A stretch of DNA of 64,000 nucleotides, taken from assembly GCA_016218085.1 (NCBI GenBank), contig JACREY010000003.1:62001-126000 (forward strand). The letters run 5' to 3'. Made by a program: the position numbers and the translations under genes. Shown here in pieces: positions 1 to 64,000 of the stretch. Every line of letters starts with the position of its first letter. The first letter of the stretch is position 1. The DNA is from Ignavibacteriota bacterium (GTDB lineage: Bacteria; Bacteroidota; Ignavibacteria; Tepidaquicellales; Tepidaquicellaceae). A model generated the notes under the pieces. That model made no database searches and was not told the origin of the DNA. It worked only from the letters and a program-made list of their open reading frames with translations.

Positions 1-3000
1 TAAATTTTCATCCGGCTTTGGAACATAAACTAAATCATTATGAGAAAGAGTAAAAATAAATTTAAAACCATTTTTATTATATTCTAATCCTTTGTCAGTC
101 TGATAAGGATTTTCACCGGAAGTTTTAAGTTTAACAGCATCAAAAAAAGATACAACATCAAATTTCCTTTCCTTCGTTTCCGGATTTTCATAAACAGTAA
201 CACAAAAATTTGAACCTTTTTCAACTTCCAATTTTCTTTCAATATCGTATAAAGGAGTTTTTCCAACAACTTTTCCAATAATTCCGTCCTCCATAACACG
301 AACTGTGTAAGCAGGAATTTTTCTATCTTTGTTAAATTCGAGCAAACCTTCAGCTCCAAATGCTTTTTTAATATCTCCAATATATTCAATCTTATTTATA
401 TGCTCAATAATTTCTGATTTTAATTTCTCATTTGGTATATTAGAAATCATATTTTCAGTTAATTCTACTAATTTGCAATTAGATATATGTCTTAGCTGAC
501 CATTATATTTATATACTCCATAATTTGTTTCTTTATGTAATTTTCCTTTTATAGACCATGCTCTATCTTTTCCATTAGATTCATCCTGTTTAAATTTTTC
601 TATTCTATTTGTTTCAGGATTATATTTCTGATACCAGTTTACTCCTTTTGAAACAAGTCTCTTTTTATTTTTAATGGAAATAATAATACTATTCATAGCT
701 TCCTCAACCATACTATAGAATCTCTCAGCTTTTATATCATCTTTACCAAGGGGGGGAATAAATTTTCTTAAGCTACCACCGATTGTTTCTTCAATTTTTT
801 TAGTTTTTCCTTTTGTAATTTGGTTTAATAAATTTAGTTGTTGAATTATACCTTGCCTTGTACAGGCAACAATTAAAGCATCTAAAGCGTGATGGCGATG
901 ATCAAATCTCTTTGAATAACCTTTAATAACGGTCCTTTTCTTTCCAGTTGGTTCATTATTCCTACCTATAACATCTTCTACTTTTACAAACTCTTTAATT
1001 TCATATTTTTTTTGTAATTCTTCAAAACGTGGTTTAATTAATCGTCTCATCAATTCAGCTACTCCCCATTGCTCTTTTAAGTAATCGGTAACTTGTCCGG
1101 TTGTGGTTTTTACATTTTTATTATCAACAATTTTACCTAACTCTTCTTTTACTCTTTTTGAAATATATTGAGTATCTTTAATCTGCCTATCAATAAAATC
1201 ATCGGGAATTTCTTTAAGATTTAATATTCTTCTTTTTCCTTTTGGAAAAGACATAATTAATTGAACAAAATCATCGTAACTTAATTTTTCATTTTGGCGG
1301 GGAGTTCCTGTATTCAAATATTCATACGAAGTCATATTACTTTTATCTGCATTAATATGACTTTCGCATACGACTTTATTTATTAATCCATCATTATAGT
1401 ATCTTGAACGTGGAATAATATGGTCTATTTCTGTATATTCGGAGAGGATTTCACTTATTTGTAGTGGTTTACCAGTATATGGTGAGCGTTTGCCTGTCTC
1501 ATTCCAGAGTTTAATTTTTTCTATTTCCGCAAGAGAAGGATTATAATTTTGCCCTTTATGTCTCCTTATTTCTTCGATAGCTTCTTTATTTATTACATTC
1601 CTCATGTCCTGACTTTTAGATATTTTTTCCCTATCCTCTTTATTGCTTTTTAGTTCTCTAGCTAATTCGATTCGGATTTCCCCATCCTTTAATTCTGGAT
1701 ATTTCTCCCATATATTTTTAACAAGCATTAATGTTTCGTTCACGATTTGTTCGACGACAGGATTCCGTAAAGAATGTCTTTGGACTATCTTAATTTGTTC
1801 AGGTGATTCATATTTATCAAATTGTTTTGCTGAATGTTTCCCATAAATAAGAGAAGCGGCTTCAAAATACGACAATCCTTTAAAATCACCTATTTCTTTT
1901 TTTGATTTTAATCTTTTTAGCGTTTTAGGATCAAACTCATTATCTAAATCTCCATTTATAAAACTCTCTATTCGTTTTCTGTTTTTCTCTGTAAGATTAT
2001 CTTCATTAAATAACGAACCTGTACGCATTAAAGGTAAAAAATTTCGAATAGCTTTAAGACTTAATGAAGCATAATCATTTTCTTTATAATCAAGTACACA
2101 AATAACATTGATAATTTCTTCTGGAATATTACAATCAATTCTTTTTAAACCTGTTTTAATTCCTTTTAAATTATCAACGGAATAAATTAAGTGCCATAAT
2201 TTCAAATATATCTCAAAATCATTTAGAATTACAGAGAAATCATAATTATATTTTTTAAATATTCTGTTGAGAAAATATTTTGTTTTATTACCTGTCCAAT
2301 TCTTACCCTCTACAATATTAGTTGAAAATAAAGCAGGAATATATATTTTTAATACTTTCTCAATTTCACTTTTTTCGGCATTTTCTCTATCATTTAAAAA
2401 ATTGAATAAGTGTATTTTACTTTCTTCGTTTAAAATTATTTCATCGTCCTTTTCATTGAAACATTTCAGATTATTTATTTGTTGCCATATTCTGAATTCT
2501 TGAAAATCGGGATGACTTTTTGGACAGCATTTCGGACCATTTCTTTTTAGAATGTACTCACCAGTTTCTTCATCAATAATTTCGTTATATTTTTCCTCGA
2601 ACTGGCAATCGCCAATTGTTTTTATTTGAGATTTTAAGTCACGCTGATAATAGATAATATAATCTTTTATAAATTCACCCAATCCTTTTTTTAACCAAAT
2701 AGTTTTCTCCTTTTCATTATTTTTTGGGATAATATATTCGATGGCTTCATTATATTTTTGAAGTTGATTGATATTAATACCTTTTTTCATATAAAAATCA
2801 AATTGTGCATCCCAAATATTCTGAAACTCTTTTTCGTATAACTCTCGATTAACTATGTTTTCTCTTACTTTAAATTCATATATTTTTTTTTCTTTTTTTG
2901 ATTTTAAATATTCTTCATAAAAGTATTTACCCGGATATCCTCCTGATTTAATAATTAAATCATTTAATTCTTTTCTACTTTTTTGCCAATTTGAAGGGAA

Positions 3001-3765
3001 AGAGAAAGTATATTTTGGTTCCTGGGATTTTTTTAAAATTTCTTTTTTAATTTCAAGTAGCAGGTTTTCGTTAATAAATTTCTTAAATAAGAATTTATCT
3101 GTAAAAGCAAATCTACCATCTTCTAAAGTAATTTTTAATTCTTCTTTTTTTTGTTTCCCTTTTTTCTCCCCGGTTAGCTCAACTGAAATAATTTTAACTT
3201 TTTCGTAAGTTATTTCAGGCTTATCTTTTGCGTCATCTAATATATCGGAATCAATATTATTTTCTTGCTTATTAGCTTTTCTGTTACTTTTGAATCCTCT
3301 TCTTTGATTTAAATGATAAATAATTCTAAATAATATTGAAAGAGGAATCTCTTCTTTAAGAGCTTTACTTCTATATTCATATAATTCAAATGGCTTAAAT
3401 TGTTTATCCTTTTTTGAATATGCACTGTCGGGTAAAATAATTTTATTACCACTTATAATAACCTTTTCAAATAAAGGTTCAAGTCCAGCAGGTATTATTC
3501 CTAAAATACTGAATAGCTTAATTAGATTATTACGTCTTAATTTATATCTCTCATTTAATCTGCGGCTACCTCTTTTATTTTTTCTATCCGCATTAATTGT
3601 TATATTTTTACCTTTTTCAAAATCAATAACATCATTTCTTCCGGGTTTCTCTGGAATAATTCTACTTCCCATGCCTTCTATTTTTTTAAGCCATCCGTTT
3701 TCCTCATCAATCAAAGCCCAGCCAATGGAATTTGTTCCTAAATCAAGACCGAGAATTTTTTTCAT
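1..3765 (-). CDS. cas9: Type II CRISPR effector nuclease Cas9, 3' end outside window
   Basis: RNA-guided DNA endonuclease. The minus strand reads open from an ATG at 3765 to base 1, giving 1255 residues with no stop, so the C-terminal end lies beyond the window. Visible in order: RuvC-I (MKKILGLDLGTNSIGWAL, catalytic Asp8), an arginine-rich bridge helix at about 55-75, a long alpha-helical recognition lobe, RuvC-II (IRIELAREL, Glu700), an HNH domain (EIDHIIPRSR, His782, followed by NADKSN), RuvC-III (HRHHALDAL, His959 and Asp962), then the start of the PAM-interacting region. All four catalytic motif groups are intact. Length and motif style fit the large Bacteroidota type II-C Cas9 proteins of roughly 1200-1450 residues, but subtype needs the neighbouring genes. 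No cas1, cas2 or array is inside the window. A predicted tracrRNA is transcribed divergently from the upstream gap. Confidence 0.96.
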   Translation of the reverse strand, partial: MKKILGLDLGTNSIGWALIDEENGWLKKIEGMGSRIIPEKPGRNDVIDFEKGKNITINADRKNKRGSRRLNERYKLRRNNLIKLFSILGIIPAGLEPLFEKVIISGNKIILPDSAYSKKDKQFKPFELYEYRSKALKEEIPLSILFRIIYHLNQRRGFKSNRKANKQENNIDSDILDDAKDKPEITYEKVKIISVELTGEKKGKQKKEELKITLEDGRFAFTDKFLFKKFINENLLLEIKKEILKKSQEPKYTFSFPSNWQKSRKELNDLIIKSGGYPGKYFYEEYLKSKKEKKIYEFKVRENIVNRELYEKEFQNIWDAQFDFYMKKGININQLQKYNEAIEYIIPKNNEKEKTIWLKKGLGEFIKDYIIYYQRDLKSQIKTIGDCQFEEKYNEIIDEETGEYILKRNGPKCCPKSHPDFQEFRIWQQINNLKCFNEKDDEIILNEESKIHLFNFLNDRENAEKSEIEKVLKIYIPALFSTNIVEGKNWTGNKTKYFLNRIFKKYNYDFSVILNDFEIYLKLWHLIYSVDNLKGIKTGLKRIDCNIPEEIINVICVLDYKENDYASLSLKAIRNFLPLMRTGSLFNEDNLTEKNRKRIESFINGDLDNEFDPKTLKRLKSKKEIGDFKGLSYFEAASLIYGKHSAKQFDKYESPEQIKIVQRHSLRNPVVEQIVNETLMLVKNIWEKYPELKDGEIRIELARELKSNKEDREKISKSQDMRNVINKEAIEEIRRHKGQNYNPSLAEIEKIKLWNETGKRSPYTGKPLQISEILSEYTEIDHIIPRSRYYNDGLINKVVCESHINADKSNMTSYEYLNTGTPRQNEKLSYDDFVQLIMSFPKGKRRILNLKEIPDDFIDRQIKDTQYISKRVKEELGKIVDNKNVKTTTGQVTDYLKEQWGVAELMRRLIKPRFEELQKKYEIKEFVKVEDVIGRNNEPTGKKRTVIKGYSKRFDHRHHALDALIVACTRQGIIQQLNLLNQITKGKTKKIEETIGGSLRKFIPPLGKDDIKAERFYSMVEEAMNSIIISIKNKKRLVSKGVNWYQKYNPETNRIEKFKQDESNGKDRAWSIKGKLHKETNYGVYKYNGQLRHISNCKLVELTENMISNIPNEKLKSEIIEHINKIEYIGDIKKAFGAEGLLEFNKDRKIPAYTVRVMEDGIIGKVVGKTPLYDIERKLEVEKGSNFCVTVYENPETKERKFDVVSFFDAVKLKTSGENPYQTDKGLEYNKNGFKFIFTLSHNDLVYVPKPDENL

Positions 3766-3779
3766 AAAATTTTTTATAT

Positions 3780-3807
3780 TTGAATTTTAGAAAATTATTT
3801 TTATATT
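3780..3807 (+). promoter_or_regulatory. Candidate promoter of the tracrRNA
   Basis: TTGAAT (3780-3785) and TATATT (3802-3807) are separated by 16 bases and would start RNA near 3814, right at the anti-repeat. An alternative is TATATTTG (3775-3782), which matches the Bacteroidota TAnnTTTG element and would start RNA near 3789. The region is very AT-rich, so chance matches are likely. Confidence 0.35.
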
Positions 3808-3813
3808 TAGCAA

Positions 3814-3899
3814 AACTTGAAACAATAACCACAATAAGGATTATTCCGTTGTGAAAACTTTTCAGCAGTCCCTCGATGTTTATCGGGGGATTGTTGTTT
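3814..3899 (+). ncRNA. Predicted tracrRNA of the cas9 locus
   Basis: Trans-activating RNA expected to pair with the crRNA repeat and load Cas9. Bases from about 3814 to 3837 form an anti-repeat-like stretch (ACTTGAAACAATAACCACAA); its complement begins TTGTGGTTATTG, resembling the GTTGTGG start common in type II-C repeats. It is followed by CAATAAGGATTATTCCG, similar in style to the CAATAAGG nexus of Neisseria-type tracrRNAs, and then by a 12-bp hairpin at 3866-3893. Two pairs of that hairpin are G-U only when read on the plus strand, supporting plus-strand transcription away from cas9. Exact ends are uncertain, and the assignment needs the actual repeat sequence to confirm it. Confidence 0.72.
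3866..3899 (+). terminator. Terminal hairpin of the tracrRNA
   Basis: CAGTCCCTCGAT pairs with ATCGGGGGATTG across a GTTT loop, 12 bp including two G-T wobbles on the plus strand that become A-C mismatches on the other. A weak T-rich tail (TTGTTT) follows. It is both a tracrRNA 3' hairpin and a plausible intrinsic terminator. Confidence 0.6.
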
Positions 3900-4040
3900 A
3901 TACACGAATCATATTTATTCATTATCAAATCAGTAACAATAAGAATTTCTTACCATTTGCTTTCCTCTATTGAATCTAATATAAATAATTTAATAATAAA
4001 AGTATCAAATATTGCTATAATTATTTATAACAAAATAAAG

Positions 4041-4072
4041 CGGGGTTTCATATAAAATTATATGAAACCCCG
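4041..4072 (-). terminator. Perfect hairpin terminator after the small lipoprotein gene
   Basis: A perfect 14-bp inverted repeat (CGGGGTTTCATATA and its complement) surrounds a 4-base loop. On the minus strand it lies 24 bases past the stop of the 4097-4504 gene and runs into CTTTATTTTG. It could also stop transcription arriving from the plus-strand tracrRNA. Confidence 0.75.
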
Positions 4073-4096
4073 TTAAATTAATTATAGAAATTTATA

Positions 4097-4504
4097 TTAA
4101 TTCCTTTTTGCTTTTATCATACCCGTACCGGTGAAAGCATTCAGGTTCAGCTTGTATTTTTTGGGAATGAATGTCATTATGAGCGAGTCGCTCAAATTTG
4201 CTGTGAAACGCTGTCCCCATACATTGGAACTGTCGTTGGAGTAAAGCCAGATTTCAGCTGAGCCAGCAGAGAGGGTTACATCGTATCTGACTGCCGGTAT
4301 GCCTGAAAAAGAGAGATTGCTGTCTCTTTGTGAAAAGTTATAAGTTGTACCCGATACATTAAAAGAAATATACATTGAATCGTTTGCAACAGCTATCTGA
4401 GTCTGGGTTACGGTTGTCTGTTTTGATTCGGTAGAGCTATCGGAGCATCCGTAAAGAAAAGCAAAAAATAAAACTACGAGGAGGAGCGGGATTAGTTTTT
4501 TCAT
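4097..4504 (-). CDS. Small predicted lipoprotein
   Basis: A 135-residue protein with a lipoprotein signal peptide: Lys-Lys start, a hydrophobic core, and lipobox LYGC with Cys20. The mature part is Ser/Thr-rich and beta-strand-like, with no motif I recognise. The pattern (short polar linker, then one compact beta domain ending in basic residues) resembles the many uncharacterised envelope lipoproteins of Bacteroidota relatives. It has its own strong terminator and is separated by 139 bases from the peptidase gene upstream, so it is probably transcribed alone or by readthrough. Function unknown. Confidence 0.75.
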   Translation of the reverse strand: MKKLIPLLLVVLFFAFLYGCSDSSTESKQTTVTQTQIAVANDSMYISFNVSGTTYNFSQRDSNLSFSGIPAVRYDVTLSAGSAEIWLYSNDSSNVWGQRFTANLSDSLIMTFIPKKYKLNLNAFTGTGMIKAKRN

Positions 4505-4596
4505 TAGTTAGTTTTTTTAATTTTTATTCCTTTTTATTAAATAATGAAAAGTGCACGAAGCCAATCGCAAAGAGCGCGAAGGAGAATAAAAACGAG

Positions 4597-4621
4597 ATCC
4601 CCGCCTAAAGCATGCGGGGAT
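4597..4621 (-). terminator. Terminator of the oligoendopeptidase gene
   Basis: ATCCCCGC and GCGGGGAT form an 8-bp stem about 23 bases past the peptidase stop. On the minus strand the stem is followed by CTCGTTTTTATT. The same sequence style (CCCCGC, CATGCGGGGATGAC) also occurs as a dispersed intergenic repeat in many genomes, so it may be a repeat acting as terminator. Confidence 0.6.
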
Positions 4622-4643
4622 GACAATTCGTTTGATAAAATTT

Positions 4644-6551
4644 CTATTTTAATTTCCCGTCTGCTTTTAAGCGGGCTACTATTTTTTCCATTTCGCTTAC
4701 GAGGTCATCAAACCTCTTGAAAGCGTCTTTATAAACCTGCTCCTGCGTAAGGTCAACGCCTGCTTTTTTCAGGATTTCCATCGGGTAATCGCTTCCGCCT
4801 GCCTTCAGCATTCCGAGATATTTATCCTTAGCGCCGGGAACGTTGTCCAGAACATTTTTGCTGAGTGCCATAGAGGAAATGATTCCGGTGCTGTACTGGA
4901 ATACATAATAGTTCATATAGAAATGCGGAATGTAGCTCCATTCGTTCTGAATATACTCTCCGACTTCCATAACGCCTTTATCGTGACCGTAGTATTCGCG
5001 TGTAAGGTCGAGGTATTTTTTATTAAGCCAGTCGGGCGTAAGTGTTTTTCCTTCTTCAACTCTTTTGTGCATTTCAAGCTCGAATTCTGCGAAGAGAGTC
5101 TGGCGGTACATAGTACCGCGTACCTGGTCAAGGTAGCTGTCTATTAAGTACAATTTAAACAAATCATCTTTTTCATTTTTCAGCATATAGTCCATTAACA
5201 GGTTTTCATTGAACGTAGAAGCTATTTCAGCAAGGAAAATCGGGTAATGTGCATTATTATATGTCTGGTTTTTTCCTGAAAGGTATGAATGCATTGCGTG
5301 TCCGAGTTCGTGAGCAAGCGTGGAGACTGCATCATATTTTCCATCGTAATTCATTTTAACAAAAGGATGCACGCCATACATACCGCTTGAATATGCGCCT
5401 GACTGCTTTCCTTTGTTCGGGTAAATATCGACCCAGCGGCTTTCGAAACCATTCTTAAGTGCTGATGTATATTCTTCGCCAAGTGGTTTTGCTGCTTCCA
5501 GCACAAGGTTTACGGCTTCTTCATATGTATAGAGTTTATCAACTGACTGAACTGCTGAAGCATATATGTCTTCATATCTCATTTTTTCCAGTCCGAGAAG
5601 CTCTTTTTTCAGTTTCATAAAGCGGTGCAGCGGAGAAAGGTTATCGTGCATATATTTTATCAGTGAGTAATATACATTTTCATCGATATTATCGTTGAAG
5701 AGCTTTGCGCTGAGGCAGTCTTTATAATTTCTTACTTTCGCATTGAAGAAATGCTGTTTTATGTTACCGTTCATCAGCGAGGCAAAAGTGTTTTCATACT
5801 GTTTATAGTTTCCGAAAAAAGTGTTCATCACAAGCGTTCTGTCCTGCGGATTTTTACCTGCCCGGTACTTCATAAAGTTTGCAGTATTGAGTGTAACTTT
5901 TGTACCGTCTGATAGAGTTACTTCTTTGGGAGGCATATCCAAATCCCTCAGATAATTTGATGCCTGAGAAGGCGTGCCCATAAAAAGGCCTGTCTGGGTA
6001 AGGAGCATTTCCTGGTCCTGAGGAAGGATATGCTCTTTTGACCTTTTAATTTCAATATAATTACTTCTGTAATTCTCAAGTTTGGGTTGTGATTTGAAAT
6101 ATCCCTGCATCACATTATCATCCATTTTAAGAATATCTTCGCGCATAAAGGCAAATTTAGTGCTTATCTGGACATAGATGCTCTGAAGCTCGCCTTTCAT
6201 CATCTGGAAAACCGGGTCGCTCAGTTCCATATTTGCGGAATTGCTTGCATAGGAAAAGAGTCTTTCACCTTTCAGGTAAAGCTCGTCTGCAAGTTCAAAA
6301 ACTGCAAGTATCTTATCAGCTGATTCAGTCCAGCCTTTTGAAACTTCCTCAACTTTTGAAGACATCTGAACAAAAAGGTCTTTGTCTTTTTTCCAGTCTT
6401 CAAGCGTAGGATACAGGTCTTCTATTTTCCATGTATATTCAACCGGGATATCTTTCCTGGGTGTCTGAGAGTAATCAGGAATCTTCTTATCCTGTGAAAA
6501 AATTAAAGATGTAAATAAAAATAAAACCGAAAGAAGAATTACTTTTTTCAT
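4644..6551 (-). CDS. pepF: Secreted oligoendopeptidase F, M3 family metallopeptidase
   Basis: Zinc peptidase that cuts short peptides. The 635-residue protein carries a cleavable signal peptide (residues 1-19, ending IFSQ), an N-terminal helical oligoendopeptidase F domain, and an M3 catalytic domain with zinc motif HELGH at His414-His418. A downstream FLAEIASTFNE stretch supplies the third, Glu ligand of the family. Length fits PepF (about 600 residues) plus a signal peptide. Most PepF enzymes are cytoplasmic; this one is predicted to be periplasmic, as often seen in Bacteroidota, which suggests use of external or envelope-derived peptides. It is monocistronic and divergent from the carboxylase gene. 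Confidence 0.93.
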   Translation of the reverse strand: MKKVILLSVLFLFTSLIFSQDKKIPDYSQTPRKDIPVEYTWKIEDLYPTLEDWKKDKDLFVQMSSKVEEVSKGWTESADKILAVFELADELYLKGERLFSYASNSANMELSDPVFQMMKGELQSIYVQISTKFAFMREDILKMDDNVMQGYFKSQPKLENYRSNYIEIKRSKEHILPQDQEMLLTQTGLFMGTPSQASNYLRDLDMPPKEVTLSDGTKVTLNTANFMKYRAGKNPQDRTLVMNTFFGNYKQYENTFASLMNGNIKQHFFNAKVRNYKDCLSAKLFNDNIDENVYYSLIKYMHDNLSPLHRFMKLKKELLGLEKMRYEDIYASAVQSVDKLYTYEEAVNLVLEAAKPLGEEYTSALKNGFESRWVDIYPNKGKQSGAYSSGMYGVHPFVKMNYDGKYDAVSTLAHELGHAMHSYLSGKNQTYNNAHYPIFLAEIASTFNENLLMDYMLKNEKDDLFKLYLIDSYLDQVRGTMYRQTLFAEFELEMHKRVEEGKTLTPDWLNKKYLDLTREYYGHDKGVMEVGEYIQNEWSYIPHFYMNYYVFQYSTGIISSMALSKNVLDNVPGAKDKYLGMLKAGGSDYPMEILKKAGVDLTQEQVYKDAFKRFDDLVSEMEKIVARLKADGKLK

Positions 6552-6726
6552 AAAAAAATAATTAAATTAAAAAATTTTGTTTATTCACAGAAAAGAATAC
6601 GGGCAATTGCAAAATGCAATATATTAAATATATGTAAAGAAATAAATTGAATTTTTATTGTCTAAATTTATGTTTTACAATATATAAAAATATTGCTATA
6701 TTACCTACTAAACAAAATTTACATTT

Positions 6727-8394
6727 ATGCCGGGAATAGATAAAAGTATTAAAAAAGACAAGCACTACGAAAAACGTGAAGCATATCATAAAGGCCTGCT
6801 GGAGCACATAAATAAAATCGCAAGCGAAATTAAAAAAGCAGGCGGCGAGAAGGCAATCGAAAAGCTTCATTCGCAGAAGAAACTCCACGCAAGAGAAAGA
6901 ATAGACCTCCTTATTGATAAAGACTCGAACTTCATAGAACTGGGACTTTTCACGGCTTACGGAATGTACTCCGAATTCGGCGGAGCGCCTTCTTCAGGTA
7001 CGATTTTCGGAATAGGAAAAATACACGGACGCGACTGCGTGATAGTTGCAAATGATGCCACGGTGAAAGCAGGAGCGTGGTTCCCCATTACCTGTAAAAA
7101 AAATCTTCGCGCGCAGGAAATTGCAATGGAAAACCATTTGCCGATAATTTACCTCGTGGATTCTGCAGGTGTTTTTCTTCCGCTTCAGGATGAGATTTTT
7201 CCCGATAAAGAACACTTCGGAAGAATATTCAGGAATAATGCTATATTAAGCTCGATGGGTATTCCACAGATTGCCGCTATCATGGGTCCCTGCGTAGCAG
7301 GCGGCGCTTACCTGCCTATTATGAGCGACGAAACTATCATTGTTGAAGGCAGTGGAAGCATTTTCCTTGCAGGCCCGCACCTCGTAAAAGCCGCAATAGG
7401 CGAAGTGATAGATACAGAACATCTGGGAGGCGGAGAAGTGTCTTCTGCAATTTCAGGAATTTCCGATGAGAAAGTCCCTGACGATGAAACCGCTTTGAAA
7501 AAAATCAGAAGTCTCGTGAGCAAGTTCGGCAATAATGAAAAAGCCGGTTTCAACAGGATTAAACCCGTTCCCCCTTCGCATCCCGAAGAGGAAATTTACA
7601 GAATAATTCCCGAAGACAGTACAAAGCCGTATAACACTTATGAATTAATTTACAGGATAATAGATAACGGTGAATTTGATGAATACAAACCCTCATACGG
7701 ACAGACAATCATCACGGGCTATGCGCGCATAGACGGATGGGCTGTAGGAATAGTAGCTAACCAGCGCGACATTGTGAAAAAGAAAATGCCAAAAGGCCAC
7801 ACCGAAATGCAGCTCGGCGGTGTGATTTATTCCGATTCGGCTGATAAGGCAACAAGATTTATTTTAAACTGCAACCAGAGAAAAATTCCTTTGCTCTTCC
7901 TGCAGGATGTAACGGGATTTATGGTCGGCTCGCAGTCGGAGCACGGTGGAATTATAAAAGACGGTGCAAAGATGGTGAATGCAGTGGCAAATTCTACCGT
8001 TCCAAAAATTACAATCATCACAGGAAACAGCTACGGCGCAGGCAACTATGCAATGTGCGGAAAAGCCTATGACCCGAGATTTATATTCGCTTATCCGAAC
8101 GCAAAAATTGCTGTGATGGGGGGTGCGCAGGCTTCAAATGTTCTGCTTGATATTAAAATCGGACAGTTGAAAAAGCAGGGAAAAGAAATTCACGCTGAGG
8201 ATAAAAAGAAATTCCTCGAAGATATTCATAAAAAATATGATGAACAGACACACGTGCTGTATGCGGCATCAAGATTATGGATTGATGACATTATCGACCC
8301 CGCTGAAACAAGGGAAATAATTTCTTATTGCATAGAACTCGTAAATAACAATCCCGATATAAAAAAATTCAACCCGGGAGTGATACAAACGTAA
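6727..8394 (+). CDS. Acyl-CoA carboxylase beta (carboxyltransferase) subunit, methylcrotonyl-CoA type
   Basis: Transfers carboxyl from biotin to an acyl-CoA. At 555 residues, with both halves of the carboxyltransferase fold, it fits the MccB family better than PccB. The pattern LVDSAGVFLPLQDEIFPD with HFGRIF, the CVAGGAYLPIMSDE oxyanion loop near residue 200, and the C-terminal GAGNYAMCGKAYDPRF stretch near 440 are typical of methylcrotonyl-CoA carboxylases (leucine breakdown). A propionyl or broader acyl-CoA substrate cannot be excluded. No biotin carboxylase or biotin carrier gene is in the window, so partners must be encoded elsewhere. Transcribed alone, ending in a strong terminator. Confidence 0.9.
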   Translation: MPGIDKSIKKDKHYEKREAYHKGLLEHINKIASEIKKAGGEKAIEKLHSQKKLHARERIDLLIDKDSNFIELGLFTAYGMYSEFGGAPSSGTIFGIGKIHGRDCVIVANDATVKAGAWFPITCKKNLRAQEIAMENHLPIIYLVDSAGVFLPLQDEIFPDKEHFGRIFRNNAILSSMGIPQIAAIMGPCVAGGAYLPIMSDETIIVEGSGSIFLAGPHLVKAAIGEVIDTEHLGGGEVSSAISGISDEKVPDDETALKKIRSLVSKFGNNEKAGFNRIKPVPPSHPEEEIYRIIPEDSTKPYNTYELIYRIIDNGEFDEYKPSYGQTIITGYARIDGWAVGIVANQRDIVKKKMPKGHTEMQLGGVIYSDSADKATRFILNCNQRKIPLLFLQDVTGFMVGSQSEHGGIIKDGAKMVNAVANSTVPKITIITGNSYGAGNYAMCGKAYDPRFIFAYPNAKIAVMGGAQASNVLLDIKIGQLKKQGKEIHAEDKKKFLEDIHKKYDEQTHVLYAASRLWIDDIIDPAETREIISYCIELVNNNPDIKKFNPGVIQT

Positions 8395-8400
8395 GAAATT

Positions 8401-8428
8401 CTGAATTATGAATTCTGAATTATGAATT
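8401..8428. repeat. Tandem 14-base direct repeat
   Basis: CTGAATTATGAATT occurs twice back to back immediately after the carboxylase stop codon and before its terminator. It is a simple AT-rich duplication with no recognised role. Confidence 0.8.
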
Positions 8429-8430
8429 TT

Positions 8431-8455
8431 AATGGGGCGGTAGCCCCATTTTTTT
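8431..8455 (+). terminator. Intrinsic terminator of the carboxylase gene
   Basis: AATGGGGC and GCCCCATT form an 8-bp stem with a GGTA loop, followed directly by a run of T (seven in a row counting the stem end). It lies 37 bases past the stop. Confidence 0.9.
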
Positions 8456-8512
8456 GCTCAAATTATCCGTCACTCTAAATGTAATGCAATATTGAATCTT
8501 ATGAATCTTTAA

Positions 8513-9175
8513 TCAATCTTTCACGCAACGTATATATAACCCGAAATTTTTATCATAGTTCGGGCGATAGACATCAGGTATGCTGCCTATAACATTTCTG
8601 AACCACACTCTTTCGGAATTAAATTCAGTAGTTGACCAGAACAATGCATTTCTGCCTTTATTACTGAAATATCCGTCGTGTGTGCGGTATCCTCCGGGCA
8701 AAGCACTAAAACCGCTGTTGTTGTTCCCTGCGAAATCTTCATCCCAACCGTTAGTGCTTTTTAGTTTTGTTCCCGCAGTTTCCGCACCGCCAAGAAAATC
8801 AGTTAATTTAGTCCATTCATCATCAGCCGGAACGTGCCAGCCTTCGGGCGCTAAACCGCGAGGGTCGTTTACTGCATACCAGTTATAAATTTTACCGTAA
8901 ACTGTTCCGTTTTCCGTTTGATTTTCATAGTAACACCAGGCACCCGTAGTCGTCTTATCCCACTCATCTTTATCCTGTACCTGCGGAATTTCATCACCAT
9001 TTCTGTAATGCTCTGTCTTTAAATTTTCTGACATCCATTCCTGCTTTCCGATTTTAACAGTTTTATATGAATTCCCGTCTTTATCAACCACCTGCGAAAA
9101 TGAAATAAAAGAAAAAACGAAAACAAATATAAATATCGATGTGAAAAGAGTAAAATTGTTTTTAGGTAAATTCAT
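8513..9175 (-). CDS. FISUMP-domain secreted protein
   Basis: A 220-residue protein of the Fibrobacter succinogenes major paralogous domain family. Visible are a signal peptide or membrane anchor (residues 10-28), the opening DKDGNSYKTVKIGKQEWMSE, the YGKIYNWYAV segment, EGWHVPADDEWTKL, and the closing ALFWSTTE and YIRCVKD strands. These are surface or periplasmic proteins of unknown function, usually in large paralogous sets. The domain accounts for nearly the whole protein, with no sorting domain or lipobox seen. It converges on the carboxylase gene, with the carboxylase terminator between. Confidence 0.88.
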   Translation of the reverse strand: MNLPKNNFTLFTSIFIFVFVFSFISFSQVVDKDGNSYKTVKIGKQEWMSENLKTEHYRNGDEIPQVQDKDEWDKTTTGAWCYYENQTENGTVYGKIYNWYAVNDPRGLAPEGWHVPADDEWTKLTDFLGGAETAGTKLKSTNGWDEDFAGNNNSGFSALPGGYRTHDGYFSNKGRNALFWSTTEFNSERVWFRNVIGSIPDVYRPNYDKNFGLYIRCVKD

Positions 9176-9702
9176 AATATGTTATTATACAGTTAATTAA
9201 TGCGGGTTTCTTTTAAATTTAGAATATTTTTATTTATTAATAAATGCAATTTTTTTTAATCCATGCTTTTTACCGATGGTCCGCCGTTACGAGCAAAGCA
9301 ATACTGCAACAAAATATTAATTTTATTATAGGGTTTGAAAGGCATTGAAAATGTCACCCGCTCTGCGGGTTTGTTATTTGTTTCGTTATATTCTCTATAA
9401 TCCTTTCACCCCTTCGGGGTTGAGAAGCATTACTCCAAACTTCTAAAGGCATTTCTCTGTGTAACTCTGTGTCAATGCTTTATGTTTTTAATGCTTTTCT
9501 CTGTGTAACTCTGTGTCAACGCTTTATGTTTTAATGCTTTTACTTTATAAACTATACAAATCCGCGCTCTATGCGTCCCGAAGAGCGAAGCGACATCGGA
9601 ATTACGAATTTTACGAATCTTACAAATCTTACGAATCAATATATCCATTTAATTTAATACACTAATAAGCTATTTTATATGATAATATATAAATAATACG
9701 AT
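9176..9702. other. 527-base intergenic region with small repeats before alaS
   Basis: I see no gene here. It holds two short GC hairpins (CCCGCTCTGCGGG near 9358 and ACCCCTTCGGGGT near 9408), a two-unit tandem repeat at 9453-9540, a stretch at about 9560-9600 containing TCCCGAAGAGCGAAGCGACA, and repeated TTACGAAT/CTTACAAAT words at 9600-9645. The last 60 bases are nearly pure AT and presumably carry the alaS promoter. Confidence 0.6.
9453..9540. repeat. Two-copy tandem repeat, about 44 bases per unit
   Basis: Each unit starts TTCTCTGTGTAACTCTGTG and ends in GCTTTATG and TTTTAATGCTT. The copies (9453-9496 and 9497-9540) differ by one substitution and one T. The unit itself contains CTCTGTGT twice. 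No coding potential or recognised function. Confidence 0.85.
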
Positions 9703-12435
9703 TTGATACATTCAAAGGAAATAAGAAAACAGTTTCTGGACTTTTTCAAAGGAAAAGGACATACTATTGTACCGTCTTCATCGGTTGTACCGTATGAAGA
9801 CCCGACACTTCTATTTACAAACGCAGGAATGAACCAGTTCAAGGATGTGTTCCTCGAAATCGGCTCGCGTGAATACAAGCGAGCAGCCGATACGCAAAAA
9901 TGCATTCGCGCCGGAGGCAAGCACAATGACCTGGAAGAAGTCGGTATAGACGGATACCACCACACATTTTTCGAAATGCTGGGCAACTGGTCATTCGGAG
10001 ATTATTACAAAAAAGAAGCAATAGGCTGGGCCTGGGAATTGCTTACAAAAGTCTGGAAGCTGCCGAAGGACAAATTATGGGCGACAGTTTACAAATCGGA
10101 CGATGAGGCATTCGAACTCTGGAAAACTGAAACAGACATAGACCATTCGCATATTTTAAGATTCGGAGAGAAAGACAATTTCTGGGAAATGGGCGAAACG
10201 GGTCCTTGCGGTCCCTGTTCCGAAGTACACGTTGACCTGACTGAAAACGGCTGTAAACCCGAAGATGTAAACGCGGGACTCGAAGACGTTATCGAAATAT
10301 GGAATCTTGTTTTCATACAATATAACCGTGATGAAAAAGGCGTGCTCCATCCCCTGCCTAACAAGCACGTAGATACGGGTATGGGATTTGAAAGAATTGT
10401 AAGAGTGCTTAATAACGCAAAATCAAATTACGATACGGATATATTTCAGACAATTATTTCCGATATTTCAAAAATCACAGGCAAGGAATATAAAGGCGAA
10501 AACATTTCTCCCTTCAATGCAATTGCAGACCATATAAGGGCTCTGACATTTGCCATTTGCGACGGGGCAATGCCTTCGAACGAAGGAAGAGGATATGTAT
10601 TGAGAAGGATATTAAGGCGCGCATCCAGACTGGCAAGAAAAATAAATTATACAGAGCCGCTGCTGTTCAGGTTGGTGGATTCGGTTGTTAATAACTTCAG
10701 GGATATTTTCCCTGAGTTAACCGAGAAGCAGGAATTCATTAAGAATGTAATTAAAAGCGAAGAAGAAAGTTTTAATTTAACTCTGGACAGAGGTCTTGAG
10801 CATTTCTATGAAGTATATGATACAATAAAAAACAATAAGGAAAAGATTTTCCCCGGCGAAGATGCATTCAAACTGTATGATACATACGGCTTCCCTCTTG
10901 ATTTGACGCAGGTGATTGTGAGGGAACACGGATTCGAAGTTGATTTGAAGAAATTCGACGAAGAAATGACTAAGCAGAAAGAAAGAGCCAGAGCTGCAAG
11001 AAAAGATGATATAGTGATGGCATCTACGAAGGTATTTGAACTGGATGAAAAAATAAAGAAGCAAAACCCGGAATACAATCCATATGAATTAAAAAAGGAA
11101 GGCGTAAAAACCAGACTGCTTAAGCTTGATAAGATTGCAAATTCTGACATTGAAGTTCTGATTTTAAAAGACAACCCTTTTTATTCAGAAGCCGGCGGGC
11201 AGGTAAGCGATACGGGCAAGCTTTTATTCGACGACGGATACGAACTTGACGTAATCGACAGCCAGAATAATTATTATGTTTATGCAAAGAACATTGACAG
11301 GAAGGCGATTTTTCATAAAGACGTAACAGCAAAAGTAGATTATAAAAGGAGAAGAGCTATTCAAAGAAATCACTCTGCAACGCATCTCCTTCACGAAGCA
11401 TTAAGGCAGGTTCTCGGCAGTCACGTTAAGCAAATGGGCTCGCTGGTTACTAATGATTACCTGCGATTCGATTTTCCACATTTCAAGAAACTTGAAGCGG
11501 AGCAGATAATAGCAATTGAAGATCTGGTTAACGGCAAGATTCAGGAAGCATTGCAGGTGCAGACGCTTGCAGACATATCAATCGAAGAAGCAAACAGGAT
11601 ACCGAACGTAAAAAAATTCTTCGGGGAGAAATACGGAAGCAAGGTAAGAGTCGTAACTATGGATGAGAAATTCAGCATAGAATTCTGCGGCGGCACGCAC
11701 GTTGATAATACAAGCGATATCGGGCTTTTCAAGATTATTAAAGAAGAAAGTATTTCTTCCGGCGTGAGAAGAATTTTCGCAAAAACAGGCGAAGGAATAC
11801 TCGAGCTCCTCGAAGAGAATGTTGGTAAAATTGAATTAATAATATCAGATCTTCCGGAGAAAATTGCAAAGAATTTCCTGATTGCTACCAATGAAATAAG
11901 AAGCGGTATCAGGGAAGCTGATTTCAAGGATATTTCTTTTATTAAATTAATGCTCCAGCACCAGGAAAATATGATTAAATCCCTGAATGAAGTACGTGAA
12001 AAATATATTGAAGAGAAAAAGCAGCTCGAAAAGAAAATGCTGAAACAAAATCTCGGAAAGATTTTTGAAAAGATGGATGAGATGATAAACAACTCCCCTG
12101 TTCACAACGGGCACAGGATTGCGGCATTTAAATTCGATATCGGAAGCACGGATGAATTCAAGGAAATCGGAGATAAGCTCAGGGAAAAAATCCTCGACGG
12201 CATTGGGCTGATTGCTTCCGTGATTAACGGGAAAATAAATCTTGTATGCTCGGTCAGCGATAACCTGATAAAAGAAAAGAATATGAGCGCAGGCAAACTG
12301 ATTTCCACTGTTGCAAAAGAACTTGGCGGAGGAGGAGGCGGAAGACCTCAGCTGGCAACGGCAGGCGGCAAGGATATAGAGAAGATTGATTCAGTTTTAG
12401 AAAAATTTGTTAACGACATTAAAACAACTTTATAA
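9703..12435 (+). CDS. alaS: Alanyl-tRNA synthetase
   Basis: Charges tRNA-Ala. The 910-residue protein spans the class II catalytic core (SKEIRKQFLDFF, then SSSVVPYEDPTLLFTNAGMN), the editing domain with zinc ligands His557 and His561 (HSATHLLH) and Cys662 and His666 (CGGTH), and a C-terminal DHHA1/C-Ala domain containing GGGGGGRPQLATAGGK. The start is TTG at 9703: the frame has a stop at 9694-9696 and no ATG between, and the family N-terminus aligns right at this codon. Followed after three bases by a nucleotidyltransferase gene, so probably co-transcribed. Confidence 0.97.
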   Translation: MIHSKEIRKQFLDFFKGKGHTIVPSSSVVPYEDPTLLFTNAGMNQFKDVFLEIGSREYKRAADTQKCIRAGGKHNDLEEVGIDGYHHTFFEMLGNWSFGDYYKKEAIGWAWELLTKVWKLPKDKLWATVYKSDDEAFELWKTETDIDHSHILRFGEKDNFWEMGETGPCGPCSEVHVDLTENGCKPEDVNAGLEDVIEIWNLVFIQYNRDEKGVLHPLPNKHVDTGMGFERIVRVLNNAKSNYDTDIFQTIISDISKITGKEYKGENISPFNAIADHIRALTFAICDGAMPSNEGRGYVLRRILRRASRLARKINYTEPLLFRLVDSVVNNFRDIFPELTEKQEFIKNVIKSEEESFNLTLDRGLEHFYEVYDTIKNNKEKIFPGEDAFKLYDTYGFPLDLTQVIVREHGFEVDLKKFDEEMTKQKERARAARKDDIVMASTKVFELDEKIKKQNPEYNPYELKKEGVKTRLLKLDKIANSDIEVLILKDNPFYSEAGGQVSDTGKLLFDDGYELDVIDSQNNYYVYAKNIDRKAIFHKDVTAKVDYKRRRAIQRNHSATHLLHEALRQVLGSHVKQMGSLVTNDYLRFDFPHFKKLEAEQIIAIEDLVNGKIQEALQVQTLADISIEEANRIPNVKKFFGEKYGSKVRVVTMDEKFSIEFCGGTHVDNTSDIGLFKIIKEESISSGVRRIFAKTGEGILELLEENVGKIELIISDLPEKIAKNFLIATNEIRSGIREADFKDISFIKLMLQHQENMIKSLNEVREKYIEEKKQLEKKMLKQNLGKIFEKMDEMINNSPVHNGHRIAAFKFDIGSTDEFKEIGDKLREKILDGIGLIASVINGKINLVCSVSDNLIKEKNMSAGKLISTVAKELGGGGGGRPQLATAGGKDIEKIDSVLEKFVNDIKTTL

Positions 12436-12438
12436 CTC

Positions 12439-13431
12439 ATGAAAGTTATTATTCCCGTAGCAGGCAGCGGAACAAGATTAAGACCGCATACTCTGACACA
12501 ACCAAAAGTGCTGATGAATGTAGCCGGACATCCTATGATATATCATATAGTAAACCAGATTATAAAGGATAAAATCGCTTCATCAATCGTAATGATTACC
12601 GGAAACATGGGAGAGCAGATTGAGCAGTACCTTAACAGTACTTTTAAATTCAAATTCGAATTTATTAAGCAGAATAAGCCCCTCGGACTCGGACACGCAA
12701 TACATTGTGCTGAGCCTGCTTTTTCCAAAGATGAAGAAGTATTAATAATTCTCGGCGATACGCTTTTTGATGTTGATTTGAAGAAAATGTGCAGGAACAA
12801 GCTTTCCGTAATTGGAGTAAAAAAAGTCGAAGACCCGAGAAGATTCGGAGTAATCGAAAAAAATAAAAAGGGATTAATAACACGTTTCGTGGAAAAGCCT
12901 GCGACACAAAAGGTTTCACCTTCCAATGATGCAATCGTAGGATTATATTATTTGAAAAGTTCAATATCGCTTTTCAAGTCTCTTGATAATATTATAAAGA
13001 AAGATATAAAGAGCAAAGGAGAATACCAGCTAACCGATGCACTCGAAGATATGATTAAGAATAAGATTCGGATGACTACATATACTGTTGACGGGTGGCT
13101 TGACTGCGGTAAACCAGAAACACTTTTGGAAACAAATTCATACCTGCTGAACAAGCAAAAAAAGAATTATAAAATCCCCGGCTCGATAATCAAACCTCCC
13201 GTTTTCATTGGAAAAAATACTGAAATCGATGAATGCATTATCGGGAGTAATGTAACAATCGGTGACAACTGCATCATAAAAAACTGCATCATAGAAAATT
13301 CCATTATCGATTCGAATAACACAATTGAGAATGTTATGTTAAAGGACACGATAATGGGCAAGAACTGCAAGGTAATACAGAAAAAAATGACCTACAATTT
13401 AGGCGAGTACTCGGAAAAAATTCAGCAATAG
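12439..13431 (+). CDS. Sugar-phosphate nucleotidyltransferase with C-terminal beta-helix
   Basis: Makes a nucleotide sugar from NTP and sugar-1-phosphate. The 330 residues begin with the nucleotide-binding motif PVAGSGTRLRPHTLTQPK, followed by LGDTLFDVD (metal-binding Asp) and FVEKP. The last 80 residues are isoleucine-rich hexapeptides such as IIGSNVTIGDN and IENSIIDSN, a left-handed beta-helix. The family covers glucose-1-phosphate thymidylyltransferases and mannose-1-phosphate guanylyltransferase-like enzymes; the exact sugar and base cannot be assigned. It starts three bases after the alaS stop and ends five bases from a convergent gene. Confidence 0.88.
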   Translation: MKVIIPVAGSGTRLRPHTLTQPKVLMNVAGHPMIYHIVNQIIKDKIASSIVMITGNMGEQIEQYLNSTFKFKFEFIKQNKPLGLGHAIHCAEPAFSKDEEVLIILGDTLFDVDLKKMCRNKLSVIGVKKVEDPRRFGVIEKNKKGLITRFVEKPATQKVSPSNDAIVGLYYLKSSISLFKSLDNIIKKDIKSKGEYQLTDALEDMIKNKIRMTTYTVDGWLDCGKPETLLETNSYLLNKQKKNYKIPGSIIKPPVFIGKNTEIDECIIGSNVTIGDNCIIKNCIIENSIIDSNNTIENVMLKDTIMGKNCKVIQKKMTYNLGEYSEKIQQ

Positions 13432-13436
13432 AATAC

Positions 13437-13919
13437 TTACTTTTTCATTTTTTCAAAAGCTTCGATATTCTGAATATTTTGTTTTTCAAGCGGAGTAAGC
13501 AGCTTATCCACGTTTTGATTTTTTGCAGAATACCATTTCAGTTTTGAAAAATGGTCTTTCATTTCCTTGTCGCTGAAAATAAATCCATGTCTTGCAAGGA
13601 TTTCATTTTTCATTATTTTCAGTTCGTTGTCGGAAAGTCCTTTTAAATCCTCATCCTTTATTTCCTTTGAGGAGGTGAAAGGGTATTTCCCTGGATACTT
13701 TCCGTTTTTATTATATTCTTCTACTGCTTTGTCATAATCATCTTTTGCTTTTTTCAGCTCTCCATCCTTCAGTTTAGCAAGACTGTCAAGACTGCTTTTC
13801 TGCATCTGCAGTTTCGCTTCCTGGTCTTTCAGTTCCCGGGTAAGTTGCTTTATCTGGTCGTCCTTGTTATTGCAGGAAAAAAACACAGTGCAAAGCAGTA
13901 TCGCTATAAGAATTCTCAT
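13437..13919 (-). CDS. YARHG-domain lipoprotein
   Basis: A 160-residue protein with a lipoprotein signal (lipobox FFSC, Cys16), a charged coiled-coil segment at about 22-75, and a YARHG domain over roughly 95-158 showing LKIMKNEILARHGFIFSD and LKWYSAKN. YARHG domains occur in extracellular or cell-wall-associated proteins, with unknown function. The coiled coil suggests it projects or oligomerises from the membrane. Converges on the nucleotidyltransferase with only five bases between stops and no terminator visible there. Confidence 0.86.
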   Translation of the reverse strand: MRILIAILLCTVFFSCNNKDDQIKQLTRELKDQEAKLQMQKSSLDSLAKLKDGELKKAKDDYDKAVEEYNKNGKYPGKYPFTSSKEIKDEDLKGLSDNELKIMKNEILARHGFIFSDKEMKDHFSKLKWYSAKNQNVDKLLTPLEKQNIQNIEAFEKMKK

Positions 13920-13982
13920 ATCAATAATTTTAATTTATTTTAATTTATGCAATCGGAAGAATATTAGAAATGAAAAAATAAT

Positions 13983-14007
13983 ATGCTGCCGCTTTGTGCG
14001 GCAGCAT
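13983..14007 (-). terminator. Terminator of the outer-membrane protein gene
   Basis: ATGCTGCCGC and GCGGCAGCAT make a perfect 10-bp stem with a 5-base loop, 14 bases past the stop of the 14021-15604 gene. On the minus strand a T-rich stretch (ATTATTTTTTC) follows. Confidence 0.85.
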
Positions 14008-14020
14008 AATAAGTAATAAA

Positions 14021-15604
14021 TTATTTAGCAGGATTTAATGCGTTGAAATTATAAGAGGCCGAAATCACACCGAACATTTCCTTATCATCCTGTCCGCTTA
14101 GCAGATTAACGCCCTTCTGGAAGAATTTTTCACCGATTAATCCATCAATGCTGAACCTGTTAAAATGGAATCCGAGACCGAGCGATATTGTCTGCACCGG
14201 GTCTGACGGGTTCTGGTCGTTGATAATCATATTTGGATTATTGGATGTAACCACGCTCTGTGTATAGTTTCCCGGAGGAACAGAGCTTAACTTAACAACA
14301 GATGTAGTAGTAGTGTTTGTACCGTCTGTTTTGTCATTGATAATAGCTCTTGAATACCCCAGTCTTGCAGTCATCCAGTCCGTAAATTTCCATTCAAGCC
14401 CAAGGTTGACTTTGGGAAGAATCAGGCTTGTTTTTTTATATTCAATTTTATTATTCGTTGTAGTCCTGAGAGTATCGCCGCCCGGAGGCTGAATTCCGTT
14501 GCCGGAATATTCCGTGTGAGTGAAATTTGAATTATATGTATATGAATTATACCCGACTGAAAGTCCGAGTCCGAGCAATCCGCTTTCGAAAACTGGCATA
14601 TTTATACCGACACCTCCGTTCAGGTTGAAATACCTGTATTCATCCTCATATACATTAGTTGATGCATAGCCTTTAATCGGAAGAGTATCGTTTGCCGAAT
14701 TCACAGGTGTATATTTCGGTTTCCAGTTGAAGAATCCGAAATTTACATACGGGACCAGCGAAATTTTATTTGGCTTGTTTACCATCACCATACCCCTGAA
14801 AAATCCGTTGAACTCAAGCGCTCCGTCGTTTTCCACATCCAGCGCTACCCTGTGATTTGTAACAGAGACAGTTGTATCTGCCATTGTTCTTCTGTAAAAG
14901 ACATTTACGCCGACAGTATCCGCGCTGCTTGAATATTTCATTTTATTCAGTCTGATATCCAGATTTCCCTCAAACCAACCGTCATTAAAATTCATAAGAC
15001 TCCCAAGAGTGAAGCCAATAATGGATGATTTCTTTTCCATTTCATAAGTTGTATTTATGCTTGTTCTTTTCAGAACGATAGGACCGGGAGCGCTGGTATC
15101 GAAATCCCTTATGAAAGAGCCCGGGAGTGTGCTGTCCGTTGATTTCTGTGCATAGTAGAAGCTTCCCGACAGGATGAATTTACCGTTATTCGGAGTGAAA
15201 CCAAAGAACAGTTTGATTGGCACAATCGGATTATCCATACCGAGGGTTCTCATACCCCAGGGACCTGACACAAAAAATACGCTGTCGAATATTCTGCCTT
15301 CATTTTTATTAAAGACAAATCCCCCGAATAATTTAGGACCAAGCCCGAAGCTCACTCCTGCGTACTGGTTTTTCAGCTTGTAAAGACTCGCATCGGTAAG
15401 GTCTGCCCTGCCGATATCGCCGAATATATAATTCCTGAACATATGTCCCCAAGCAGGATTCCTGTTTATATCATAAGCAGGATCTGTCATAAACGGGTTA
15501 AAGCCGAGAGCTTCATATCTGCCGGTTCCGCCGGGTATTGACTGTGAAAACACAACAGATGTGGAGATAAGAATCAGAGAAAGAAGCAGTAACTTTTTTA
15601 TCAT
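14021..15604 (-). CDS. Predicted outer-membrane beta-barrel protein
   Basis: A 527-residue protein with a signal peptide (residues 1-20, ending VVFSQ) and a mature sequence of alternating hydrophobic/polar strands rich in Gly, Tyr, Phe and Asn. Examples are YAGVSFGLGPKLFGGFVF near the N-terminus and VISASYNFNALNP at the end, a terminal strand typical of a barrel. It looks like a porin or transport barrel, but I do not recognise a named family. The phrase ALGFNPFMTDPAYDINRNPAW near residues 31-51 resembles the start of PorV/PorU-type or similar barrels. Preceded by a clear Shine-Dalgarno site and followed by a strong terminator, so it is a single-gene unit. Confidence 0.72.
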   Translation of the reverse strand: MIKKLLLLSLILISTSVVFSQSIPGGTGRYEALGFNPFMTDPAYDINRNPAWGHMFRNYIFGDIGRADLTDASLYKLKNQYAGVSFGLGPKLFGGFVFNKNEGRIFDSVFFVSGPWGMRTLGMDNPIVPIKLFFGFTPNNGKFILSGSFYYAQKSTDSTLPGSFIRDFDTSAPGPIVLKRTSINTTYEMEKKSSIIGFTLGSLMNFNDGWFEGNLDIRLNKMKYSSSADTVGVNVFYRRTMADTTVSVTNHRVALDVENDGALEFNGFFRGMVMVNKPNKISLVPYVNFGFFNWKPKYTPVNSANDTLPIKGYASTNVYEDEYRYFNLNGGVGINMPVFESGLLGLGLSVGYNSYTYNSNFTHTEYSGNGIQPPGGDTLRTTTNNKIEYKKTSLILPKVNLGLEWKFTDWMTARLGYSRAIINDKTDGTNTTTTSVVKLSSVPPGNYTQSVVTSNNPNMIINDQNPSDPVQTISLGLGFHFNRFSIDGLIGEKFFQKGVNLLSGQDDKEMFGVISASYNFNALNPAK

Positions 15605-15608
15605 AAAA

Positions 15609-15613
15609 CCTCC
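15609..15613 (-). promoter_or_regulatory. Shine-Dalgarno site of the outer-membrane protein gene
   Basis: GGAGG lies four bases before the ATG (GGAGGTTTTATG). Most genes in this window show no such site, so this one may mark strong translation. Confidence 0.7.
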
Positions 15614-15705
15614 GTATCACATTAAATTTGAAATAATTTTATAAAATAAAATATTAAAGTAAAATATTAGATTTTTATTTATTTAGCAATTCAATAAATA
15701 TACAT

Positions 15706-16065
15706 TTACTCCAGTCTTTCCTTATTGCTTCCTATCCAACCGAGGAGACCTTGCTGAACGGATGCGCGAAGACCAGACCACGGATATTTTTTTGCAGAAG
15801 AGTTCTGCTCGCCTCCAATCATAATGTACAAATTATTTTTATTTGTAATATTTACCGTCAGAATATACCTTTCCATTTTCGGAGAAATGCCGAGGTCATC
15901 CTGAAGCTGAACGAATATAATATCATCTTCCGATGAAGCATAGATATTGAAGTACTTCCAATTGCGGGGTGAATCATCTCCCGATGGTGATTTAGCGCAT
16001 CCGGTAATAAAAATTAAAACGACAAAAGTAATAATAATTGATGTAATGAATTTTTTACTTGTCAT
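15706..16065 (-). CDS. Small predicted lipoprotein
   Basis: A 119-residue protein with a long N-terminal hydrophobic signal (residues 7-22) and lipobox ITGC (Cys23). The mature part contains WKYFNIYASSEDDIIFVQ and ends near SVQQGLLGWIGSNKERLE. No family recognised. It lies 20 bases downstream of the BatA-like gene on the same strand and is probably co-transcribed with it, which hints at an envelope role but no more. Confidence 0.7.
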   Translation of the reverse strand: MTSKKFITSIIITFVVLIFITGCAKSPSGDDSPRNWKYFNIYASSEDDIIFVQLQDDLGISPKMERYILTVNITNKNNLYIMIGGEQNSSAKKYPWSGLRASVQQGLLGWIGSNKERLE

Positions 16066-16085
16066 ATTTATGATATTTTATAATT

Positions 16086-18152
16086 CTAAATTTTTTCAAG
16101 CTTTTTTGCATAAGCCATTTCGAGAATAATAAAAATCAGTGCCAGTACTGCAAAGTATTTCCATAATTCCTTTCCTTCGCGGGCTTTTACCACTACTGAA
16201 TTCACTTCAGCGGCATCGGAAATGTATTCTAAGCTGTTGATTTTATATTTACCGAAAAAATCCTTTATTTCTTTAACATCGGACTTTCTTAAGGCACTTT
16301 CGAGAGTATCCCTGTTAAGGGCAAAGAAAAGATTTTGATTAAGCGAAGAATCGAAGACACCGTAAATCCCCTGTTCGCTGAATTTTTCGGAATACGGCAC
16401 GGAAAATAATTTATTTTTCCCGAGAGTCACAATGTTATTTCTGCCTGCAATATTATTGTCGTTTTTATAAACACCGTTTCCGAGATAATGTATGCTTCTG
16501 CTTATTATCAGCGGGAAAAGACTTTTTTTCGGGAAATCCGACATTTCCTCATCTGCCGAAACAGCACATAAGATCAGTCTGCCTTCGCCGTAATCCGATT
16601 CTGCGAGAAAAATATTTCCTCCGGGAAGAGTCATAAGCGATTTTGTATTACTGCCCGGCACGATTTCATATAAAAAATTAATCCCTGGCGATTCGACAAA
16701 AAATTTTTCGCTTGTGACGGATAGTTCTTCATTCCTGAATGCACCGTAGAACAGAGGATGCTCGAAATCAATTCTGTCGAATTTATTTTCCAATGATGTA
16801 TCGGGTGTTATGCGGGAAATATTCCCAAGTCTGAAGGAATTTATCCTGCTTAAAAAAGAATTGATGCTTTCCGTATTCATATTTTTCCCCGGGAAAAGAA
16901 TCACTCCTCCTCCGTTTTTGATATATTCAGATAAAATTTCGGATTCACTTTCGGAAAAATTATTTTTGCCCGAGATAATAAGCATATCAGAGCTTCTTAC
17001 TTGTTCATTTATATTACCGTATGAATTAAGATAATATGTTTTATTTCCTGTGCCGCTCAGTTTTTCAGCAGATTCCACTGCAAGCTTAACATACCTGAAT
17101 GCGATTTCATTGTCACCGATTAGACCTGCATTTATTTTTTCGGGAATATACAGAGAGAAGAAATATTTATTATCCTGCAAAATTTCGTCCTCGAAGAAAT
17201 CCGGCTGAAGCAGCTCAACATAACCCGATATACTGCCTTTTCGCAAGGGCCTGAATGAAAGGCTGACATCTTTTCTTTCTCCGGATGCAATATCGATAAC
17301 AGTTTCGGCGGCTTTCTTATCATCAATAAAAAGGTTAATCTGCTTATTAAGGCAGTTGAAATTGTTATGATTCTTTACTGCCACAGATATTTTTATTTCT
17401 TTATTCAATTCCGGGATGCGGGATTTCACTTCGGCTTTTTCTATTGAAATGTTATTTGCAGTTCTTTTGCCAATATCAATATTATAAAACCGGATATTCT
17501 TACCGTTATCTTCAAATAATTTTTCGCTCTTGCTTTCAGATTTGTAATTTGTTTTCTGGTTATCGCTCAGAATGAAAACCTCATAAAGGGGGAAATTATT
17601 TTTCCCGATAATCTCTTTTACATATTTCATCAAACCCGAAGCATCAAACCTGACCGAAGTCAGTTCAAGCTTGCTGACAGAATCCAACAAGCTTTGAGCA
17701 TCTTTCAGCTCGTCTTTTTCAAAGCTTTTAAGGTGAGAAGAAGTTATCAGAAACAGCTTATCACCGGAATTATAAAGCGACAGAATATTTTTTAAAGAGT
17801 TCTTTGCCTGCTCGTAACTGCTTCCCTTATCATCTTTTATGCTCATGCTGAAAGAATTATCAAGTAAAAATATTCCGCATTTCCTGATATCAGGATTATT
17901 CCCTGCAAGATATCCTTTATATACAGGATTTGAGAATGCAAGAACAATAAAAACTATTATACAGATGCGTAGGATTAAAAGCAGAATCTGCTTGATACGT
18001 ATTCTACGCAGTTTTGACTTCTGGATTTCCTTCAGGAACATGAGCGTCGAAAATTCCATTTTCCTTACCTTTTGCAGGTTAAAAAGATGAAGGAGAATAG
18101 GAATTGCAACTGCAAAAAGCCCGAAAAGTAAATATGGATTAATAAAAGTCAA
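16086..18152 (-). CDS. BatA-like membrane protein with von Willebrand A domain
   Basis: A 688-residue membrane protein. The start MTFINPYLLFGLFAVAIPIL matches the N-terminal domain of aerotolerance (Bat) proteins; a second membrane segment lies at about 57-76, followed by a VWA-like domain with metal-site motif DNSFSMS near residue 98. A long beta-rich periplasmic portion follows, then a final membrane helix near 668-684. In Bacteroidota such proteins often accompany moxR and further bat genes; none is next to it here. The role is unproven, with envelope stress or protein assembly suggested in the literature. Divergent from thiN. Confidence 0.85.
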   Translation of the reverse strand: MTFINPYLLFGLFAVAIPILLHLFNLQKVRKMEFSTLMFLKEIQKSKLRRIRIKQILLLILRICIIVFIVLAFSNPVYKGYLAGNNPDIRKCGIFLLDNSFSMSIKDDKGSSYEQAKNSLKNILSLYNSGDKLFLITSSHLKSFEKDELKDAQSLLDSVSKLELTSVRFDASGLMKYVKEIIGKNNFPLYEVFILSDNQKTNYKSESKSEKLFEDNGKNIRFYNIDIGKRTANNISIEKAEVKSRIPELNKEIKISVAVKNHNNFNCLNKQINLFIDDKKAAETVIDIASGERKDVSLSFRPLRKGSISGYVELLQPDFFEDEILQDNKYFFSLYIPEKINAGLIGDNEIAFRYVKLAVESAEKLSGTGNKTYYLNSYGNINEQVRSSDMLIISGKNNFSESESEILSEYIKNGGGVILFPGKNMNTESINSFLSRINSFRLGNISRITPDTSLENKFDRIDFEHPLFYGAFRNEELSVTSEKFFVESPGINFLYEIVPGSNTKSLMTLPGGNIFLAESDYGEGRLILCAVSADEEMSDFPKKSLFPLIISRSIHYLGNGVYKNDNNIAGRNNIVTLGKNKLFSVPYSEKFSEQGIYGVFDSSLNQNLFFALNRDTLESALRKSDVKEIKDFFGKYKINSLEYISDAAEVNSVVVKAREGKELWKYFAVLALIFIILEMAYAKKLEKI

Positions 18153-18241
18153 TTAGCGCTTTATAAATTGTTTTTACCGTTTAAAGGTTTTATTTTAATC
18201 AGTTATATATTAAAATTCTATGTAAAACGGACTACAAATAA

Positions 18242-18883
18242 ATGAAAAATGCAGATGCTGTAATATTTTTAAACGGAAAGATTCCTTTTAATTTACTTGA
18301 AATTTATAATATCAAAGAAAATTGCATTATTTGCGCTGACGGTGCGGCAAACATGCTGACAGTGCATAAAATCACTCCAAATATTATTATAGGCGATTTG
18401 GATTCAGTCAGAAAAGATGTTCTGAAAAAATACAGGAAAAAAGGTGTTGAAATCAGGAAGATAGATGAGCAGGAAACCACGGATTTTGAGAAAGCATTGC
18501 TTTACTGCGTGGAAAACAACCTGAAAAACCTGCTGATATTCGGTGCATCGAGCAAAAGACAGGACCACACATTGAATAATTACAGCGTACTGAAAAGATA
18601 TTGCAGAATATTAAACATAAAAATAATCGATTTAAAATTCGAAATATTTTTTATTGACAGGAGCATTTCATTTGATTACCCAAAAGGGAAATCAATCTCA
18701 TTGATGCCTATGCCGGTTGCTAAAGGGATTACAACGAAGGGTCTGAAATACAAGCTCGCAGATGAAGACCTTGAGTTCGGAATAAGAGAAGGCACTTTGA
18801 ACACCGCAAGCGGAAAATCCGTTTCAATAGAATTTAAAGAAGGCGATTTGCTTTTATTCAAAAGGCATTTTTTAAAAAGTTAA
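18242..18883 (+). CDS. thiN: Thiamine pyrophosphokinase
   Basis: Transfers pyrophosphate from ATP to thiamine, giving the cofactor TPP. The 213-residue length is normal. Motifs: ADGAANML near residue 32, GDLDS at 51-55, TTDFEKAL at 79-86, and a variant of the usual GRxDH motif, SKRQDHTLNN, near residue 105. No other thiamine genes are nearby and no TPP riboswitch was seen, so this is probably the salvage step. Seven bases separate it from the symporter gene downstream; whether that transports thiamine is not shown by the sequence. Confidence 0.92.
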   Translation: MKNADAVIFLNGKIPFNLLEIYNIKENCIICADGAANMLTVHKITPNIIIGDLDSVRKDVLKKYRKKGVEIRKIDEQETTDFEKALLYCVENNLKNLLIFGASSKRQDHTLNNYSVLKRYCRILNIKIIDLKFEIFFIDRSISFDYPKGKSISLMPMPVAKGITTKGLKYKLADEDLEFGIREGTLNTASGKSVSIEFKEGDLLLFKRHFLKS

Positions 18884-18889
18884 GAAAAT

Positions 18890-20290
18890 ATGATAAGCTT
18901 CAGCATTTATGATTACATATTGATAATCCTTTATTTTGCAGGCGTAATTTATATCGGGTTCAGAACGAAGATTGAAGACAAGAGCAATATAGATTACCTT
19001 GTAGCCGGAAGGGCTATTACACTGCCCGCATTCGTGGCAACTCTCGTTTCCACTTTTTACGGGGGGATACTTGGAATCGGAGAATTCACATACAGGTACG
19101 GCATTTCAAGCTGGGTAATGAACGCATTCCCCTATTATTTTTTCATAACAATTTTTGCTTTTTTTCTTGCAAAGAAAATCAGGAAGGCTGAGCTTTTTAC
19201 AATAGCGGACAAACTTGACCAGGCTTACGGAAAAAAGGTAAGCGTATTCGGAGCCTCGCTGGTTTTTCTGCTTGTGACTCCGGCACCTTATATCTTAATG
19301 CTGGGTATCCTGGTGCAGGTAATATTCGGTTTGTCCCTGAATGCTTCAATGCTCATATGCCTTTTGATATCGGTGATATTTCTTTTCAAAGGCGGACTTA
19401 AAGCGGATGTGAGAGTAAATATTTTCGAGTTTATTCTGATGTTTCTCGGATTCGGAATTATACTGCCATTCTGTTATTTCAAGCTTGGAGGTATTGATTA
19501 TCTATCTGCTAATCTTCCCGAATCGCACACAAGTCTGACAGGCGGGACATCAACCGGATATTTATTCGTCTGGTTTTTTATAGGAATGTGGGCACTGGTA
19601 GACCCCGGATTTCATCAGAGATGCTATGCGGCAAAAGACGGGGCAACCGCAAAAAAGGGAGTCCTTATTTCCCTGATATTCTGGTTCATTTTTGATTTTA
19701 TGACAACCATATCCGGCCTGTATGCATATGTACATCTTAAAAACCTTGAAAACCCTGCAATGTCTTACCCGCTTCTGGCAAATGACATCCTTCCTGCTGT
19801 TGCTAAGGGTTTCTTTTTTGTCGGAATGATTGCAACAATAATGTCTACTTTCCATTCATTGCTTTTTATTTCCGCGGCAACCCTTGGAAAGGATATAATA
19901 TGCAGAATTAGAAACATTGCAGACGAAAAAAATATTTACACAAAAATCGGAATTGCCGTAACTTCGGTTTTATCAATATTGATAGCAATTTTGATTCCTT
20001 CAGTAGTGCAGATCTGGTACACTATCGGAAGTCTGACTATACCATCACTACTGATAGGAGTAATTTCCTCTTATTCTGATAAATTAACTATAAACAAGAC
20101 AATAATTTTCAGTGCAATGATTGTTTCATTTCTATTTTCATTTACATCTTTCATATTTGGGAATATATATTCCGCCGGCGGAATACCGGTATATTTTTTA
20201 AATCTTGAACCGATGTATCCGGGATTATTTGCGGGAATTTTAATATATTTGTCAGGATTAATCTTTAATAAAAGGGAAAAAATTTATTAA
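18890..20290 (+). CDS. Sodium:solute symporter family transporter
   Basis: A 466-residue integral membrane protein with about 12-13 hydrophobic helices, of the SSS family: opening segment YDYILIILYFAGVIYIGFRT, IDYLVAGRAITLPAFVAT, and WALVDPGFHQRCYAAKD in the middle are family hallmarks. Substrate is not predictable from sequence; members carry sugars, amino acids, vitamins, urea or nucleosides. It sits between thiN and the patatin gene, with its stop overlapping the next start by one base (TAATG), which implies translational coupling. Confidence 0.88.
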   Translation: MISFSIYDYILIILYFAGVIYIGFRTKIEDKSNIDYLVAGRAITLPAFVATLVSTFYGGILGIGEFTYRYGISSWVMNAFPYYFFITIFAFFLAKKIRKAELFTIADKLDQAYGKKVSVFGASLVFLLVTPAPYILMLGILVQVIFGLSLNASMLICLLISVIFLFKGGLKADVRVNIFEFILMFLGFGIILPFCYFKLGGIDYLSANLPESHTSLTGGTSTGYLFVWFFIGMWALVDPGFHQRCYAAKDGATAKKGVLISLIFWFIFDFMTTISGLYAYVHLKNLENPAMSYPLLANDILPAVAKGFFFVGMIATIMSTFHSLLFISAATLGKDIICRIRNIADEKNIYTKIGIAVTSVLSILIAILIPSVVQIWYTIGSLTIPSLLIGVISSYSDKLTINKTIIFSAMIVSFLFSFTSFIFGNIYSAGGIPVYFLNLEPMYPGLFAGILIYLSGLIFNKREKIY

Positions 20291-23040
20291 TGAAGCTTTT
20301 AATAAAAATACAGATATTAATTATTTTATTTTTTATTAGCCCGCAGTCTTTTTCGCAAGTGACAGGAGACAGCCTGCAGACTTTAATTAAACTGGATTTA
20401 AAAGCAAAGCAAAATTCCGATACAACAAATTTTAATTTGTTTCCAAAGAATTACTCAAAAAAGAAAGTGGCTTTAGTTCTCAGCGGAGGCGGTTCGAGAG
20501 GTTTATCTCAGATTGGAGTAATAAAAGCTCTCGAAAAGAACAATATAAAATTTGATATGATTGTAGGAACCAGCATCGGGGCAATTGTCGGAGGATTATA
20601 TTCATCAGGTTATTCCGTAAACGAACTTGACAGCATCACAAAATCAATAAACTGGCAAAGCAAGCTAAGCCTTTCAAATAAAAACGAAAGAATTTTCTTA
20701 TATCTTGGACAAAAAAAAGAGCAGGACAAAGGTCTGATAACAATTTCAATTGACGGTCTGAAGCCAATACTACCGACATCTTTATCAAGCGGACATCAGA
20801 TAGCCCAGATATTCAATGTGCTGCTTCTAAATGCAAGATTCAAACCGAAAAAGGATTTCAGCTCACTAAGATTTCCTTTCCATGCCATTGCTTCAGATTT
20901 AGATAACGGCAACAGAGTCGTGTTGTCAAAAGGCAATTTAAGCGAATGCATTAAGGCGTCGTTTACATTCCCCCTGCTTTATTCACCTACTGTCATAAAC
21001 GGAAAAAACCTTGTGGACGGAGGCCTTACTGCCAATGTACCGGTTGATGTTGCAAAAGAAAAAGGTGCAGATATAGTGATTGCTGTAAATTCCACGAGTC
21101 CGCTTAAATCCAGTGAGGACCTGACGGACCCGCTAAATACCGCCGACCAGGTACTGTCAATCACTATGGCGCAGTTAAACCAGAAACAATTGCGTAATGC
21201 AGATTTTGTAATAACGCCTGAAATCGGAAATACGTTTGCCAGTGATTTCACAAAAATCGATTACCTGATAAAGGCAGGAGAAATGATTCCGCAGGTATCT
21301 ATTGATAAAATCAAAAGCATGATAGATTCCGCTGAATTATCTGCTTCGGATTACAAAGGATATTTTATAACCAATCCGACGGTGCGCATTAATTCACCAT
21401 TAATACCGGACAGCATAAAAAAGGAAATAACAGAAAGACAGGAAAATACTTTCGTTAAATATGTTTCGATTGAAGAGCAGATTAAAAGGTTTTATGATAT
21501 TGGATATTTTTCCGATGTTTACGCTTCAGTAAAAAGGGACTCATTTGGAGTTAAGCTTGATTATAATTTTATTGATAATCCTTTACTGAACGGGATATCT
21601 CTTGGAAGATTCGATAACATTTTATATGAAACAGTAAAGAGATACGAAATTGAAAACAAGGGAAAGGTAATAAACCATAATAGTTTATATAATCTGTATT
21701 ATGACCTGCTTGGTTTACTTAAACAGAGCAGCTATTCAGCGGCTGACATTACAAAATTTTATTTTAACCACAGCAGCGGGATTCTTGAGATTAGTGTTAC
21801 CGACGGCTCAATTGGCAGAATTATCATCAACGGAAACAGCAAGACCAACAACAATGTCATAGATCGGGAGATTACTTTTGAAAATAAAGGAATTATAAGA
21901 AAATCCGACCTGGAGCAAAGCCTTCAGAACATATACAGCACAAATCTTTTCAGGCAGTTAAGCATAAATTTGAGCGATACATCTGAAACCGGGAAACCTG
22001 ATGTCAATATCAATGTAGTTGAAAAAAGTTCAAGGAACTTCAGATTTTCGATTCGCGGAGACAATGAAAGAAAACTTCAGCTATACTTAGGGATTAGCAA
22101 CGAAAGTCTGTTTGGAACAAATAATGAAATTAACGGCTCATTTACGGGAGGATTAAAGAACCAGGAATACAAAGTTGAGTTCAAGTCAAACAGATTTTTC
22201 AGCACCTACCTGACATATAACTTGTCGGGTTATTATAAATTCAGGGATATTTTTAGTTATACTCAGATTAAGAATTTTGATGACAATTCATATTCAAGAA
22301 ACCAGATTGGAGAATACAGGGATACGAAATACGGATTGAGTTTTTTGCTTGGCACTCAGGTCGGAAGGATAGGAACGGTTTATTCTCAAATATCATACGA
22401 AAAGAGTTTCAGAGATTCGACATCAGGTGAAGTCAGAACCGAATCGGATTATAAATCGATAAAACTGAAAATCGGGGGAAAAATTGACACTCAGGACAGG
22501 TATCCATTTCCCACAAAAGGAACAATAATAAATTATTCTTACGAAACATCCCAGAAAATATTACAGGATAACATTTCATATTCCAAGCTTCTTTTTGATT
22601 TCGAACATTCGGCCACAGTAGGTAAATATTTCACGCTGCATCCGAAGTTGACCTTCGGTTTTGCCGACAAGACTACACCGCTGATGGAACAGTTCTCACT
22701 TGGCGGAGAAGATTCATTTTTCGGTATGCTGGACGATGAATTAAGGGGAAGACAGCTTTTAACTGCATCCCTGGAATACAGGTTTCTGATTCCGTATAAA
22801 TTATTTTTTGAAACATATCTGGCAATGAGATATGACCTAGGACAAATCTGGGATAATGCACAGGATATTAGGTTTAAGGATTTAAGGCACGGAGTTGGTT
22901 TATCTGTTATGTTCGATTCACCGGTAGGAAAAGCAAGTTTCTCAGCCGGAAGAAGTTTTTTTACAAATAAAGGCATTACTAAAGATTCGTTTATGTTCGG
23001 TCCATACACGTTTTACTTTTCTATTGGTTACGACCTGTAA
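20290..23040 (+). CDS. Patatin-like phospholipase fused to a BamA-type barrel (type Vd autotransporter-like)
   Basis: A 916-residue outer-membrane lipase. After a signal peptide (1-23) comes a patatin domain with oxyanion motif GGGSRG (66-71), nucleophile motif GTSIG (Ser95) and DGG (Asp243), so the Ser-Asp dyad is complete. A linker and POTRA-like region follow (about 500-590, with GRIIINGNSKTNNNVIDREI), then a C-terminal barrel (about 600-916) with GGEDSFFGMLDDELRGRQ and a terminal strand ending in an aromatic-rich FYFSIGYDL. This architecture matches PlpD-type proteins. Expected to hydrolyse phospholipids or lysolipids at the cell envelope. Start overlaps the symporter stop. Confidence 0.93.
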   Translation: MKLLIKIQILIILFFISPQSFSQVTGDSLQTLIKLDLKAKQNSDTTNFNLFPKNYSKKKVALVLSGGGSRGLSQIGVIKALEKNNIKFDMIVGTSIGAIVGGLYSSGYSVNELDSITKSINWQSKLSLSNKNERIFLYLGQKKEQDKGLITISIDGLKPILPTSLSSGHQIAQIFNVLLLNARFKPKKDFSSLRFPFHAIASDLDNGNRVVLSKGNLSECIKASFTFPLLYSPTVINGKNLVDGGLTANVPVDVAKEKGADIVIAVNSTSPLKSSEDLTDPLNTADQVLSITMAQLNQKQLRNADFVITPEIGNTFASDFTKIDYLIKAGEMIPQVSIDKIKSMIDSAELSASDYKGYFITNPTVRINSPLIPDSIKKEITERQENTFVKYVSIEEQIKRFYDIGYFSDVYASVKRDSFGVKLDYNFIDNPLLNGISLGRFDNILYETVKRYEIENKGKVINHNSLYNLYYDLLGLLKQSSYSAADITKFYFNHSSGILEISVTDGSIGRIIINGNSKTNNNVIDREITFENKGIIRKSDLEQSLQNIYSTNLFRQLSINLSDTSETGKPDVNINVVEKSSRNFRFSIRGDNERKLQLYLGISNESLFGTNNEINGSFTGGLKNQEYKVEFKSNRFFSTYLTYNLSGYYKFRDIFSYTQIKNFDDNSYSRNQIGEYRDTKYGLSFLLGTQVGRIGTVYSQISYEKSFRDSTSGEVRTESDYKSIKLKIGGKIDTQDRYPFPTKGTIINYSYETSQKILQDNISYSKLLFDFEHSATVGKYFTLHPKLTFGFADKTTPLMEQFSLGGEDSFFGMLDDELRGRQLLTASLEYRFLIPYKLFFETYLAMRYDLGQIWDNAQDIRFKDLRHGVGLSVMFDSPVGKASFSAGRSFFTNKGITKDSFMFGPYTFYFSIGYDL

Positions 23041-23095
23041 AATCATAACAATTTTACTTTATTTTCGTATCTACAATTAGTATAAAAATGATAAT

Positions 23096-25612
23096 TTGAG
23101 GTTTATAAATAAATATTCGGACAGTTCAATCAGGCTTCTGTTTGTATTAATTACATTATACTGCCTGCTAATAAGCGGAATTCCGTTTTTCAGAGCAACA
23201 TTCAGCCAGAAACTGACTATGGACGGCAGCATTAAAAAATACGTATTTGAAGAAGAAAAGCTGTCTGTGGTCGTTGCTTTTGTTCCCCCTGAAAGTCAGG
23301 CAGAGAAGGCAGGATTAAAAAGCGGCGATGTTATTAAAAATGTAAACGGAAGAGACATACGCGATATTTATGACCTGAACAGGGTTGTAAGCAGCACTCC
23401 CGAAGGGTTTTCCGCAAGATACATCGTGGAAAGAGACGGGGTTTTATTAAGCCTTGATATTGGAGTGTACAGGTATTTCCACCTGGTATTTTACATATTC
23501 TTTTCTCTGGGTTTCGTATTCCTTGTGAACGGATTTCTCGTTGGGTATTCGAGACCTAAAGAATTTTCATCCCAGATTTTCTTTTTCCTCGGATGTGCGG
23601 CATCTCTTGGATTTCTATATTATGGCGGAGTCTGGCATTACACAGGATTCAATAACATATTTCACTACAGTTTTCTTGCCGGAATCAGCTTATTCTATCC
23701 GCTCTTTCTGCATTTTTTCACGATTTATCCGATTAAATACGAATTCAGGAAAAGAAAGCTTAAAATCTTTCTTGCTTATTTATACATTCTGATTATTATC
23801 CTTATTCCTAATCTTATTGATATAGATACCAGCAACAAAACATTCGAAACAATTCTCGAGGTGATTTATTATACACCGTTTCTGTATCTTGTCGCCGGGA
23901 TAGTATTATTCATAAATTCCTACAGAAAAATTTCTGACACAGCACTTAAAAAATCTTTAAGGATAATACTATACGGATTTTTAATCGGAGGTACAGGGCT
24001 GATTTATTATTTCCTTATTTTCACACCGATGCTCTCCAGAGGAGGAATAAATTTCAATCCTCTTTACCGTCTGCCTGCAATTTTTGTTCTTGCAATCCCT
24101 TTTTCATTTGCATATTCAATTTTCAAATATAAAATCCTCGATACGGAAATAATTGTAAAAAAGATACTTGTATTTGGGATACTCGCATTGTTCATTACTG
24201 TTGTATATTTAATGCTCTTGTACATTATTAATACAATACTGGTTCAGTACACAGGCGACAGGACAATACTAACGGTTGCATCAATCGTGATTATAATATT
24301 TACTTTCGATTACGTTAACAAGTGGGCAAACAATTTTGTGGATAAGAGATTTTACAGAAAGAGATACAACTACCGAAAATCACTTCTTGATTTTTCCGAA
24401 GAACTTCCGTTCATAAACAATATGAGGGAAGTAATCGAAAAAGTAAATTTTGCAATACGGGAAGCTATGGGCATCTCAATTGTAAAATTCTGGATTATTG
24501 ACGAAGAGTTTATAGGTATAATGCAAAGCTTTTACAGGATTAAGGATAAAGGTGAAGGGAGCGTATACAAGACCAGAGATATGATTTTCAAAAAGATTTT
24601 CGATAATGATACAGAGCATAAATTTCTTTATAATTCGGATTTAGCAGGTATGGATATTCCCGATGAACACAGCAATTTCATAAAAAAGGAAGGGATTGTC
24701 CTTTCTGTTCCGATTACGATAAAAGACAGGCTGATTGGGGCTATCAATTTCGGGAGAAAGCCATTTGATACTCCTTACTCTGATGAAGACATTGACCTCC
24801 TGAAAACGATTGCAATACAGACTGCCATCATCTTTGAGAATTCAAGACTGAAGATTAACGAAACAAAGAAGCAGAAAATGGAAGAAGAGCTAAAAATAGC
24901 AAAAAATATTCAAAATGCTTTGATTCCAAAATCTGATATGAATATCAGCCGCCTGGACATTTCAGGCATCACTGAGCCGGCAAAGGAAGTTGGAGGTGAT
25001 TTCTTCGATTACATCAGACTTGATGATAATAATATATTAATTACTATTGCAGATGTTTCAGGAAAGGGAGTTCCCGCCGCACTTTACATGACAAAGCTTC
25101 AGGCGCTTCTGAGATTTGCATCCAAAATTTTCAAGACTCCAAAAAGCATTCTTTGCGAAGTCAACAAGCAGATTTACAGAAAGCTGGAAAAGAATTTCTT
25201 TGTTACTATGAACCTTGCGCTTTTCAATATTTCAGAAGGGAAAATGCAGCTTTCCAGAGCAGGGCATAATCCGGTTCTTTTTTTCAGGGACGGTGAATGC
25301 AGGATTCTACAAAGCAAGGGAATGGGACTCGGGCTTGACAATGAAAAGGTGTTTAATGAAAACCTCGAAGAAATTGAAATCGGGCTGAGAAAAAACGATG
25401 TTTTCATATTTTATACAGACGGATTAGATGAGGCGATGAATAAAAACAGGGAAGAGTACGGATTAAAAAGTATTATAGACATCACACGGAAAAACGTAAA
25501 TTCAGATGCGAAGGAACTGCAGAATGTGCTTATGGAGGATATAAAACGTCACAGAAACGGAGCGGAACAGAATGATGATATTTCAATGGTAATAATCAAA
25601 ATCAAAGAGTAA
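23096..25612 (+). CDS. Membrane PDZ-multiTM-GAF-SpoIIE (PP2C) phosphatase, first of two paralogs
   Basis: Predicted membrane-bound serine phosphatase. In order: membrane helix (about 12-30), extracytoplasmic PDZ domain (55-123, with EKAGLKSGDVIKNVNGRDI), a block of about seven membrane helices (127-385), GAF domain (about 430-570), short coiled coil, and a PP2C SpoIIE catalytic domain (630-838). The metal-binding aspartates are present: GGDFFDYI, DVSGKGVPAALYM, FYTDG and QNDDIS. Such RsbU-like enzymes usually dephosphorylate an anti-sigma antagonist; no such partner is in the window. The start is TTG at 23096, since the ATG at 23088 runs into a stop. Four bases from its paralog. Confidence 0.9.
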   Translation: MRFINKYSDSSIRLLFVLITLYCLLISGIPFFRATFSQKLTMDGSIKKYVFEEEKLSVVVAFVPPESQAEKAGLKSGDVIKNVNGRDIRDIYDLNRVVSSTPEGFSARYIVERDGVLLSLDIGVYRYFHLVFYIFFSLGFVFLVNGFLVGYSRPKEFSSQIFFFLGCAASLGFLYYGGVWHYTGFNNIFHYSFLAGISLFYPLFLHFFTIYPIKYEFRKRKLKIFLAYLYILIIILIPNLIDIDTSNKTFETILEVIYYTPFLYLVAGIVLFINSYRKISDTALKKSLRIILYGFLIGGTGLIYYFLIFTPMLSRGGINFNPLYRLPAIFVLAIPFSFAYSIFKYKILDTEIIVKKILVFGILALFITVVYLMLLYIINTILVQYTGDRTILTVASIVIIIFTFDYVNKWANNFVDKRFYRKRYNYRKSLLDFSEELPFINNMREVIEKVNFAIREAMGISIVKFWIIDEEFIGIMQSFYRIKDKGEGSVYKTRDMIFKKIFDNDTEHKFLYNSDLAGMDIPDEHSNFIKKEGIVLSVPITIKDRLIGAINFGRKPFDTPYSDEDIDLLKTIAIQTAIIFENSRLKINETKKQKMEEELKIAKNIQNALIPKSDMNISRLDISGITEPAKEVGGDFFDYIRLDDNNILITIADVSGKGVPAALYMTKLQALLRFASKIFKTPKSILCEVNKQIYRKLEKNFFVTMNLALFNISEGKMQLSRAGHNPVLFFRDGECRILQSKGMGLGLDNEKVFNENLEEIEIGLRKNDVFIFYTDGLDEAMNKNREEYGLKSIIDITRKNVNSDAKELQNVLMEDIKRHRNGAEQNDDISMVIIKIKE

Positions 25613-25616
25613 TGTT

Positions 25617-28148
25617 ATGAAGATTTTCAATTTCACTGAAAACAGGCTAAGATTTATTTTTATTTCGACAGCAATTATGTTTCTTTTATTCAGTTCAGTA
25701 TCTTTTTACAATAACATGATTGCTAGAAAAATGACCACGGACGACTGCCTATGGGAGCCGGTCAGCGGCAATTCGTCTAAAGACAGTGCCCTTTACATTA
25801 CTCAGATTATTCCGGGAGGAGTTGCGGACGAAGCCGGATTAAGAGACCTGGATATTCTATTAGCAATAAACGGTGAAAGGTTCAAAGGTTCATCCGAAGC
25901 AATGTTCCTTTTGAACAAGTACAGTAATGAAATAATCACTTACACCATTATCAGAAACAATGTAGTTTACAATGTAAACATCTGGGTATATAAATATTTC
26001 AATATATTATACCTCATTTCCTGGCTTCTCGGATTTGGTTTTCTTAGTGTTGGTCTTATGGTCGGATATTCCAATCCTAAAGAATTGACATCGAAGTTAT
26101 TGTTCTTTCTCGGCTGTGCGGCATCTGTCGGATTGATTTCAAATTCAAGTCCTCTGGGATATTATATAATAAATATAAATTCAACTGCTGTAAAGATATT
26201 ATATCTGATTATAACAATTTCTTTTACAAGCTGTTTTATCATACTTGCGCCGCTGCTTCTGCACTTCCTGCTAACATTTCCAAGGAAATATGAATTCAAA
26301 CACAGAAAAAACATTCTAAGATTGATATATTACGTGCCGTTTATTTATCCGGGCTTTATAACTGCTTATAGTTTTATTGCGGGTAAAGGAATAAAACTGA
26401 ATTTTTCAATCTTTCTGGTGTTTTTGCTTTCGTACCTTTTCATAGGAATGTTTTTCTTTATAAGATCATATTTAAAAATAACTGAGCCCGCACAGAAAAA
26501 ATCTCTGCGCATTATCAATTACGGATTTTTAATAGGTATTCTGGGAATCGGTTATAATTTCTTTCTGAACCTGAAGCAGAAGCCGGATTTTCTTGTAAGT
26601 CCCCTGCTTATGGTTCCATGTGTGCTTGTCCTTGCAATTCCCGTGTCTTTTGGTTTTGCAATTTTCAAATACAGGATTCTCGATACTGAATTCGTAGTTA
26701 AAAAAGGGCTGGTATTCGGAATAGTTACAACAATCATAATCGGATTATATTTCCTGCTTATATACGCACTCGATAATTTCCTTAAAGGATATGTGCAGGT
26801 CAGAAGCCAGTTCGTGACGATTGCATTCATACTAATATTCACGTTTACGTTCGATTACGTTAATAAACGAGCAAAGGAATTTGTTGACAGGCTTTTTTAC
26901 AGGGAAAGATATAACTACAGAAAGTCCCTGCTTTCATTTTCACGGGAGTTGTCTTTTATCAGCAATATAAACGAGCTTCTCGAAAAAATTTGTGATTCTG
27001 TCTCCACTACAATGGGTATTAAGGTTATTAACCTGTGGCTTAACGACAAGACTTATTACTTGATGCTGGATAATAACAGTCTCTGCAAAAATTTCAAGGA
27101 TATGGAAAATTTTGCTGATACCGCACTGAATAAATTATTCAGGAAAAACAGACTTCCTGTTCAGCTTAATGAATCGAATCTTTTCGAATACAATTTTTCG
27201 GAAGAAGAAAGAAAGTTGATTAAGGAAAACAATATTTCTCTGTCCATTCCGATATTGCTTAAGAATAAGCTTATTGGCGCACTGAATTTCGGACCCAAGC
27301 CGTCGGGAAAGGCTTATTCGGATGAGGATATTGATTTATTAAAGGCATTTGCAATACAGAGCGCAATAAGTTTTGAAAATTCCAAGCTGAAGTTGGAAGA
27401 AATCAATAAAGAGAAAATAGAAGAAGAACTTAAAATTGCCAAGGGCATCCAGACAGGACTTCTTCCGAAAGATGATTTTAATATAGAAAAACTTGATATT
27501 GCAGGCTATTCGGAGCCTGCAAAAATTATCGGCGGAGATTTTTACGACCTGATTAAACTTAGCGAAACAAAACTTCTTCTGGTAATAGGTGATGTTTCAG
27601 GAAAAGGAATTCCTGCCGCTCTCTATATGTCTAAAGTGCAGGCTATGATACAGTTTGCATCCCAAATGTTCGAAAACCCGAGAGATATTCTTATCGAGGT
27701 CAATAAACAGATTTTCGAGCAAATTGACAGAAAATCTTTTATTACTATGGTAATTGCCCTGTTTGACCTTGAAAATAATTTCGTAAAAATTTCAAGAGCA
27801 GGACATAACCCTGTATTGTTTTCTAAAAACGGACAGATAGATATTCTGAAGAACACAGGACTCGGTCTTGGAATGGAAAAAGGTAAATTTTTTGAACCTA
27901 ATCTGGAAGTTACAGAAATTAAGTTTAATCCCGATAACTTATTCCTTTTTTATTCCGATGGTTTGAATGAAGCAATGGATATTCATAGAAACGAATTCGG
28001 ATTGGATAACGTTATAAAAATCATATCTGAAAATAAAACAAAACCTTCAAAAGAAATACAGACTTCCCTGCTTGATGCTGTAGGCAATTTCAGAGGCGAA
28101 GCCGAACAAAATGACGATATTACATTCGTGGTTGTGAAGGTGAAATAA
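25617..28148 (+). CDS. Membrane PDZ-multiTM-GAF-SpoIIE (PP2C) phosphatase, second paralog
   Basis: An 843-residue protein of the same architecture as its upstream neighbour and similar along its length: PDZ with VADEAGLRDLDILLAING, the shared segment LLFFLGCAASVGL in the membrane block, shared FVVKKGLVFGI and YNYRKSLLSFSRELSFI after the helices, GAF, and a PP2C domain with GGDFYDLI, DVSGKGIPAALYM, FYSDG and QNDDIT. All catalytic aspartates are retained, so both copies should be active. The PDZ domains have diverged most, suggesting different outside inputs to similar outputs. The ATG lies four bases after the first gene, so the two are surely co-transcribed. Confidence 0.92.
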   Translation: MKIFNFTENRLRFIFISTAIMFLLFSSVSFYNNMIARKMTTDDCLWEPVSGNSSKDSALYITQIIPGGVADEAGLRDLDILLAINGERFKGSSEAMFLLNKYSNEIITYTIIRNNVVYNVNIWVYKYFNILYLISWLLGFGFLSVGLMVGYSNPKELTSKLLFFLGCAASVGLISNSSPLGYYIININSTAVKILYLIITISFTSCFIILAPLLLHFLLTFPRKYEFKHRKNILRLIYYVPFIYPGFITAYSFIAGKGIKLNFSIFLVFLLSYLFIGMFFFIRSYLKITEPAQKKSLRIINYGFLIGILGIGYNFFLNLKQKPDFLVSPLLMVPCVLVLAIPVSFGFAIFKYRILDTEFVVKKGLVFGIVTTIIIGLYFLLIYALDNFLKGYVQVRSQFVTIAFILIFTFTFDYVNKRAKEFVDRLFYRERYNYRKSLLSFSRELSFISNINELLEKICDSVSTTMGIKVINLWLNDKTYYLMLDNNSLCKNFKDMENFADTALNKLFRKNRLPVQLNESNLFEYNFSEEERKLIKENNISLSIPILLKNKLIGALNFGPKPSGKAYSDEDIDLLKAFAIQSAISFENSKLKLEEINKEKIEEELKIAKGIQTGLLPKDDFNIEKLDIAGYSEPAKIIGGDFYDLIKLSETKLLLVIGDVSGKGIPAALYMSKVQAMIQFASQMFENPRDILIEVNKQIFEQIDRKSFITMVIALFDLENNFVKISRAGHNPVLFSKNGQIDILKNTGLGLGMEKGKFFEPNLEVTEIKFNPDNLFLFYSDGLNEAMDIHRNEFGLDNVIKIISENKTKPSKEIQTSLLDAVGNFRGEAEQNDDITFVVVKVK

Positions 28149-28157
28149 ATAAATTTT

Positions 28158-29828
28158 TTATTTCAGCAATATCATTTTCTTTGTTTCAGAGTATTCACCG
28201 GCTATTAATTTACAAAAATAAATTCCTGATGATAATTTATCCGCATCGAATGATACTTCATATTCACCAGGTTTCTGCCTTTCATTTACCAGGGTTTCAA
28301 TCTCTCTGCCCATTATATCATATACTTTTAGCGTAATAAATCTTGAATCTTTAATTTGAAATCTTATAATCGTGCTTGAATTAAACGGATTAGGATAATT
28401 TTGTTCCAAGTGAAAAGTATTTGGTAATTCATTTGATATTTGTCGGATACCTGTTGGTTGATTGTATTTGATGGCAGTATACCAAGGTCCACCTGCAACA
28501 TAAACATTCCTCAGATTATCAACAGCAATACCACGCGGCGATTCTCCATTTGCAGAATACGTTCTCATGCACCACAATTGCTCGCTGGTTGGAGAGTATT
28601 TTATCGTTGCATAATGTGGTCGAATTCCCTGGTAACTATTTACGGCTACGTAAACATAACCCAGATTATCCAATACAAGTGCCACACCCCAATCAGCTGC
28701 ATAATGATCATAACCATATATAGCTACCCATTTCTGAACTCCTGTTGAGTCATACTTTACTGTAGCACAATCTATTTCCTGGGTACTATTCATTGATTCA
28801 CCTGTAACATAGACATTTCCCAAATTGTCCACAGCAATTGAATTGGAGAAATTAGTGCTAAAGCTGCTGCTGTCACGTTTATAAAATGATGCCCATATCT
28901 GGTTGCCGGAAGAGTCATATTTTATGGTTACATAATTGCGTCTCGGTCCCCAATTTGGATACATTTCTCTGCCGGTTGCTCCGGTAACATAAACGTTTCC
29001 GGAATTGTCAACCTTTATATCTACAGCCGAATCACCTAAATTTGCAGGACCGTTATATCTTGTAACCCATTTCTGCGTACCAGAAGAATCAAATTTTATT
29101 GTTGCAATATCATTGAAAGTTGTGTCACCTGTGCTTACTCCAGTAACGTAAACATTTTCATTATTATCAAGCACGATACTTGATGGCTGGTTCACTGCAT
29201 CAACTTGTGTACCCGGTCCGTGATATTTAGCCACCCACTGCTGAACACCTGAAGAGTCATATTTTATTAATGTGTAGTTGTAACCATTCGTAAAACAAGT
29301 GCTTCCTGCTACGTAAATGTGGAAAGAATTACTCACAGCGATTGATACCTTGCCGGTTGGCCATATCTGATAATATTGGTCATAGAATATTGAAACCCAT
29401 TTTTGTACACCTGATGAGTCATATTTTATTGTTGTGATTTTTCCCGGATTACCGCTGATAGTTACAGGAGCTTTTCCGGTTACATACACGTTATCATTTT
29501 TATCTATAGCTATCGACCGGGCAGAGGCAATGCCCGTAGTATCGCCGGGCCAGTTGTAACGTGTTACCCAGTTCAGATTACCCCATTTATTAAATTTCAC
29601 TGTTGCATAATCATGGATATTAGCCGAGCGATAACTCGTTCCAGTCACATAAACATTTCCATAACTGTCAAGGCACATTGCCCAAACTCCGTCATTATTG
29701 TAAGGTCCAATATATCTTGCCTCCCATTCCTGCACAACCTGGCATACACAATTATTAATGTAAGATGAGCTATGTATAATTAAGAGCAGGTAAAAAATGA
29801 GTTTTAATTTTAATCCCTTATGATGCAT
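28158..29828 (-). CDS. SBBP beta-propeller repeat protein with type IX secretion signal
   Basis: A 556-residue secreted protein. A signal peptide (about 1-30) is followed by about eight repeats of roughly 50-60 residues, each with the pattern LDNxGNVYVTGxS ... YATVKYDSSGVQKW, i.e. SBBP repeats forming a beta-propeller. The last 80 residues are a type A sorting domain: QNYPNPFNSSTIIRFQI, LKVYDIMGREIETLV, and SGIYFCKLIAGEYSETKKM. It should cross the outer membrane by the type IX system and attach to the surface or be released. It converges on the phosphatase pair with ten bases between stops; an AT-only hairpin there (GAAATAAA/TTTATTTC) could be a weak shared terminator. Confidence 0.92.
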   Translation of the reverse strand: MHHKGLKLKLIFYLLLIIHSSSYINNCVCQVVQEWEARYIGPYNNDGVWAMCLDSYGNVYVTGTSYRSANIHDYATVKFNKWGNLNWVTRYNWPGDTTGIASARSIAIDKNDNVYVTGKAPVTISGNPGKITTIKYDSSGVQKWVSIFYDQYYQIWPTGKVSIAVSNSFHIYVAGSTCFTNGYNYTLIKYDSSGVQQWVAKYHGPGTQVDAVNQPSSIVLDNNENVYVTGVSTGDTTFNDIATIKFDSSGTQKWVTRYNGPANLGDSAVDIKVDNSGNVYVTGATGREMYPNWGPRRNYVTIKYDSSGNQIWASFYKRDSSSFSTNFSNSIAVDNLGNVYVTGESMNSTQEIDCATVKYDSTGVQKWVAIYGYDHYAADWGVALVLDNLGYVYVAVNSYQGIRPHYATIKYSPTSEQLWCMRTYSANGESPRGIAVDNLRNVYVAGGPWYTAIKYNQPTGIRQISNELPNTFHLEQNYPNPFNSSTIIRFQIKDSRFITLKVYDIMGREIETLVNERQKPGEYEVSFDADKLSSGIYFCKLIAGEYSETKKMILLK

Positions 29829-30245
29829 AACGGTTTGTAAGTAAACTGTTTTTATTTTGTGTTTACTGTTTAATGTCCAATAAGGCGTTTCCGTAATTAT
29901 AAAAACGAAATCTTTTATATCTATTTATTATAAAGTTATAATGTAAATAATAAATAAGCAAGACTCATTTTAAATCCTAATTAAGCAACAGAATTTCAAC
30001 ATGTTATTAAATTTATATAAGTTATCATAAATGCTTTTAATTGCAAGGGTTAAATAATCAAAACCGTATCTTAAAATACTTTTAGTTACCTTGAAAATTT
30101 AATTGTTATAATAATGATGATTTATAATCCCGTTACTTTCTTTATGTTGTTGATTATTAATAGTTTTAATATTCCTACTTTATTACTCTGTATTATATTT
30201 AAATAAATCTGTTTAAATTACAATCTAAACACAAAATAATCAATT
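29829..30245. other. 417-base intergenic region, no gene seen
   Basis: Very AT-rich divergent spacer between the SBBP gene and purB. I see no ORF, RNA or strong hairpin. It presumably contains both promoters, but no sequence stands out enough to assign. Confidence 0.5.
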
Positions 30246-31541
30246 ATGATACCCCGTTACTCGAGAAAAGAACTTGCACAAATTTGGTCGGACGAAAATA
30301 AATTCAAAATCTGGCTGGATATTGAAATTCTTGCCTGCGAAGCGCAGTGCAAGCTTGGTCTGATTCCCGAAAAAGCAATGAAAAACATTAAGAAAAAAGC
30401 AAAATTTAACGTTGCCAAAATCCTGAAAATCGAGGAGACAGTGAAGCACGATGTAATTGCATTCCTTACCAATGTTGGAAGTTATGTAGGGCTCGATTCA
30501 AGGTTTATTCATATGGGAATGACAAGTTCGGACGTGCTGGATACGGCATTATCCGTACAGATGAAACAAGCGGGGGAAATTATTTTAAGAGATTTATTAG
30601 ATTTGAAAAAAGTTTTATATAATAAAGCACTGCAGTACAAATACCTGGCAATGATAGGGAGAACGCACGGAATACACGCAGAACCGGTAACGCTCGGTCT
30701 GAAATTCGCTTTATGGTATGATGAAACCCAAAGGAATATCGAAAGACTTGTACTTGCAATTGATAATATTTCAGTTGGGCAGGTTTCCGGAGCAGTGGGT
30801 ACTTATGAGCACATCTCTCCTTACGTAGAAAAATATGTATGCAATAAACTCGGACTTAAAACAACAAACATATCCACGCAGATTTTACAACGCGACAGGC
30901 ACGCAGAATATATGAATACATTAGCCGTGATGGCATCCTGCATCGAAAAATATGCTACCGAAATAAGACATCTTCAGAAAACAGAAGTTCTGGAAGTTGA
31001 AGAATCATTTTCAAAAGGACAAAAAGGCTCTTCGGCAATGCCGCATAAGAAAAACCCCATTACTTCCGAACAGCTTTCAGGACTTGCGAGGGTTTTAAGA
31101 GGCAACGCTATGGCTTCTATGGAGAATATTGCACTCTGGCACGAAAGGGATATTTCGCACTCTTCAGTGGAGCGAATTGTTGTGCCGGATTCTACGATTC
31201 TGATGGATTATATACTGAATAAATTCACCGCACTTGCAGAGAATCTTGTAGTTTACGAAGACAATATAAAAAAGAATTTAAATCTCACGAACGGACTAAT
31301 ATATTCGCAGAAAGTTCTGCTTAAGCTTATTGATAAAAAGATGAAAAGAGAAGATGCATACAGAATCACGCAGAATATTGCTATGAAATGCTGGAAGGAA
31401 AAAATCAGTTTTCAGGAATTGGTAAAAAAAGACAGGGAAGCAATGAAATATCTCGACTTAAAAGATTTAAAGCACATCTTCAGCGGAGATGTGCTTAAGA
31501 AAAAAGTCGATTTCATTTTCAACAGAGTCGGGATAAAATAA
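30246..31541 (+). CDS. purB: Adenylosuccinate lyase
   Basis: Acts twice in purine synthesis, releasing fumarate from SAICAR and from adenylosuccinate. The 431-residue length is standard. The start is MIPRYSRKELAQIWSDENKF, the common PurB opening. HMGMTSSDVLDTAL near residue 90, GRTHGIHAEPVTLG near 138, and the superfamily signature GSSAMPHKKNP with flexible-loop serines 262-263 are all present, so the enzyme should be functional. Monocistronic; its stop lies two bases from that of convergent lexA. Confidence 0.97.
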   Translation: MIPRYSRKELAQIWSDENKFKIWLDIEILACEAQCKLGLIPEKAMKNIKKKAKFNVAKILKIEETVKHDVIAFLTNVGSYVGLDSRFIHMGMTSSDVLDTALSVQMKQAGEIILRDLLDLKKVLYNKALQYKYLAMIGRTHGIHAEPVTLGLKFALWYDETQRNIERLVLAIDNISVGQVSGAVGTYEHISPYVEKYVCNKLGLKTTNISTQILQRDRHAEYMNTLAVMASCIEKYATEIRHLQKTEVLEVEESFSKGQKGSSAMPHKKNPITSEQLSGLARVLRGNAMASMENIALWHERDISHSSVERIVVPDSTILMDYILNKFTALAENLVVYEDNIKKNLNLTNGLIYSQKVLLKLIDKKMKREDAYRITQNIAMKCWKEKISFQELVKKDREAMKYLDLKDLKHIFSGDVLKKKVDFIFNRVGIK

Positions 31542-31542
31542 C

Positions 31543-32166
31543 CTACACTCCCTGATACTGCCTGCGAAGTTCGATAACCTTGCCGATAATCTGGAACGGG
31601 CGGTTTATGATTGATTTATATCTCGAATTTGCAGCTTCCAGATAGGCTTTGATTCTAGTATTCCTCAAAGTCTTACAGGTTGCTTCATCATCGAGCAGGG
31701 CAATCACTATTTCACCGTCATTTGCACTGTCCTGTTTACGGACAATAACAACATCACCGTCGTAAATTCCCGCATCCTGCATGCTGTTCCCTTTAACTTT
31801 AAGCGCGAAATGGAGTTTATGACCTTTGCGGCTTTTCTCCATAGTGATGTAACCCTGGATGTTATTATCGGCAAATATCGGCTCGCCTGCGGCTACATTA
31901 CCGTAAAGCGGAATGTAATTGTAATCCGGCTTATCCTTCATTTCGGCTCCGTCTGTGCCGCGAATCAGGACGAATCCCCTTGCAGTATCGGGTTTTCTGT
32001 CGAGGTATCCTTTTTTCTGCAAAGCGGAAATGTGGTCCTGAACCGTTCCAACTGTTATATCGAACTTATACGCGATTTCCTTGAAAGTCGGCGGATAAGA
32101 ATTATCGTAAGTATATTTTTCAATATACTCCAATATCTTCTTTTGTTTTTTTGTTAGATTTTCCAT
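31543..32166 (-). CDS. lexA: LexA repressor
   Basis: SOS-response repressor that self-cleaves when RecA filaments form. The ATG at 32166 gives 207 residues, the usual length. N-terminal winged helix-turn-helix: PTFKEIAYKFDITVGTVQDH (26-45). C-terminal S24 protease: cleavage site Ala93-Gly94 in VAAGEP, nucleophile Ser128 in KGNSMQD, general base Lys165 in DEATCKTL. A longer open frame reaches 32244, but it would overlap the upstream gene, adds unrelated residues, and is not needed by the family. I could not recognise a LexA operator in the 49-base upstream gap. No SOS partner such as imuB or dnaE2 is in the window. Confidence 0.95.
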   Translation of the reverse strand: MENLTKKQKKILEYIEKYTYDNSYPPTFKEIAYKFDITVGTVQDHISALQKKGYLDRKPDTARGFVLIRGTDGAEMKDKPDYNYIPLYGNVAAGEPIFADNNIQGYITMEKSRKGHKLHFALKVKGNSMQDAGIYDGDVVIVRKQDSANDGEIVIALLDDEATCKTLRNTRIKAYLEAANSRYKSIINRPFQIIGKVIELRRQYQGV

Positions 32167-32215
32167 AATTAAATATGGGATAATTTTATATGATATGCAA
32201 GAGAAAAATTCAGAA

Positions 32216-33133
32216 TCATACTCCCCAGTAAAATCCCGTGGCAATCAGTTCAAAAACCCCGTTATTATTCTGGTAGAGATCGTATCCGATTCCCTCGTAA
32301 TACCCGCTTTCACTGACAAGCTCATATTGCCCGTCGCCGTTGTAATCCACCGTTCCAAGCAGCATATAATAATTAAATTCGGTTTTGAATTCAACTACCG
32401 TTTTAGCTATTTTTCCGATTTCGCTTACAATAAAAATTCCGCTTGCATATTTATCGAATGCAACTCTTTTTCTGTAAGACACGGCATATTCTTTTTTATC
32501 CGAATTCAGAAAATTTGCTTCAAAAACTTTTATCTCAGCCTGGTCATCTACGGTTTCATAAATATCCTCCCCATATTCAATCTTTTCTTCATATTCCTTC
32601 AGAAATGCGGTTACTTTGGCAACTACTTCCTTATCGCTTACGGTTTTATAATTTATTTTACTTATGTTTTTATGCTTAGAACAAATCATTATATTGTTAT
32701 TGTAATCAACAGTATCTTCCGTCAGGTTCGCACGGTTATCGAGTACCGGATTTAACTCATAGCCAATAGGTACATTATCATACAGCTGGTACCCTTTTAT
32801 TTCACTTTTGAATACCTTGTTATGAGTTGAAACGTAAAAAACATCACCCATTTTCATTCCCGTAAGTCCGTCGAAAGTGCTTATGTATTTATTAAAATAA
32901 TATTTCTCATCCTGCTTATCCTTGCCTATATATTTATTTACCAGAGTTTCGATTTTTTTATATCTTTCTTCAAAATTATAATTGGGATTATCCGATGAAG
33001 GATTTTCATCCATTAGAATTTTATCCTTATCCATCCTGCAAAAGAATACATCGCTTTTAACTTTATCCTGTGAATAAGAAAGCGATGATGCAATAATAAA
33101 AGCAATCAAAAAGATTACTGATGTTTTTTTCAT
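32216..33133 (-). CDS. Secreted protein of unknown function
   Basis: A 305-residue protein with a signal peptide (1-21, ending SLSYSQ). The mature part has no motif I recognise. It is acidic and Tyr-rich, and near the C-terminus shows LGTVDYNGDGQYELVSESGYYEG, which resembles FG-GAP-like or calcium-binding Asp-rich repeat units found in surface proteins. The start is two bases from the stop of the PD40-OmpA gene upstream on the same strand, so they are co-transcribed, suggesting an envelope role. Confidence 0.72.
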   Translation of the reverse strand: MKKTSVIFLIAFIIASSLSYSQDKVKSDVFFCRMDKDKILMDENPSSDNPNYNFEERYKKIETLVNKYIGKDKQDEKYYFNKYISTFDGLTGMKMGDVFYVSTHNKVFKSEIKGYQLYDNVPIGYELNPVLDNRANLTEDTVDYNNNIMICSKHKNISKINYKTVSDKEVVAKVTAFLKEYEEKIEYGEDIYETVDDQAEIKVFEANFLNSDKKEYAVSYRKRVAFDKYASGIFIVSEIGKIAKTVVEFKTEFNYYMLLGTVDYNGDGQYELVSESGYYEGIGYDLYQNNNGVFELIATGFYWGV

Positions 33134-33135
33134 TT

Positions 33136-34668
33136 TTATTTTTTAATTATTTTAAATTCCACTCTTCTGTTTTTCTGTCTCCCCTGCTCCGTTTCATTCG
33201 AACCGAGCGGTTTTGATTCCCCGAAACCGAATACCAATACTCTGTTTTTTGAGATTCCTTTTTCAAAAAGATATTCAGCAACAGCACCGGCTCTTTTTTC
33301 GGACAGAGTTTGATTATACTCCGTCTTTCCTATATTATCCGTATGTCCCGACAGTTCAATTTCAATATTGGGATAATCGTTCAGCAATTTCAGAATCCTG
33401 TTAAGTTCAGGATAAGATTCCTGCTTTAGTTCGGATTTATCGAAATCAAAGAAAATATTATTCAGTCTTACTACTTCGCCGATTTCAATCGGCGCAAGGT
33501 ATAAATCCTTTTTAATTTCTTTATACGCTGAAATGCCTGTGAGGTCCATATTTTCCGAAACAGAATAAAACCCGTCAGCTTTTGCAGAGAATCCGTAATT
33601 CTTTCCGTAAGGAAGAATGATTTTATAGCTTCCGTCATTCGGATCGGAATTTGCTGTACCCGATTCCTCACCTCCCGGTAGAATTTCATACCTGATACCG
33701 GACACCACCGGCTCTCCTGTTTTTGAGTTATAAACATTCCCATAAACAAGTACGACCGGATTCGGTTTTACTTTTTCCGGGAGCTTAATCCTGAAAATGT
33801 CGAGGTCTCCGAAAGAATTGTCTTTCGATGCAAAATAAGCATATTCACCTTTGGCATCTATATAATACTCCTGTTCGTCTTTTTTTGTGTTTATTTCTGG
33901 TCCGAGGTTTACGGGCACTGACCAGTTCTTCCAGGTATCATCGAGGCGCTTGGACATAAAAACATCAAAACCACCGTAACCGCCATGTCCCTTGCTTTCA
34001 AAATAAAGACTCAAATTATCCGAGGCAAGAAAAGCATCCTCTTCCATTTCGGAAGTATTAATCGTGCTGCCCAGGTTCATCGGTTCTGTCCAGACATTAT
34101 TGCTTTGCAAAAAACTGATGTATATATCACACTCTCCATATGAATCCTTTCTCTGAATTCCGGTAAAAAGTTTCTTACCGTCGTTTGAGAGATACCCGGA
34201 CCAGTGCTCATTGTCATTATAAAAATTCTTTATAACAATTGTCTGCGGAAAGCCCCAGCCGTCTGCGGTTCTGCGTGAAATGGAGAAACCGTCGAACACA
34301 ATTCTTCCCCCTTTTCTGTATGAGCCGAGAAGAAGCAGGGTATTGCCGTCGGGGGTTACAGAGCAAACTGAACCGCCGTCGAGAGAATTCAGCGGAGCGC
34401 CCAAATGAATTGCATTTGCCCAGATACCATCGCTCTGTAAATATGAATACCAGATATCTCCTGAAATGCCGAAGTTTACAGGGTCGTCTTCTCTAAGAAA
34501 ATAAATTGTTTTTCCGTCGGGTGAAATTACAGGCCAGTGCTCGGAGTATTGTGTATTAACACCTCTGCCAAGGTTTTCCTTTTTTATGCTCTGAGAAAAT
34601 GAATCAGCGGAAATGCACAAGAGCACCAAAAAAACCAATAGTTTAATATTTACATCTCTGTGATTCAC
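33136..34668 (-). CDS. PD40-repeat OmpA-family outer-membrane/peptidoglycan-binding protein
   Basis: A 510-residue protein: signal peptide (about 8-25), a beta-propeller of PD40/WD40-like repeats (about 40-300; e.g. HWPVISPDGKTIYFL, DAFLASDNLSLYFESKGHGG), a carboxypeptidase-regulatory-like beta-sandwich (about 305-385; VLVYGNVYNSKTGEPV), and a C-terminal OmpA domain (about 400-510) with FFDFDKSELKQES, LSGHTDNIGKTEYNQTLSEK and RQKNRRVEF, which bind peptidoglycan. This combination is very common in Bacteroidota and relatives, in some cases linked to gliding or type IX secretion. Likely tethers an outer-membrane assembly to the wall. It leads the operon with the 32216-33133 gene. Confidence 0.92.
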   Translation of the reverse strand: MNHRDVNIKLLVFLVLLCISADSFSQSIKKENLGRGVNTQYSEHWPVISPDGKTIYFLREDDPVNFGISGDIWYSYLQSDGIWANAIHLGAPLNSLDGGSVCSVTPDGNTLLLLGSYRKGGRIVFDGFSISRRTADGWGFPQTIVIKNFYNDNEHWSGYLSNDGKKLFTGIQRKDSYGECDIYISFLQSNNVWTEPMNLGSTINTSEMEEDAFLASDNLSLYFESKGHGGYGGFDVFMSKRLDDTWKNWSVPVNLGPEINTKKDEQEYYIDAKGEYAYFASKDNSFGDLDIFRIKLPEKVKPNPVVLVYGNVYNSKTGEPVVSGIRYEILPGGEESGTANSDPNDGSYKIILPYGKNYGFSAKADGFYSVSENMDLTGISAYKEIKKDLYLAPIEIGEVVRLNNIFFDFDKSELKQESYPELNRILKLLNDYPNIEIELSGHTDNIGKTEYNQTLSEKRAGAVAEYLFEKGISKNRVLVFGFGESKPLGSNETEQGRQKNRRVEFKIIKK

Positions 34669-34732
34669 TAATAAATCAAATTTTCAGGATACAACCGGAT
34701 AATTCAGAAAAGACTATTAAAACAAAAGAATA

Positions 34733-35206
34733 TTATTTTGTTTTTTCATAGAAATCATAACCGTTGTCTTTTGTGTGTTTTTTTATGATACCTTTTGCGC
34801 TGTACACAATATCCTTTTTCTTATACTTCATCACCACGAACTTTCCTGTCAGTTCGTCGGAGCTGTATGTATTTCCGAAAACGGATGGATTTGTATGAGT
34901 AGTTGTCTTCACTGCCTCTTTTTCCGGTATCTGTAAAGTCTGACTCGCATTAATATATTTTCCGTCAGAACTTATCCTTAGCTCGAGCTGGATAAGGTAC
35001 GCATCTCCGTCCGAATTTTCCTTTGCGTCATATCCGGGATATATCATCAGATATTCACCGGAATATTTAGAAAAATCCTTCTGCTCATCATCGACGTAAT
35101 CCACCATCTGCACATATTTCTGTGCTGAGGGAAGATAAATCTTCTGAGCAAAGAGGTTCACTGCGAGAAGCGATAAAAAGATTAAGAAAAATATCCTTGT
35201 CTTCAT
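34733..35206 (-). CDS. Small secreted protein of unknown function
   Basis: A 157-residue protein with a clear signal peptide (1-20, ending VNLFAQ) and a soluble mature part: QKYVQMVDYVDDEQKDFSKY, SGEYLMIYPG, then strands ending in YSAKGIIKKHTK. No known domain recognised; a single small beta-rich fold is likely. It follows the NamZ gene by 14 bases on the same strand and is probably co-transcribed. Confidence 0.7.
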   Translation of the reverse strand: MKTRIFFLIFLSLLAVNLFAQKIYLPSAQKYVQMVDYVDDEQKDFSKYSGEYLMIYPGYDAKENSDGDAYLIQLELRISSDGKYINASQTLQIPEKEAVKTTTHTNPSVFGNTYSSDELTGKFVVMKYKKKDIVYSAKGIIKKHTKDNGYDFYEKTK

Positions 35207-35220
35207 AATAGAAAAATTTT

Positions 35221-36447
35221 TTAATTATATAAAAGATATTTTGCCCTTTGAATTCCGAAAGTTTCAATTTCACTGTTATATGAATCAACAATATCCTTGA
35301 AAGATTTTGATTCATTCAGCATAGTCCTTAGCTTGCCGGTACCGGCCAGCTTATCGATATAGTTATTTTCTATCCACTTGAATTCCTTTGTCGAGGCTTT
35401 AAGCGCATAGAGAATGGCTATCGATACCTCAACTGGCCTGTATTTGCTGTAATCCGTAATTTCGATGCTAATTCCGCTGCATTCCTGGTTCATGAATTTC
35501 GGCTCATATGAAGATATTTTCTTGTACGGAGTAAACTTTACAGTATTAAAACTGACACCTTCGAGATGAAAAGAATTAAGAACGAATTTCAGTTCTTCGG
35601 CATTGCAAAACGGAGCACCGAACTGCTTGAACGGGGTATCGGTTCCCCTTCCTTCGGAAATATTTGTTCCTTCCATAAAACAAAGGGAAGGATATAGCCT
35701 TGAACACTCAAGATTGACTATATTCGGGGATGGATTGACCCATGGCAGATTCAAATCTTCATATTTTAAACTGCGGGTATAATTCTTCATTTTAATTACT
35801 TCGAAATCAAAATCCCTGTTATTAATTGTACTCCTCAGGTAAGTGCCGAGTTCCCCTATCGTCATTCCGTACATAATAGGGGTCGGAATCATGCCAACAA
35901 ATGAAGAGAAATGCTTATTAAGCATGAATCCGTCAAAGTAATTTGGATTTGAAATTGAAGGTCTGTCGCATATAATGAATTTCTTTCCGTTCCTCGACGC
36001 ATCCTGCATTGTAAGGTATAGAGTTGAGGTATAAGTGTAATATCTGACACCAAGCTCTTGAATATCAAAAATCAGAACATCGACATCTTCAAGGTCTGCA
36101 TCGATTATATTCTTGTTTTTCCCGTATAGTGATATTACAGGAATATCAATACCTGTGTTTTTATAGTTGTCATCAGATTCAAATCCGTGCTCGGGAGTAA
36201 AAATCTTTACGACGTTAACACCTTTATTAATCAGTGCCTCAAAAAAAAGTTTTCCACCCGAAAGCACTCCGGTCTTGTTCGTAATTACTGCTGCATTTTT
36301 ATTTTTAAGAAGTTCAAGTTTTTCATTTAGCAGGACTTCATTCCCAAGCATAAAAGACCCAGTACTTAAGAGTTTATCAGATTTCCTGTTTGTAAATCCG
36401 TAAATTGTTAATAGTCCTGCAATCAGAATTAATAGAATTTTTTTCAA
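35221..36447 (-). CDS. namZ: DUF1343/NamZ family, predicted exo-beta-N-acetylmuramidase
   Basis: NamZ-family enzymes remove terminal MurNAc from peptidoglycan fragments. This 408-residue protein has an N-terminal signal or anchor (about 3-18) and the family motifs: KNAAVITNKTGVL near residue 52, FTPEHGFES near 85, FDIQELGVRYYTYTSTLY near 127, CDRPSISNPNYFDG near 160, and FMEGTNISEGRGTDTPF near 255. Length is normal for the family. Predicted to work in the periplasm in wall recycling or scavenging. Its neighbours are a flippase and a small secreted protein, both on the same strand. Confidence 0.88.
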   Translation of the reverse strand: MKKILLILIAGLLTIYGFTNRKSDKLLSTGSFMLGNEVLLNEKLELLKNKNAAVITNKTGVLSGGKLFFEALINKGVNVVKIFTPEHGFESDDNYKNTGIDIPVISLYGKNKNIIDADLEDVDVLIFDIQELGVRYYTYTSTLYLTMQDASRNGKKFIICDRPSISNPNYFDGFMLNKHFSSFVGMIPTPIMYGMTIGELGTYLRSTINNRDFDFEVIKMKNYTRSLKYEDLNLPWVNPSPNIVNLECSRLYPSLCFMEGTNISEGRGTDTPFKQFGAPFCNAEELKFVLNSFHLEGVSFNTVKFTPYKKISSYEPKFMNQECSGISIEITDYSKYRPVEVSIAILYALKASTKEFKWIENNYIDKLAGTGKLRTMLNESKSFKDIVDSYNSEIETFGIQRAKYLLYN

Positions 36448-36456
36448 TTGTATGAG

Positions 36457-37902
36457 TTATTTGAATTTAATAACAGCCTTGACAGATTTAATATCAATTA
36501 CCCTGAAAATAAATATAGATACAGTAAAGCAAACCAGAATCATCAACTTAATATACCAGAAAGCATAAACACCAAGCATAATATAGGCACCGTAAAAAAC
36601 CGCCAGTAAAATAAAAATAGATATAATTTTACTTATTTCATATTTAATAAAATAATACTTTTGCGACACCAAATAAATGCCTATTACCATGGCAATATAG
36701 CTGAAAAGGGTGGTAAGGGCACAGCCCATCATTCCCATTTTCGGAATAAGAATAAAATTCAATAATACATTTATTGCAGCTGCAATCCCGGTTATGAAAG
36801 GAAGGTATTTTGTCTTTTTTTCAATATAAATTCCCGCCATCAGATTTATATATATCCCGTAAAAAAAGTAACTGAGCAAGATAATCGGAACTATAAACAA
36901 ACCTCCCCAGTATGCTTTGCCTATAAGGTAACCTTTAAATGGAAGTTTATATTGCGCAATATTATCAATAAACAAGGATAATGTTAGAAAAATAAAAGAG
37001 GCAACAATAATAAATAGAGTCATAACTTTTGAAAAAATCTCTTTTGCATTAGTTTCCTTGGCATTTTGAAGGAAAAAAGGTCTCCATGCAAATTCAAACA
37101 TTGATACAAACAACATCATAAGAATTCCGAGTTTATAATTGGCCTGAAATATTCCTACTGTTGATTCATTTGTGAGTGCTGTTAATATTGGCCTGTTAAT
37201 CACCTGGATAATATTTGAACTTATTCCGGCAGGAATATAAGGCAATGAAAATCTTAGCAATTCTTTAAATAATTGCTTATTAAATGTAAATGTAATGTTT
37301 TTGAATATTATAGGTATTAGCAACAGAAATGTGAATATTGAAGATATCAGGTTACTGTAAAAAACCGATTCTATCCCGAAACGAAATATCATTAAAAATA
37401 TAAGATTGCAGATGACATTTACAGCAATATTGGAAATTTTAATTACAGCAAAAAGTTTAGGTTTTCGCTGAAGCCTTAAATTTGCAAAAGGGACAACAAC
37501 TATGGCATCAAAAAATAAAATTATTGCCGTATATTTTATAAGCACATTTCTGCTAGCATCAATCTGGAACAGGTAAGCAAAATCAGAAGAGAACAGAAAA
37601 AGAATCGAGGATAAGACCAGGCTGTTAAATAATATTCCAAAAAAAGGATGTGAAAAATTTTCTTTTTTCGAGCCTGCTTCCAGTGTTGAGGCAAATTTAA
37701 AGAAACCTGATTCAAGACCGATTGTAAAAAAAACATTGAGTATAGCAATATAAGCGTATATATTCGCAATTATTCCAAATTCACCGGGCAAAAAAATATT
37801 AGTATAAATCGGAACAAGCAGAAAATTAAGGAACCTGCCGATTATGGTGCTGGTTCCGTAAATCATCGTATCTTTTGAAAGTGATTTTAGCTTATCGAGC
37901 AT
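36457..37902 (-). CDS. Polysaccharide/lipid-linked oligosaccharide flippase (MOP superfamily)
   Basis: A 481-residue integral membrane protein with about 12-14 hydrophobic helices. The opening LSKDTMIYGTSTIIGRFLNFLLVPIY is the classic start of Wzx/RfbX-like polysaccharide flippases, and an FSLPYIPAGISSNIIQ segment lies at about 225. Moves lipid-linked oligosaccharide units across the inner membrane. No glycosyltransferase or polymerase gene is adjacent, so the substrate is unknown. It lies ten bases from NamZ and is probably co-transcribed with it. Confidence 0.88.
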   Translation of the reverse strand: MLDKLKSLSKDTMIYGTSTIIGRFLNFLLVPIYTNIFLPGEFGIIANIYAYIAILNVFFTIGLESGFFKFASTLEAGSKKENFSHPFFGILFNSLVLSSILFLFSSDFAYLFQIDASRNVLIKYTAIILFFDAIVVVPFANLRLQRKPKLFAVIKISNIAVNVICNLIFLMIFRFGIESVFYSNLISSIFTFLLLIPIIFKNITFTFNKQLFKELLRFSLPYIPAGISSNIIQVINRPILTALTNESTVGIFQANYKLGILMMLFVSMFEFAWRPFFLQNAKETNAKEIFSKVMTLFIIVASFIFLTLSLFIDNIAQYKLPFKGYLIGKAYWGGLFIVPIILLSYFFYGIYINLMAGIYIEKKTKYLPFITGIAAAINVLLNFILIPKMGMMGCALTTLFSYIAMVIGIYLVSQKYYFIKYEISKIISIFILLAVFYGAYIMLGVYAFWYIKLMILVCFTVSIFIFRVIDIKSVKAVIKFK

Positions 37903-37936
37903 TATATAAACCTGTAAAATAACATTTATTAATAAA

Positions 37937-37969
37937 AAAGGTTACTCTGAAAAATACAGAATAACCTTT
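37937..37969 (-). terminator. Terminator after the small secreted protein gene
   Basis: AAAGGTTA and TAACCTTT with inner TCTG/CAGA form an imperfect 13-bp stem with one mismatch, 31 bases past the 38000-38413 stop. On the minus strand the stem runs straight into six or more T. It separates this gene from the flippase gene. Confidence 0.8.
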
Positions 37970-37999
37970 GATATTAAAATATAAATTTATTAACCTAAA

Positions 38000-38413
38000 T
38001 CATTTGCTTATTATTTCTACAAGTCCGCTGGTTACGGTTTTTCCGAATTCGTCCAGCAGGAACACCCTGTATATACCCGGCGTTTTAAAATTCAAATCTT
38101 TGCCTTCGAAAAAAATGTATTTCATGTCGGGCTTTACATTATAATTGAATTTGCTGTAATATTTGAACGTGCCGGTATTGCAGTCATATTTATCGAACTG
38201 GATTGATACCGCGCTTAATCCGAGCTCATAGCTGCATTTTACCATTACCGTAAGATATCCAGTGGTAAACCTGTCGCTGATTCCTACTTCACCATTATCA
38301 CCGTAAGATTCACAAAGGTAAAGCACGGGACCGCTTTGAGCATAGCTGTTTGAATTAATTCCAAACAGCGAAACAAAAAGCAAAGCAAAAAAGAATAATG
38401 TTAATTTCTTCAT
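38000..38413 (-). CDS. Small secreted protein, paralog of the adjacent lipoprotein
   Basis: A 137-residue protein with a signal peptide (1-25, ending NSYAQS). The mature domain (about 110 residues) matches the C-terminal half of the upstream neighbour: LYLCESYGDNGEVGISDRFT, LTVMVKC, KYIFFEGKDLNFKTPGIYRV, and a closing GLVEIISK. This resembles an immunoglobulin-like beta-sandwich. It keeps the Cys in the LYLCE strand but has no lipobox. Family unknown to me. A strong Shine-Dalgarno sequence precedes it, and a terminator follows. Confidence 0.75.
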   Translation of the reverse strand: MKKLTLFFFALLFVSLFGINSNSYAQSGPVLYLCESYGDNGEVGISDRFTTGYLTVMVKCSYELGLSAVSIQFDKYDCNTGTFKYYSKFNYNVKPDMKYIFFEGKDLNFKTPGIYRVFLLDEFGKTVTSGLVEIISK

Positions 38414-38417
38414 TTTA

Positions 38418-38425
38418 TCTCCTTT
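38418..38425 (-). promoter_or_regulatory. Shine-Dalgarno site of the small secreted protein gene
   Basis: AAAGGAGA sits five bases before the ATG at 38413, one of the few clear ribosome binding sites in the window. Confidence 0.65.
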
Positions 38426-38460
38426 GGTCTGTGACCTTATATTAATTTAAATAAATAAAA

Positions 38461-39000
38461 CTATTTGGGAACAACTTCAACCTGACCCTCAACTATCGGA
38501 GTGCCGTCAACTTTCTGGCATACAACTTTATAAGTTCCGGGAGTTTTGAATTTAATGTTGTCGTGATCTTCGAAATAAGTATAATCCCAGTCAGCCTGCA
38601 CGCTGAAAGGAACTGTTTTTATAATTTTTTCACTGATTTCCTTTCCGTCTTCATCCTTTATTTTCGAAATCCTCAGTTCCACTTTTCCTGTGCCTAATGT
38701 TTTACCGGCAGGTCTTAAATCAACCATTACTGTTAACCATCCGGGTGTAAATCTTTTGCTTACTCCGATTTCTTCTCCGTTTTTATACTGCTCGCAGAAG
38801 TACAATTTGCTTTCAGAAGACTTTGTTTCTCTTTTTGAATCATCTTTCTTTGATTCATCTTTCTTTGTTGTCTCTTCTTTTGTTACATCATTGTCTTTCT
38901 CTTTTTTGTCAAGCTCTTTCAATTTACTGCAAGAAATTACTAAAGAAATTGCTATTAATATAGCAACCAAAAAGTTCAGTTTACCGGTAAATTTTCCCAT
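38461..39000 (-). CDS. Lipoprotein, paralog of the downstream secreted protein
   Basis: A 179-residue protein with a lipoprotein signal (lipobox VISC, Cys24), a highly charged Lys/Glu/Asp/Ser linker (about 25-65, with repeats of KDESKKDDSK type), and a C-terminal domain. The domain shares LYFCEQY, EEIGVSKRFTPGWLTVMV, YFEDHDNIKFKTPGTYKV and a GQVEVVPK ending with the adjacent gene. Likely exposed on an envelope leaflet through the flexible linker. Function unknown. The two genes are 47 bases apart in the same direction, consistent with tandem duplication. Confidence 0.78.
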   Translation of the reverse strand: MGKFTGKLNFLVAILIAISLVISCSKLKELDKKEKDNDVTKEETTKKDESKKDDSKRETKSSESKLYFCEQYKNGEEIGVSKRFTPGWLTVMVDLRPAGKTLGTGKVELRISKIKDEDGKEISEKIIKTVPFSVQADWDYTYFEDHDNIKFKTPGTYKVVCQKVDGTPIVEGQVEVVPK

Positions 39001-39064
39001 ATTTAAAATGATTTTAAGGTTAATAAAAAAAATTTTTTGAAGTTATCAATATATAATAATTTAA

Positions 39065-39931
39065 TCAAGTAATAAAGTTTAATGCAATATCGATTGATTT
39101 TACAGAGTGTGTTACGGACCCGGTTGAAATATAATCCACTCCGATTATTTTTGAATACTTGCTTATATTTGATTTATCGACTCCTCCCGAAATTTCAAGC
39201 CTGAAACTCTGTTTATTCATTAGAATTGCTTTTCTTAAATCTTTTACAGAGAAATTATCCAGCATCACTATATCGACAAGCCCTTTCCCCGAATCCAGAA
39301 TGATTTTCAGTTCTTCAAGGTTTTTTACTTCGATTTCAATTTTTAGTTCCGTTTTTTTTCTGATTTTCCTGATTTTTTTCAAAACATTTTCAATCCCGCC
39401 GTTAGCTTCTATATGATTATCTTTAATGAGAATCATATCGTACAATCCAAACCTGTGATTACCTCCGCCCCCTATTTTCACCGCAAGCTTTTCGAAAAGG
39501 CGGAAATTCGGTGTGGTTTTTCTTGTATCTATTACTTTTATGGTTTTATTGTTCAGTTTTGTTGTCAGGTAATGCACACTACTTGCAATGCCGCTCATTC
39601 TCTGAAGAATGTTCAGAGCGACCCGCTCTCCCAAAAGAAGATTTCTTGTATTGCCTTGAAGCTTAGCTAGTATGGTTCCTTTTTTCAAGGGAATCCCTTC
39701 TTTTGCAAGGCATTTGATTTTTATGTCTTTGTCTATCAGGCTGAAAACGAATTTAAAAACCTCCAGACCTGCAACAATACCTTTTTCCTTCAGGAGCAGT
39801 TCCGCCTTTGAAACCGAATTACGGTTGATGAATAAGTTTGACGTAGCATCTCCCTTTCCTACGTCTTCTTTAATAGCCTGTTTAATTATTTTTTCTGCAG
39901 ACCAGAAATTAAAATATTTATAATAATCCAT
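39065..39931 (-). CDS. nadC: Nicotinate-nucleotide pyrophosphorylase (carboxylating)
   Basis: Turns quinolinate and PRPP into nicotinate mononucleotide in NAD synthesis. The 288-residue length is standard. Motifs: EDVGKGDATSNLF near the start, LNILQRMSGIAS near residue 106, VIDTRKTTPNFRLFEKLAVKIGGG near 133, and LIKDNHI near 166. The C-terminal part contains IEIEVKNLEE and LEISGGV. The gene's first base overlaps the stop of the thioesterase gene, so the pair is translationally coupled. Other NAD genes (nadA, nadB) are not in the window. Confidence 0.96.
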   Translation of the reverse strand: MDYYKYFNFWSAEKIIKQAIKEDVGKGDATSNLFINRNSVSKAELLLKEKGIVAGLEVFKFVFSLIDKDIKIKCLAKEGIPLKKGTILAKLQGNTRNLLLGERVALNILQRMSGIASSVHYLTTKLNNKTIKVIDTRKTTPNFRLFEKLAVKIGGGGNHRFGLYDMILIKDNHIEANGGIENVLKKIRKIRKKTELKIEIEVKNLEELKIILDSGKGLVDIVMLDNFSVKDLRKAILMNKQSFRLEISGGVDKSNISKYSKIIGVDYISTGSVTHSVKSIDIALNFIT

Positions 39932-40332
39932 TACAGTTTACCCTCCAGTAGTTTTAAAAGTTTTTGAGGCGGACGCACGGGCTTTAGTTTCTTAAAATCC
40001 ACAAAACTGTGAACCGTAAAACCTTCCGCAATTTTCCTCTCATCAACATATAGTTCGTAGTCAATTTTTATTTTTACGGACGGCATTTTTTTCAATGATG
40101 ATTTAATCACTATTACATCATCGTAGTATGCAGGGAAGATATATTTGCAGTTAGCTTCTATTAGAGGAAGGGCAATATTATCAGCTTCCATATTTTTATA
40201 GATATATCCTATGCTTCTGAGCAGGTCTGTCCTGCCGAGTTCAAAATATTCAAGATACCTTGAATTATTCACTATACCCATTTTATCGGTATGGGCATAC
40301 AAAACTCTGACTTTTGATTCTGATATTATCAT
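39931..40332 (-). CDS. Acyl-CoA thioesterase, YbgC-like hotdog fold
   Basis: A 133-residue single-domain hotdog protein. The motif YAHTDKMGIVNNSRYLEYFE near residues 11-30 is the catalytic signature of the 4HBT/YbgC group, with the Asp at the usual place. It should hydrolyse acyl-CoA or acyl-ACP thioesters, with unknown chain preference. It lies between the FAD oxidase (13 bases upstream) and nadC (one-base overlap), forming a three-gene unit of no obvious common pathway. Confidence 0.87.
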   Translation of the reverse strand: MIISESKVRVLYAHTDKMGIVNNSRYLEYFELGRTDLLRSIGYIYKNMEADNIALPLIEANCKYIFPAYYDDVIVIKSSLKKMPSVKIKIDYELYVDERKIAEGFTVHSFVDFKKLKPVRPPQKLLKLLEGKL

Positions 40333-40345
40333 TTAAAAAAATTTC

Positions 40346-41740
40346 TTATGGAAATATCTTTCCGGGATTTAATATGTTGTTCGGATCGAATGTTTTTTTA
40401 ATTTTCTTCATTAGTTCTATCTGTTCGGCACTTAGAGCAATCGGCAGGTATTTCTTCTGAGAATATCCGATGCCGTGTTCGCCTGAAATCATTCCGCCCA
40501 GTGATACCGTAAGCCTGAAGATTTCCTCGACCGCCTTTTCAACTTTATTATTCCATTCTTCATCAGACAAATCTTTCTTCAGTATATTCACATGAAGGTT
40601 GCCGTCACCCGCATGTCCGTAAAAAATTATTGTAATATTATATTTTTCAGAAATTTTTTTAATCCCATCAGCCAGCGCAGGCAGACTGTATCTCGGAACG
40701 ACTGTATCTTCTTCCTTATAAGTCGAAATCGCCTTTACGGCTTCGCCCACGCTTCTCCTTAGCGCCCAGAGGTCTTCCATTTTCTGCCTGTCTTCTGCAA
40801 GGATAATATCGGTAACTCCGAATTTTTCGGCAACTGAAGCAATTTTTTCTACTTCTTCATTTAAAACATTTTCATTATTTCCGTCTAACTCTATCAACAG
40901 CATCGCATCCGCATCTGAATTCGGAAAAGGCTTGCCGAGATGATTTTCTGCGGCTTTAACAGCATCTTTAGTTAAAAACTCAAGCGCCGAAGGAACAAGT
41001 CCTGCTTTGTAAAATTCCGCTACGGATGAAATACAACTTTCCACACTGCCAAAAGCTGTTAAAAGTACTTTTTTAAATTTCGGGAGACTTAATATTTTGA
41101 ATATTATCTTTGTAACAATGCCAAGTGTTCCTTCACTCCCGACAATAAGCTGCGAAAGGTTGTAACCCGTCACATTTTTAATTGTTCTTGCACCGGCATT
41201 TATTATTTCTCCAGTAGGAGTGATAAACTCAAGACCAAGGACGTAATCCTTCGTAGTGCCGTATTTGGCGGCTCTTGGACCTCCGGAGCATTCGGCTATA
41301 TTTCCTCCGAGAAAACAGCTTCCCCGCGACGCAGGGTCAACAGGGTAGAAAAGTCCTTTTGATTCCAGTGTTTCCTGAAAAATCTGTGTAATAACTCCAG
41401 GTTCAACAACAGCCTGAAAATTATTTTCATCAATTTCAATAATTCTGTTAAACCGCTCCATAGACAGGCAAATGCCGCCTTCTACGTGAAGCGCACCGCC
41501 TGATAGCCCCGTGCCCCCTCCTCTGGGTATTACAGGTATAAGTTTTTCATTTGCGAGTTTTACAATCCTTGAGATTTGTTCTGCGGAATCCGGTTTCACA
41601 ACTGCTTCTGGTGGAAAAACGAAATCTTCAGTCTCATCCTTTGAATATTTTTCCAGGGATTCGGAATCAGTAAATACAAATTCTTTACCAACTATATCCG
41701 CAAGTTTTCCCAGTATTTCGGAATCAATTTTATTATACAT
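40346..41740 (-). CDS. FAD-linked oxidase, GlcD/D-lactate dehydrogenase family
   Basis: Oxidises a 2-hydroxy acid such as glycolate or D-lactate. The 464-residue protein has the FAD-binding PCMH domain (VIPRGGGTGLSGGALHVEGG near 68-87, VEPGVITQ, ECSGGPRAAKYGTTKDYVLG) and the C-terminal FAD-oxidase domain (FYGHAGDGNLHVNI near 375-388, then SGEHGIGYSQKKYL near 422-435). Length fits GlcD. The GlcE and GlcF partners are absent, so it may act alone like D-2-hydroxyglutarate or D-lactate dehydrogenases; substrate not assignable. It is the first gene of the unit with the thioesterase and nadC. Confidence 0.93.
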   Translation of the reverse strand: MYNKIDSEILGKLADIVGKEFVFTDSESLEKYSKDETEDFVFPPEAVVKPDSAEQISRIVKLANEKLIPVIPRGGGTGLSGGALHVEGGICLSMERFNRIIEIDENNFQAVVEPGVITQIFQETLESKGLFYPVDPASRGSCFLGGNIAECSGGPRAAKYGTTKDYVLGLEFITPTGEIINAGARTIKNVTGYNLSQLIVGSEGTLGIVTKIIFKILSLPKFKKVLLTAFGSVESCISSVAEFYKAGLVPSALEFLTKDAVKAAENHLGKPFPNSDADAMLLIELDGNNENVLNEEVEKIASVAEKFGVTDIILAEDRQKMEDLWALRRSVGEAVKAISTYKEEDTVVPRYSLPALADGIKKISEKYNITIIFYGHAGDGNLHVNILKKDLSDEEWNNKVEKAVEEIFRLTVSLGGMISGEHGIGYSQKKYLPIALSAEQIELMKKIKKTFDPNNILNPGKIFP

Positions 41741-41765
41741 ATTTTAAAAATATAAAAAATTGATT

Positions 41766-41827
41766 AGAGATTATAGTTAATTTATAAGATTCTTAAGATT
41801 TGTAAGATTTGTAAAATTCATGAGATT
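41766..41827. repeat. Short AT-rich word repeat (AAGATTTGTA type)
   Basis: The words TTCTTAAGATTTGTAAGATTTGT and related repeats of about ten bases fill this stretch upstream of the FAD oxidase gene. The reverse-complement words recur at 42102-42170 and near 9600-9645. Confidence 0.6.
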
Positions 41828-41868
41828 CAAATAACAACAAAAAACTCAGTAGGTTAAAGAACGCCGTG

Positions 41869-42103
41869 ACAGGAGACCAATATTTGTAACAAGCATAATT
41901 AATTTTATTCGACTCCTAAAGGAGTCGTTATTTTTCATTTTCTACTGTTACTAATATTCGACACCTAAAGAGGTCTATCCTAAAAAGGAATGCGTTAGGA
42001 GTCCAATATTTATAACAATTTCCCAAAATAATAAGGACTCCGTCAGGAGTTTAATATTTGTAACAATTTCCCAAAATAAAAAAGGACTCCGTTAGGAGTC
42101 CTT
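41869..42103. repeat. Cluster of palindromic GGAGTC repeats
   Basis: At least five related units occur: GACAGGAGACCAATATTTGTAA at 41869, the perfect palindrome CGACTCCTAAAGGAGTCG at 41910-41927, a decayed copy at 41959-41975 (CGACACCTAAAGAGGTC), GTTAGGAGTCCAATATTTAT at 41994, and two nearly identical 47-base tandem units at about 42006-42052 and 42053-42100. Each of those contains AATATTT, TAACAATTTCCCAAAATA and GGACTCCG. This resembles dispersed REP-like or MITE-like intergenic repeats. The last palindrome doubles as a terminator. Confidence 0.8.
42082..42103 (-). terminator. Palindromic terminator after the sorting-domain protein gene
   Basis: AAGGACTCC and GGAGTCCTT form a 9-bp stem with a four-base loop. 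On the minus strand six T follow at once. It lies 67 bases past the 42170-43219 stop and belongs to the local GGAGTC repeat family. Confidence 0.75.
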
Positions 42104-42170
42104 AATCTTACAAATCTTATAAATCTTAAGAATCTTATAAATCGTAAGAATCTTATAAAAATTCTAATCT
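42102..42170. repeat. AATCTTA word array
   Basis: About seven copies of (A)AATCTTA with 9-11 base spacing (TTAATCTTACAAATCTTATAAATCTTAAG and so on) run up to the end of the sorting-domain gene. Simple AT-rich repeat; role unknown. Confidence 0.7.
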
Positions 42171-43219
42171 TATTTTACAAGCATTAATTTCTTAACGTCA
42201 GAGAAATATTTACCGTCGTTTGAACTAAGTTCAAGTTTATAGAAATACATTCCTGAAGTTAATTTTGAACCGTCGAATTGGACTAAATACTCGCCTGTGT
42301 TTAATTCATTATTAACTAGAGTTTGTACCTGCTGACCTAATGTGTTATAAACCGATAGTTTTGCAAATCCGTTTGACGGAACTGAGAATTTAATGTTTGT
42401 TACCGGATTGAAGGGATTAGGATAGTTCTGGGATAAAGAGAACTTGTCCGCTACTGTGCTGATATTTTTTATTCCCACCATGCTAGTCCAACCGGTAGCA
42501 ACGCTTATTCCATCGATAACAATTGTCGGTGAAGAAGCTGCCGAACCTTGTCTCAGACCAAGTCTTCCAAGACTTGTTGCATCATTTACTGTTCCTGTTA
42601 CAGGTCCTAAAGTAGGAGTTGAGGGCTCTGTCGAAGGGAATGAGGTATTAAACACGTAGAAGCTCATTTCATCGTCAGTTGTTGAAGCAGTATTGAATTT
42701 ATATTTAAATACAACACAGTAAGTTGTATGAAGCTGATAAATATTTGTTGTGTAAACAATTGGTCCGCCCGATGCGGCTCCTTTGCTGATTCCGAACAGT
42801 AATCCTACACCTGCTGTATCTTTTATGTAAAATCTGCTTGTATAAAGTGTCGTTGAAGAAGGTGGCAGTAAAGCAATAAAATAGTCTCCGGTTTTAACGG
42901 TATCAACGTTAATCATAAAAGATACATAAACTGAACCGGATGAAATACTGTCACCCGAAAATTGTTTATAATAATCTTCACCGGTGCTGCTCATTCTTCC
43001 CGAAAGTCCGATTCCGGATAATGCATAATTAGGGAATGTTAATCCAGGCGATACAACCCTGATTGGATTTGTTGGTCCACCGCTGAATGAGGTCCAACCG
43101 TGTGAACCGAGAGTATCGTTTAATGTATAATTAAAGTTCTCAGTCAGTCTGCTCTGAGCATTTGCGCCCAGATATAAAATAAAGACAAAAATAGCTATAA
43201 CAGAAATTTTTAGTTTCAT
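42170..43219 (-). CDS. Secreted protein with type IX secretion sorting domain
   Basis: A 349-residue protein: signal peptide (1-21, ending GANAQS), a central beta-sandwich-like domain of about 230 residues starting RLTENFNYTLNDTLGSHGWTS (a laminin-G/concanavalin-like opening often seen in cell-surface proteins), then a type A sorting domain (about 265-349) with LSQNYPNPFNPVTNIKFSV, LSVYNTLGQQVQTLVN and SGMYFYKLEL. Exported across the outer membrane by the type IX system and likely surface-bound. The binding target is unknown. Single-gene unit. Confidence 0.9.
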   Translation of the reverse strand: MKLKISVIAIFVFILYLGANAQSRLTENFNYTLNDTLGSHGWTSFSGGPTNPIRVVSPGLTFPNYALSGIGLSGRMSSTGEDYYKQFSGDSISSGSVYVSFMINVDTVKTGDYFIALLPPSSTTLYTSRFYIKDTAGVGLLFGISKGAASGGPIVYTTNIYQLHTTYCVVFKYKFNTASTTDDEMSFYVFNTSFPSTEPSTPTLGPVTGTVNDATSLGRLGLRQGSAASSPTIVIDGISVATGWTSMVGIKNISTVADKFSLSQNYPNPFNPVTNIKFSVPSNGFAKLSVYNTLGQQVQTLVNNELNTGEYLVQFDGSKLTSGMYFYKLELSSNDGKYFSDVKKLMLVK

Positions 43220-43400
43220 AATGTTAATTTATTTAATTTTTTAAGATTGATTTAATTTACAATGTTTTTTATTAAAAATCTATACAAATGAAATCCAAAA
43301 TTAAAAGGACTCATACATATAAGTTCTTTTATTACAATATATTAATCTAATAAACCGATATTAACAAAATACTATCTCCGGATTAATAAATCATAATATT

Positions 43401-44708
43401 TTATCGCCCAATTCCATAATAAACGAATTTTTTTTCTTTGAGAAGTCTGGGATTGTATATATTTCTTCCGTCGAATATTACCGGGGTTTTCATAAGCGAT
43501 TTCATTTTATCAAAATCTGGTTTCCGGAATTCGTTCCATTCCGTCAATACTACCAGGGCATCTGTGTCTTTCAGAGAATCATAATAGTTTTCAAAAAACT
43601 TTACTTTTCCGGATCTTCTTTTCAAAACCGATTTTGCTTTTTCGATTGCAACGGGATCCGTAAGATTCAGCATTGCTCCGTCTTCAAGAATTTTTTTTGC
43701 AATCTCAACTGCGGGAGATTCACGAATGTCATCTGTCTTTGGTTTAAAGGACAAACCCCAAACAGCAAATTTTCTTCCGTTTAATTTTTCGCCGAAATGT
43801 CTTTTAATTTTCTGCAGAAGAATTGCTTTTTGCCTTTCATTAATTTCTTCGACTGCCTTTAAAAGCTTAAAGTCTACCTGATTTTCATCACCGGTTTTTA
43901 TAAGTGAATTTAAATCATTTGAAAAACAACTTCCTCCGTATCCTACTCCCGCAAATAAATATCTTTCCCCTATCCTGCTGTCGGAACCAATCCCCGCCCT
44001 CACAGAATCAATATTTGCTCCCGTTTTTTCGCAAAGCAATGCAATTTCGTTCATAAAGGAAATTCTGGATGCCAGCATTGCATTAGCCGCATATTTAGAA
44101 AGCTCAGCGCTCCGCTCATCCATAACGATAATCCTGTTGGATGTCCTCATAAATGCTGAATACAGTTCCTTAAGGATTTCAGATGCCCTTACGGATGAGG
44201 AGCCGATAATTATTCTGTCCGGAGACATAAAATCAGTTACTGCATTTCCTTCCTTTAAAAATTCCGGATTATAAGCATAACTGATTTTAAACTCATTGCA
44301 GGTTTTGAGGATGGTTTTTATTTTTTCACCTGAGCCCAAAGGAATAGTGCTTTTTACAACTATTAATTTGTTTTCAGTTACGGATTTAAGAAAATCTTTT
44401 AATACTTCGAGTATCAGGCTTATATCCGAATAATCCTCATCTTTTTGCCGGGAAGGGAGGCATATAAAAACGATTTCCGAATGCAGTGCAACTTCGGCAA
44501 GACCGGTTGTAAACCTAATCCTGCTTTCTTTTAAATTCTTTTTCAGAAGTTCATCAAGCAGAGGTTCGTAAATAGTACTTACTCCGTTTTTTAGATTTTC
44601 TATTAAAACAGAATTATTATCCATGCAAATAACATCATTGCCGCTTTCGGCAAAACAGGTTCCGGCAACAAGTCCGACATAGCCAGTCCCGATTATTCCT
44701 AATTTCAT
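43401..44708 (-). CDS. UDP-glucose/GDP-mannose dehydrogenase family protein
   Basis: NAD-dependent oxidation of a nucleotide sugar to its uronic acid. The 435-residue protein has an N-terminal Rossmann motif (GIIGTGYVGLVAG), the middle-domain helix with catalytic Lys (LSKYAANAMLASRISFMNE), the thiolate motif GVGYGGSCFSND with Cys261, and a C-terminal AVWGLSFKPKTDDIRESP segment. This is closest to UDP-glucose 6-dehydrogenase. The usual CFPKD is CFSND here; the Cys and Asp are kept while Pro-Lys is replaced. Overlaps the upstream membrane-protein gene by four bases, so they are co-translated; together they suggest surface glycan or lipid modification. Confidence 0.9.
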   Translation of the reverse strand: MKLGIIGTGYVGLVAGTCFAESGNDVICMDNNSVLIENLKNGVSTIYEPLLDELLKKNLKESRIRFTTGLAEVALHSEIVFICLPSRQKDEDYSDISLILEVLKDFLKSVTENKLIVVKSTIPLGSGEKIKTILKTCNEFKISYAYNPEFLKEGNAVTDFMSPDRIIIGSSSVRASEILKELYSAFMRTSNRIIVMDERSAELSKYAANAMLASRISFMNEIALLCEKTGANIDSVRAGIGSDSRIGERYLFAGVGYGGSCFSNDLNSLIKTGDENQVDFKLLKAVEEINERQKAILLQKIKRHFGEKLNGRKFAVWGLSFKPKTDDIRESPAVEIAKKILEDGAMLNLTDPVAIEKAKSVLKRRSGKVKFFENYYDSLKDTDALVVLTEWNEFRKPDFDKMKSLMKTPVIFDGRNIYNPRLLKEKKFVYYGIGR

Positions 44709-45712
44709 AATCCGGAATTAAATTTGAAGTTCTCTTTGATGGAATAATAAAAACCGATTGATAAAAGTGTAATGAATCCGAGAAGATGGCTTACAGTGGC
44801 ATAGCCGAGAGCAGTTTCCGCGCTGACACCGAAAATATTAACAAGTGCCATTTTAGTAAAAAGGTGAAATGTGCCCGCAGAATTTCCGGGCAGAGGCAGA
44901 GTCTGAGCGAAAGACATTAAAGTTAAAACAAGGTTTGCATCAATAAATCTCAGATGAATATCAAAAGCATAAAATGCAGTATAGGTTGCCATGGCATAAG
45001 ACATCCACAGCGCAACAGTCAGCAGAAATATTTTAAAATAATATTTCGGATATTTTATGAATAGAAATCCGTTTATCAGTGAAATAAAAATTTTGTGGAT
45101 TTTTTCCTGATACTTCGCAGGCAGAATTTTTGAAGTTATTTTTTCAACTATTGCTTCCGTTTTTTCAAGATTAAAAAGCATAATTACCACGAACAACACA
45201 AATAATAAAATACCTATTGAAAAGTAAAGAGATATCATTTCGATATTGAATTCACCGAATGTATCTGAAATTTTCTGTCTGTAATACATTATACACAACC
45301 CAAACACAATAAACATGGAAAGCATGTCGAAAATTCTTTCAACTACAATAGTCCCGAAAGCTGATGCCCTTGAAATGTTTTCTTTTTTAGCTAGCAGCAC
45401 CGGTCTGGAAACCTCCCCTGCTCTGGGAATCAGTGCATTCATCATATATCCAATCATAACAGTGGAAAAAAGATTTTTCACACTGATATTTTCTTTCAGA
45501 GGATTAAGAAGGTACTTCCATCTCAATGCCCTTATATAACTGCCGAAAACCGCACCTATTAATGTCCCGAGAATTGCATACAGGTATTTTGTCTTCTCGA
45601 GCTCTGATATGAGTCCGTTAAAATCAATTCCCTTGAATGCCAGATACATGAAGAATACAAGTAAACCAGTAAGCACGGAAAAGCGAATTATTTTCTTAAA
45701 TTTTGACATCAA
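44705..45712 (-). CDS. Flippase-like / lysylphosphatidylglycerol synthase TM-domain protein
   Basis: A 335-residue integral membrane protein with about 7-8 helices. The arrangement LRALRWKYLLNPL near residue 65, IPRAGEVSRPVLLAKKENISRASAFGTIVVERIFDM near 95-130, and LPLPGNSAGTFHLF near 275 matches the UPF0104/AglD_2-like family related to the membrane domain of MprF. Its members are thought to move or modify lipid-linked substrates. No aminoacyltransferase domain is attached. Co-translated with the nucleotide-sugar dehydrogenase, so a lipid-linked sugar is a reasonable but unproven substrate. Confidence 0.85.
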   Translation of the reverse strand: MMSKFKKIIRFSVLTGLLVFFMYLAFKGIDFNGLISELEKTKYLYAILGTLIGAVFGSYIRALRWKYLLNPLKENISVKNLFSTVMIGYMMNALIPRAGEVSRPVLLAKKENISRASAFGTIVVERIFDMLSMFIVFGLCIMYYRQKISDTFGEFNIEMISLYFSIGILLFVLFVVIMLFNLEKTEAIVEKITSKILPAKYQEKIHKIFISLINGFLFIKYPKYYFKIFLLTVALWMSYAMATYTAFYAFDIHLRFIDANLVLTLMSFAQTLPLPGNSAGTFHLFTKMALVNIFGVSAETALGYATVSHLLGFITLLSIGFYYSIKENFKFNSGL

Positions 45713-45790
45713 TAATGCCTGAAATCAAGGGAGAAAATTATAAAAAATATTTAACAGAATTTAATATGCGGGAAAACAGCACAAAATTCA

Positions 45791-46417
45791 TTAGCGTAAA
45801 TCGATAACCTCAACCCCTTCCGGAGGTGAGAAAGTAAACTTAGATGAACTTAATCCGGCATCAAGCGTGATTTTCTTCAGTGAATATGTAGTGCCGGATT
45901 CGGATGAATTAATTGTAATCTTCCGAATTAGATTATCTTCCTTATCCACCCATATTTTTGCAGACTTAACGGAGCCTTTATGCCTGGGTGTCAGCTTTAA
46001 AATGTAGCACTCGATTCCGGATACCGTTTCTGTTCCTTCGAGGTCGGAATAAAAATTTTCCGGGTAGCTGAAAAGGAATTTATTCGGCGAAAAAGTATTA
46101 CCGTCGTTTTTATAGTTATCGATTACAACCTGTTTCTTTTTTTTGGAGTAAGACCAGGATGTAACACCATCCGTTACAATTACTTCGTTCTTGGATTCTA
46201 TCCTGTATTTATCTTCCTTTTGAATATAAATCGTTCCCGAAGAAGATTGCGAACTGCCAGAAGAATATTTTACAGACTGTGAAAATGTTGCCTGTGCGTC
46301 TTTTATTGTGTTATATTTCGACTGGACTTTTTTAATTATTTCCTGTGCGTCCTGTGCAAAACTGATATTTGCCAATAATAATGAGAGAATAAGAACAGAA
46401 TATTTTAATGGTTTCAT
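45791..46417 (-). CDS. lolA: LolA-family outer-membrane lipoprotein carrier
   Basis: Periplasmic chaperone that ferries lipoproteins from the inner to the outer membrane. The 208-residue protein has a signal peptide (1-21, ending ISFAQD) and the LolA opening AQEIIKKVQSKYNTIKDAQATFSQSV, then IYIQKEDKYRIES, VTDGVTSWSYSK and a closing FTFSPPEGVEVIDL. Length fits LolA (about 200). LolA is plausible given the many lipoproteins in the window. It lies in a run with the DUF3108 and S41 protease genes, all envelope proteins. Confidence 0.88.
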   Translation of the reverse strand: MKPLKYSVLILSLLLANISFAQDAQEIIKKVQSKYNTIKDAQATFSQSVKYSSGSSQSSSGTIYIQKEDKYRIESKNEVIVTDGVTSWSYSKKKKQVVIDNYKNDGNTFSPNKFLFSYPENFYSDLEGTETVSGIECYILKLTPRHKGSVKSAKIWVDKEDNLIRKITINSSESGTTYSLKKITLDAGLSSSKFTFSPPEGVEVIDLR

Positions 46418-46482
46418 CTTAATTATTAATTTTATATGATATTATTTAAGTTAATCAATAATAGATTTTTTTTCAATTCAAA

Positions 46483-47268
46483 TCACTTATCATAAACCGG
46501 GGGAGACCAGTTTTTCTTTTTATATGAAGTAAGTTCCAATGTAATATTTCCAATTGAAACATTGAATTTTGCCTTTAACGGAACCCTTGCATCGTCATCG
46601 GAAAGCCAGGCCATAAACTCACCGGTTAGCCCGAATACACCTATAAAGTGAGCGGTACCGATAATTTTAACAGCAGACATATCATAGGATTTTAAATCAC
46701 TTGAAACAACATCCTTATTCATATTAAACGAGTAATTCACAGTGGATTCCTGAGAATTAATATAAACCGGGACTATGTAATTTTTGTTAACGAGTGAGTG
46801 TATTCTGGCATTATAAAAAAGCGATAATCCGTCCTGGAATCTTTTCTTCTCGTTAATTTTAATTTCCTTTTTTTCCTCGTTCTGGAAATTCCTGTCACTC
46901 TTGGCTATGATTACACCTTTGTCATAATCAAAAACATAGTCAATATGGTTAATATCCTTTTCCTTGAACTCGGAAGAATAGAACCTGTAAGAATAAAGCG
47001 AATCCCCTTTGCTTAGCATCGTAGATTCAAAAAAATAATTAATCTTAATTAACGGAAGAGCTTCATAATTTTTTAACTCGGCTGTCGCAGTATATTTCTT
47101 CGATGATGCATCATAGCTTGAAATTTTGAATTTCACTTCGCCGAGTTTAATAAAGCCGTAATAAACCTTATAGGAAAGCTCTTCCCCTACCTCGAGAATT
47201 TTATCATGTGGATATAAAACATTGCCCCACAGGACAAATGCAACCAATATGAGTTTTAAAGCTTTCAA
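46483..47268 (-). CDS. DUF3108 periplasmic protein
   Basis: A 261-residue protein with a signal peptide (about 1-20) and a DUF3108 domain recognised by its opening EVGEELSYKVYYGFIKLGEVKFKI spread over residues 26-49 and the later FSVSIGNITLELTSYKKK-type ending. The fold is LolA/LolB-like in related families, and its function is not established. The C-terminal part carries WLSDDDARVPLKAKF, typical for DUF3108. Six bases separate it from the S41 protease gene upstream. Neighbours on both sides are envelope proteins. Confidence 0.85.
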   Translation of the reverse strand: MKALKLILVAFVLWGNVLYPHDKILEVGEELSYKVYYGFIKLGEVKFKISSYDASSKKYTATAELKNYEALPLIKINYFFESTMLSKGDSLYSYRFYSSEFKEKDINHIDYVFDYDKGVIIAKSDRNFQNEEKKEIKINEKKRFQDGLSLFYNARIHSLVNKNYIVPVYINSQESTVNYSFNMNKDVVSSDLKSYDMSAVKIIGTAHFIGVFGLTGEFMAWLSDDDARVPLKAKFNVSIGNITLELTSYKKKNWSPPVYDK

Positions 47269-47274
47269 TCAGAA

Positions 47275-48867
47275 TTACATTTTCATTAGTTTTATTGCTT
47301 CCATGAATAATCCAAGCGCTCTCTGAACCTGGTCGTCATTGCTAACAAACACTGCGTAATTACCTTCGTTGCCCCACAAGTCTCTCGCAATCTGGCTTTT
47401 AATGGATATTTTGATGAAATCAATATCCCTGCTGAACGCAACTGCATCAAATTCTACTTTCTTCTTTCTTGCAAGATCTTTCAGATTGCCAAGCATATTA
47501 TCATCTACAACAAATCCATCTCTGAATTCAATATAATTTTTATATTTGTTTTCAATGCTCTTTCTGTTTGCAGCCAGATATCCTTCGACATATTCATAAA
47601 AGAGATTCAGTCTTCTGAGCTGTACTGTATAGCCGGTAAGTGTATCCAGCTTTACAAAATAGTCAGGAGAAATTCCGCCGCCGCCAAAAACAGATCTGCC
47701 TTTCAGTGTCTTGAAAACCGGACGGGTAGTATCTTTTGTATCTTTATCGTGATATATATTATCGCCTTCGAGAGTATCGAGCATCATTGAATGTTTGTAT
47801 TTTCCGCCTTCATACGGTTTCTGAATGAGTCTTCCTGAGGGTGTATAATACCTTGCAGTAGTTACTCTGAAAGCTGAACCGTCGAACAGGTCAAATTGTC
47901 TCTGTACAAGTCCTTTTCCGAAAGTGGTTTCACCCACAATAAGCCCCCTGTCGAGGTCCTGTATTGCACCTGCAAGTATTTCACTGGCTGATGCGGAACC
48001 TTCATTCACAAGAACTACCAGAGGCAGTTCTGTAAAGCTTCCGCCTGTGGAATTATAAACTTCTTCAAAATCTTTTGTTCTGCTTTTTGTAAAAACTATT
48101 TTCTTTCCTCTCGGGACGAATTCACTTGTTATCTTGAAAGCCTGCTCGAGATAGCCGCCGGGATTTCCTCTGAGGTCAAGCATCAGCATCTTCATTCCCT
48201 GCCCCCTGAGCTTGTTCATCGACTGCATAAATTCATCATATGTAGTTGCAGCAAACCTGGACATCCTTAAATATCCTACATCAGCATTCATCATAAAAGA
48301 AGCATCGACACTGTATAGGGGAATTTTATCTCTCGTAATTTCAAAATCTATCAACTCACCTTTGCCGTATCTTGAGACTGTCACTACTACTTTTGTCCCT
48401 TTCGGACCGCGGAGTTTTTTGGGTACATCTTCCCTTGCAATTTTGACGCATGACTGTCCGTCAATTTTAACAATCTTATCTCCTGCAAGAATTCCGAGCT
48501 TTTCGGAAGGACCGCCGCTGATTGGTGAAACCACGGTCAGAGTATCGTTAATAACATCGAATTCAACCCCAATACCATCGAAGCTTCCCTGAAAATCTTC
48601 ATTTACCCTTTTTAGTTGTTCCTGGCTTATATATGTGGAATGCGGGTCCAGCTCGTCAAGAAGTCCTCTTATGGCAGCTTCGGTCAGCTTCTGAGTATCG
48701 ATGTTATCCACATAATATCTGGAAGTTATTCCAAGTACATCAGCAAACTTCTTAACCTGGTCGGATACCTTGTCATCCGAAATTGCATTTTGAATCTTCA
48801 TTCCCGCTACAATGCCAATAATCAAAAGCACTAAAAGCAACGGAAACATTAATTTTTTGTGAATCAT
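47275..48867 (-). CDS. C-terminal processing peptidase, S41 family
   Basis: Periplasmic serine protease that trims proteins at or near the C-terminus. The 530-residue protein has an N-terminal membrane segment (about 7-24), a PDZ domain (about 90-165, with GIGVEFDVINDTLTVVSP and GILAGDKIVKIDGQSC), and the S41 core with LDLRGNPGGYLEQA, the Ser motif NEGSASASEILAG and the Lys motif GETTFGKGLVQ, so the Ser-Lys dyad is complete. A C-terminal helical tail of about 130 residues follows. It heads the unit with DUF3108 and lolA. Confidence 0.93.
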   Translation of the reverse strand: MIHKKLMFPLLLVLLIIGIVAGMKIQNAISDDKVSDQVKKFADVLGITSRYYVDNIDTQKLTEAAIRGLLDELDPHSTYISQEQLKRVNEDFQGSFDGIGVEFDVINDTLTVVSPISGGPSEKLGILAGDKIVKIDGQSCVKIAREDVPKKLRGPKGTKVVVTVSRYGKGELIDFEITRDKIPLYSVDASFMMNADVGYLRMSRFAATTYDEFMQSMNKLRGQGMKMLMLDLRGNPGGYLEQAFKITSEFVPRGKKIVFTKSRTKDFEEVYNSTGGSFTELPLVVLVNEGSASASEILAGAIQDLDRGLIVGETTFGKGLVQRQFDLFDGSAFRVTTARYYTPSGRLIQKPYEGGKYKHSMMLDTLEGDNIYHDKDTKDTTRPVFKTLKGRSVFGGGGISPDYFVKLDTLTGYTVQLRRLNLFYEYVEGYLAANRKSIENKYKNYIEFRDGFVVDDNMLGNLKDLARKKKVEFDAVAFSRDIDFIKISIKSQIARDLWGNEGNYAVFVSNDDQVQRALGLFMEAIKLMKM

Positions 48868-49000
48868 AGATTTAATATGTTTTCTTATAAATTAATACAA
48901 TTTTAATTAAAATAAGTTCCATAAAAACAGACACAATTGCATAAACGTAAATAATTAGTTTTACAGTCCCTTACAATTTTCATTTAATATAATACGGCAT

Positions 49001-50260
49001 TTAAAAAAATAACAGCCATAAAATAAAATAAAACGGAAGTAAAATTAAAAATGAATAATACATATATTCGACAAAGTTGGGTATTTTCACTCTTCTTATC
49101 TTATGTTCCGCAATTGATTTGGCCATAAAATTCGGTCCGTTTCCAATGTAAGTCATCGCGCCGAAAAAAACAGACGACACCGATATCGCAGTAATAAACT
49201 GTTCTCCCGACAAAGTGAATCTTCCGACATCAGAAGCTGAGTTAATATCGAGTCCCTGATTAGCCATTGCCATTGCAAGGAAGTTTAAATAAGCAGGAGC
49301 ATTATCGAGAAAACTTGTAAGCAATCCGCAGCCCCAGTAAAAACCATCTACGCTGGTCAGACCCAGTGATTTTGCATGTCCCGAGAGATAGGAAATAGCA
49401 GGAACCATAGTTATGAAAATTCCTATAAACAGGATTGCTACTTCCTTTATCGGTTCAAGATTAAAATTATTTGTTTTGTAAATATTCTTCGGAGTAATTT
49501 TATAAGAAAGCAATACTGCAAGAAGCATAACGGCTTCCCTTAAAAAAAGTGGTTTTGTGATAAAAACAGCCCCGATAATGATTCCAAGAGGAATTATATT
49601 TTGAAATCCTCCATATTGTATTTCCTCCCCTTTTTCTTCGACTTCTTCCTGCATTTTCAAACTTGCCTTTTTAAAATTATTTCTATCTAAAAAATAAAAC
49701 AAAATAAGCAGGTATATATTTACCAACAACCAGAAAGGGAGCATATGGCTTGTAATCCAGAAAAAGGGAATACCTTTTATATAGCCCAGAAATAAGGGTG
49801 GATCACCAATAGGAAGCAGCGATCCGCCAACGTTGCAGACAATAAATATAAAAAATATAAGGTGAAAAGGCCTGAAGTGATATTCATTCGAACTTAAATA
49901 AGGACGGATTAGGAGCATTGCAGCACCTGTCGTTCCGAATAAATTTGCTATAACTGCCCCAGTTGCCAGCAGGGCAACGTTTTTCAAAGGGGATGCCTTG
50001 CCTTTTATTTTAAAGCTTATACCGCCGGAAACAACAAATAGGCTGAACAGCAAAGTTATAAAGCTAACATACTCCTCTATTGAATGTAGAACATCGCTGA
50101 ATTTTCCTGAAAACAGATAATAGAGAAAAACAGCAACGGCCAGTATAACCGAAACATAAGGATAGTTTTTATGCCACCACTTTTCATTTATAAACGGCAT
50201 TAATGCTATCGACAACAGCAGCAGCACGAACGGAAATATTAAAATAAGTTCGGTTGACAT
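49001..50260 (-). CDS. NhaD/ArsB-superfamily ion transporter, probable Na+/H+ antiporter
   Basis: A 419-residue membrane protein with about 11-12 helices of the ion-transporter superfamily. It shows the ATGAVIANLFGTTGAAMLLIRP pattern around residues 95-118 and the closing FGAMTYIGNGPNFMAKSIAE near 375, features shared with NhaD-type sodium/proton antiporters and citrate/arsenite-type carriers. Substrate is inferred, not shown. It lies downstream of nuoM, separated by a terminator, on the same strand. A short polar loop with acidic residues (MQEEVEEKGEEI) sits in the middle. Confidence 0.8.
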   Translation of the reverse strand: MSTELILIFPFVLLLLSIALMPFINEKWWHKNYPYVSVILAVAVFLYYLFSGKFSDVLHSIEEYVSFITLLFSLFVVSGGISFKIKGKASPLKNVALLATGAVIANLFGTTGAAMLLIRPYLSSNEYHFRPFHLIFFIFIVCNVGGSLLPIGDPPLFLGYIKGIPFFWITSHMLPFWLLVNIYLLILFYFLDRNNFKKASLKMQEEVEEKGEEIQYGGFQNIIPLGIIIGAVFITKPLFLREAVMLLAVLLSYKITPKNIYKTNNFNLEPIKEVAILFIGIFITMVPAISYLSGHAKSLGLTSVDGFYWGCGLLTSFLDNAPAYLNFLAMAMANQGLDINSASDVGRFTLSGEQFITAISVSSVFFGAMTYIGNGPNFMAKSIAEHKIRRVKIPNFVEYMYYSFLILLPFYFILWLLFF

Positions 50261-50287
50261 ATTTAATTATTTTTACGTTATATAGAA

Positions 50288-50324
50288 AAAGGTGTTTCAC
50301 TTTCATTTTAAGAGAAACACCTTT
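50288..50324 (-). terminator. Terminator of nuoM
   Basis: AAAGGTGTTTC and GAAACACCTTT form an 11-bp perfect stem with a 15-base AT-rich loop, 20 bases past the nuoM stop. On the minus strand the stem ends in TTTTT. It implies that the antiporter gene has its own promoter. Confidence 0.82.
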
Positions 50325-50344
50325 CCTGTATTTATATGAAAATT

Positions 50345-51883
50345 TTATTTCTTTTCGTTTCCCTGTGTTTCCATCAAGGTTTTAGCTTTTTCGTAGTTCA
50401 TTAAAACCTTTTTAACGCTGCTTTCAGATAACTTCAGGAACGTATTCGGCTGAACTCCTATCCAGACAATAAAAAACAAAACAGGAAGCATGTATGACAT
50501 TTCAAATTTGCTTATATCCTTAACAGCTTTATTCTCTTCTTTTTCGAGCGGTCCCAGCATTACACGCTGATAAAGCCAGAGAAGATATACAGCTGAAAAT
50601 ATCACTGCTGTCGATGAGAGTATTGTATACAGGCTGCTGTGCAGGTTTTGCGAATTATAAGATCCAATCAGGATTAGAAACTCACCGATAAAACCGTTAA
50701 GTCCGGGTAAACCGATTGACGACAAACTGACAATCAGGAATACAACTGAAAAGACAGGCATTACTTTCATCAATCCTCCGAACTGTGCAATTTCTTTTGT
50801 ATGCCTTCTTTCATATATCATACCAACGATAAGGAAGAGGGCTCCGGTCGATAAACCGTGATTTATCATCTGAATCACGCTTCCCTGCATTGCCTCCTGA
50901 GTAAGGGCAAAAGTGCCAAGCACAATAAAGCCAAGATGGCTTACGGAGGAATATGCAATAAGCTTTTTCATATCTTTCTGAACTATTGAAAGCAGTGCAC
51001 CGTAAATTATTCCAATTACAGCAAGCACAGCCACATAAGGCGTCAGTTTTATAAAAGCAGAGGGGAACAATGAAAGGGAAAATCTTATAAGACCGTATGT
51101 ACCCATCTTAAGAAGTAAAGCGGCCAGAATCACACTTCCCGCCGTTGGAGCCTGAACGTGCGCATCCGGCAGCCAGGTATGAAAAGGAAAAAGAGGTACT
51201 TTAATCAGAAATCCGAGTGAAAAAAGAATAAATAAATAAATCTGCTTATCAAGCGGCAGGTAAACGGAAAAAGTCATTATCCGCGGAATCTCCATAGTAA
51301 TAATTCCTGAAATGGCCTGAACCTGGAATGCAAGCCAGATTATCCCTACAAGCAGAAGAACGCTGCCAAACATAGTGAATATGAAGAACTTGACAGTAGC
51401 ATAAATTCTGTTTTCCGAACCCCATATACCAATCATAAAATACATCGGTATCAATATAAACTCCCAGAATACATAAAATAAAATCATATCCAGAGCCGCA
51501 AAAACTCCGATAAGCGAACCTTCTAGCAAAAGCATCAGGAAATAAAATTCTTTTTGCCTGAACTTAATCGTATTCCAGGAAGCCAGAATGCTTATCGGCA
51601 TTATGAATGTTGTAAGCAGAATTAGTAATAATGATATTCCGTCTATTCCAACGTAGTAATAAGAATTTACTGAAGGAATCCAGACGGTTTTTTCCACAAA
51701 CTGGAAATCCTGCAATTCTGTATTAAAAGTAAAATATAAAACCAGCGAAAGTATAAAAACCGCTAGAGATACAAACAGGGTATATGATTTAATTTGCTTT
51801 TCCCATTCTTTTTTAAAAAATAAAAGAGGTATTGAAAAAAGTACAGGAATAAATATCAATATGCTTAATATATGCTGCTGCAA
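50345..51883 (-). CDS. nuoM: NADH-quinone oxidoreductase subunit M-like proton channel protein
   Basis: A 512-residue membrane protein with about 14 helices, of the complex I antiporter-like family. Key charged residues are in place: Glu141 (FWEFILIPMYF), Lys228 (FLIKVPLFPFHTWLPDAH) and Lys259 (LLLKMGTYGL). Length and the LPDAHVQAPTAGSVILA segment are typical of NuoM. However, the genes usually on either side (nuoL, nuoN) are absent: the neighbours are an NhaD-like transporter and an NAD-binding protein. It may be a scattered complex I gene or a separate respiratory/antiport module. Confidence 0.92.
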   Translation of the reverse strand: MQQHILSILIFIPVLFSIPLLFFKKEWEKQIKSYTLFVSLAVFILSLVLYFTFNTELQDFQFVEKTVWIPSVNSYYYVGIDGISLLLILLTTFIMPISILASWNTIKFRQKEFYFLMLLLEGSLIGVFAALDMILFYVFWEFILIPMYFMIGIWGSENRIYATVKFFIFTMFGSVLLLVGIIWLAFQVQAISGIITMEIPRIMTFSVYLPLDKQIYLFILFSLGFLIKVPLFPFHTWLPDAHVQAPTAGSVILAALLLKMGTYGLIRFSLSLFPSAFIKLTPYVAVLAVIGIIYGALLSIVQKDMKKLIAYSSVSHLGFIVLGTFALTQEAMQGSVIQMINHGLSTGALFLIVGMIYERRHTKEIAQFGGLMKVMPVFSVVFLIVSLSSIGLPGLNGFIGEFLILIGSYNSQNLHSSLYTILSSTAVIFSAVYLLWLYQRVMLGPLEKEENKAVKDISKFEMSYMLPVLFFIVWIGVQPNTFLKLSESSVKKVLMNYEKAKTLMETQGNEKK

Positions 51884-51906
51884 TTCCGAATATTTTTATT
51901 AATAAA

Positions 51907-53604
51907 TTAACCTTTCATTCTTAAGCCTTTTTCCTCGTTAATAAATATCCATCCGACCACTTTCCCGATATTTATGTCCTTGAAATTATCCCAGTAATCG
52001 GCATTGAATACATATCTCGAACTGTAGGTATCATCATAAAGTCTTTCTGTATCCTTTATAATGTTGACAAATCTTTCTTTCCAAAGTTTCCAGTTGCCCT
52101 GTCTCAGGTCAAACCATCCGTCTGTAGCCCATTTATCAATTTTACTTTTCGTAATATTAATTAATTCACCTTCTGCTTTTGACGGTATTATCACCAGAGG
52201 TCCCCTGATTAATTCTCTACCATTGGGTAATAATATCGGAACACCAATTGAAACTAATTCATTCCTTAATTTCGGATTATTCTTCAGATAATTAGTAATT
52301 TTTCCGGATGCATTTGCAGGTTTATCTTTTATAAAACTGCTGAAGTTTTTGTATATTAACCTGATTAAATGAGCTTCGTATAATAGTTTCGAAAGGCGCG
52401 GAGGTCCGAGCATCTCGAAAGCTACAGAATGAGTCTTGTGCTTTTTTTCGAGTTCCTTAATTTTCTTTGCCGCAGTATGCTGGAGGAATCCCGCCCTGTA
52501 TGACGGCTCCATTGCAGAGGAATCAAGCGCGCTGATAATATCATTTCCGGTATTTCCGCCGGTCAGTTCCCTGTAAATATTTTCGGCAATTTCTTCGGGT
52601 GTTACAAATTCCATTTGTCCGTTCGTTGTAATGGCTTCAAATTCACCGCTCGAAAATATTCCGTTTTCTCCCGTATCGATATAAACCGTCTTGAAATTAC
52701 CTGTTTCCTTGTATTTTTTTTCTGCCTCTCTCGAAAATTTATCTGAGAGCTTTATAGTTTCATTAAACTTAATATCATAAAGTTTTATGGGTCTTCCGCC
52801 TTTTCTTATATCACCGTATGTGATTTTTTTCCATGCAATAGCTGCTGTAGGCTTGATTTCCTTAATTCTAGGTCCATCCGGCGTCCTTGCCATCAGGAAA
52901 AGCAGCAGAGTATGTGCTCCGGCAACAGAAGACTTGCTGAGCAGAACTCTGGAGGGCTTTTCTTCGCTGTGAGTGAAAGGAATATTCAGGCCCATTCCAC
53001 CCGTTCCGCTGGTGCCAACCTTAAAATAATATTTGGTATTTAACTTAACCATTGAATTATAAAGTATCTGCACGTGCCTGATAAGCTGCGGTACATATGA
53101 TGCACAAATTAGTTTTTCCACGCTGTTCTGAAGTGCATCGTAATTTTTTTCTTTCTTGTTTTCGGTAATCTTTAGAACATCCTGGTAAGAGCTGTATATA
53201 TTCTGATATGCAATTCCGGTTGCCGTATTTATGCAGTCAATGATTATGTCCGGTTTGAATTGTTCCAGCATTTTGTAAATGCATGATGCCTTAAGCATTT
53301 TTTCATCAAGCTCATCCACCATGTCATGGATAATCTTGTTTCTTTTTACCGGATCTTCGAGAAGTTCGTTTCTGTTTGTATCCTTGAATTCATGTCGGAC
53401 AAAAATATTTCCCCAGAATGGTTTAAAAACATTTTTCTTACCGGTTTCTTTTGCAAGTGATTTGCAAATATCTTCAGCCTCGTGCTTTAGCAAGGAAGTA
53501 AGTATAACCTGTTTGGGATTCCCTTCCAGTATTTTCCTTGCTGTTGCAGAGCCGACAAGTCCCCAACCTCCTAAAATGAGTACTTTTTTGTTTTGTATAT
53601 CCAT
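51907..53604 (-). CDS. Large NAD(P)-binding Rossmann protein of unknown function
   Basis: A 565-residue protein starting with a dinucleotide-binding motif (VLILGGWGLVGSATARKIL), as in epimerases and short-chain dehydrogenases. Further recognisable parts are DIIIDCINTATGIAYQNIY near 123-141 and KYYFKVGTSGTGGMGLNIPFTHS near 192-214. The remaining 350 residues, including KTHSVAFEMLGPPRLSKLLYEAHL near 375-398, match no family I can name. Length is well above usual SDR enzymes, so it has extra domains. Substrate unknown. It lies 23 bases upstream of nuoM and five bases downstream of the GNAT gene, in one likely operon. Confidence 0.75.
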   Translation of the reverse strand: MDIQNKKVLILGGWGLVGSATARKILEGNPKQVILTSLLKHEAEDICKSLAKETGKKNVFKPFWGNIFVRHEFKDTNRNELLEDPVKRNKIIHDMVDELDEKMLKASCIYKMLEQFKPDIIIDCINTATGIAYQNIYSSYQDVLKITENKKEKNYDALQNSVEKLICASYVPQLIRHVQILYNSMVKLNTKYYFKVGTSGTGGMGLNIPFTHSEEKPSRVLLSKSSVAGAHTLLLFLMARTPDGPRIKEIKPTAAIAWKKITYGDIRKGGRPIKLYDIKFNETIKLSDKFSREAEKKYKETGNFKTVYIDTGENGIFSSGEFEAITTNGQMEFVTPEEIAENIYRELTGGNTGNDIISALDSSAMEPSYRAGFLQHTAAKKIKELEKKHKTHSVAFEMLGPPRLSKLLYEAHLIRLIYKNFSSFIKDKPANASGKITNYLKNNPKLRNELVSIGVPILLPNGRELIRGPLVIIPSKAEGELINITKSKIDKWATDGWFDLRQGNWKLWKERFVNIIKDTERLYDDTYSSRYVFNADYWDNFKDINIGKVVGWIFINEEKGLRMKG

Positions 53605-53608
53605 AATA

Positions 53609-54160
53609 TTATTTGGTTGAAATTGTGAATAAGTTGTAATGTAATTTTATATTAAGTGAAACATTTTCACTGTAGAGTTTTTCTGTTATTTCTGTATGCA
53701 GCCTGTTCGATTTCTTAAAACCCAGTTTCCTGAGTAGTTTTTCAGCAAGCTTGTTGCTTTTTATCGAATATGCAATTATATATTTAAAAAGTTTCTCTTT
53801 TAAAAGATAATCGATAAGGGTTTTCGTTATTATATATCCTGTTTCGAATCCTCGGAAACCCTTTGCAAGCACAATGGAAAGCTCGCAGGCATCCTCGAAG
53901 CATTCATTCCATTTATAGTTTATATATCCGATATACTGCCGCTTGAACCTGACAGCATACCAGACCTGCCTTTTGCATTTTGAATTTGAATCAACCCATT
54001 TCTTAACGTTATTACGGGATTTAAGCATCAGGTATTCGGGGCTGATAAAACCTTTGACAATCTCTTCGTTAAATATACCGTGGATAAGATCATAAAGTTT
54101 ATCATCGCCTGATTTAAACTTTACCAAATCATAGATTTTTCCTTTAACTAATCTCTTCAA
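53609..54160 (-). CDS. GNAT-family N-acetyltransferase
   Basis: A 183-residue protein with a GNAT fold, close to ribosomal-protein-type (RimJ/RimL-like) acetyltransferases: RQVWYAVRFKRQYIGYINYK for the central strands, VLAKGFRGFETGYIITKTLIDYLL for the acetyl-CoA loop, and AYSIKSNKLAEKLLRKLGFKK for the closing helix-strand. Substrate not predictable. The chosen start is a TTG at 54160, since no ATG is available nearby in frame. It heads a unit with the 565-residue Rossmann protein and nuoM. Confidence 0.82.
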   Translation of the reverse strand: MKRLVKGKIYDLVKFKSGDDKLYDLIHGIFNEEIVKGFISPEYLMLKSRNNVKKWVDSNSKCKRQVWYAVRFKRQYIGYINYKWNECFEDACELSIVLAKGFRGFETGYIITKTLIDYLLKEKLFKYIIAYSIKSNKLAEKLLRKLGFKKSNRLHTEITEKLYSENVSLNIKLHYNLFTISTK

Positions 54161-54235
54161 TTTCTTTCTTTTTTATTTTTACAAAACAGTAAAACGGATA
54201 ATAAAAAACTGCAGATTCCGGAATAAAATCAAAAA

Positions 54236-54736
54236 TTACATGAATAAATACGGTTTCCAGTCTTCTTCGACGTCACCTGCGAAATTTTTTATAAATGTTA
54301 TGTGCGAAGGTTTTTTTGGTTTCGAACGCAAACTCATTTTTGAGTCCTCCGGCGTCCTGTCCCCTTTTTTGTTATTACACCTTATACAGGCCGTAACCAG
54401 ATTCTCCCACGTTTCATCTCCGCCCTTCGATTTCGGTATTACATGGTCAATTGTCAGGTTTGTGGTAGAACCGCAATACTGACACTTGTGGTTGTCCCGC
54501 CTTAAAATATTTTTTCTTGATAAAATTATTTTTTTGAATGGGACTCTTACGAAGACCGATAACCGAACAATGCTCGGATATTCAAAAGACCTGTAAACAG
54601 ACCTGATTTTTTTCCCGTTCAGCTTGCTTATGATTTCTGCCTTGCCTAAATATGCAAGAACCACTGCCCGCCAGACATTACATATAGTAATCGGTTCATA
54701 GTTCTGATTCAGAACCAGAACCTTGCCGTTAAGCAG
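54236..54736 (-). CDS. HNH endonuclease domain protein, non-canonical start likely
   Basis: Small HNH nuclease of the type common in Bacteroidota, actinobacteria and cyanobacteria. Zinc cysteines (CQYCG and CIRCNNKKG) flank the catalytic TIDHVIPKSKGGDETWENL. An ATG/GTG-based call starts at GTG 54664 (142 residues), but the family-typical N-terminus KVLVLNQNYEPITICNVW is encoded in frame just upstream. A stop bounds the frame beyond 54790, and no ATG, GTG or TTG lies between. The best candidate is CTG at 54736 with AAGG six bases before, giving 166 residues. Role unknown; not part of the Cas9 locus. Confidence 0.75.
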   Translation of the reverse strand: MLNGKVLVLNQNYEPITICNVWRAVVLAYLGKAEIISKLNGKKIRSVYRSFEYPSIVRLSVFVRVPFKKIILSRKNILRRDNHKCQYCGSTTNLTIDHVIPKSKGGDETWENLVTACIRCNNKKGDRTPEDSKMSLRSKPKKPSHITFIKNFAGDVEEDWKPYLFM

Positions 54737-54856
54737 GTTTACCTTGCGGGGTTTTCTATTTGTAGTTTCTGAATCGTGGAAGACAAATACCCTCCATAGT
54801 TTAATTAAACCTTATAATTTAATGATATTTAAAAGAATAATCAATCAATTAAATGT

Positions 54857-55828
54857 TCAGTGCAGTACGGGATTTTTATCCCCGAACTTTTCAGGAAAAA
54901 TATTCATATCATCCAGAATTTTCATAAGCTCTTTCACCTGTTTTGCAGATTCCCTGACCATCTTCATTTCCTCCCCATTCAATTTCAGTTCAATTATTTT
55001 TTCTATTCCGTTTTTTCCCAGCACAACAGGCACTCCGAGATGTAAATCTTTAAGTCCGTATTCTCCGTTGAGCGCTGCACAAACAGGAAAAACTCTTCTT
55101 GAATTTTTCACTATCGCTTCTGCCATCTGTGCCGCTGCTGCACCGGGTGCATACCAGGCAGATGTACCCATCAGGTTTACAAGCTCTGTTCCCCCTTTCT
55201 TGGTGCGCTCGATTATTGAATTCAGTTTTTCGGATGAAATGAGTTCATTTACGGGGATGCCTGCTACTGTTGTGTATCTGGGAAGCGGAACCATAGAATC
55301 CCCGTGCCCGCCCATCAGTATTGCGTGAATGCTCTTGGGCGAAATGTTCAGTTCACTTGCAAGAAATGATTTATACCTTGCAGTATCGAGTATTCCCGCC
55401 ATTCCGAATACCCTGCTTGATGACTTTTTTGAAGCAAGAAAAGCAGCATAGGTCATAACATCAAGAGGATTTGAAACAACAATTAAAATAGCATCCGGAG
55501 AGTACTTAACAATATTTTCCGTGACTTCCTTCACTATCAATGCATTTGTATGAATCAAATCATCCCGGGACATACCCGGCTTCCGGGGCAGACCTGCTGT
55601 AATAACTACGACATCAGAATCCTTTGTTGCTTCATAATCATTGCTTACACCCTCAACCCTGGTATCGAAACTTTGAATTGCCGATGCCTGCCATATATCC
55701 AGAGCTTTTCCCTTGGTAATCCCCTCTTTTATATCGACCAGTATAATCTCTTCGGCTATTTCTTTTTCTGCCATTTCGGTTGCACAGGTTGTGCCTACAT
55801 TTCCCGCGCCTACAACTGTTATTTTCAT
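54857..55828 (-). CDS. mdh: Malate dehydrogenase
   Basis: NAD-dependent conversion of malate and oxaloacetate in the citric acid cycle. The 323-residue protein has GAGNVGTTCA (nucleotide binding), VVVITAGLPRKPGMSRDDL (mobile loop with catalytic Arg), IVVSNPLDVMTY, and the active-site His in ILMGGHGDSMVP. The arginines in the GLPRKPGMSR loop point to malate rather than lactate specificity. It follows coaE on the same strand, after coaE's terminator, so it has its own promoter in the 26-71 base gap. Confidence 0.96.
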   Translation of the reverse strand: MKITVVGAGNVGTTCATEMAEKEIAEEIILVDIKEGITKGKALDIWQASAIQSFDTRVEGVSNDYEATKDSDVVVITAGLPRKPGMSRDDLIHTNALIVKEVTENIVKYSPDAILIVVSNPLDVMTYAAFLASKKSSSRVFGMAGILDTARYKSFLASELNISPKSIHAILMGGHGDSMVPLPRYTTVAGIPVNELISSEKLNSIIERTKKGGTELVNLMGTSAWYAPGAAAAQMAEAIVKNSRRVFPVCAALNGEYGLKDLHLGVPVVLGKNGIEKIIELKLNGEEMKMVRESAKQVKELMKILDDMNIFPEKFGDKNPVLH

Positions 55829-55852
55829 AAATAAATTTTTTTATTAAAAAAA

Positions 55853-55873
55853 ATGCCACCTGAAAGATGGCAT
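55853..55873 (-). terminator. Terminator of coaE
   Basis: ATGCCA and TGGCAT form a 6-bp stem with a 9-base loop that can add inner pairs. On the minus strand eight T follow. It lies 27 bases past the coaE stop and just upstream of mdh. Confidence 0.8.
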
Positions 55874-55899
55874 GTATATATAATCAGTAATTTAAATTA

Positions 55900-56508
55900 T
55901 CACTTTAGAAATTTTAGGACTTTGCTGAGAAAATCTATGTCGCCTTTAAGGTCTTCGATGGTTTTATTATTAACTATTATAAAATCGGATTTTTCAATTT
56001 TTTGTTTTTCATCAAGCTGGAATTTCATAATTTTTTCTACTTCCTTGCGTTTTGCTCCGTCTCTCATCATTATCCTATCAAGCCTGTTCTTTTTATTTGA
56101 GTACACCATTATCACATAATCCAGATATTTATAAAAAGTGGTGTCGAATACCAGTGCAGATTCTATTAATACAATCCTGTCTTTCGATTTCTTAATTTCA
56201 GTCATTAAATGTTTAATTACTACAGGATGGACAATGGAATTTATCTTCTGGAAGTTCTTTTTACTTGCAAAAACCTTCTCCCTCAATTTTGAAAGACTAA
56301 TTACTCCGTGAAAGTTCAAAATATCTTTTCCGAAAGCCTGAACGACTTTTTTTGCAAGAACTTTATCCGTCTTATACAGCTCTTTTGCCTTTAAATCCGC
56401 AAAAATGACCTTATATCCCTTATGATGTAACTGCCTGCAAACCTCTGATTTTCCCGAGCCAATTCCGCCGGTAATACCAATTAAAATCTTTCCTTTTATT
56501 TTACCCAT
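55900..56508 (-). CDS. coaE: Dephospho-CoA kinase
   Basis: Last step of coenzyme A synthesis, phosphorylating the ribose of dephospho-CoA. The 202-residue length is standard. P-loop GITGGIGSGKSEVCR at 12-26, VIFADLKAKELY near 34 (substrate-binding Asp), IVHPVVIKHLM near 107, and the lid-region RIMMRDGAKRKEVEKIM near 145 are present. The C-terminal IVNNKTIEDLKGDID is the usual ending. Monocistronic with its own terminator. Confidence 0.95.
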   Translation of the reverse strand: MGKIKGKILIGITGGIGSGKSEVCRQLHHKGYKVIFADLKAKELYKTDKVLAKKVVQAFGKDILNFHGVISLSKLREKVFASKKNFQKINSIVHPVVIKHLMTEIKKSKDRIVLIESALVFDTTFYKYLDYVIMVYSNKKNRLDRIMMRDGAKRKEVEKIMKFQLDEKQKIEKSDFIIVNNKTIEDLKGDIDFLSKVLKFLK

Positions 56509-56685
56509 ATAAAATTTTTCGTTTTGTTCTCTTTGTAATATATAAAAAATGACTTATTGAAACAAGTTCAGAAATGGGACGAAGGAAAGCAAAAAGCCGA
56601 ATAATAAATTTCGTAATTGCAAACGATACTTAAAATTACTATTATTTTGAAAATATGCCCGGTCTAAATATTATTCTTTATTCTT

Positions 56686-57234
56686 ATGAAAAAGATTATT
56701 CTGTTATTACTGCTTGCAATATCATCTGCATCCACAGCGCAAAATATTTTAATGCTGGAAAATGAATTTCTCAAACTCGAAATACTCGAAGGAAAGTTTC
56801 AGCACGCACGCGGACAGGTTTTCCGTTCGGACCTGTCTGTTGATGTTTACGGATGCTGGATGAAACCTGTTTTCAAAAGAATTAAATTAGATACGGCAAA
56901 TTCAAAACTGATTCTCGAAGGCAAGGTAGTTTGCGAAAACCAGGGCAATGCAAAAATGGATGAGGATGACTTTATATTTATGATTGGTAGCTTGAAATTC
57001 GATACTGTTTTTACCGGCGGTGTGAAGGTAATATCTCTAACGGTATTTCAGACACAAACTGTTCTGGTTCGTGATGAAAATGAATTTAATGTTACGATAA
57101 AAATCTCGAGCCCCGATGAGGTTCTTTGCTTTACAACTGTAAAAAATTCAGAAGAAAAAACTGAGGGAAAGAAAACATATTACCCCGTCGACCCCGCACA
57201 TTTCTATGAGGTGGGAAAACTGTTAAATAAATAA
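56686..57234 (+). CDS. Secreted protein of unknown function
   Basis: A 182-residue protein with a strong signal peptide (1-19, ending ASTAQN). The mature part is beta-rich: VYGCWMKPVFKRIKLDTANSK is spread over about 50-70, FIFMIGSLKFDTVFTGGVKV follows, and the end is YYPVDPAHFYEVGKLL. No family recognised. It is divergent from coaE and stands alone, about 90 bases before the first transposon palindrome. Confidence 0.7.
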   Translation: MKKIILLLLLAISSASTAQNILMLENEFLKLEILEGKFQHARGQVFRSDLSVDVYGCWMKPVFKRIKLDTANSKLILEGKVVCENQGNAKMDEDDFIFMIGSLKFDTVFTGGVKVISLTVFQTQTVLVRDENEFNVTIKISSPDEVLCFTTVKNSEEKTEGKKTYYPVDPAHFYEVGKLLNK

Positions 57235-57326
57235 ATCCTAAGTACTTGACCGCGGAAGAATAAAAATATAATAAATTAATTTATTTTTTATTTAAAAATA
57301 ATTTTGATTGATTATTTTTCACTTCA

Positions 57327-57362
57327 GCTCTCTGAAATTAGCCCACGGTTTTAACCGTGGGG
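57327..57362 (+). repeat. REP-like palindrome, outer left copy
   Basis: GCTCTCTGAAATTAGCCC leads into the palindrome CCCACGGTTTTAACCGTGGG (57342-57361). It is the first of three copies of the same unit around the transposase gene. Confidence 0.85.
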
Positions 57363-57603
57363 AGCAAAGCAAAAGAAATCCATAACCGTCCACCTCAGCG
57401 GATTTTCAATTTCAACGGTTTATTTTCTTGATTATTTATATTATTAAATAATTATTTCAATAATGTATGAAATTCTTTCTTGCTTTTAATTTAATTTACA
57501 CATAATTTTTATTTAAAATATTTAAAGAAATTAATTAATAAATTATTTATAAACATAATACTGACTAATTATTTTAGAATTTTATTGATTAATTTAAACA
57601 TCG
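57363..57603. other. AT-rich spacer inside the transposon
   Basis: No gene seen. It contains a fragment of inverted words (AACCGTCC ... CAACGGTT, 57384-57420) reminiscent of the palindrome core, and then some 180 bases of nearly pure AT. Confidence 0.5.
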
Positions 57604-57638
57604 GCTCTCTGAAAATAGCCCACGGTTTTAACCGTGGG
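57604..57638 (+). repeat. REP-like palindrome, inner left copy
   Basis: Same unit as at 57327 with one or two differences: GCTCTCTGAAAATAGCCC and the same perfect palindrome core. It lies 48 bases before the transposase start. Confidence 0.85.
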
Positions 57639-57660
57639 AAACAGAACAAAAGAAAATCTT

Positions 57661-57676
57661 AACCGTTTTAACGGTT
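57661..57676 (+). repeat. Small hairpin just before the transposase start
   Basis: AACCGTTTTAACGGTT is a 6-bp stem sharing the AACCGT/ACGGTT core with the REP palindromes. It ends 10 bases before the ATG and could hide or expose the translation start. Confidence 0.6.
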
Positions 57677-57686
57677 TACAAAAAAA

Positions 57687-58139
57687 ATGCCGCATTCAAT
57701 AACATATATTAAAATTCACCTGATATTTTCTACAAAAGACAGAAAACCTATTATATCAGATTCATATGAATATAAACTTTATAATCACATTAAAGCAAAA
57801 TTTGCCGGAGATTTTGACTCGACAGTAGAAGCAATCGGAGGCGACAAAGACCATATCCACATTTTGTTTAATCATTCGTCAAATTATTCTTTGAGAGATA
57901 TCGTGAAAGGAATCAAAGGAGAATCGTCGCATTGGGTAAATGAAAATAATTTTATTAATGAAAAATTCACCTGGCAGCAGGGCTATTCTGCTTTTTCAAT
58001 TAGTAAGGATAGAGCCGGAATAGTAAAAAAATATATTGAAAATCAAAAGAAACATCACGAAAAGGTTTTATTTATAGACGAAATAAAGAGATTTCTGAAA
58101 TTATACGGGTTTGATGAAGAAACCATTGAAATGGTTTAG
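57687..58139 (+). CDS. REP-associated tyrosine transposase (Y1/IS200-like)
   Basis: Single-strand DNA transposase with a HUH nuclease fold. The 150-residue protein has the opening ITYIKIHLIFSTKDRK, the HUH motif DHIHIL (His56, His58), a conserved GIKGESSHWVN helix, GYSAFSISKDRAGIVKKYIE with candidate catalytic Tyr116, and the following NQKKHH. All residues expected for activity are present, so it looks intact. No TnpB is associated. The flanking palindromes identify it as RAYT-like rather than a classical IS200. Confidence 0.9.
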   Translation: MPHSITYIKIHLIFSTKDRKPIISDSYEYKLYNHIKAKFAGDFDSTVEAIGGDKDHIHILFNHSSNYSLRDIVKGIKGESSHWVNENNFINEKFTWQQGYSAFSISKDRAGIVKKYIENQKKHHEKVLFIDEIKRFLKLYGFDEETIEMV

Positions 58140-58161
58140 AGCGTGTTGGGGTTTACTCTCT

Positions 58162-58197
58162 CCCCACGGTTAAAACCGTGGGCTAATTTTAGAGAGC
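58162..58197 (-). repeat. REP-like palindrome, right copy, inverted
   Basis: CCCCACGGTTAAAACCGTGG and its trailing TAATTTTAGAGAGC are the reverse complement of the left units. It starts 23 bases after the transposase stop. Confidence 0.85.
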
Positions 58198-58230
58198 AGT
58201 TGCAGAAAATTTTTTATTAAACTAAAATTT

Positions 58231-58560
58231 ATGAAGTTAATTAATTATTTTTCAATAGCAATAAACTTCTATTTATTAACGTATTTTGGACAATACGTTT
58301 TTAATTATGATACTATTAATTTTATTAATTTCGAAATATTTGATTTAGGAGCTGTTATTTTTTCTTCTTACTTTCTGATTGCCTTATTGATTAATCCAAT
58401 ATTATTATTAACAAACATTATTTTTTTGTTTTTTAGAAAAAAATTTAAAACATTCTTGTCGGTTAAAACAAATAAAATAGTTTTTATTGTCAGTATATTA
58501 CTATCTGTATCAAATATAATTTTTACAATTCTGACTATTGCAACGCTGGATGAAAGATAA
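58231..58560 (+). CDS. Small hypothetical membrane protein
   Basis: A 109-residue protein with three predicted membrane helices (about 5-22, 38-70 and 80-104) and no recognised domain. Codon use is extremely AT-rich (many Ile, Phe, Asn), more than in neighbouring genes, and it abuts the transposon's right end by 33 bases. It may be recently acquired or a fast-evolving orphan. It could also be non-coding; the regular helix pattern favours a gene. Confidence 0.5.
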   Translation: MKLINYFSIAINFYLLTYFGQYVFNYDTINFINFEIFDLGAVIFSSYFLIALLINPILLLTNIIFLFFRKKFKTFLSVKTNKIVFIVSILLSVSNIIFTILTIATLDER

Positions 58561-58592
58561 AAAAAACTCACATAATATTTAATAAATAACAA

Positions 58593-58618
58593 AGCGGAAC
58601 CCGTTTCCGGGTCCCGCT
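58593..58618 (-). terminator. Terminator of rny
   Basis: AGCGGAACCCG and CGGGTCCCGCT form an 11-bp stem with a TTTC loop. The one imperfect pair is A-C on the plus strand but G-U on the minus strand, so it is fully paired only in minus-strand RNA, in line with ending the rny transcript. Confidence 0.8.
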
Positions 58619-58698
58619 CTTATTCTTAACTTCTTAACTACCGTGTTCTTTTCGTCCCGATGTTCTTAATCGGGATTAACTTCTTAACTTCTAAAAAG

Positions 58699-60360
58699 TT
58701 ATTTTGCGTATGAAATGGTCCTTCTCTCCCTTATGACATTGATTTTTATCTGTCCGGGATATTCCATTTCTTCCTGAATCCTGTGCGCTATATCATCCGC
58801 AAGCTGGTCCTGTAGTGTATCGTCAATCTTATCCGGCTCTACAATAACCCTGACTTCCCTGCCTGCCTGTATTGCATAAGTTTTTGCAACTCCTTCGAAT
58901 GATGTTCCGATTGATTCAAGTTTTTCGAGACGCTTCGAATACGCTTCCACAGATTCCCTTCTTGCACCCGGTCTCGATCCGCTGATCGCATCAGCCGCCT
59001 GTACCAGCACCGCTATCGGATGCTCCATAGGCATTTCCTCGTGATGCGAGCCGATTGCATTGCAAACCACCGGATGCTCCTTGCAGCGCTTTGCAATTTC
59101 ATAACCAAGCACTGCGTGAGGACCTTCAATATTCCTGTCAACTGTTTTTCCGATATCATGCAGAAGTCCTGCTCGCTTTGCCATCACTGCATCGAGTCCG
59201 AGCTCTGCCGCCATTATTCCGGCAAGATGCCCAACTTCGATTGAGTGGCTCAGCACATTCTGACCGTAACTCGAACGGTATTTCATTCTTCCAATCAGAG
59301 TGACTATATCCCTGTTCACACCCTGAATACCAATATCGATAAGAGTCTGCTCGCCGACTCTTATTATTTCTTCATTAAGTTCTTTTTCCACTTTCTGAAC
59401 GACTTCTTCGATTCTTGCCGGATGTATTCTGCCGTCTGCAATCAAACGTTCCATTGCTACTCTTGCAACTTCACGCCTGAACGGGTCGAAGCCTGAAATG
59501 ATAATCGCTTCCGGTGTATCGTCCACGATAATATCCACACCCGTAACCGCTTCGAATGCGCGGATGTTTCGCCCTTCTTTTCCGATTATTCTACCTTTCA
59601 ACTCGTCTGAAGTAATCTGAAGCACACTTACCGTTGTTTCCACCGAGTGGTCAACTGCCGAGCGCTGGATTGCCTGAATTACAATGTTTTTCGAGATCTT
59701 ATTTGCTTCGAGCTTGGTTTCGTCGCGGATTTCCTGCAGTTTCTGTGCGGATTCTACCTTCACCTGGTGAATAAGACTGTCGAAGAGTGTCTTTTTTGCT
59801 TCTTCTTCCGACATAGATGAAATTCTCTGAAGTTTGAGCTTCTGCTCGGAGAGAATCTCCTTGCTTTCTTCTGTCATGCGGTCAACTTCGGTTTTCTTTT
59901 CCGTCACTTCCCTGTGCTTTTCTGTATATTCAGCAATCAAGGTGTGTGCTTGCTTTTCCTTGTTAAGAAGCTCCTGCCTGATTTTTTCAGCTGTTTCTTT
60001 TTCCGTTCTGGTTTTCTTTTCAATATCAGTAATTTCTTTTTCCCGTGCTTTCACCTCTTCATCATATTTCTGCTTCCTGCGGTAAAATTCATCTTTCACC
60101 TCAAGAAGTTTTTCTTTTTTTATGTTTTGTGCTGTTTTTTCCGCATCCTGTTTGTATGCTTTTGCCCTGCGCTCTGCTTCGTTTATGATTTCCTTCGATT
60201 TCGTCTCAGCTTCCGAGACTATTTTTTTAGCGACGTTTTCAGCTCCGTCGATTTTCGCTTTGTTAATTTTGCTGTGAATTAACCACCCTAAAAAAAATGT
60301 AATCGCGCATAAAGCAACTATCATCGGCACAAAAATATATATATCAATTTCCGGTAACAT
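58699..60360 (-). CDS. rny: Ribonuclease Y
   Basis: Membrane-anchored endoribonuclease that starts mRNA decay. The 553-residue protein has an N-terminal membrane helix (about 8-28), a long coiled coil rich in Lys/Glu (about 30-200), a KH RNA-binding domain (about 240-300, KGRIIGKEGRNIRAFEAVTG), and an HD catalytic domain with HD motif LLHDIGK (His401, Asp402). The GSHHEEMP segment follows. It is slightly longer than Bacillus RNase Y (520), the difference lying in the coiled coil. A Shine-Dalgarno site precedes the ATG. Downstream of the 6S-like RNA in the usual Bacteroidota order. Confidence 0.95.
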   Translation of the reverse strand: MLPEIDIYIFVPMIVALCAITFFLGWLIHSKINKAKIDGAENVAKKIVSEAETKSKEIINEAERRAKAYKQDAEKTAQNIKKEKLLEVKDEFYRRKQKYDEEVKAREKEITDIEKKTRTEKETAEKIRQELLNKEKQAHTLIAEYTEKHREVTEKKTEVDRMTEESKEILSEQKLKLQRISSMSEEEAKKTLFDSLIHQVKVESAQKLQEIRDETKLEANKISKNIVIQAIQRSAVDHSVETTVSVLQITSDELKGRIIGKEGRNIRAFEAVTGVDIIVDDTPEAIIISGFDPFRREVARVAMERLIADGRIHPARIEEVVQKVEKELNEEIIRVGEQTLIDIGIQGVNRDIVTLIGRMKYRSSYGQNVLSHSIEVGHLAGIMAAELGLDAVMAKRAGLLHDIGKTVDRNIEGPHAVLGYEIAKRCKEHPVVCNAIGSHHEEMPMEHPIAVLVQAADAISGSRPGARRESVEAYSKRLEKLESIGTSFEGVAKTYAIQAGREVRVIVEPDKIDDTLQDQLADDIAHRIQEEMEYPGQIKINVIRERRTISYAK

Positions 60361-60364
60361 TAAA

Positions 60365-60370
60365 TCCTCC
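60365..60370 (-). promoter_or_regulatory. Shine-Dalgarno site of rny
   Basis: GGAGGA lies four bases before the ATG (CGGAGGATTTAATG), one of the strongest in the window. Confidence 0.7.
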
Positions 60371-60478
60371 GTATATAAATAGTTTTTTTATATGTGTCTT
60401 TTTTTTGTTTATAAATAGTTTATTAAAATAGCTATATAGTCTGACGGCTTACGCCGTAATGTGCTTAAAGTTTTATAT

Positions 60479-60720
60479 AAAAAAACCGCACAGTTATAAC
60501 CACATTCAAAGGTTATATAAGAGAACCTTATACACCATACAGTGGGGGGCGCCATTGTGCATTTTCCTTCCCCTGTCTGCCTTATAACTCGAAGCCAAAC
60601 TTCGATACAGATTCCGCCGAAACGGAATGGGGCCTGAAATTCTCACAAATATGAGCTTAACCTCCCGGGTTTTTCTAATTTGATGGTTCTATATAATGTC
60701 TGATTGTGGCTGGCCGTGCG
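60479..60720 (-). ncRNA. ssrS: Predicted 6S RNA (RNA polymerase regulator)
   Basis: A roughly 240-base structured RNA between zapA and rny, the place where 6S RNA lies in many bacteria. On the minus strand, the 5' CCGCAC pairs with the 3' GTGCGG, followed at once by seven T (60479-60485), an intrinsic terminator. Inside that, CCACA pairs with TGTGG and TTATATAGAACC pairs with GGTTCTCTTATATAA, giving a long rod with a central bubble as in 6S RNA. The apical part holds two extra hairpins (ATTCCG/CGGAAT and TCGAAG/CTTCGA). Alternatives such as SRP RNA are less likely. Ends are approximate. Confidence 0.7.
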
Positions 60721-60723
60721 GTT

Positions 60724-60752
60724 ATTATAACCTTGTTGTATATAAAGAACAA
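60724..60752 (-). promoter_or_regulatory. Promoter of the 6S-like RNA
   Basis: On the minus strand, TTGTTC (60747-60752) and the consensus TATAAT (60724-60729) are separated by exactly 17 bases and would start RNA at about 60717-60720, the base of the closing stem. Confidence 0.6.
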
Positions 60753-60760
60753 ATATTAAA

Positions 60761-61060
60761 TTACAAAATCTTTTCGATTGAATCGTTTAATTCGTCAATC
60801 TTTTTGATATTTTCCGATAAAAACTCGAAATAGTCTTTTTCAGTTGATACCCTTGAATCTTTTTCCTTGAAAAAAGACTCTGCAATGTTCAGCGCAGAAA
60901 CCACTGCAACTGACTCCACCGATGTATTTGGCGACTGGTAATTTATCCTTTGCATTATACCGTCAACATATTTAGCGAACTTCTCAACCTCTACAGGATT
61001 ATCTCCGAGAAGATTGTATTCACTGTTGAATATCTTAACTTTTATTCCGGTGTTTTTCAT
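60761..61060 (-). CDS. zapA: Cell division protein ZapA
   Basis: Binds FtsZ and cross-links its protofilaments at the division ring. The 99-residue protein has the ZapA N-terminal domain (VKIFNSEYNLLGDNPVEVEKFAKYVDGIM) spread over residues 8-36, then ALNIAESFFKEKDS and a C-terminal coiled coil. It lies in the order pheT, coiled-coil protein, zapA, 6S RNA, rny, which is a common neighbourhood and supports each assignment. 33 bases separate it from the coiled-coil gene. Confidence 0.9.
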   Translation of the reverse strand: MKNTGIKVKIFNSEYNLLGDNPVEVEKFAKYVDGIMQRINYQSPNTSVESVAVVSALNIAESFFKEKDSRVSTEKDYFEFLSENIKKIDELNDSIEKIL

Positions 61061-61093
61061 TGTCTGTAATTTAATTTAGCCAGCTTTTTACTG

Positions 61094-61486
61094 CTAATCT
61101 TCATCTTCCTTTAAATTTTCATCGTATTGCTCTAAATGTGAATCTATTCTGTCTATCAATTCCTTTATTCTCGATTTCACCTGGTCTTTATTCTGAATCG
61201 AAGTCTTGTTCACCTCTGAATTCAGTAACAAATTTTTCAGGCTTGAAATTTCCTTATCTTTTAAAACCGAATCTGAATTTGCCTTTGTCAGCTGCAGTTT
61301 TAAATCCGTAATACTGTTATTAAAATCTTTAATTCCTTCTCTTAAACTGTTGTTTTCTTCTTTAAGGTCTTTAACCTTAGCTATCAACAGGTTCACTTTA
61401 GAAAAAAGCTTCTCAAGCGAAGTGTTGTAGTAACCCTGAAGCTTGTAAATCTCTTCCTTGTTTATTTCAGTTTTTCCGTCTGACAT
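61094..61486 (-). CDS. Coiled-coil protein between pheT and zapA
   Basis: A 130-residue protein that is almost entirely coiled coil: heptad-like patterns run from about residue 15 to 125 (e.g. LLIAKVKDLKEENNSLREGI, then LKLQLTKANSD). No enzyme motif. Genes in this position are commonly annotated as hypothetical or as ZapB-like; a role with ZapA in cell division is plausible from the position but not shown. Its start is four bases from the pheT stop. Confidence 0.8.
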   Translation of the reverse strand: MSDGKTEINKEEIYKLQGYYNTSLEKLFSKVNLLIAKVKDLKEENNSLREGIKDFNNSITDLKLQLTKANSDSVLKDKEISSLKNLLLNSEVNKTSIQNKDQVKSRIKELIDRIDSHLEQYDENLKEDED

Positions 61487-61490
61487 AAAA

Positions 61491-63893
61491 TTAATTCCTT
61501 AAAGTTATTTCAAGCTTTTTTTCCAAAGTTTTTATTATTTTCTGAATCTGCCTGTTTACTTCATCGTCAGTAAGGGTTTTTTCCTTTGACGAGAACTCAA
61601 GAGAAAATGCCATGCTCTTTCTTTCTTTGCCGAGCTTTTCATCCGAATAAATATCAAAAAGCGATACTTCCTGCAGATAAGCTCCGCCGCTCGATTTAAT
61701 GGCTTCGTCTATTTCGCTGTACTTTGTTTCCCTCTTAACAATTAAAGCCAAATCTCTTTTAACGGGCGGGAATTTTGATATTTCCCTGAACTTTATGCTT
61801 TCTCCCGTCAAAGAAAGTATTTCATCTATCTTAATTTCAGCTAAAAATACATCATCGTCAATATCGAATAACTTAAGTAATTCTTCAGAGACTATGTGTA
61901 TATTGCCTATAACCTTATCATTTAATAAAAGATTAGTAGTATTTACTTCACTTTCATTGCTATTATAATAAATTATTCTTAAACTTTCAAGATTCAATTT
62001 AGACAGAAACATTTCCAGTTCGCCCTTAATATCGAAGAAATCAAAGTTTTTCTCTTTTGCATCGAAACTCCTGAAATCCATTTTTCCGCAAATTGCAAAA
62101 CAAAGATGGTTCTCTTCTGTGAATTTACTGCCTTCGTGTCCGAATACCTTGCCGATTTCGAAGAGTTTTAACGGAGTACCTTTGCCGGAATTGTTGACAT
62201 TATTTTTTATAGTCGAGAGCATTCCGTACATTAAATTCACTCTCATCACGTTCATCTCAACTGAATTAGGATTTTCCACCCTCACAAATGAATCCGAAAA
62301 ATTTATTATTTTCTTTTCATCCTGCTGGGAGTAAGTGATTATTTCGTTAAATCCCCTGCCTATGAAATGTTCCTTCGTCTGCTTTTTCAGCTCAATCAGC
62401 TTATCTCCGTAATCAGCATGTGTAGAAACATCCAGGTTGAAGTGATATTGGTTTTCGATATTGTGATAGCCGTACATCCTTGCAACTTCTTCTGTTAAAT
62501 CTATTTCCCTTGTCAGGTCGTTTCTTCTGAATTCGGGAATTTCAAAAATCAAATATTCATCTTCCTTGCCTGTATGTTTGATTTCGATTTTTTCGAGAAG
62601 CTTTATTACCTGTTCGTCAGTAAAATCAATTCCGATAATTTTTCCGGCTCTCGAAGCTCTGATTCCGACTTTAAGCTTTTCAAGCTTTTCGGGATAAACA
62701 TCAATAATTCCCTTTAAAACTTCCCCTCCTGCTATTTCCTGCATAAGCATTGCAGCGCGGTCCGAAGCAAAAGGCACTTTATCTATATCAACACCTCTTT
62801 CGAATCTCTGCGATGCGTCAGTCTGCAGTCCGAGCTTCTTTGAATTTTTCCTTACGCAAACAGAATCGAAATATGCGCTTTCGATGAAAACATTTTTTGT
62901 GGATTCCGTGATTTCGGAATTCTCTCCTCCCATTATACCTGCTATTGCTGAATATCCCTCTCCGTCGCATACCATAAGCGATTCGCTGTTCAGCGTTCTT
63001 TCTTTTGAATCAAGCGTTGTGAATTTATCGCCTTCCTTTGCTGTCTTAACAATAATTTCTTTCCCTCTGATTTTTTCGTAATCAAATGCGTGAAGCGGCT
63101 GACCCGTTTCCATCATCACATAATTTGTTATGTCAACTATATTGTTGATTGGTCTGAGTCCGATTGCAGTCAGATATTTTTTCAGCCAGTCGGGAGATTC
63201 CTTTATCTTTACATTTTTTACTACCCTGCCTGTAAACCTCTTGCAGTAATGCTTTGCATCGATTGTAATCTTTGCATATTCATCGCTTCTTTCTTTCGAT
63301 TCATTGATTTTTATTTCAGGCAGAACGATTTTTTTATTATATATCGATGCTATTTCTCTTGCAATTCCTATGTGTGAAAATAAATCGCCGCGGTTGGGCG
63401 TGATTCCGATTTCAACCGAATAATCATTGCTGCCTATATAATCCGCAAATGCCTGTCCGATTTTTGCATCGCTTTTTAGAACCATTATTCCTGAATGGTC
63501 TGCTGAAAGTCCGAGCTCGTCTTCCGCACAAATCATACCTTCGGATAGCTCTCCGCGGATTTTATTTTTCTTTATTTCGAATCCGCCGTTTGGTATTATC
63601 GCGCCGATTTTTGCAAGGCACACTTTCTGCCCGGCGGCAACATTCGGAGCACCGCAAACAACACTTAAAATTTCATTTCCTGAATTTACTTTACATAAAG
63701 TGAGTTTATCGGCATTAGGATGCTTCGCAGTTTCTGATACTTCAGCTACAATAAAATTCTTAAATTTCTCCGCTTCGCTTTCGATACCTTCGATATCGAG
63801 ACCGATATTTACCATTTCCTTCCAGAGTTCATCATATGATGTAATTTCCAGATTCGGAATATATTGTTTTACCCAGTTTAGACTAATTTTCAT
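61491..63893 (-). CDS. pheT: Phenylalanyl-tRNA synthetase beta subunit
   Basis: The beta chain of the alpha2-beta2 enzyme that charges tRNA-Phe. The 800-residue protein has the N-terminal EMAP-like tRNA-binding domain (IVAEVSETAKHPNADKLTLCKVN near 46-68), the B3/B4 editing domain (VDITNYVMMETGQPLHAFD near 245), the B5 domain, the catalytic-like core (EIDLTEEVARMYGYHNIEN near 465), and a C-terminal FDX-ACB anticodon-binding domain (ISKFPPVKRDLALIVKRE near 715). pheS is not adjacent in the window. Upstream lies a terminator-like hairpin that may end the previous transcript or act as an attenuator. Confidence 0.96.
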   Translation of the reverse strand: MKISLNWVKQYIPNLEITSYDELWKEMVNIGLDIEGIESEAEKFKNFIVAEVSETAKHPNADKLTLCKVNSGNEILSVVCGAPNVAAGQKVCLAKIGAIIPNGGFEIKKNKIRGELSEGMICAEDELGLSADHSGIMVLKSDAKIGQAFADYIGSNDYSVEIGITPNRGDLFSHIGIAREIASIYNKKIVLPEIKINESKERSDEYAKITIDAKHYCKRFTGRVVKNVKIKESPDWLKKYLTAIGLRPINNIVDITNYVMMETGQPLHAFDYEKIRGKEIIVKTAKEGDKFTTLDSKERTLNSESLMVCDGEGYSAIAGIMGGENSEITESTKNVFIESAYFDSVCVRKNSKKLGLQTDASQRFERGVDIDKVPFASDRAAMLMQEIAGGEVLKGIIDVYPEKLEKLKVGIRASRAGKIIGIDFTDEQVIKLLEKIEIKHTGKEDEYLIFEIPEFRRNDLTREIDLTEEVARMYGYHNIENQYHFNLDVSTHADYGDKLIELKKQTKEHFIGRGFNEIITYSQQDEKKIINFSDSFVRVENPNSVEMNVMRVNLMYGMLSTIKNNVNNSGKGTPLKLFEIGKVFGHEGSKFTEENHLCFAICGKMDFRSFDAKEKNFDFFDIKGELEMFLSKLNLESLRIIYYNSNESEVNTTNLLLNDKVIGNIHIVSEELLKLFDIDDDVFLAEIKIDEILSLTGESIKFREISKFPPVKRDLALIVKRETKYSEIDEAIKSSGGAYLQEVSLFDIYSDEKLGKERKSMAFSLEFSSKEKTLTDDEVNRQIQKIIKTLEKKLEITLRN

Positions 63894-63957
63894 AAGCTAT
63901 TCAAAAACAAGAATATAATTAAATGAAATACTATAATAAATACAAAAGAATCAAAAA

Positions 63958-63991
63958 AAAACGTTCCTGAAGATAACCTCAGGAACGTTTT
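63958..63991 (-). terminator. Terminator or attenuator upstream of pheT
   Basis: AAAACGTTCCTGA and TCAGGAACGTTTT form a 13-bp perfect stem with an 8-base loop. On the minus strand it runs into nine T, so it is a very strong intrinsic terminator 65 bases before the pheT start. It most likely ends a gene to the right of the window, but its place also fits an attenuator. Confidence 0.85.
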
Positions 63992-64000
63992 AATAATTTC

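Follow-up and report, generated by a model that had tools for sequence, protein, structure and literature searches.

Two adjacent genes of an Ignavibacteriota bacterium, here called W1 and W2, encode predicted sensor phosphatases. As judged by sequence comparison, their sensor half is homologous to that of ComP, the histidine kinase of the Bacillus ComQXPA system, and collinear with it module by module; their C-terminus is a phosphatase of the SpoIIE/PP2C type. In the open-access literature we found no characterised PDZ-SpoIIE protein with this domain order, in agreement with a preliminary description of the locus. Both halves are already known, and their combination is uncharacterised in that literature yet widespread. 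Probably these proteins are ComP-type receptors with a dimeric linker which controls a phosphatase for an RsbV-like protein. The stretch of DNA that was analysed, referred to as the window, comprises 64,000 nucleotides of contig JACREY010000003.1. Both open reading frames were confirmed on the plus strand, with 4 bases between them (Table 1).

Table 1. Features of the W1-W2 locus (positions within the window).
Feature	Position	Strand	Residues	Remarks
Patatin-POTRA-Omp85 outer-membrane protein gene	20290..23040	+		directly upstream of W1; possibly same operon
W1, predicted PDZ-multiTM-GAF-SpoIIE phosphatase	23096..25612	+	838 aa	TTG start; apparent derived duplicate
W1 TM1	23120..23206	+	9-37	AlphaFold2 helix
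W1 PDZ, without D-x-C-x-W	23213..23476	+	40-127	Pfam, AlphaFold2, profile comparison
W1 nine-helix membrane block, ComP-like	23483..24352	+	130-419	AlphaFold2, hhalign
W1 GAF	24422..24781	+	about 443-562	Pfam, AlphaFold2
W1 long helical linker from GAF to PP2C	24782..24922	+	563-609	AlphaFold2
W1 PP2C/SpoIIE phosphatase domain	24947..25606	+	618-837	metal aspartates kept
W2, predicted PDZ-multiTM-GAF-SpoIIE phosphatase	25617..28148	+	843 aa	apparent ancestral type
W2 TM1	25638..25724	+	8-36	AlphaFold2 helix
W2 PDZ	25734..25994	+	40-126	Pfam, AlphaFold2, profile comparison
W2 D-D-C-L-W motif at TM1/PDZ junction	25740..25754	+	42-46	
W2 nine-helix membrane block, ComP-like	26004..26897	+	130-427	AlphaFold2, hhalign
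W2 GAF	26967..27320	+	about 451-568	Pfam, AlphaFold2
W2 long helical linker	27321..27458	+	569-614	AlphaFold2
W2 PP2C/SpoIIE phosphatase domain	27486..28142	+	624-842	metal aspartates kept

Pfam analysis recognised in W1 and W2 a PDZ domain (E 6e-8 and 6e-7), a GAF domain (E about 2e-6 and 5e-6) and a SpoIIE/PP2C domain (E 3e-40 and 1.5e-39). A family PDZ profile matched the solved PDZ domains of RseP and DegP with E-values of 1e-18 to 2e-16; one of its eleven rows carries a single wrong letter, which is immaterial at such values. AlphaFold2 models, based on alignments of 29 sequences (mean pLDDT 81 and 82), contain a first transmembrane helix (TM1), strands and helices in PDZ-like order, nine long helices and the GAF domain, which a helix of about 46 residues connects to the PP2C domain. 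The presence of PDZ, GAF and PP2C domains in both paralogues, as given in the preliminary description, is thus confirmed, but its block of seven helices is not: both models have one helix before the PDZ domain and nine after it, ten in total. A seven-helix receptor of the 7TMR type is excluded by these nine helices and by the match of the block to ComP. The predicted topology would place the PDZ domain outside the cytoplasm.

All aspartates of the metal-binding motifs are present in W1 (GGDFFD 633, DVSGKG 653, TDG 774, NDD 826) and, within the same motifs, in W2 (639, 659, 780, 832), and the aligned PPM aspartates are invariant across 29 sequences. The PP2C domain is as active-looking as had been proposed, and the analysis supports a predicted function of W1 and W2 as sensor phosphatases. 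Among known structures the domain matched SiaA best (Z 28.4), followed by RsbU-RsbW of Rv1364c (26.8), RssB (25.0), SpoIIE (23.6) and RsbX (21.9); in searches with the full models, almost all matches listed were PP2C chains. The RsbT-binding RsbU_N domain (PF08673) was absent from both proteins in the Pfam analysis.

In ComP, a PDZ domain reportedly lies between TM1 and TM2, and the protein is described as having ten helices in total (PMC9620489). As references we used three ComP proteins from plasmid records, flanked by comX- and comA-type genes; a ComP query sequence served solely to locate these records. The profile of 26 family members aligned with the three proteins at an E-value of 5e-19; the 379 aligned columns are collinear and reach from the PDZ domain to where the GAF domain begins. 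By module, hhalign gave 2e-7 for the PDZ domain, 1e-9 for the transmembrane block and 2e-5 for linker plus GAF, all of these values being single comparisons between few sequences. BLASTP of W1 against ComP gave 5e-7. The controls (reversed ComP, column-shuffled ComP and the sodium symporter of the window) reached only 0.1-0.95 and exclude a likeness driven by composition; together with the collinearity they make chance similarity unlikely. A comQXPA-like cluster was also seen on a plasmid recorded as Stenotrophomonas (L029; CP031730.1, 65732-72987), which looks like a misassigned Bacillales plasmid or a case of transfer.

ComP and the W proteins thus share TM1, a PDZ domain in what is predicted to be the first loop outside the cytoplasm, a total of ten helices and a GAF-like domain. 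The outputs differ, HisKA_3/HATPase_c in ComP and SpoIIE/PP2C in W1 and W2, and because of this C-terminus the latter are not filed as ComP. Further differences are a D-x-C-x-W motif at the PDZ domain, which marks the apparently ancestral W2 type, and the gene neighbourhood: a comQ-comX-comP-comA set is absent beside W1 and W2, whose neighbours encode TPK, an SSF symporter, patatin-Omp85, PurB and LexA. Other known systems share less. PrsK (TIGR02916, the XrtA/PEP-CTERM histidine kinase) has the combination of membrane helices and GAF domain (E 7e-16 for W1 and 2e-15 for W2, under the curated cut-off), but no PDZ was matched and its output is a histidine kinase. SpoIIE of B. subtilis and SiaA of Pseudomonas are likewise membrane-anchored PP2Cs, acting on STAS-type proteins. 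SpoIIE has ten transmembrane segments (PMC5468089); both lack a PDZ domain, however, and the membrane and regulatory parts of SpoIIE are, by description, of another kind.

The profile of W1 and W2 matched 192 of the 197 genomes of the class, with dozens of matches near full length in many families. This rules out a lone oddity of one genome and, together with the ComP-type sensor half, speaks against an isolated, unusual sensor. Named relatives are from Ignavibacteria and a few Acidobacteria, Zixibacteria have a version without PDZ, and a plasmid search with W1 gave matches limited to GAF/PP2C. Within the same phylum, the same sensor is found with HisKA/HATPase outputs (L268-L272, L277) and with SpoIIE outputs (L273, L274), indicating that the output has been exchanged within the phylum. 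Such exchange is a prediction of the published model of linker-mediated phosphatase dimerisation, in which sensors are swapped among PP2C, histidine kinase and GGDEF proteins (PMC12143880). The genome of the window contains a third PDZ-multiTM-SpoIIE paralogue of 958 residues (L145:4098-6971, plus strand; contig C3, about 194097-196970), a type that is present in other families as well.

The chromosomal neighbourhood is conserved within the family (f1). The patatin-Omp85 gene directly precedes the W gene or genes in all 18 loci of this family that were read, and the order is nearly always TPK, SSF symporter, patatin-Omp85, W, PurB, LexA; in the window this order spans positions 18242-32244. 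In a second family (f4) the patatin-Omp85 gene adjoins the W orthologue in 10 of 10 loci. Between W2 and PurB the window carries an SBBP-repeat gene (28158-29828, minus strand) whose product has a Por secretion tail, at a position that is empty in most relatives.

Both W1 and W2 types occur in 10 of the 18 loci, W2 alone in seven and W1 alone in one, so that eleven pairs are known once the window is counted. A W2-type copy split into several frames was noticed in one genome (G184, L163:2397-4916), the W1 of which is nearly whole. All W1-type copies form one group in the tree of the family (support 88/70 with a long-branched member, 97/90 without it); the duplication is therefore an early event in the family, with losses afterwards. 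From these comparisons, W2 appears as the ancestral type and W1 as the duplicate which has lost D-x-C-x-W and whose PDZ domain has diverged most. Identity between W1 and W2 is 20.5% in the PDZ domain and 20.7% in TM1, as against 42% in TM2-10, 37% in GAF, 70% in the coil and 49% in PP2C; the mean PDZ identity is 48% in the W2 group and 32% in the W1 group. The PDZ parts thus do differ most, as had been noticed earlier, and the different ligands deduced from this are a reasonable reading of such divergent domains.

Of the 87 proteins read, 69 carry the D-x-C-x-W motif after TM1, including the examined single-copy members of families f1, f4, f10, f21 and f25. W1-type copies all lack it, as do family f2 and the third paralogue type. 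Its cysteine, Cys44 in W2, is the sole cysteine of the W2 PDZ region. Sequence alignment would put the motif at about the position of the carboxylate-binding loop of the PDZ domain: global or MAFFT alignments place it there weakly, and local hhalign omits it.

PP2Cs of the SpoIIE class dephosphorylate STAS anti-anti-sigma factors (PMC11418112). In three sister families (f10, f21 and f25) the W orthologue is the last gene of an operon, preceded by genes for a membrane SpoIIE phosphatase (tmE), rsbV, rsbW and a GAF-SpoIIE protein (gafE). Of the 29 loci whose flanks were long enough, 27 contained recognisable rsbV and rsbW genes, always on a single strand, and Pfam confirmed the rsbV/rsbW operon domains in the scanned examples. 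This linkage makes an RsbV-like STAS protein the likely substrate. The advice to look for STAS and anti-sigma partners elsewhere in the genome proved fruitful, as both STAS and anti-sigma-like proteins were found. A STAS protein, a HATPase_c_2 kinase and a GAF-SpoIIE protein form a separate cluster on another contig (L141:5706-8231). The RsbV of this cluster shares 54-63% identity with its operon counterparts and has retained the phospho-acceptor serine of RsbV/SpoIIAA. In the RsbW-like protein of the cluster, the DxG box that binds ATP has Tyr in place of the Asp kept by the relatives, and kinase activity is therefore doubtful. A second, stand-alone RsbW-like ATPase with the DxG box kept lies among unrelated neighbours (L143:6275-6679) and is a possible alternative kinase for STAS proteins. 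The genome also contains a stressosome-like cluster (L142:1779-7529) of an RsbR-like protein, a second STAS protein, an RsbT-like ATPase, a PP2C, a PAS histidine kinase carrying an RsbU_N domain and a response regulator.

In none of six genomes, that of the window and those of five relatives, did a SigB/F/G-type sigma factor exceed the TIGR02980 cut-off, and a SigB-like target was rejected on this basis. RsbU, RsbP, RsbZ and OsaC resemble W1 and W2 in the helical linker and in a SpoIIE-type PP2C with all metal aspartates, a resemblance extended by the rsbV/rsbW linkage of the sister families. W1 and W2 differ from them by the integral-membrane PDZ-TM-GAF sensor, the missing RsbU_N and the lack of a recognised SigB/F/G factor. 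The phosphatases might act on substrates other than RsbV, either one of the four orphan stand-alone STAS proteins of the genome or a SiaC-like switch that governs a different enzyme, for which SiaA as the closest PP2C structure could speak. We regard this as rather unlikely, since the operon linkage in all three sister families is to rsbV/rsbW, and the operon-type RsbV is the one conserved in the genome of the window.

We favour RsbV as substrate and propose that W1 and W2 work as dimers in the inner membrane, where these sensor phosphatases would signal through a dimeric linker, by analogy with RsbU. TM1, the extracytoplasmic PDZ domain, the nine-helix block and GAF would form the sensor, and a PP2C of the RsbU/SpoIIE/RssB type the output. 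A ligand at the PDZ/membrane sensor, presumably outside the cytoplasm, would alter the pairing of the long helical linker, possibly modulated by a ligand of the GAF domain. This change would switch the phosphatase on or off towards a Ser-phosphorylated RsbV-like STAS protein. Dephosphorylated RsbV would then bind the RsbW-like kinase and so free the target of this kinase. Since W1 has lost the motif and its PDZ domain has diverged faster, the pathway probably receives another signal through W1 than through W2. Counting against the mechanism, the Rsb-like module of this genome is on another contig, and W1 and W2 are located beside unrelated genes. The altered DxG box of the RsbW-like protein, the negative search for a SigB/F/G factor and the four orphan STAS proteins as alternative substrates weigh in the same direction.

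As to the signal, the PDZ domain may bind C-termini of mis-assembled outer-membrane proteins, as in DegS, perhaps that of patatin-Omp85 itself, the phosphatase then triggering an envelope-stress response. The domain belongs to the DegP/RseP class and is predicted to be extracytoplasmic as in the DegS/RseP proteases of the sigma-E pathway, although W1 and W2 have no protease domain and would signal by dephosphorylation. An envelope ligand is possible because the neighbouring patatin-Omp85, adjacent in all loci read of f1 and f4, usually has a typical outer-membrane terminus (...FSIGYDL/I/F); the adjacency is limited to these two families, the W genes of others being next to rsbV/rsbW or alone. 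With D-x-C-x-W lying roughly where the carboxylate-binding loop would be and a peptide pheromone as the presumed signal of the closest sensor, ComP (PMC9620489), envelope quality control seems unlikely. Binding of C-termini is frequent among PDZ domains; the sensing of misfolded or processed C-termini put forward in the preliminary description was derived solely from the name PDZ, and we do not adopt it.

The homology of the entire sensor half to ComP could alternatively point to a quorum-type receptor for a peptide or small molecule with phosphatase output. We consider this improbable: no comX/comQ-like pair was seen on inspection of the genes around W in the window and in the loci read, and ligand classes may change under a constant fold. 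The proteins might also sense thiols or the redox state at the surface of the membrane, with the D-x-C-x-W cysteine engaged in a disulfide between subunits or in cofactor binding and with W1 as a redox-blind copy. The distribution of the motif and the single cysteine of the W2 PDZ region would agree with this, but the role of the motif may be structural alone, namely to pack the PDZ domain against the membrane, and we judge this reading very unlikely.

Retaining the ComP-type receptor which controls a phosphatase for an RsbV-like protein, one could extend it to a system of the whole class Ignavibacteria. A D-x-C-x-W receptor would respond to a cue from the envelope or from the redox state, with a possible tie to patatin-Omp85, and control RsbV/RsbW with a target not of the SigB type, the tandem duplicate serving another cue. 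In this full form the proposal is speculative and has little probability.

The sensor phosphatases described here link a receptor type of Gram-positive quorum sensing with partner-switching phosphatases, two fields that are usually treated apart. Kinases and phosphatases have been proposed to swap their sensors, and these proteins are a natural case of it: one phylum carries the same sensor with either output. The D-x-C-x-W motif offers a short target for a first mutation. For a class of mostly uncultured bacteria, W1 and W2 name a probable input to the RsbV/RsbW switch.

Follow-up and report, generated by a model that had tools for sequence, protein, structure and literature searches.

A lone nuoM beside a predicted NhaE-like antiporter gene: probable part of a dispersed complex I in the order Tepidaquicellales (Ignavibacteria)

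The nuoM gene described here very probably encodes the M subunit of a canonical complex I, the genes of which are dispersed in the order of the source genome, while its downstream antiporter partner has been kept. Three large subunits of complex I resemble antiporters and move protons; NuoM is one of them. The window (the whole stretch of 64,000 nucleotides that was analysed) corresponds to G000:C12:62001-126000, where G000 is the source assembly of 3.31 Mb in 22 contigs. It contains the following three features:

49001..50260, minus strand: predicted PF16980 (CitMHS_2) antiporter, NhaE-like, immediately 3' of nuoM (437.6 bits to PF16980; conserved gene context)
50345..51883, minus strand: nuoM of set 2, the scattered complex I (TIGR01972, PF00361, tree, conserved E141/K228/K259/E401)
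51907..53604, minus strand: 565-aa SDR-like Rossmann protein, upstream neighbour of nuoM (fold match of the predicted structure)

These three reading frames lie at the positions given in the first-pass annotation and are co-directional on the minus strand, with gaps of 23 and 84 bases, and neither nuoL nor nuoN is found beside nuoM. The minus-strand order is HNH protein, GNAT protein, 565-aa protein, nuoM, PF16980 antiporter and S41 peptidase, with gaps of 75, 4, 23, 84 and 133 bases along the six genes. The gap between nuoM and the antiporter gene is 84 bases here, versus 16, 16 and 28 bases in the three order members for which it was computed. The two genes may be co-transcribed; promoter-like sites were as frequent as in shuffled sequences (20 observed versus 20.3, no excess), so the scan is uninformative on co-transcription. 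Terminator-like sites numbered 13, versus 4.8 in shuffles. The small HNH protein at 54236-54664 has the HNH part of IscB as its best NCBIfam match, at a score below the cut-off, and the remainder of IscB is missing.

Judged by profile and tree, the window nuoM codes for an ordinary M subunit of the respiratory NADH dehydrogenase (complex I). Its product scored 584.2 bits against TIGR01972 NDH_I_M (NCBIfam cut-off 263.8) and also matches PF00361 of Pfam. Among the matches listed (25 of 74 families), the best antiporter subunit D model reached 181.1 bits and TIGR01770 NuoN 154.0 bits. The narrower NuoM equivalog models gave scores below their own cut-offs, at best 553.5 of 585. The closest solved chains are complex I subunits M/ND4 (best E 3.2e-127). 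Residues E141, K228, K259 and E401 align with E144, K234, K265 and E407 of E. coli NuoM, which we take to be the key (essential) residues of that protein. The earlier observation that the key residues are intact holds for this choice of residues. A pseudogene was rejected on the conservation of these residues.

The phylogeny that the first-pass annotation had proposed for this copy places it with NuoM. In a tree of 26 hand-picked rows, the 11 NuoM rows, including those of E. coli and of the second, contiguous gene set of the source genome (set 1, see below), form a clade at 100/100 support. The window protein is nested among copies from its own family and order, apart from NuoL, NuoN and Mrp, a position consistent with vertical inheritance. 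The branches of the three Mrp rows are long, and their position is uncertain. They are three PF00361 proteins of one class genome (G023), labelled mrpA, mrpD and mrp3 by guess; their best models are all antiporter subunit D, and one of them is above the cut-off. An Mrp or hydrogenase origin of the window NuoM was rejected on its TIGR01972 score, which is higher than those of the Mrp models listed, and on its position in the tree. No Mrp subunit occurs among the seven window proteins scanned, and hence no Mrp gene set was seen around nuoM.

The source genome encodes six PF00361 proteins and has two complex I gene sets, of which set 1 is contiguous and set 2 scattered; the nuoM of the window is a member of set 2. 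Set 1 consists of nuoA, B, C, D, H, I, J, K, L, M and N, 11 consecutive genes on contig C4, and queries with E. coli NuoE, F and G match nothing at this run. Set 2 was found at the following seven places, none of them at a contig end:

nuoA-B-C-D-E-F: contig C14 (L019)
nuoH: contig C2 (L020)
nuoI: contig C21 at 390 kb (L130)
nuoJ: contig C3 (L131)
nuoK-L: contig C21 at 370 kb (L010)
nuoM: the window, contig C12
nuoN: contig C21 at 85 kb (L009)

The first of the two explanations offered in the first-pass annotation, that complex I genes are scattered in this genome, is borne out by this distribution. Searches with E. coli K-12 proteins and with NCBIfam profiles together recovered 13 subunits of set 2, all but G, and NuoG gave no match within the stretches scanned. 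Subunits B, C, D, E, F, I, K, L and N of set 2 are above a curated NCBIfam cut-off, and H exceeds that of one among six listed NuoH models. The best families of A and J are NuoA and NuoJ, respectively, at scores below the NCBIfam cut-offs; J is above the cut-off of PF00499 in Pfam. The products of the dispersed genes would assemble into one enzyme, a canonical NADH:quinone oxidoreductase, whose proton-pumping M subunit, ND4-like and of antiporter type, would be the nuoM product. Ahead of the lone nuoN (L009, 7083-10455) lie two genes, one for an NAD(P)HX epimerase/dehydratase and one of the VanZ family. In intact clusters of other genomes an ORF with a similar start, as compared by eye, follows nuoN, and this likeness is possibly a further trace of the old cluster.

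The class sample comprised 61 genomes including the source. Seven of them are order members: the source genome, G005 and G055 from the source family, and G016, G026, G036 and G046 from another family. The PF00361 search covered 20 of the 61 genomes and two further subunit searches 12; these three included all order members except G036, so that counts of scattering in the order refer to six genomes. The genes for D, H, I, J, L, M and N lie apart from one another in six of six. The nearest pair among these scattered genes is L and N of G046, with approximately 7.5 kb between the matched domains. The assembly of G016 consists of two contigs. G005 is the weakest case of scattering, since its assembly has approximately 120 contigs and its D, I, J and L lie less than 5 kb from a contig start. 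NuoL is encoded together with NuoK in the source genome and G055, and nuoN stands alone in the order genomes. Three strong PF00361 proteins occur in each of G055, G016, G026 and G046, joined in all but G055 by a weak fourth (69-85 bits); each of the four also has a single NuoH, NuoD and NuoJ, encoded apart from one another. The scattered set is therefore the only complex I found in these four of the six order genomes tested.

These relatives weigh on two other explanations. No nuo gene adjoins the window nuoM, and the genome has another nuoM inside its 11-gene run, as would be expected if nuoM and the antiporter formed a separate ion-pumping module apart from complex I, comparable to those of Mrp or membrane hydrogenases. 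Such a module, the second explanation of the first-pass annotation, is nevertheless highly improbable: the TIGR01972 score far exceeds those of the MrpD and NuoN models listed, the protein falls within the NuoM clade, the remaining set-2 subunits except G are present in the genome, and the searches detected no further NuoH, NuoD or NuoJ in four order relatives. As findings that would speak against its own interpretation, the annotation had named a genome without another nuoM and relatives with nuoL and nuoN in similar single-gene contexts; related genomes do show lone nuoL and nuoN genes, whereas a second nuoM is present in the 11-gene run. That run would also allow the window nuoM to be a non-functional relic, left behind after the 11-subunit set took over. 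This is extremely improbable in view of the open frame, the conserved key residues, an identity of 73-74% to two members of the family, and the order relatives in which no other complex I was found. A lone nuoM need not signal a new pump; the present one very probably belongs to a complex I with dispersed genes, and the order provides a natural experiment on the importance of operon structure for assembling this enzyme.

Outside the order, J, L, M and N are clustered in six of six genomes (G051, G021, G043, G042, G023 and G032), and the antiporter gene lies between M and N in all of these except G043. Five of the six have a set-2 H, in each case next to I; in G021 only the H and I of set 1 were found. 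The nuo cluster of G023 carries an Mrp operon ahead of N. This Mrp-type antiporter operon, located between the PF16980 antiporter and nuoN (L139, G023:C20, 10066-17608), encodes MNHE, MrpF, MrpG, MbhD- and MbhE-like proteins and three PF00361 proteins. In another cluster (L137, 12358-12723) a 121-aa protein without a Pfam or NCBIfam match is encoded between the antiporter and nuoN, and ORFs of approximately 115-129 aa occupy its place in several intact clusters. As the clusters are intact in the genomes tested outside the order and broken in those inside it, the nuoM-antiporter pair is best read, from gene order, as a remnant of an ancestral cluster. The ancestral state would have been approximately three clusters, namely A-F, H-I (with G too in Melioribacter) and J-K-L-M-antiporter-N. 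These clusters would have broken up in the order, the change presumably running from clustered to scattered, to give at least seven loci in the source genome, with nuoM retaining only its downstream partner, the putative NhaE-like Na+/H+ antiporter.

The match of this protein to PF16980 is strong, that to PF03600 is much weaker (38.9 bits, cut-off 31.9), and no NCBIfam family matches. On this pattern of matches and the gene context, NhaE-like is the preferred label for the predicted antiporter. A search of solved structures with the antiporter alignment returned nothing credible (three unrelated matches, best E 0.44).

PF16980 is above its cut-off in 38 of the 61 class genomes. The gene-order conservation that was to be checked is evident in 30 of these 38, as counted by eye, where the antiporter gene lies directly downstream of a set-2 nuoM on the same strand. 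Among the eight exceptions, G009 and G058 are without a nuoM of the set-2 type, G019, G039, G043 and G057 have the antiporter on a different contig from nuoM, and G031 and G049, with the antiporter near a contig start, are ambiguous. The pair is intact in all seven order members sampled, and in the source genome it is one of three groupings that survived the break-up, together with A-F and K-L.

A wider scan of contigs examined the best 80 of at least 593 relatives of the antiporter, and the following counts refer to these 80. A nuoM of the set-2 type is the immediate upstream neighbour in 14, all in records titled Bacteroidetes, Bacteroidia or Ignavibacteria/-riales/-riae/-riaceae. Three records gave no labelled antiporter ORF. 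In records of Verrucomicrobia and Cytophagia type, no set-2 nuoM was labelled beside the antiporter. The antiporter also occurs without nuoM in L189 (Melioribacteraceae), L199 (Ignavibacteriae), L188 and L204 (both titled Chlorobaculum) and several Bacteroidetes records, some such records being short contigs. In two records of Verrucomicrobia subdivision 6 (L202 and L210), the antiporter gene and an adjoining nuoB-C-D(-E-F) cluster lie on opposite strands. By these neighbour counts, the link with nuoM seems to be characteristic of one part of Bacteroidetes/Ignavibacteria rather than of the entire antiporter family.

The predicted antiporter would swap the proton gradient of complex I for a sodium gradient. 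A partnership of a functional or even physical kind between it and the NuoM end of complex I in this lineage is unlikely. Under that reading complex I and sodium exchange would be coupled, which would agree with the antiport postulated for Rhodothermus marinus (see below). The persistence of the pair suggests a possible connection of complex I with sodium exchange in part of Bacteroidetes/Ignavibacteria.

The 565-aa protein encoded upstream of nuoM matches no Pfam or NCBIfam family at E 0.001 and no solved structure at E 10. Its AlphaFold2 model (mean pLDDT 78.1, pTM 0.56) resembles short-chain dehydrogenase/epimerase Rossmann folds, with a best E of 4.2e-6 and a TM-score of 0.24 by query length. 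From the lengths involved, this match would account for the Rossmann part of the modelled protein and leave a large remainder unexplained. Homologues are present in 41 of the 61 class genomes including the source, with one match each, the others at 46-72% identity. The gene adjoins nuoM in 3 of the 41, as judged by eye, and these are the three genomes of the source family. In that family the order and strand of the Rossmann, nuoM and antiporter genes are common to all three members, the first two genes being 5, 10 and 23 bases apart. This would agree with one functional unit, in which the Rossmann protein feeds or assembles complex I. With the protein present in so many genomes and adjacent to nuoM in so few, and with no match in the order's other family (four members), this is very unlikely, and the three-gene unit was rejected on the low adjacency to nuoM. 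The 565-aa protein is probably a family-level neighbour of nuoM that has a separate function and is not part of complex I.

One of the closest known systems is that of R. marinus, where Melo et al. (2005), by the title of their work, reportedly placed an nhaD Na+/H+ antiporter gene among the complex I genes. This gene is presumably that of the founding protein of NhaE. As described for R. marinus, the predicted antiporter gene is associated with complex I genes; unlike in R. marinus, the cluster is broken up in the source order and the antiporter is kept by nuoM only. The passages available from PMC9408914 propose NhaE as a family of the IT superfamily on the basis of the R. marinus antiporter. 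Na+/H+ antiport by the complex I of R. marinus is postulated in parts of two papers (PMC4607728, PMC5662883), and a closer tie between antiporter and complex I is thereby conceivable, as a proposal.

Melioribacter roseus (Ignavibacteriae) is described in passages of PMC3534657 as having an 11-subunit cluster without E/F/G and a second set in the pieces ABCDEF, JKLM..N and GHI, the split into subunits being read from locus tags. The source genome likewise has an 11-subunit cluster and a second set in pieces, but at seven or more loci compared with the three named there. These passages make no mention of an antiporter. The source order departs from this M. roseus layout.

For the archaeon Thermoproteus tenax, part of PMC3189178 gives four operons that together make up a presumably complete nuo set, NuoG being ambiguous; these are fewer pieces than in the source genome, and the part concerned does not mention a pairing with an antiporter. 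A limited literature search, with few subscription journals, found no complex I split like that of the source order, and the available part of a cyanobacterial review contains nothing on scattered ndh genes. The protein, the kind of partner and the kind of split are already known from other systems, and only the extent of the scattering goes beyond the published cases found.
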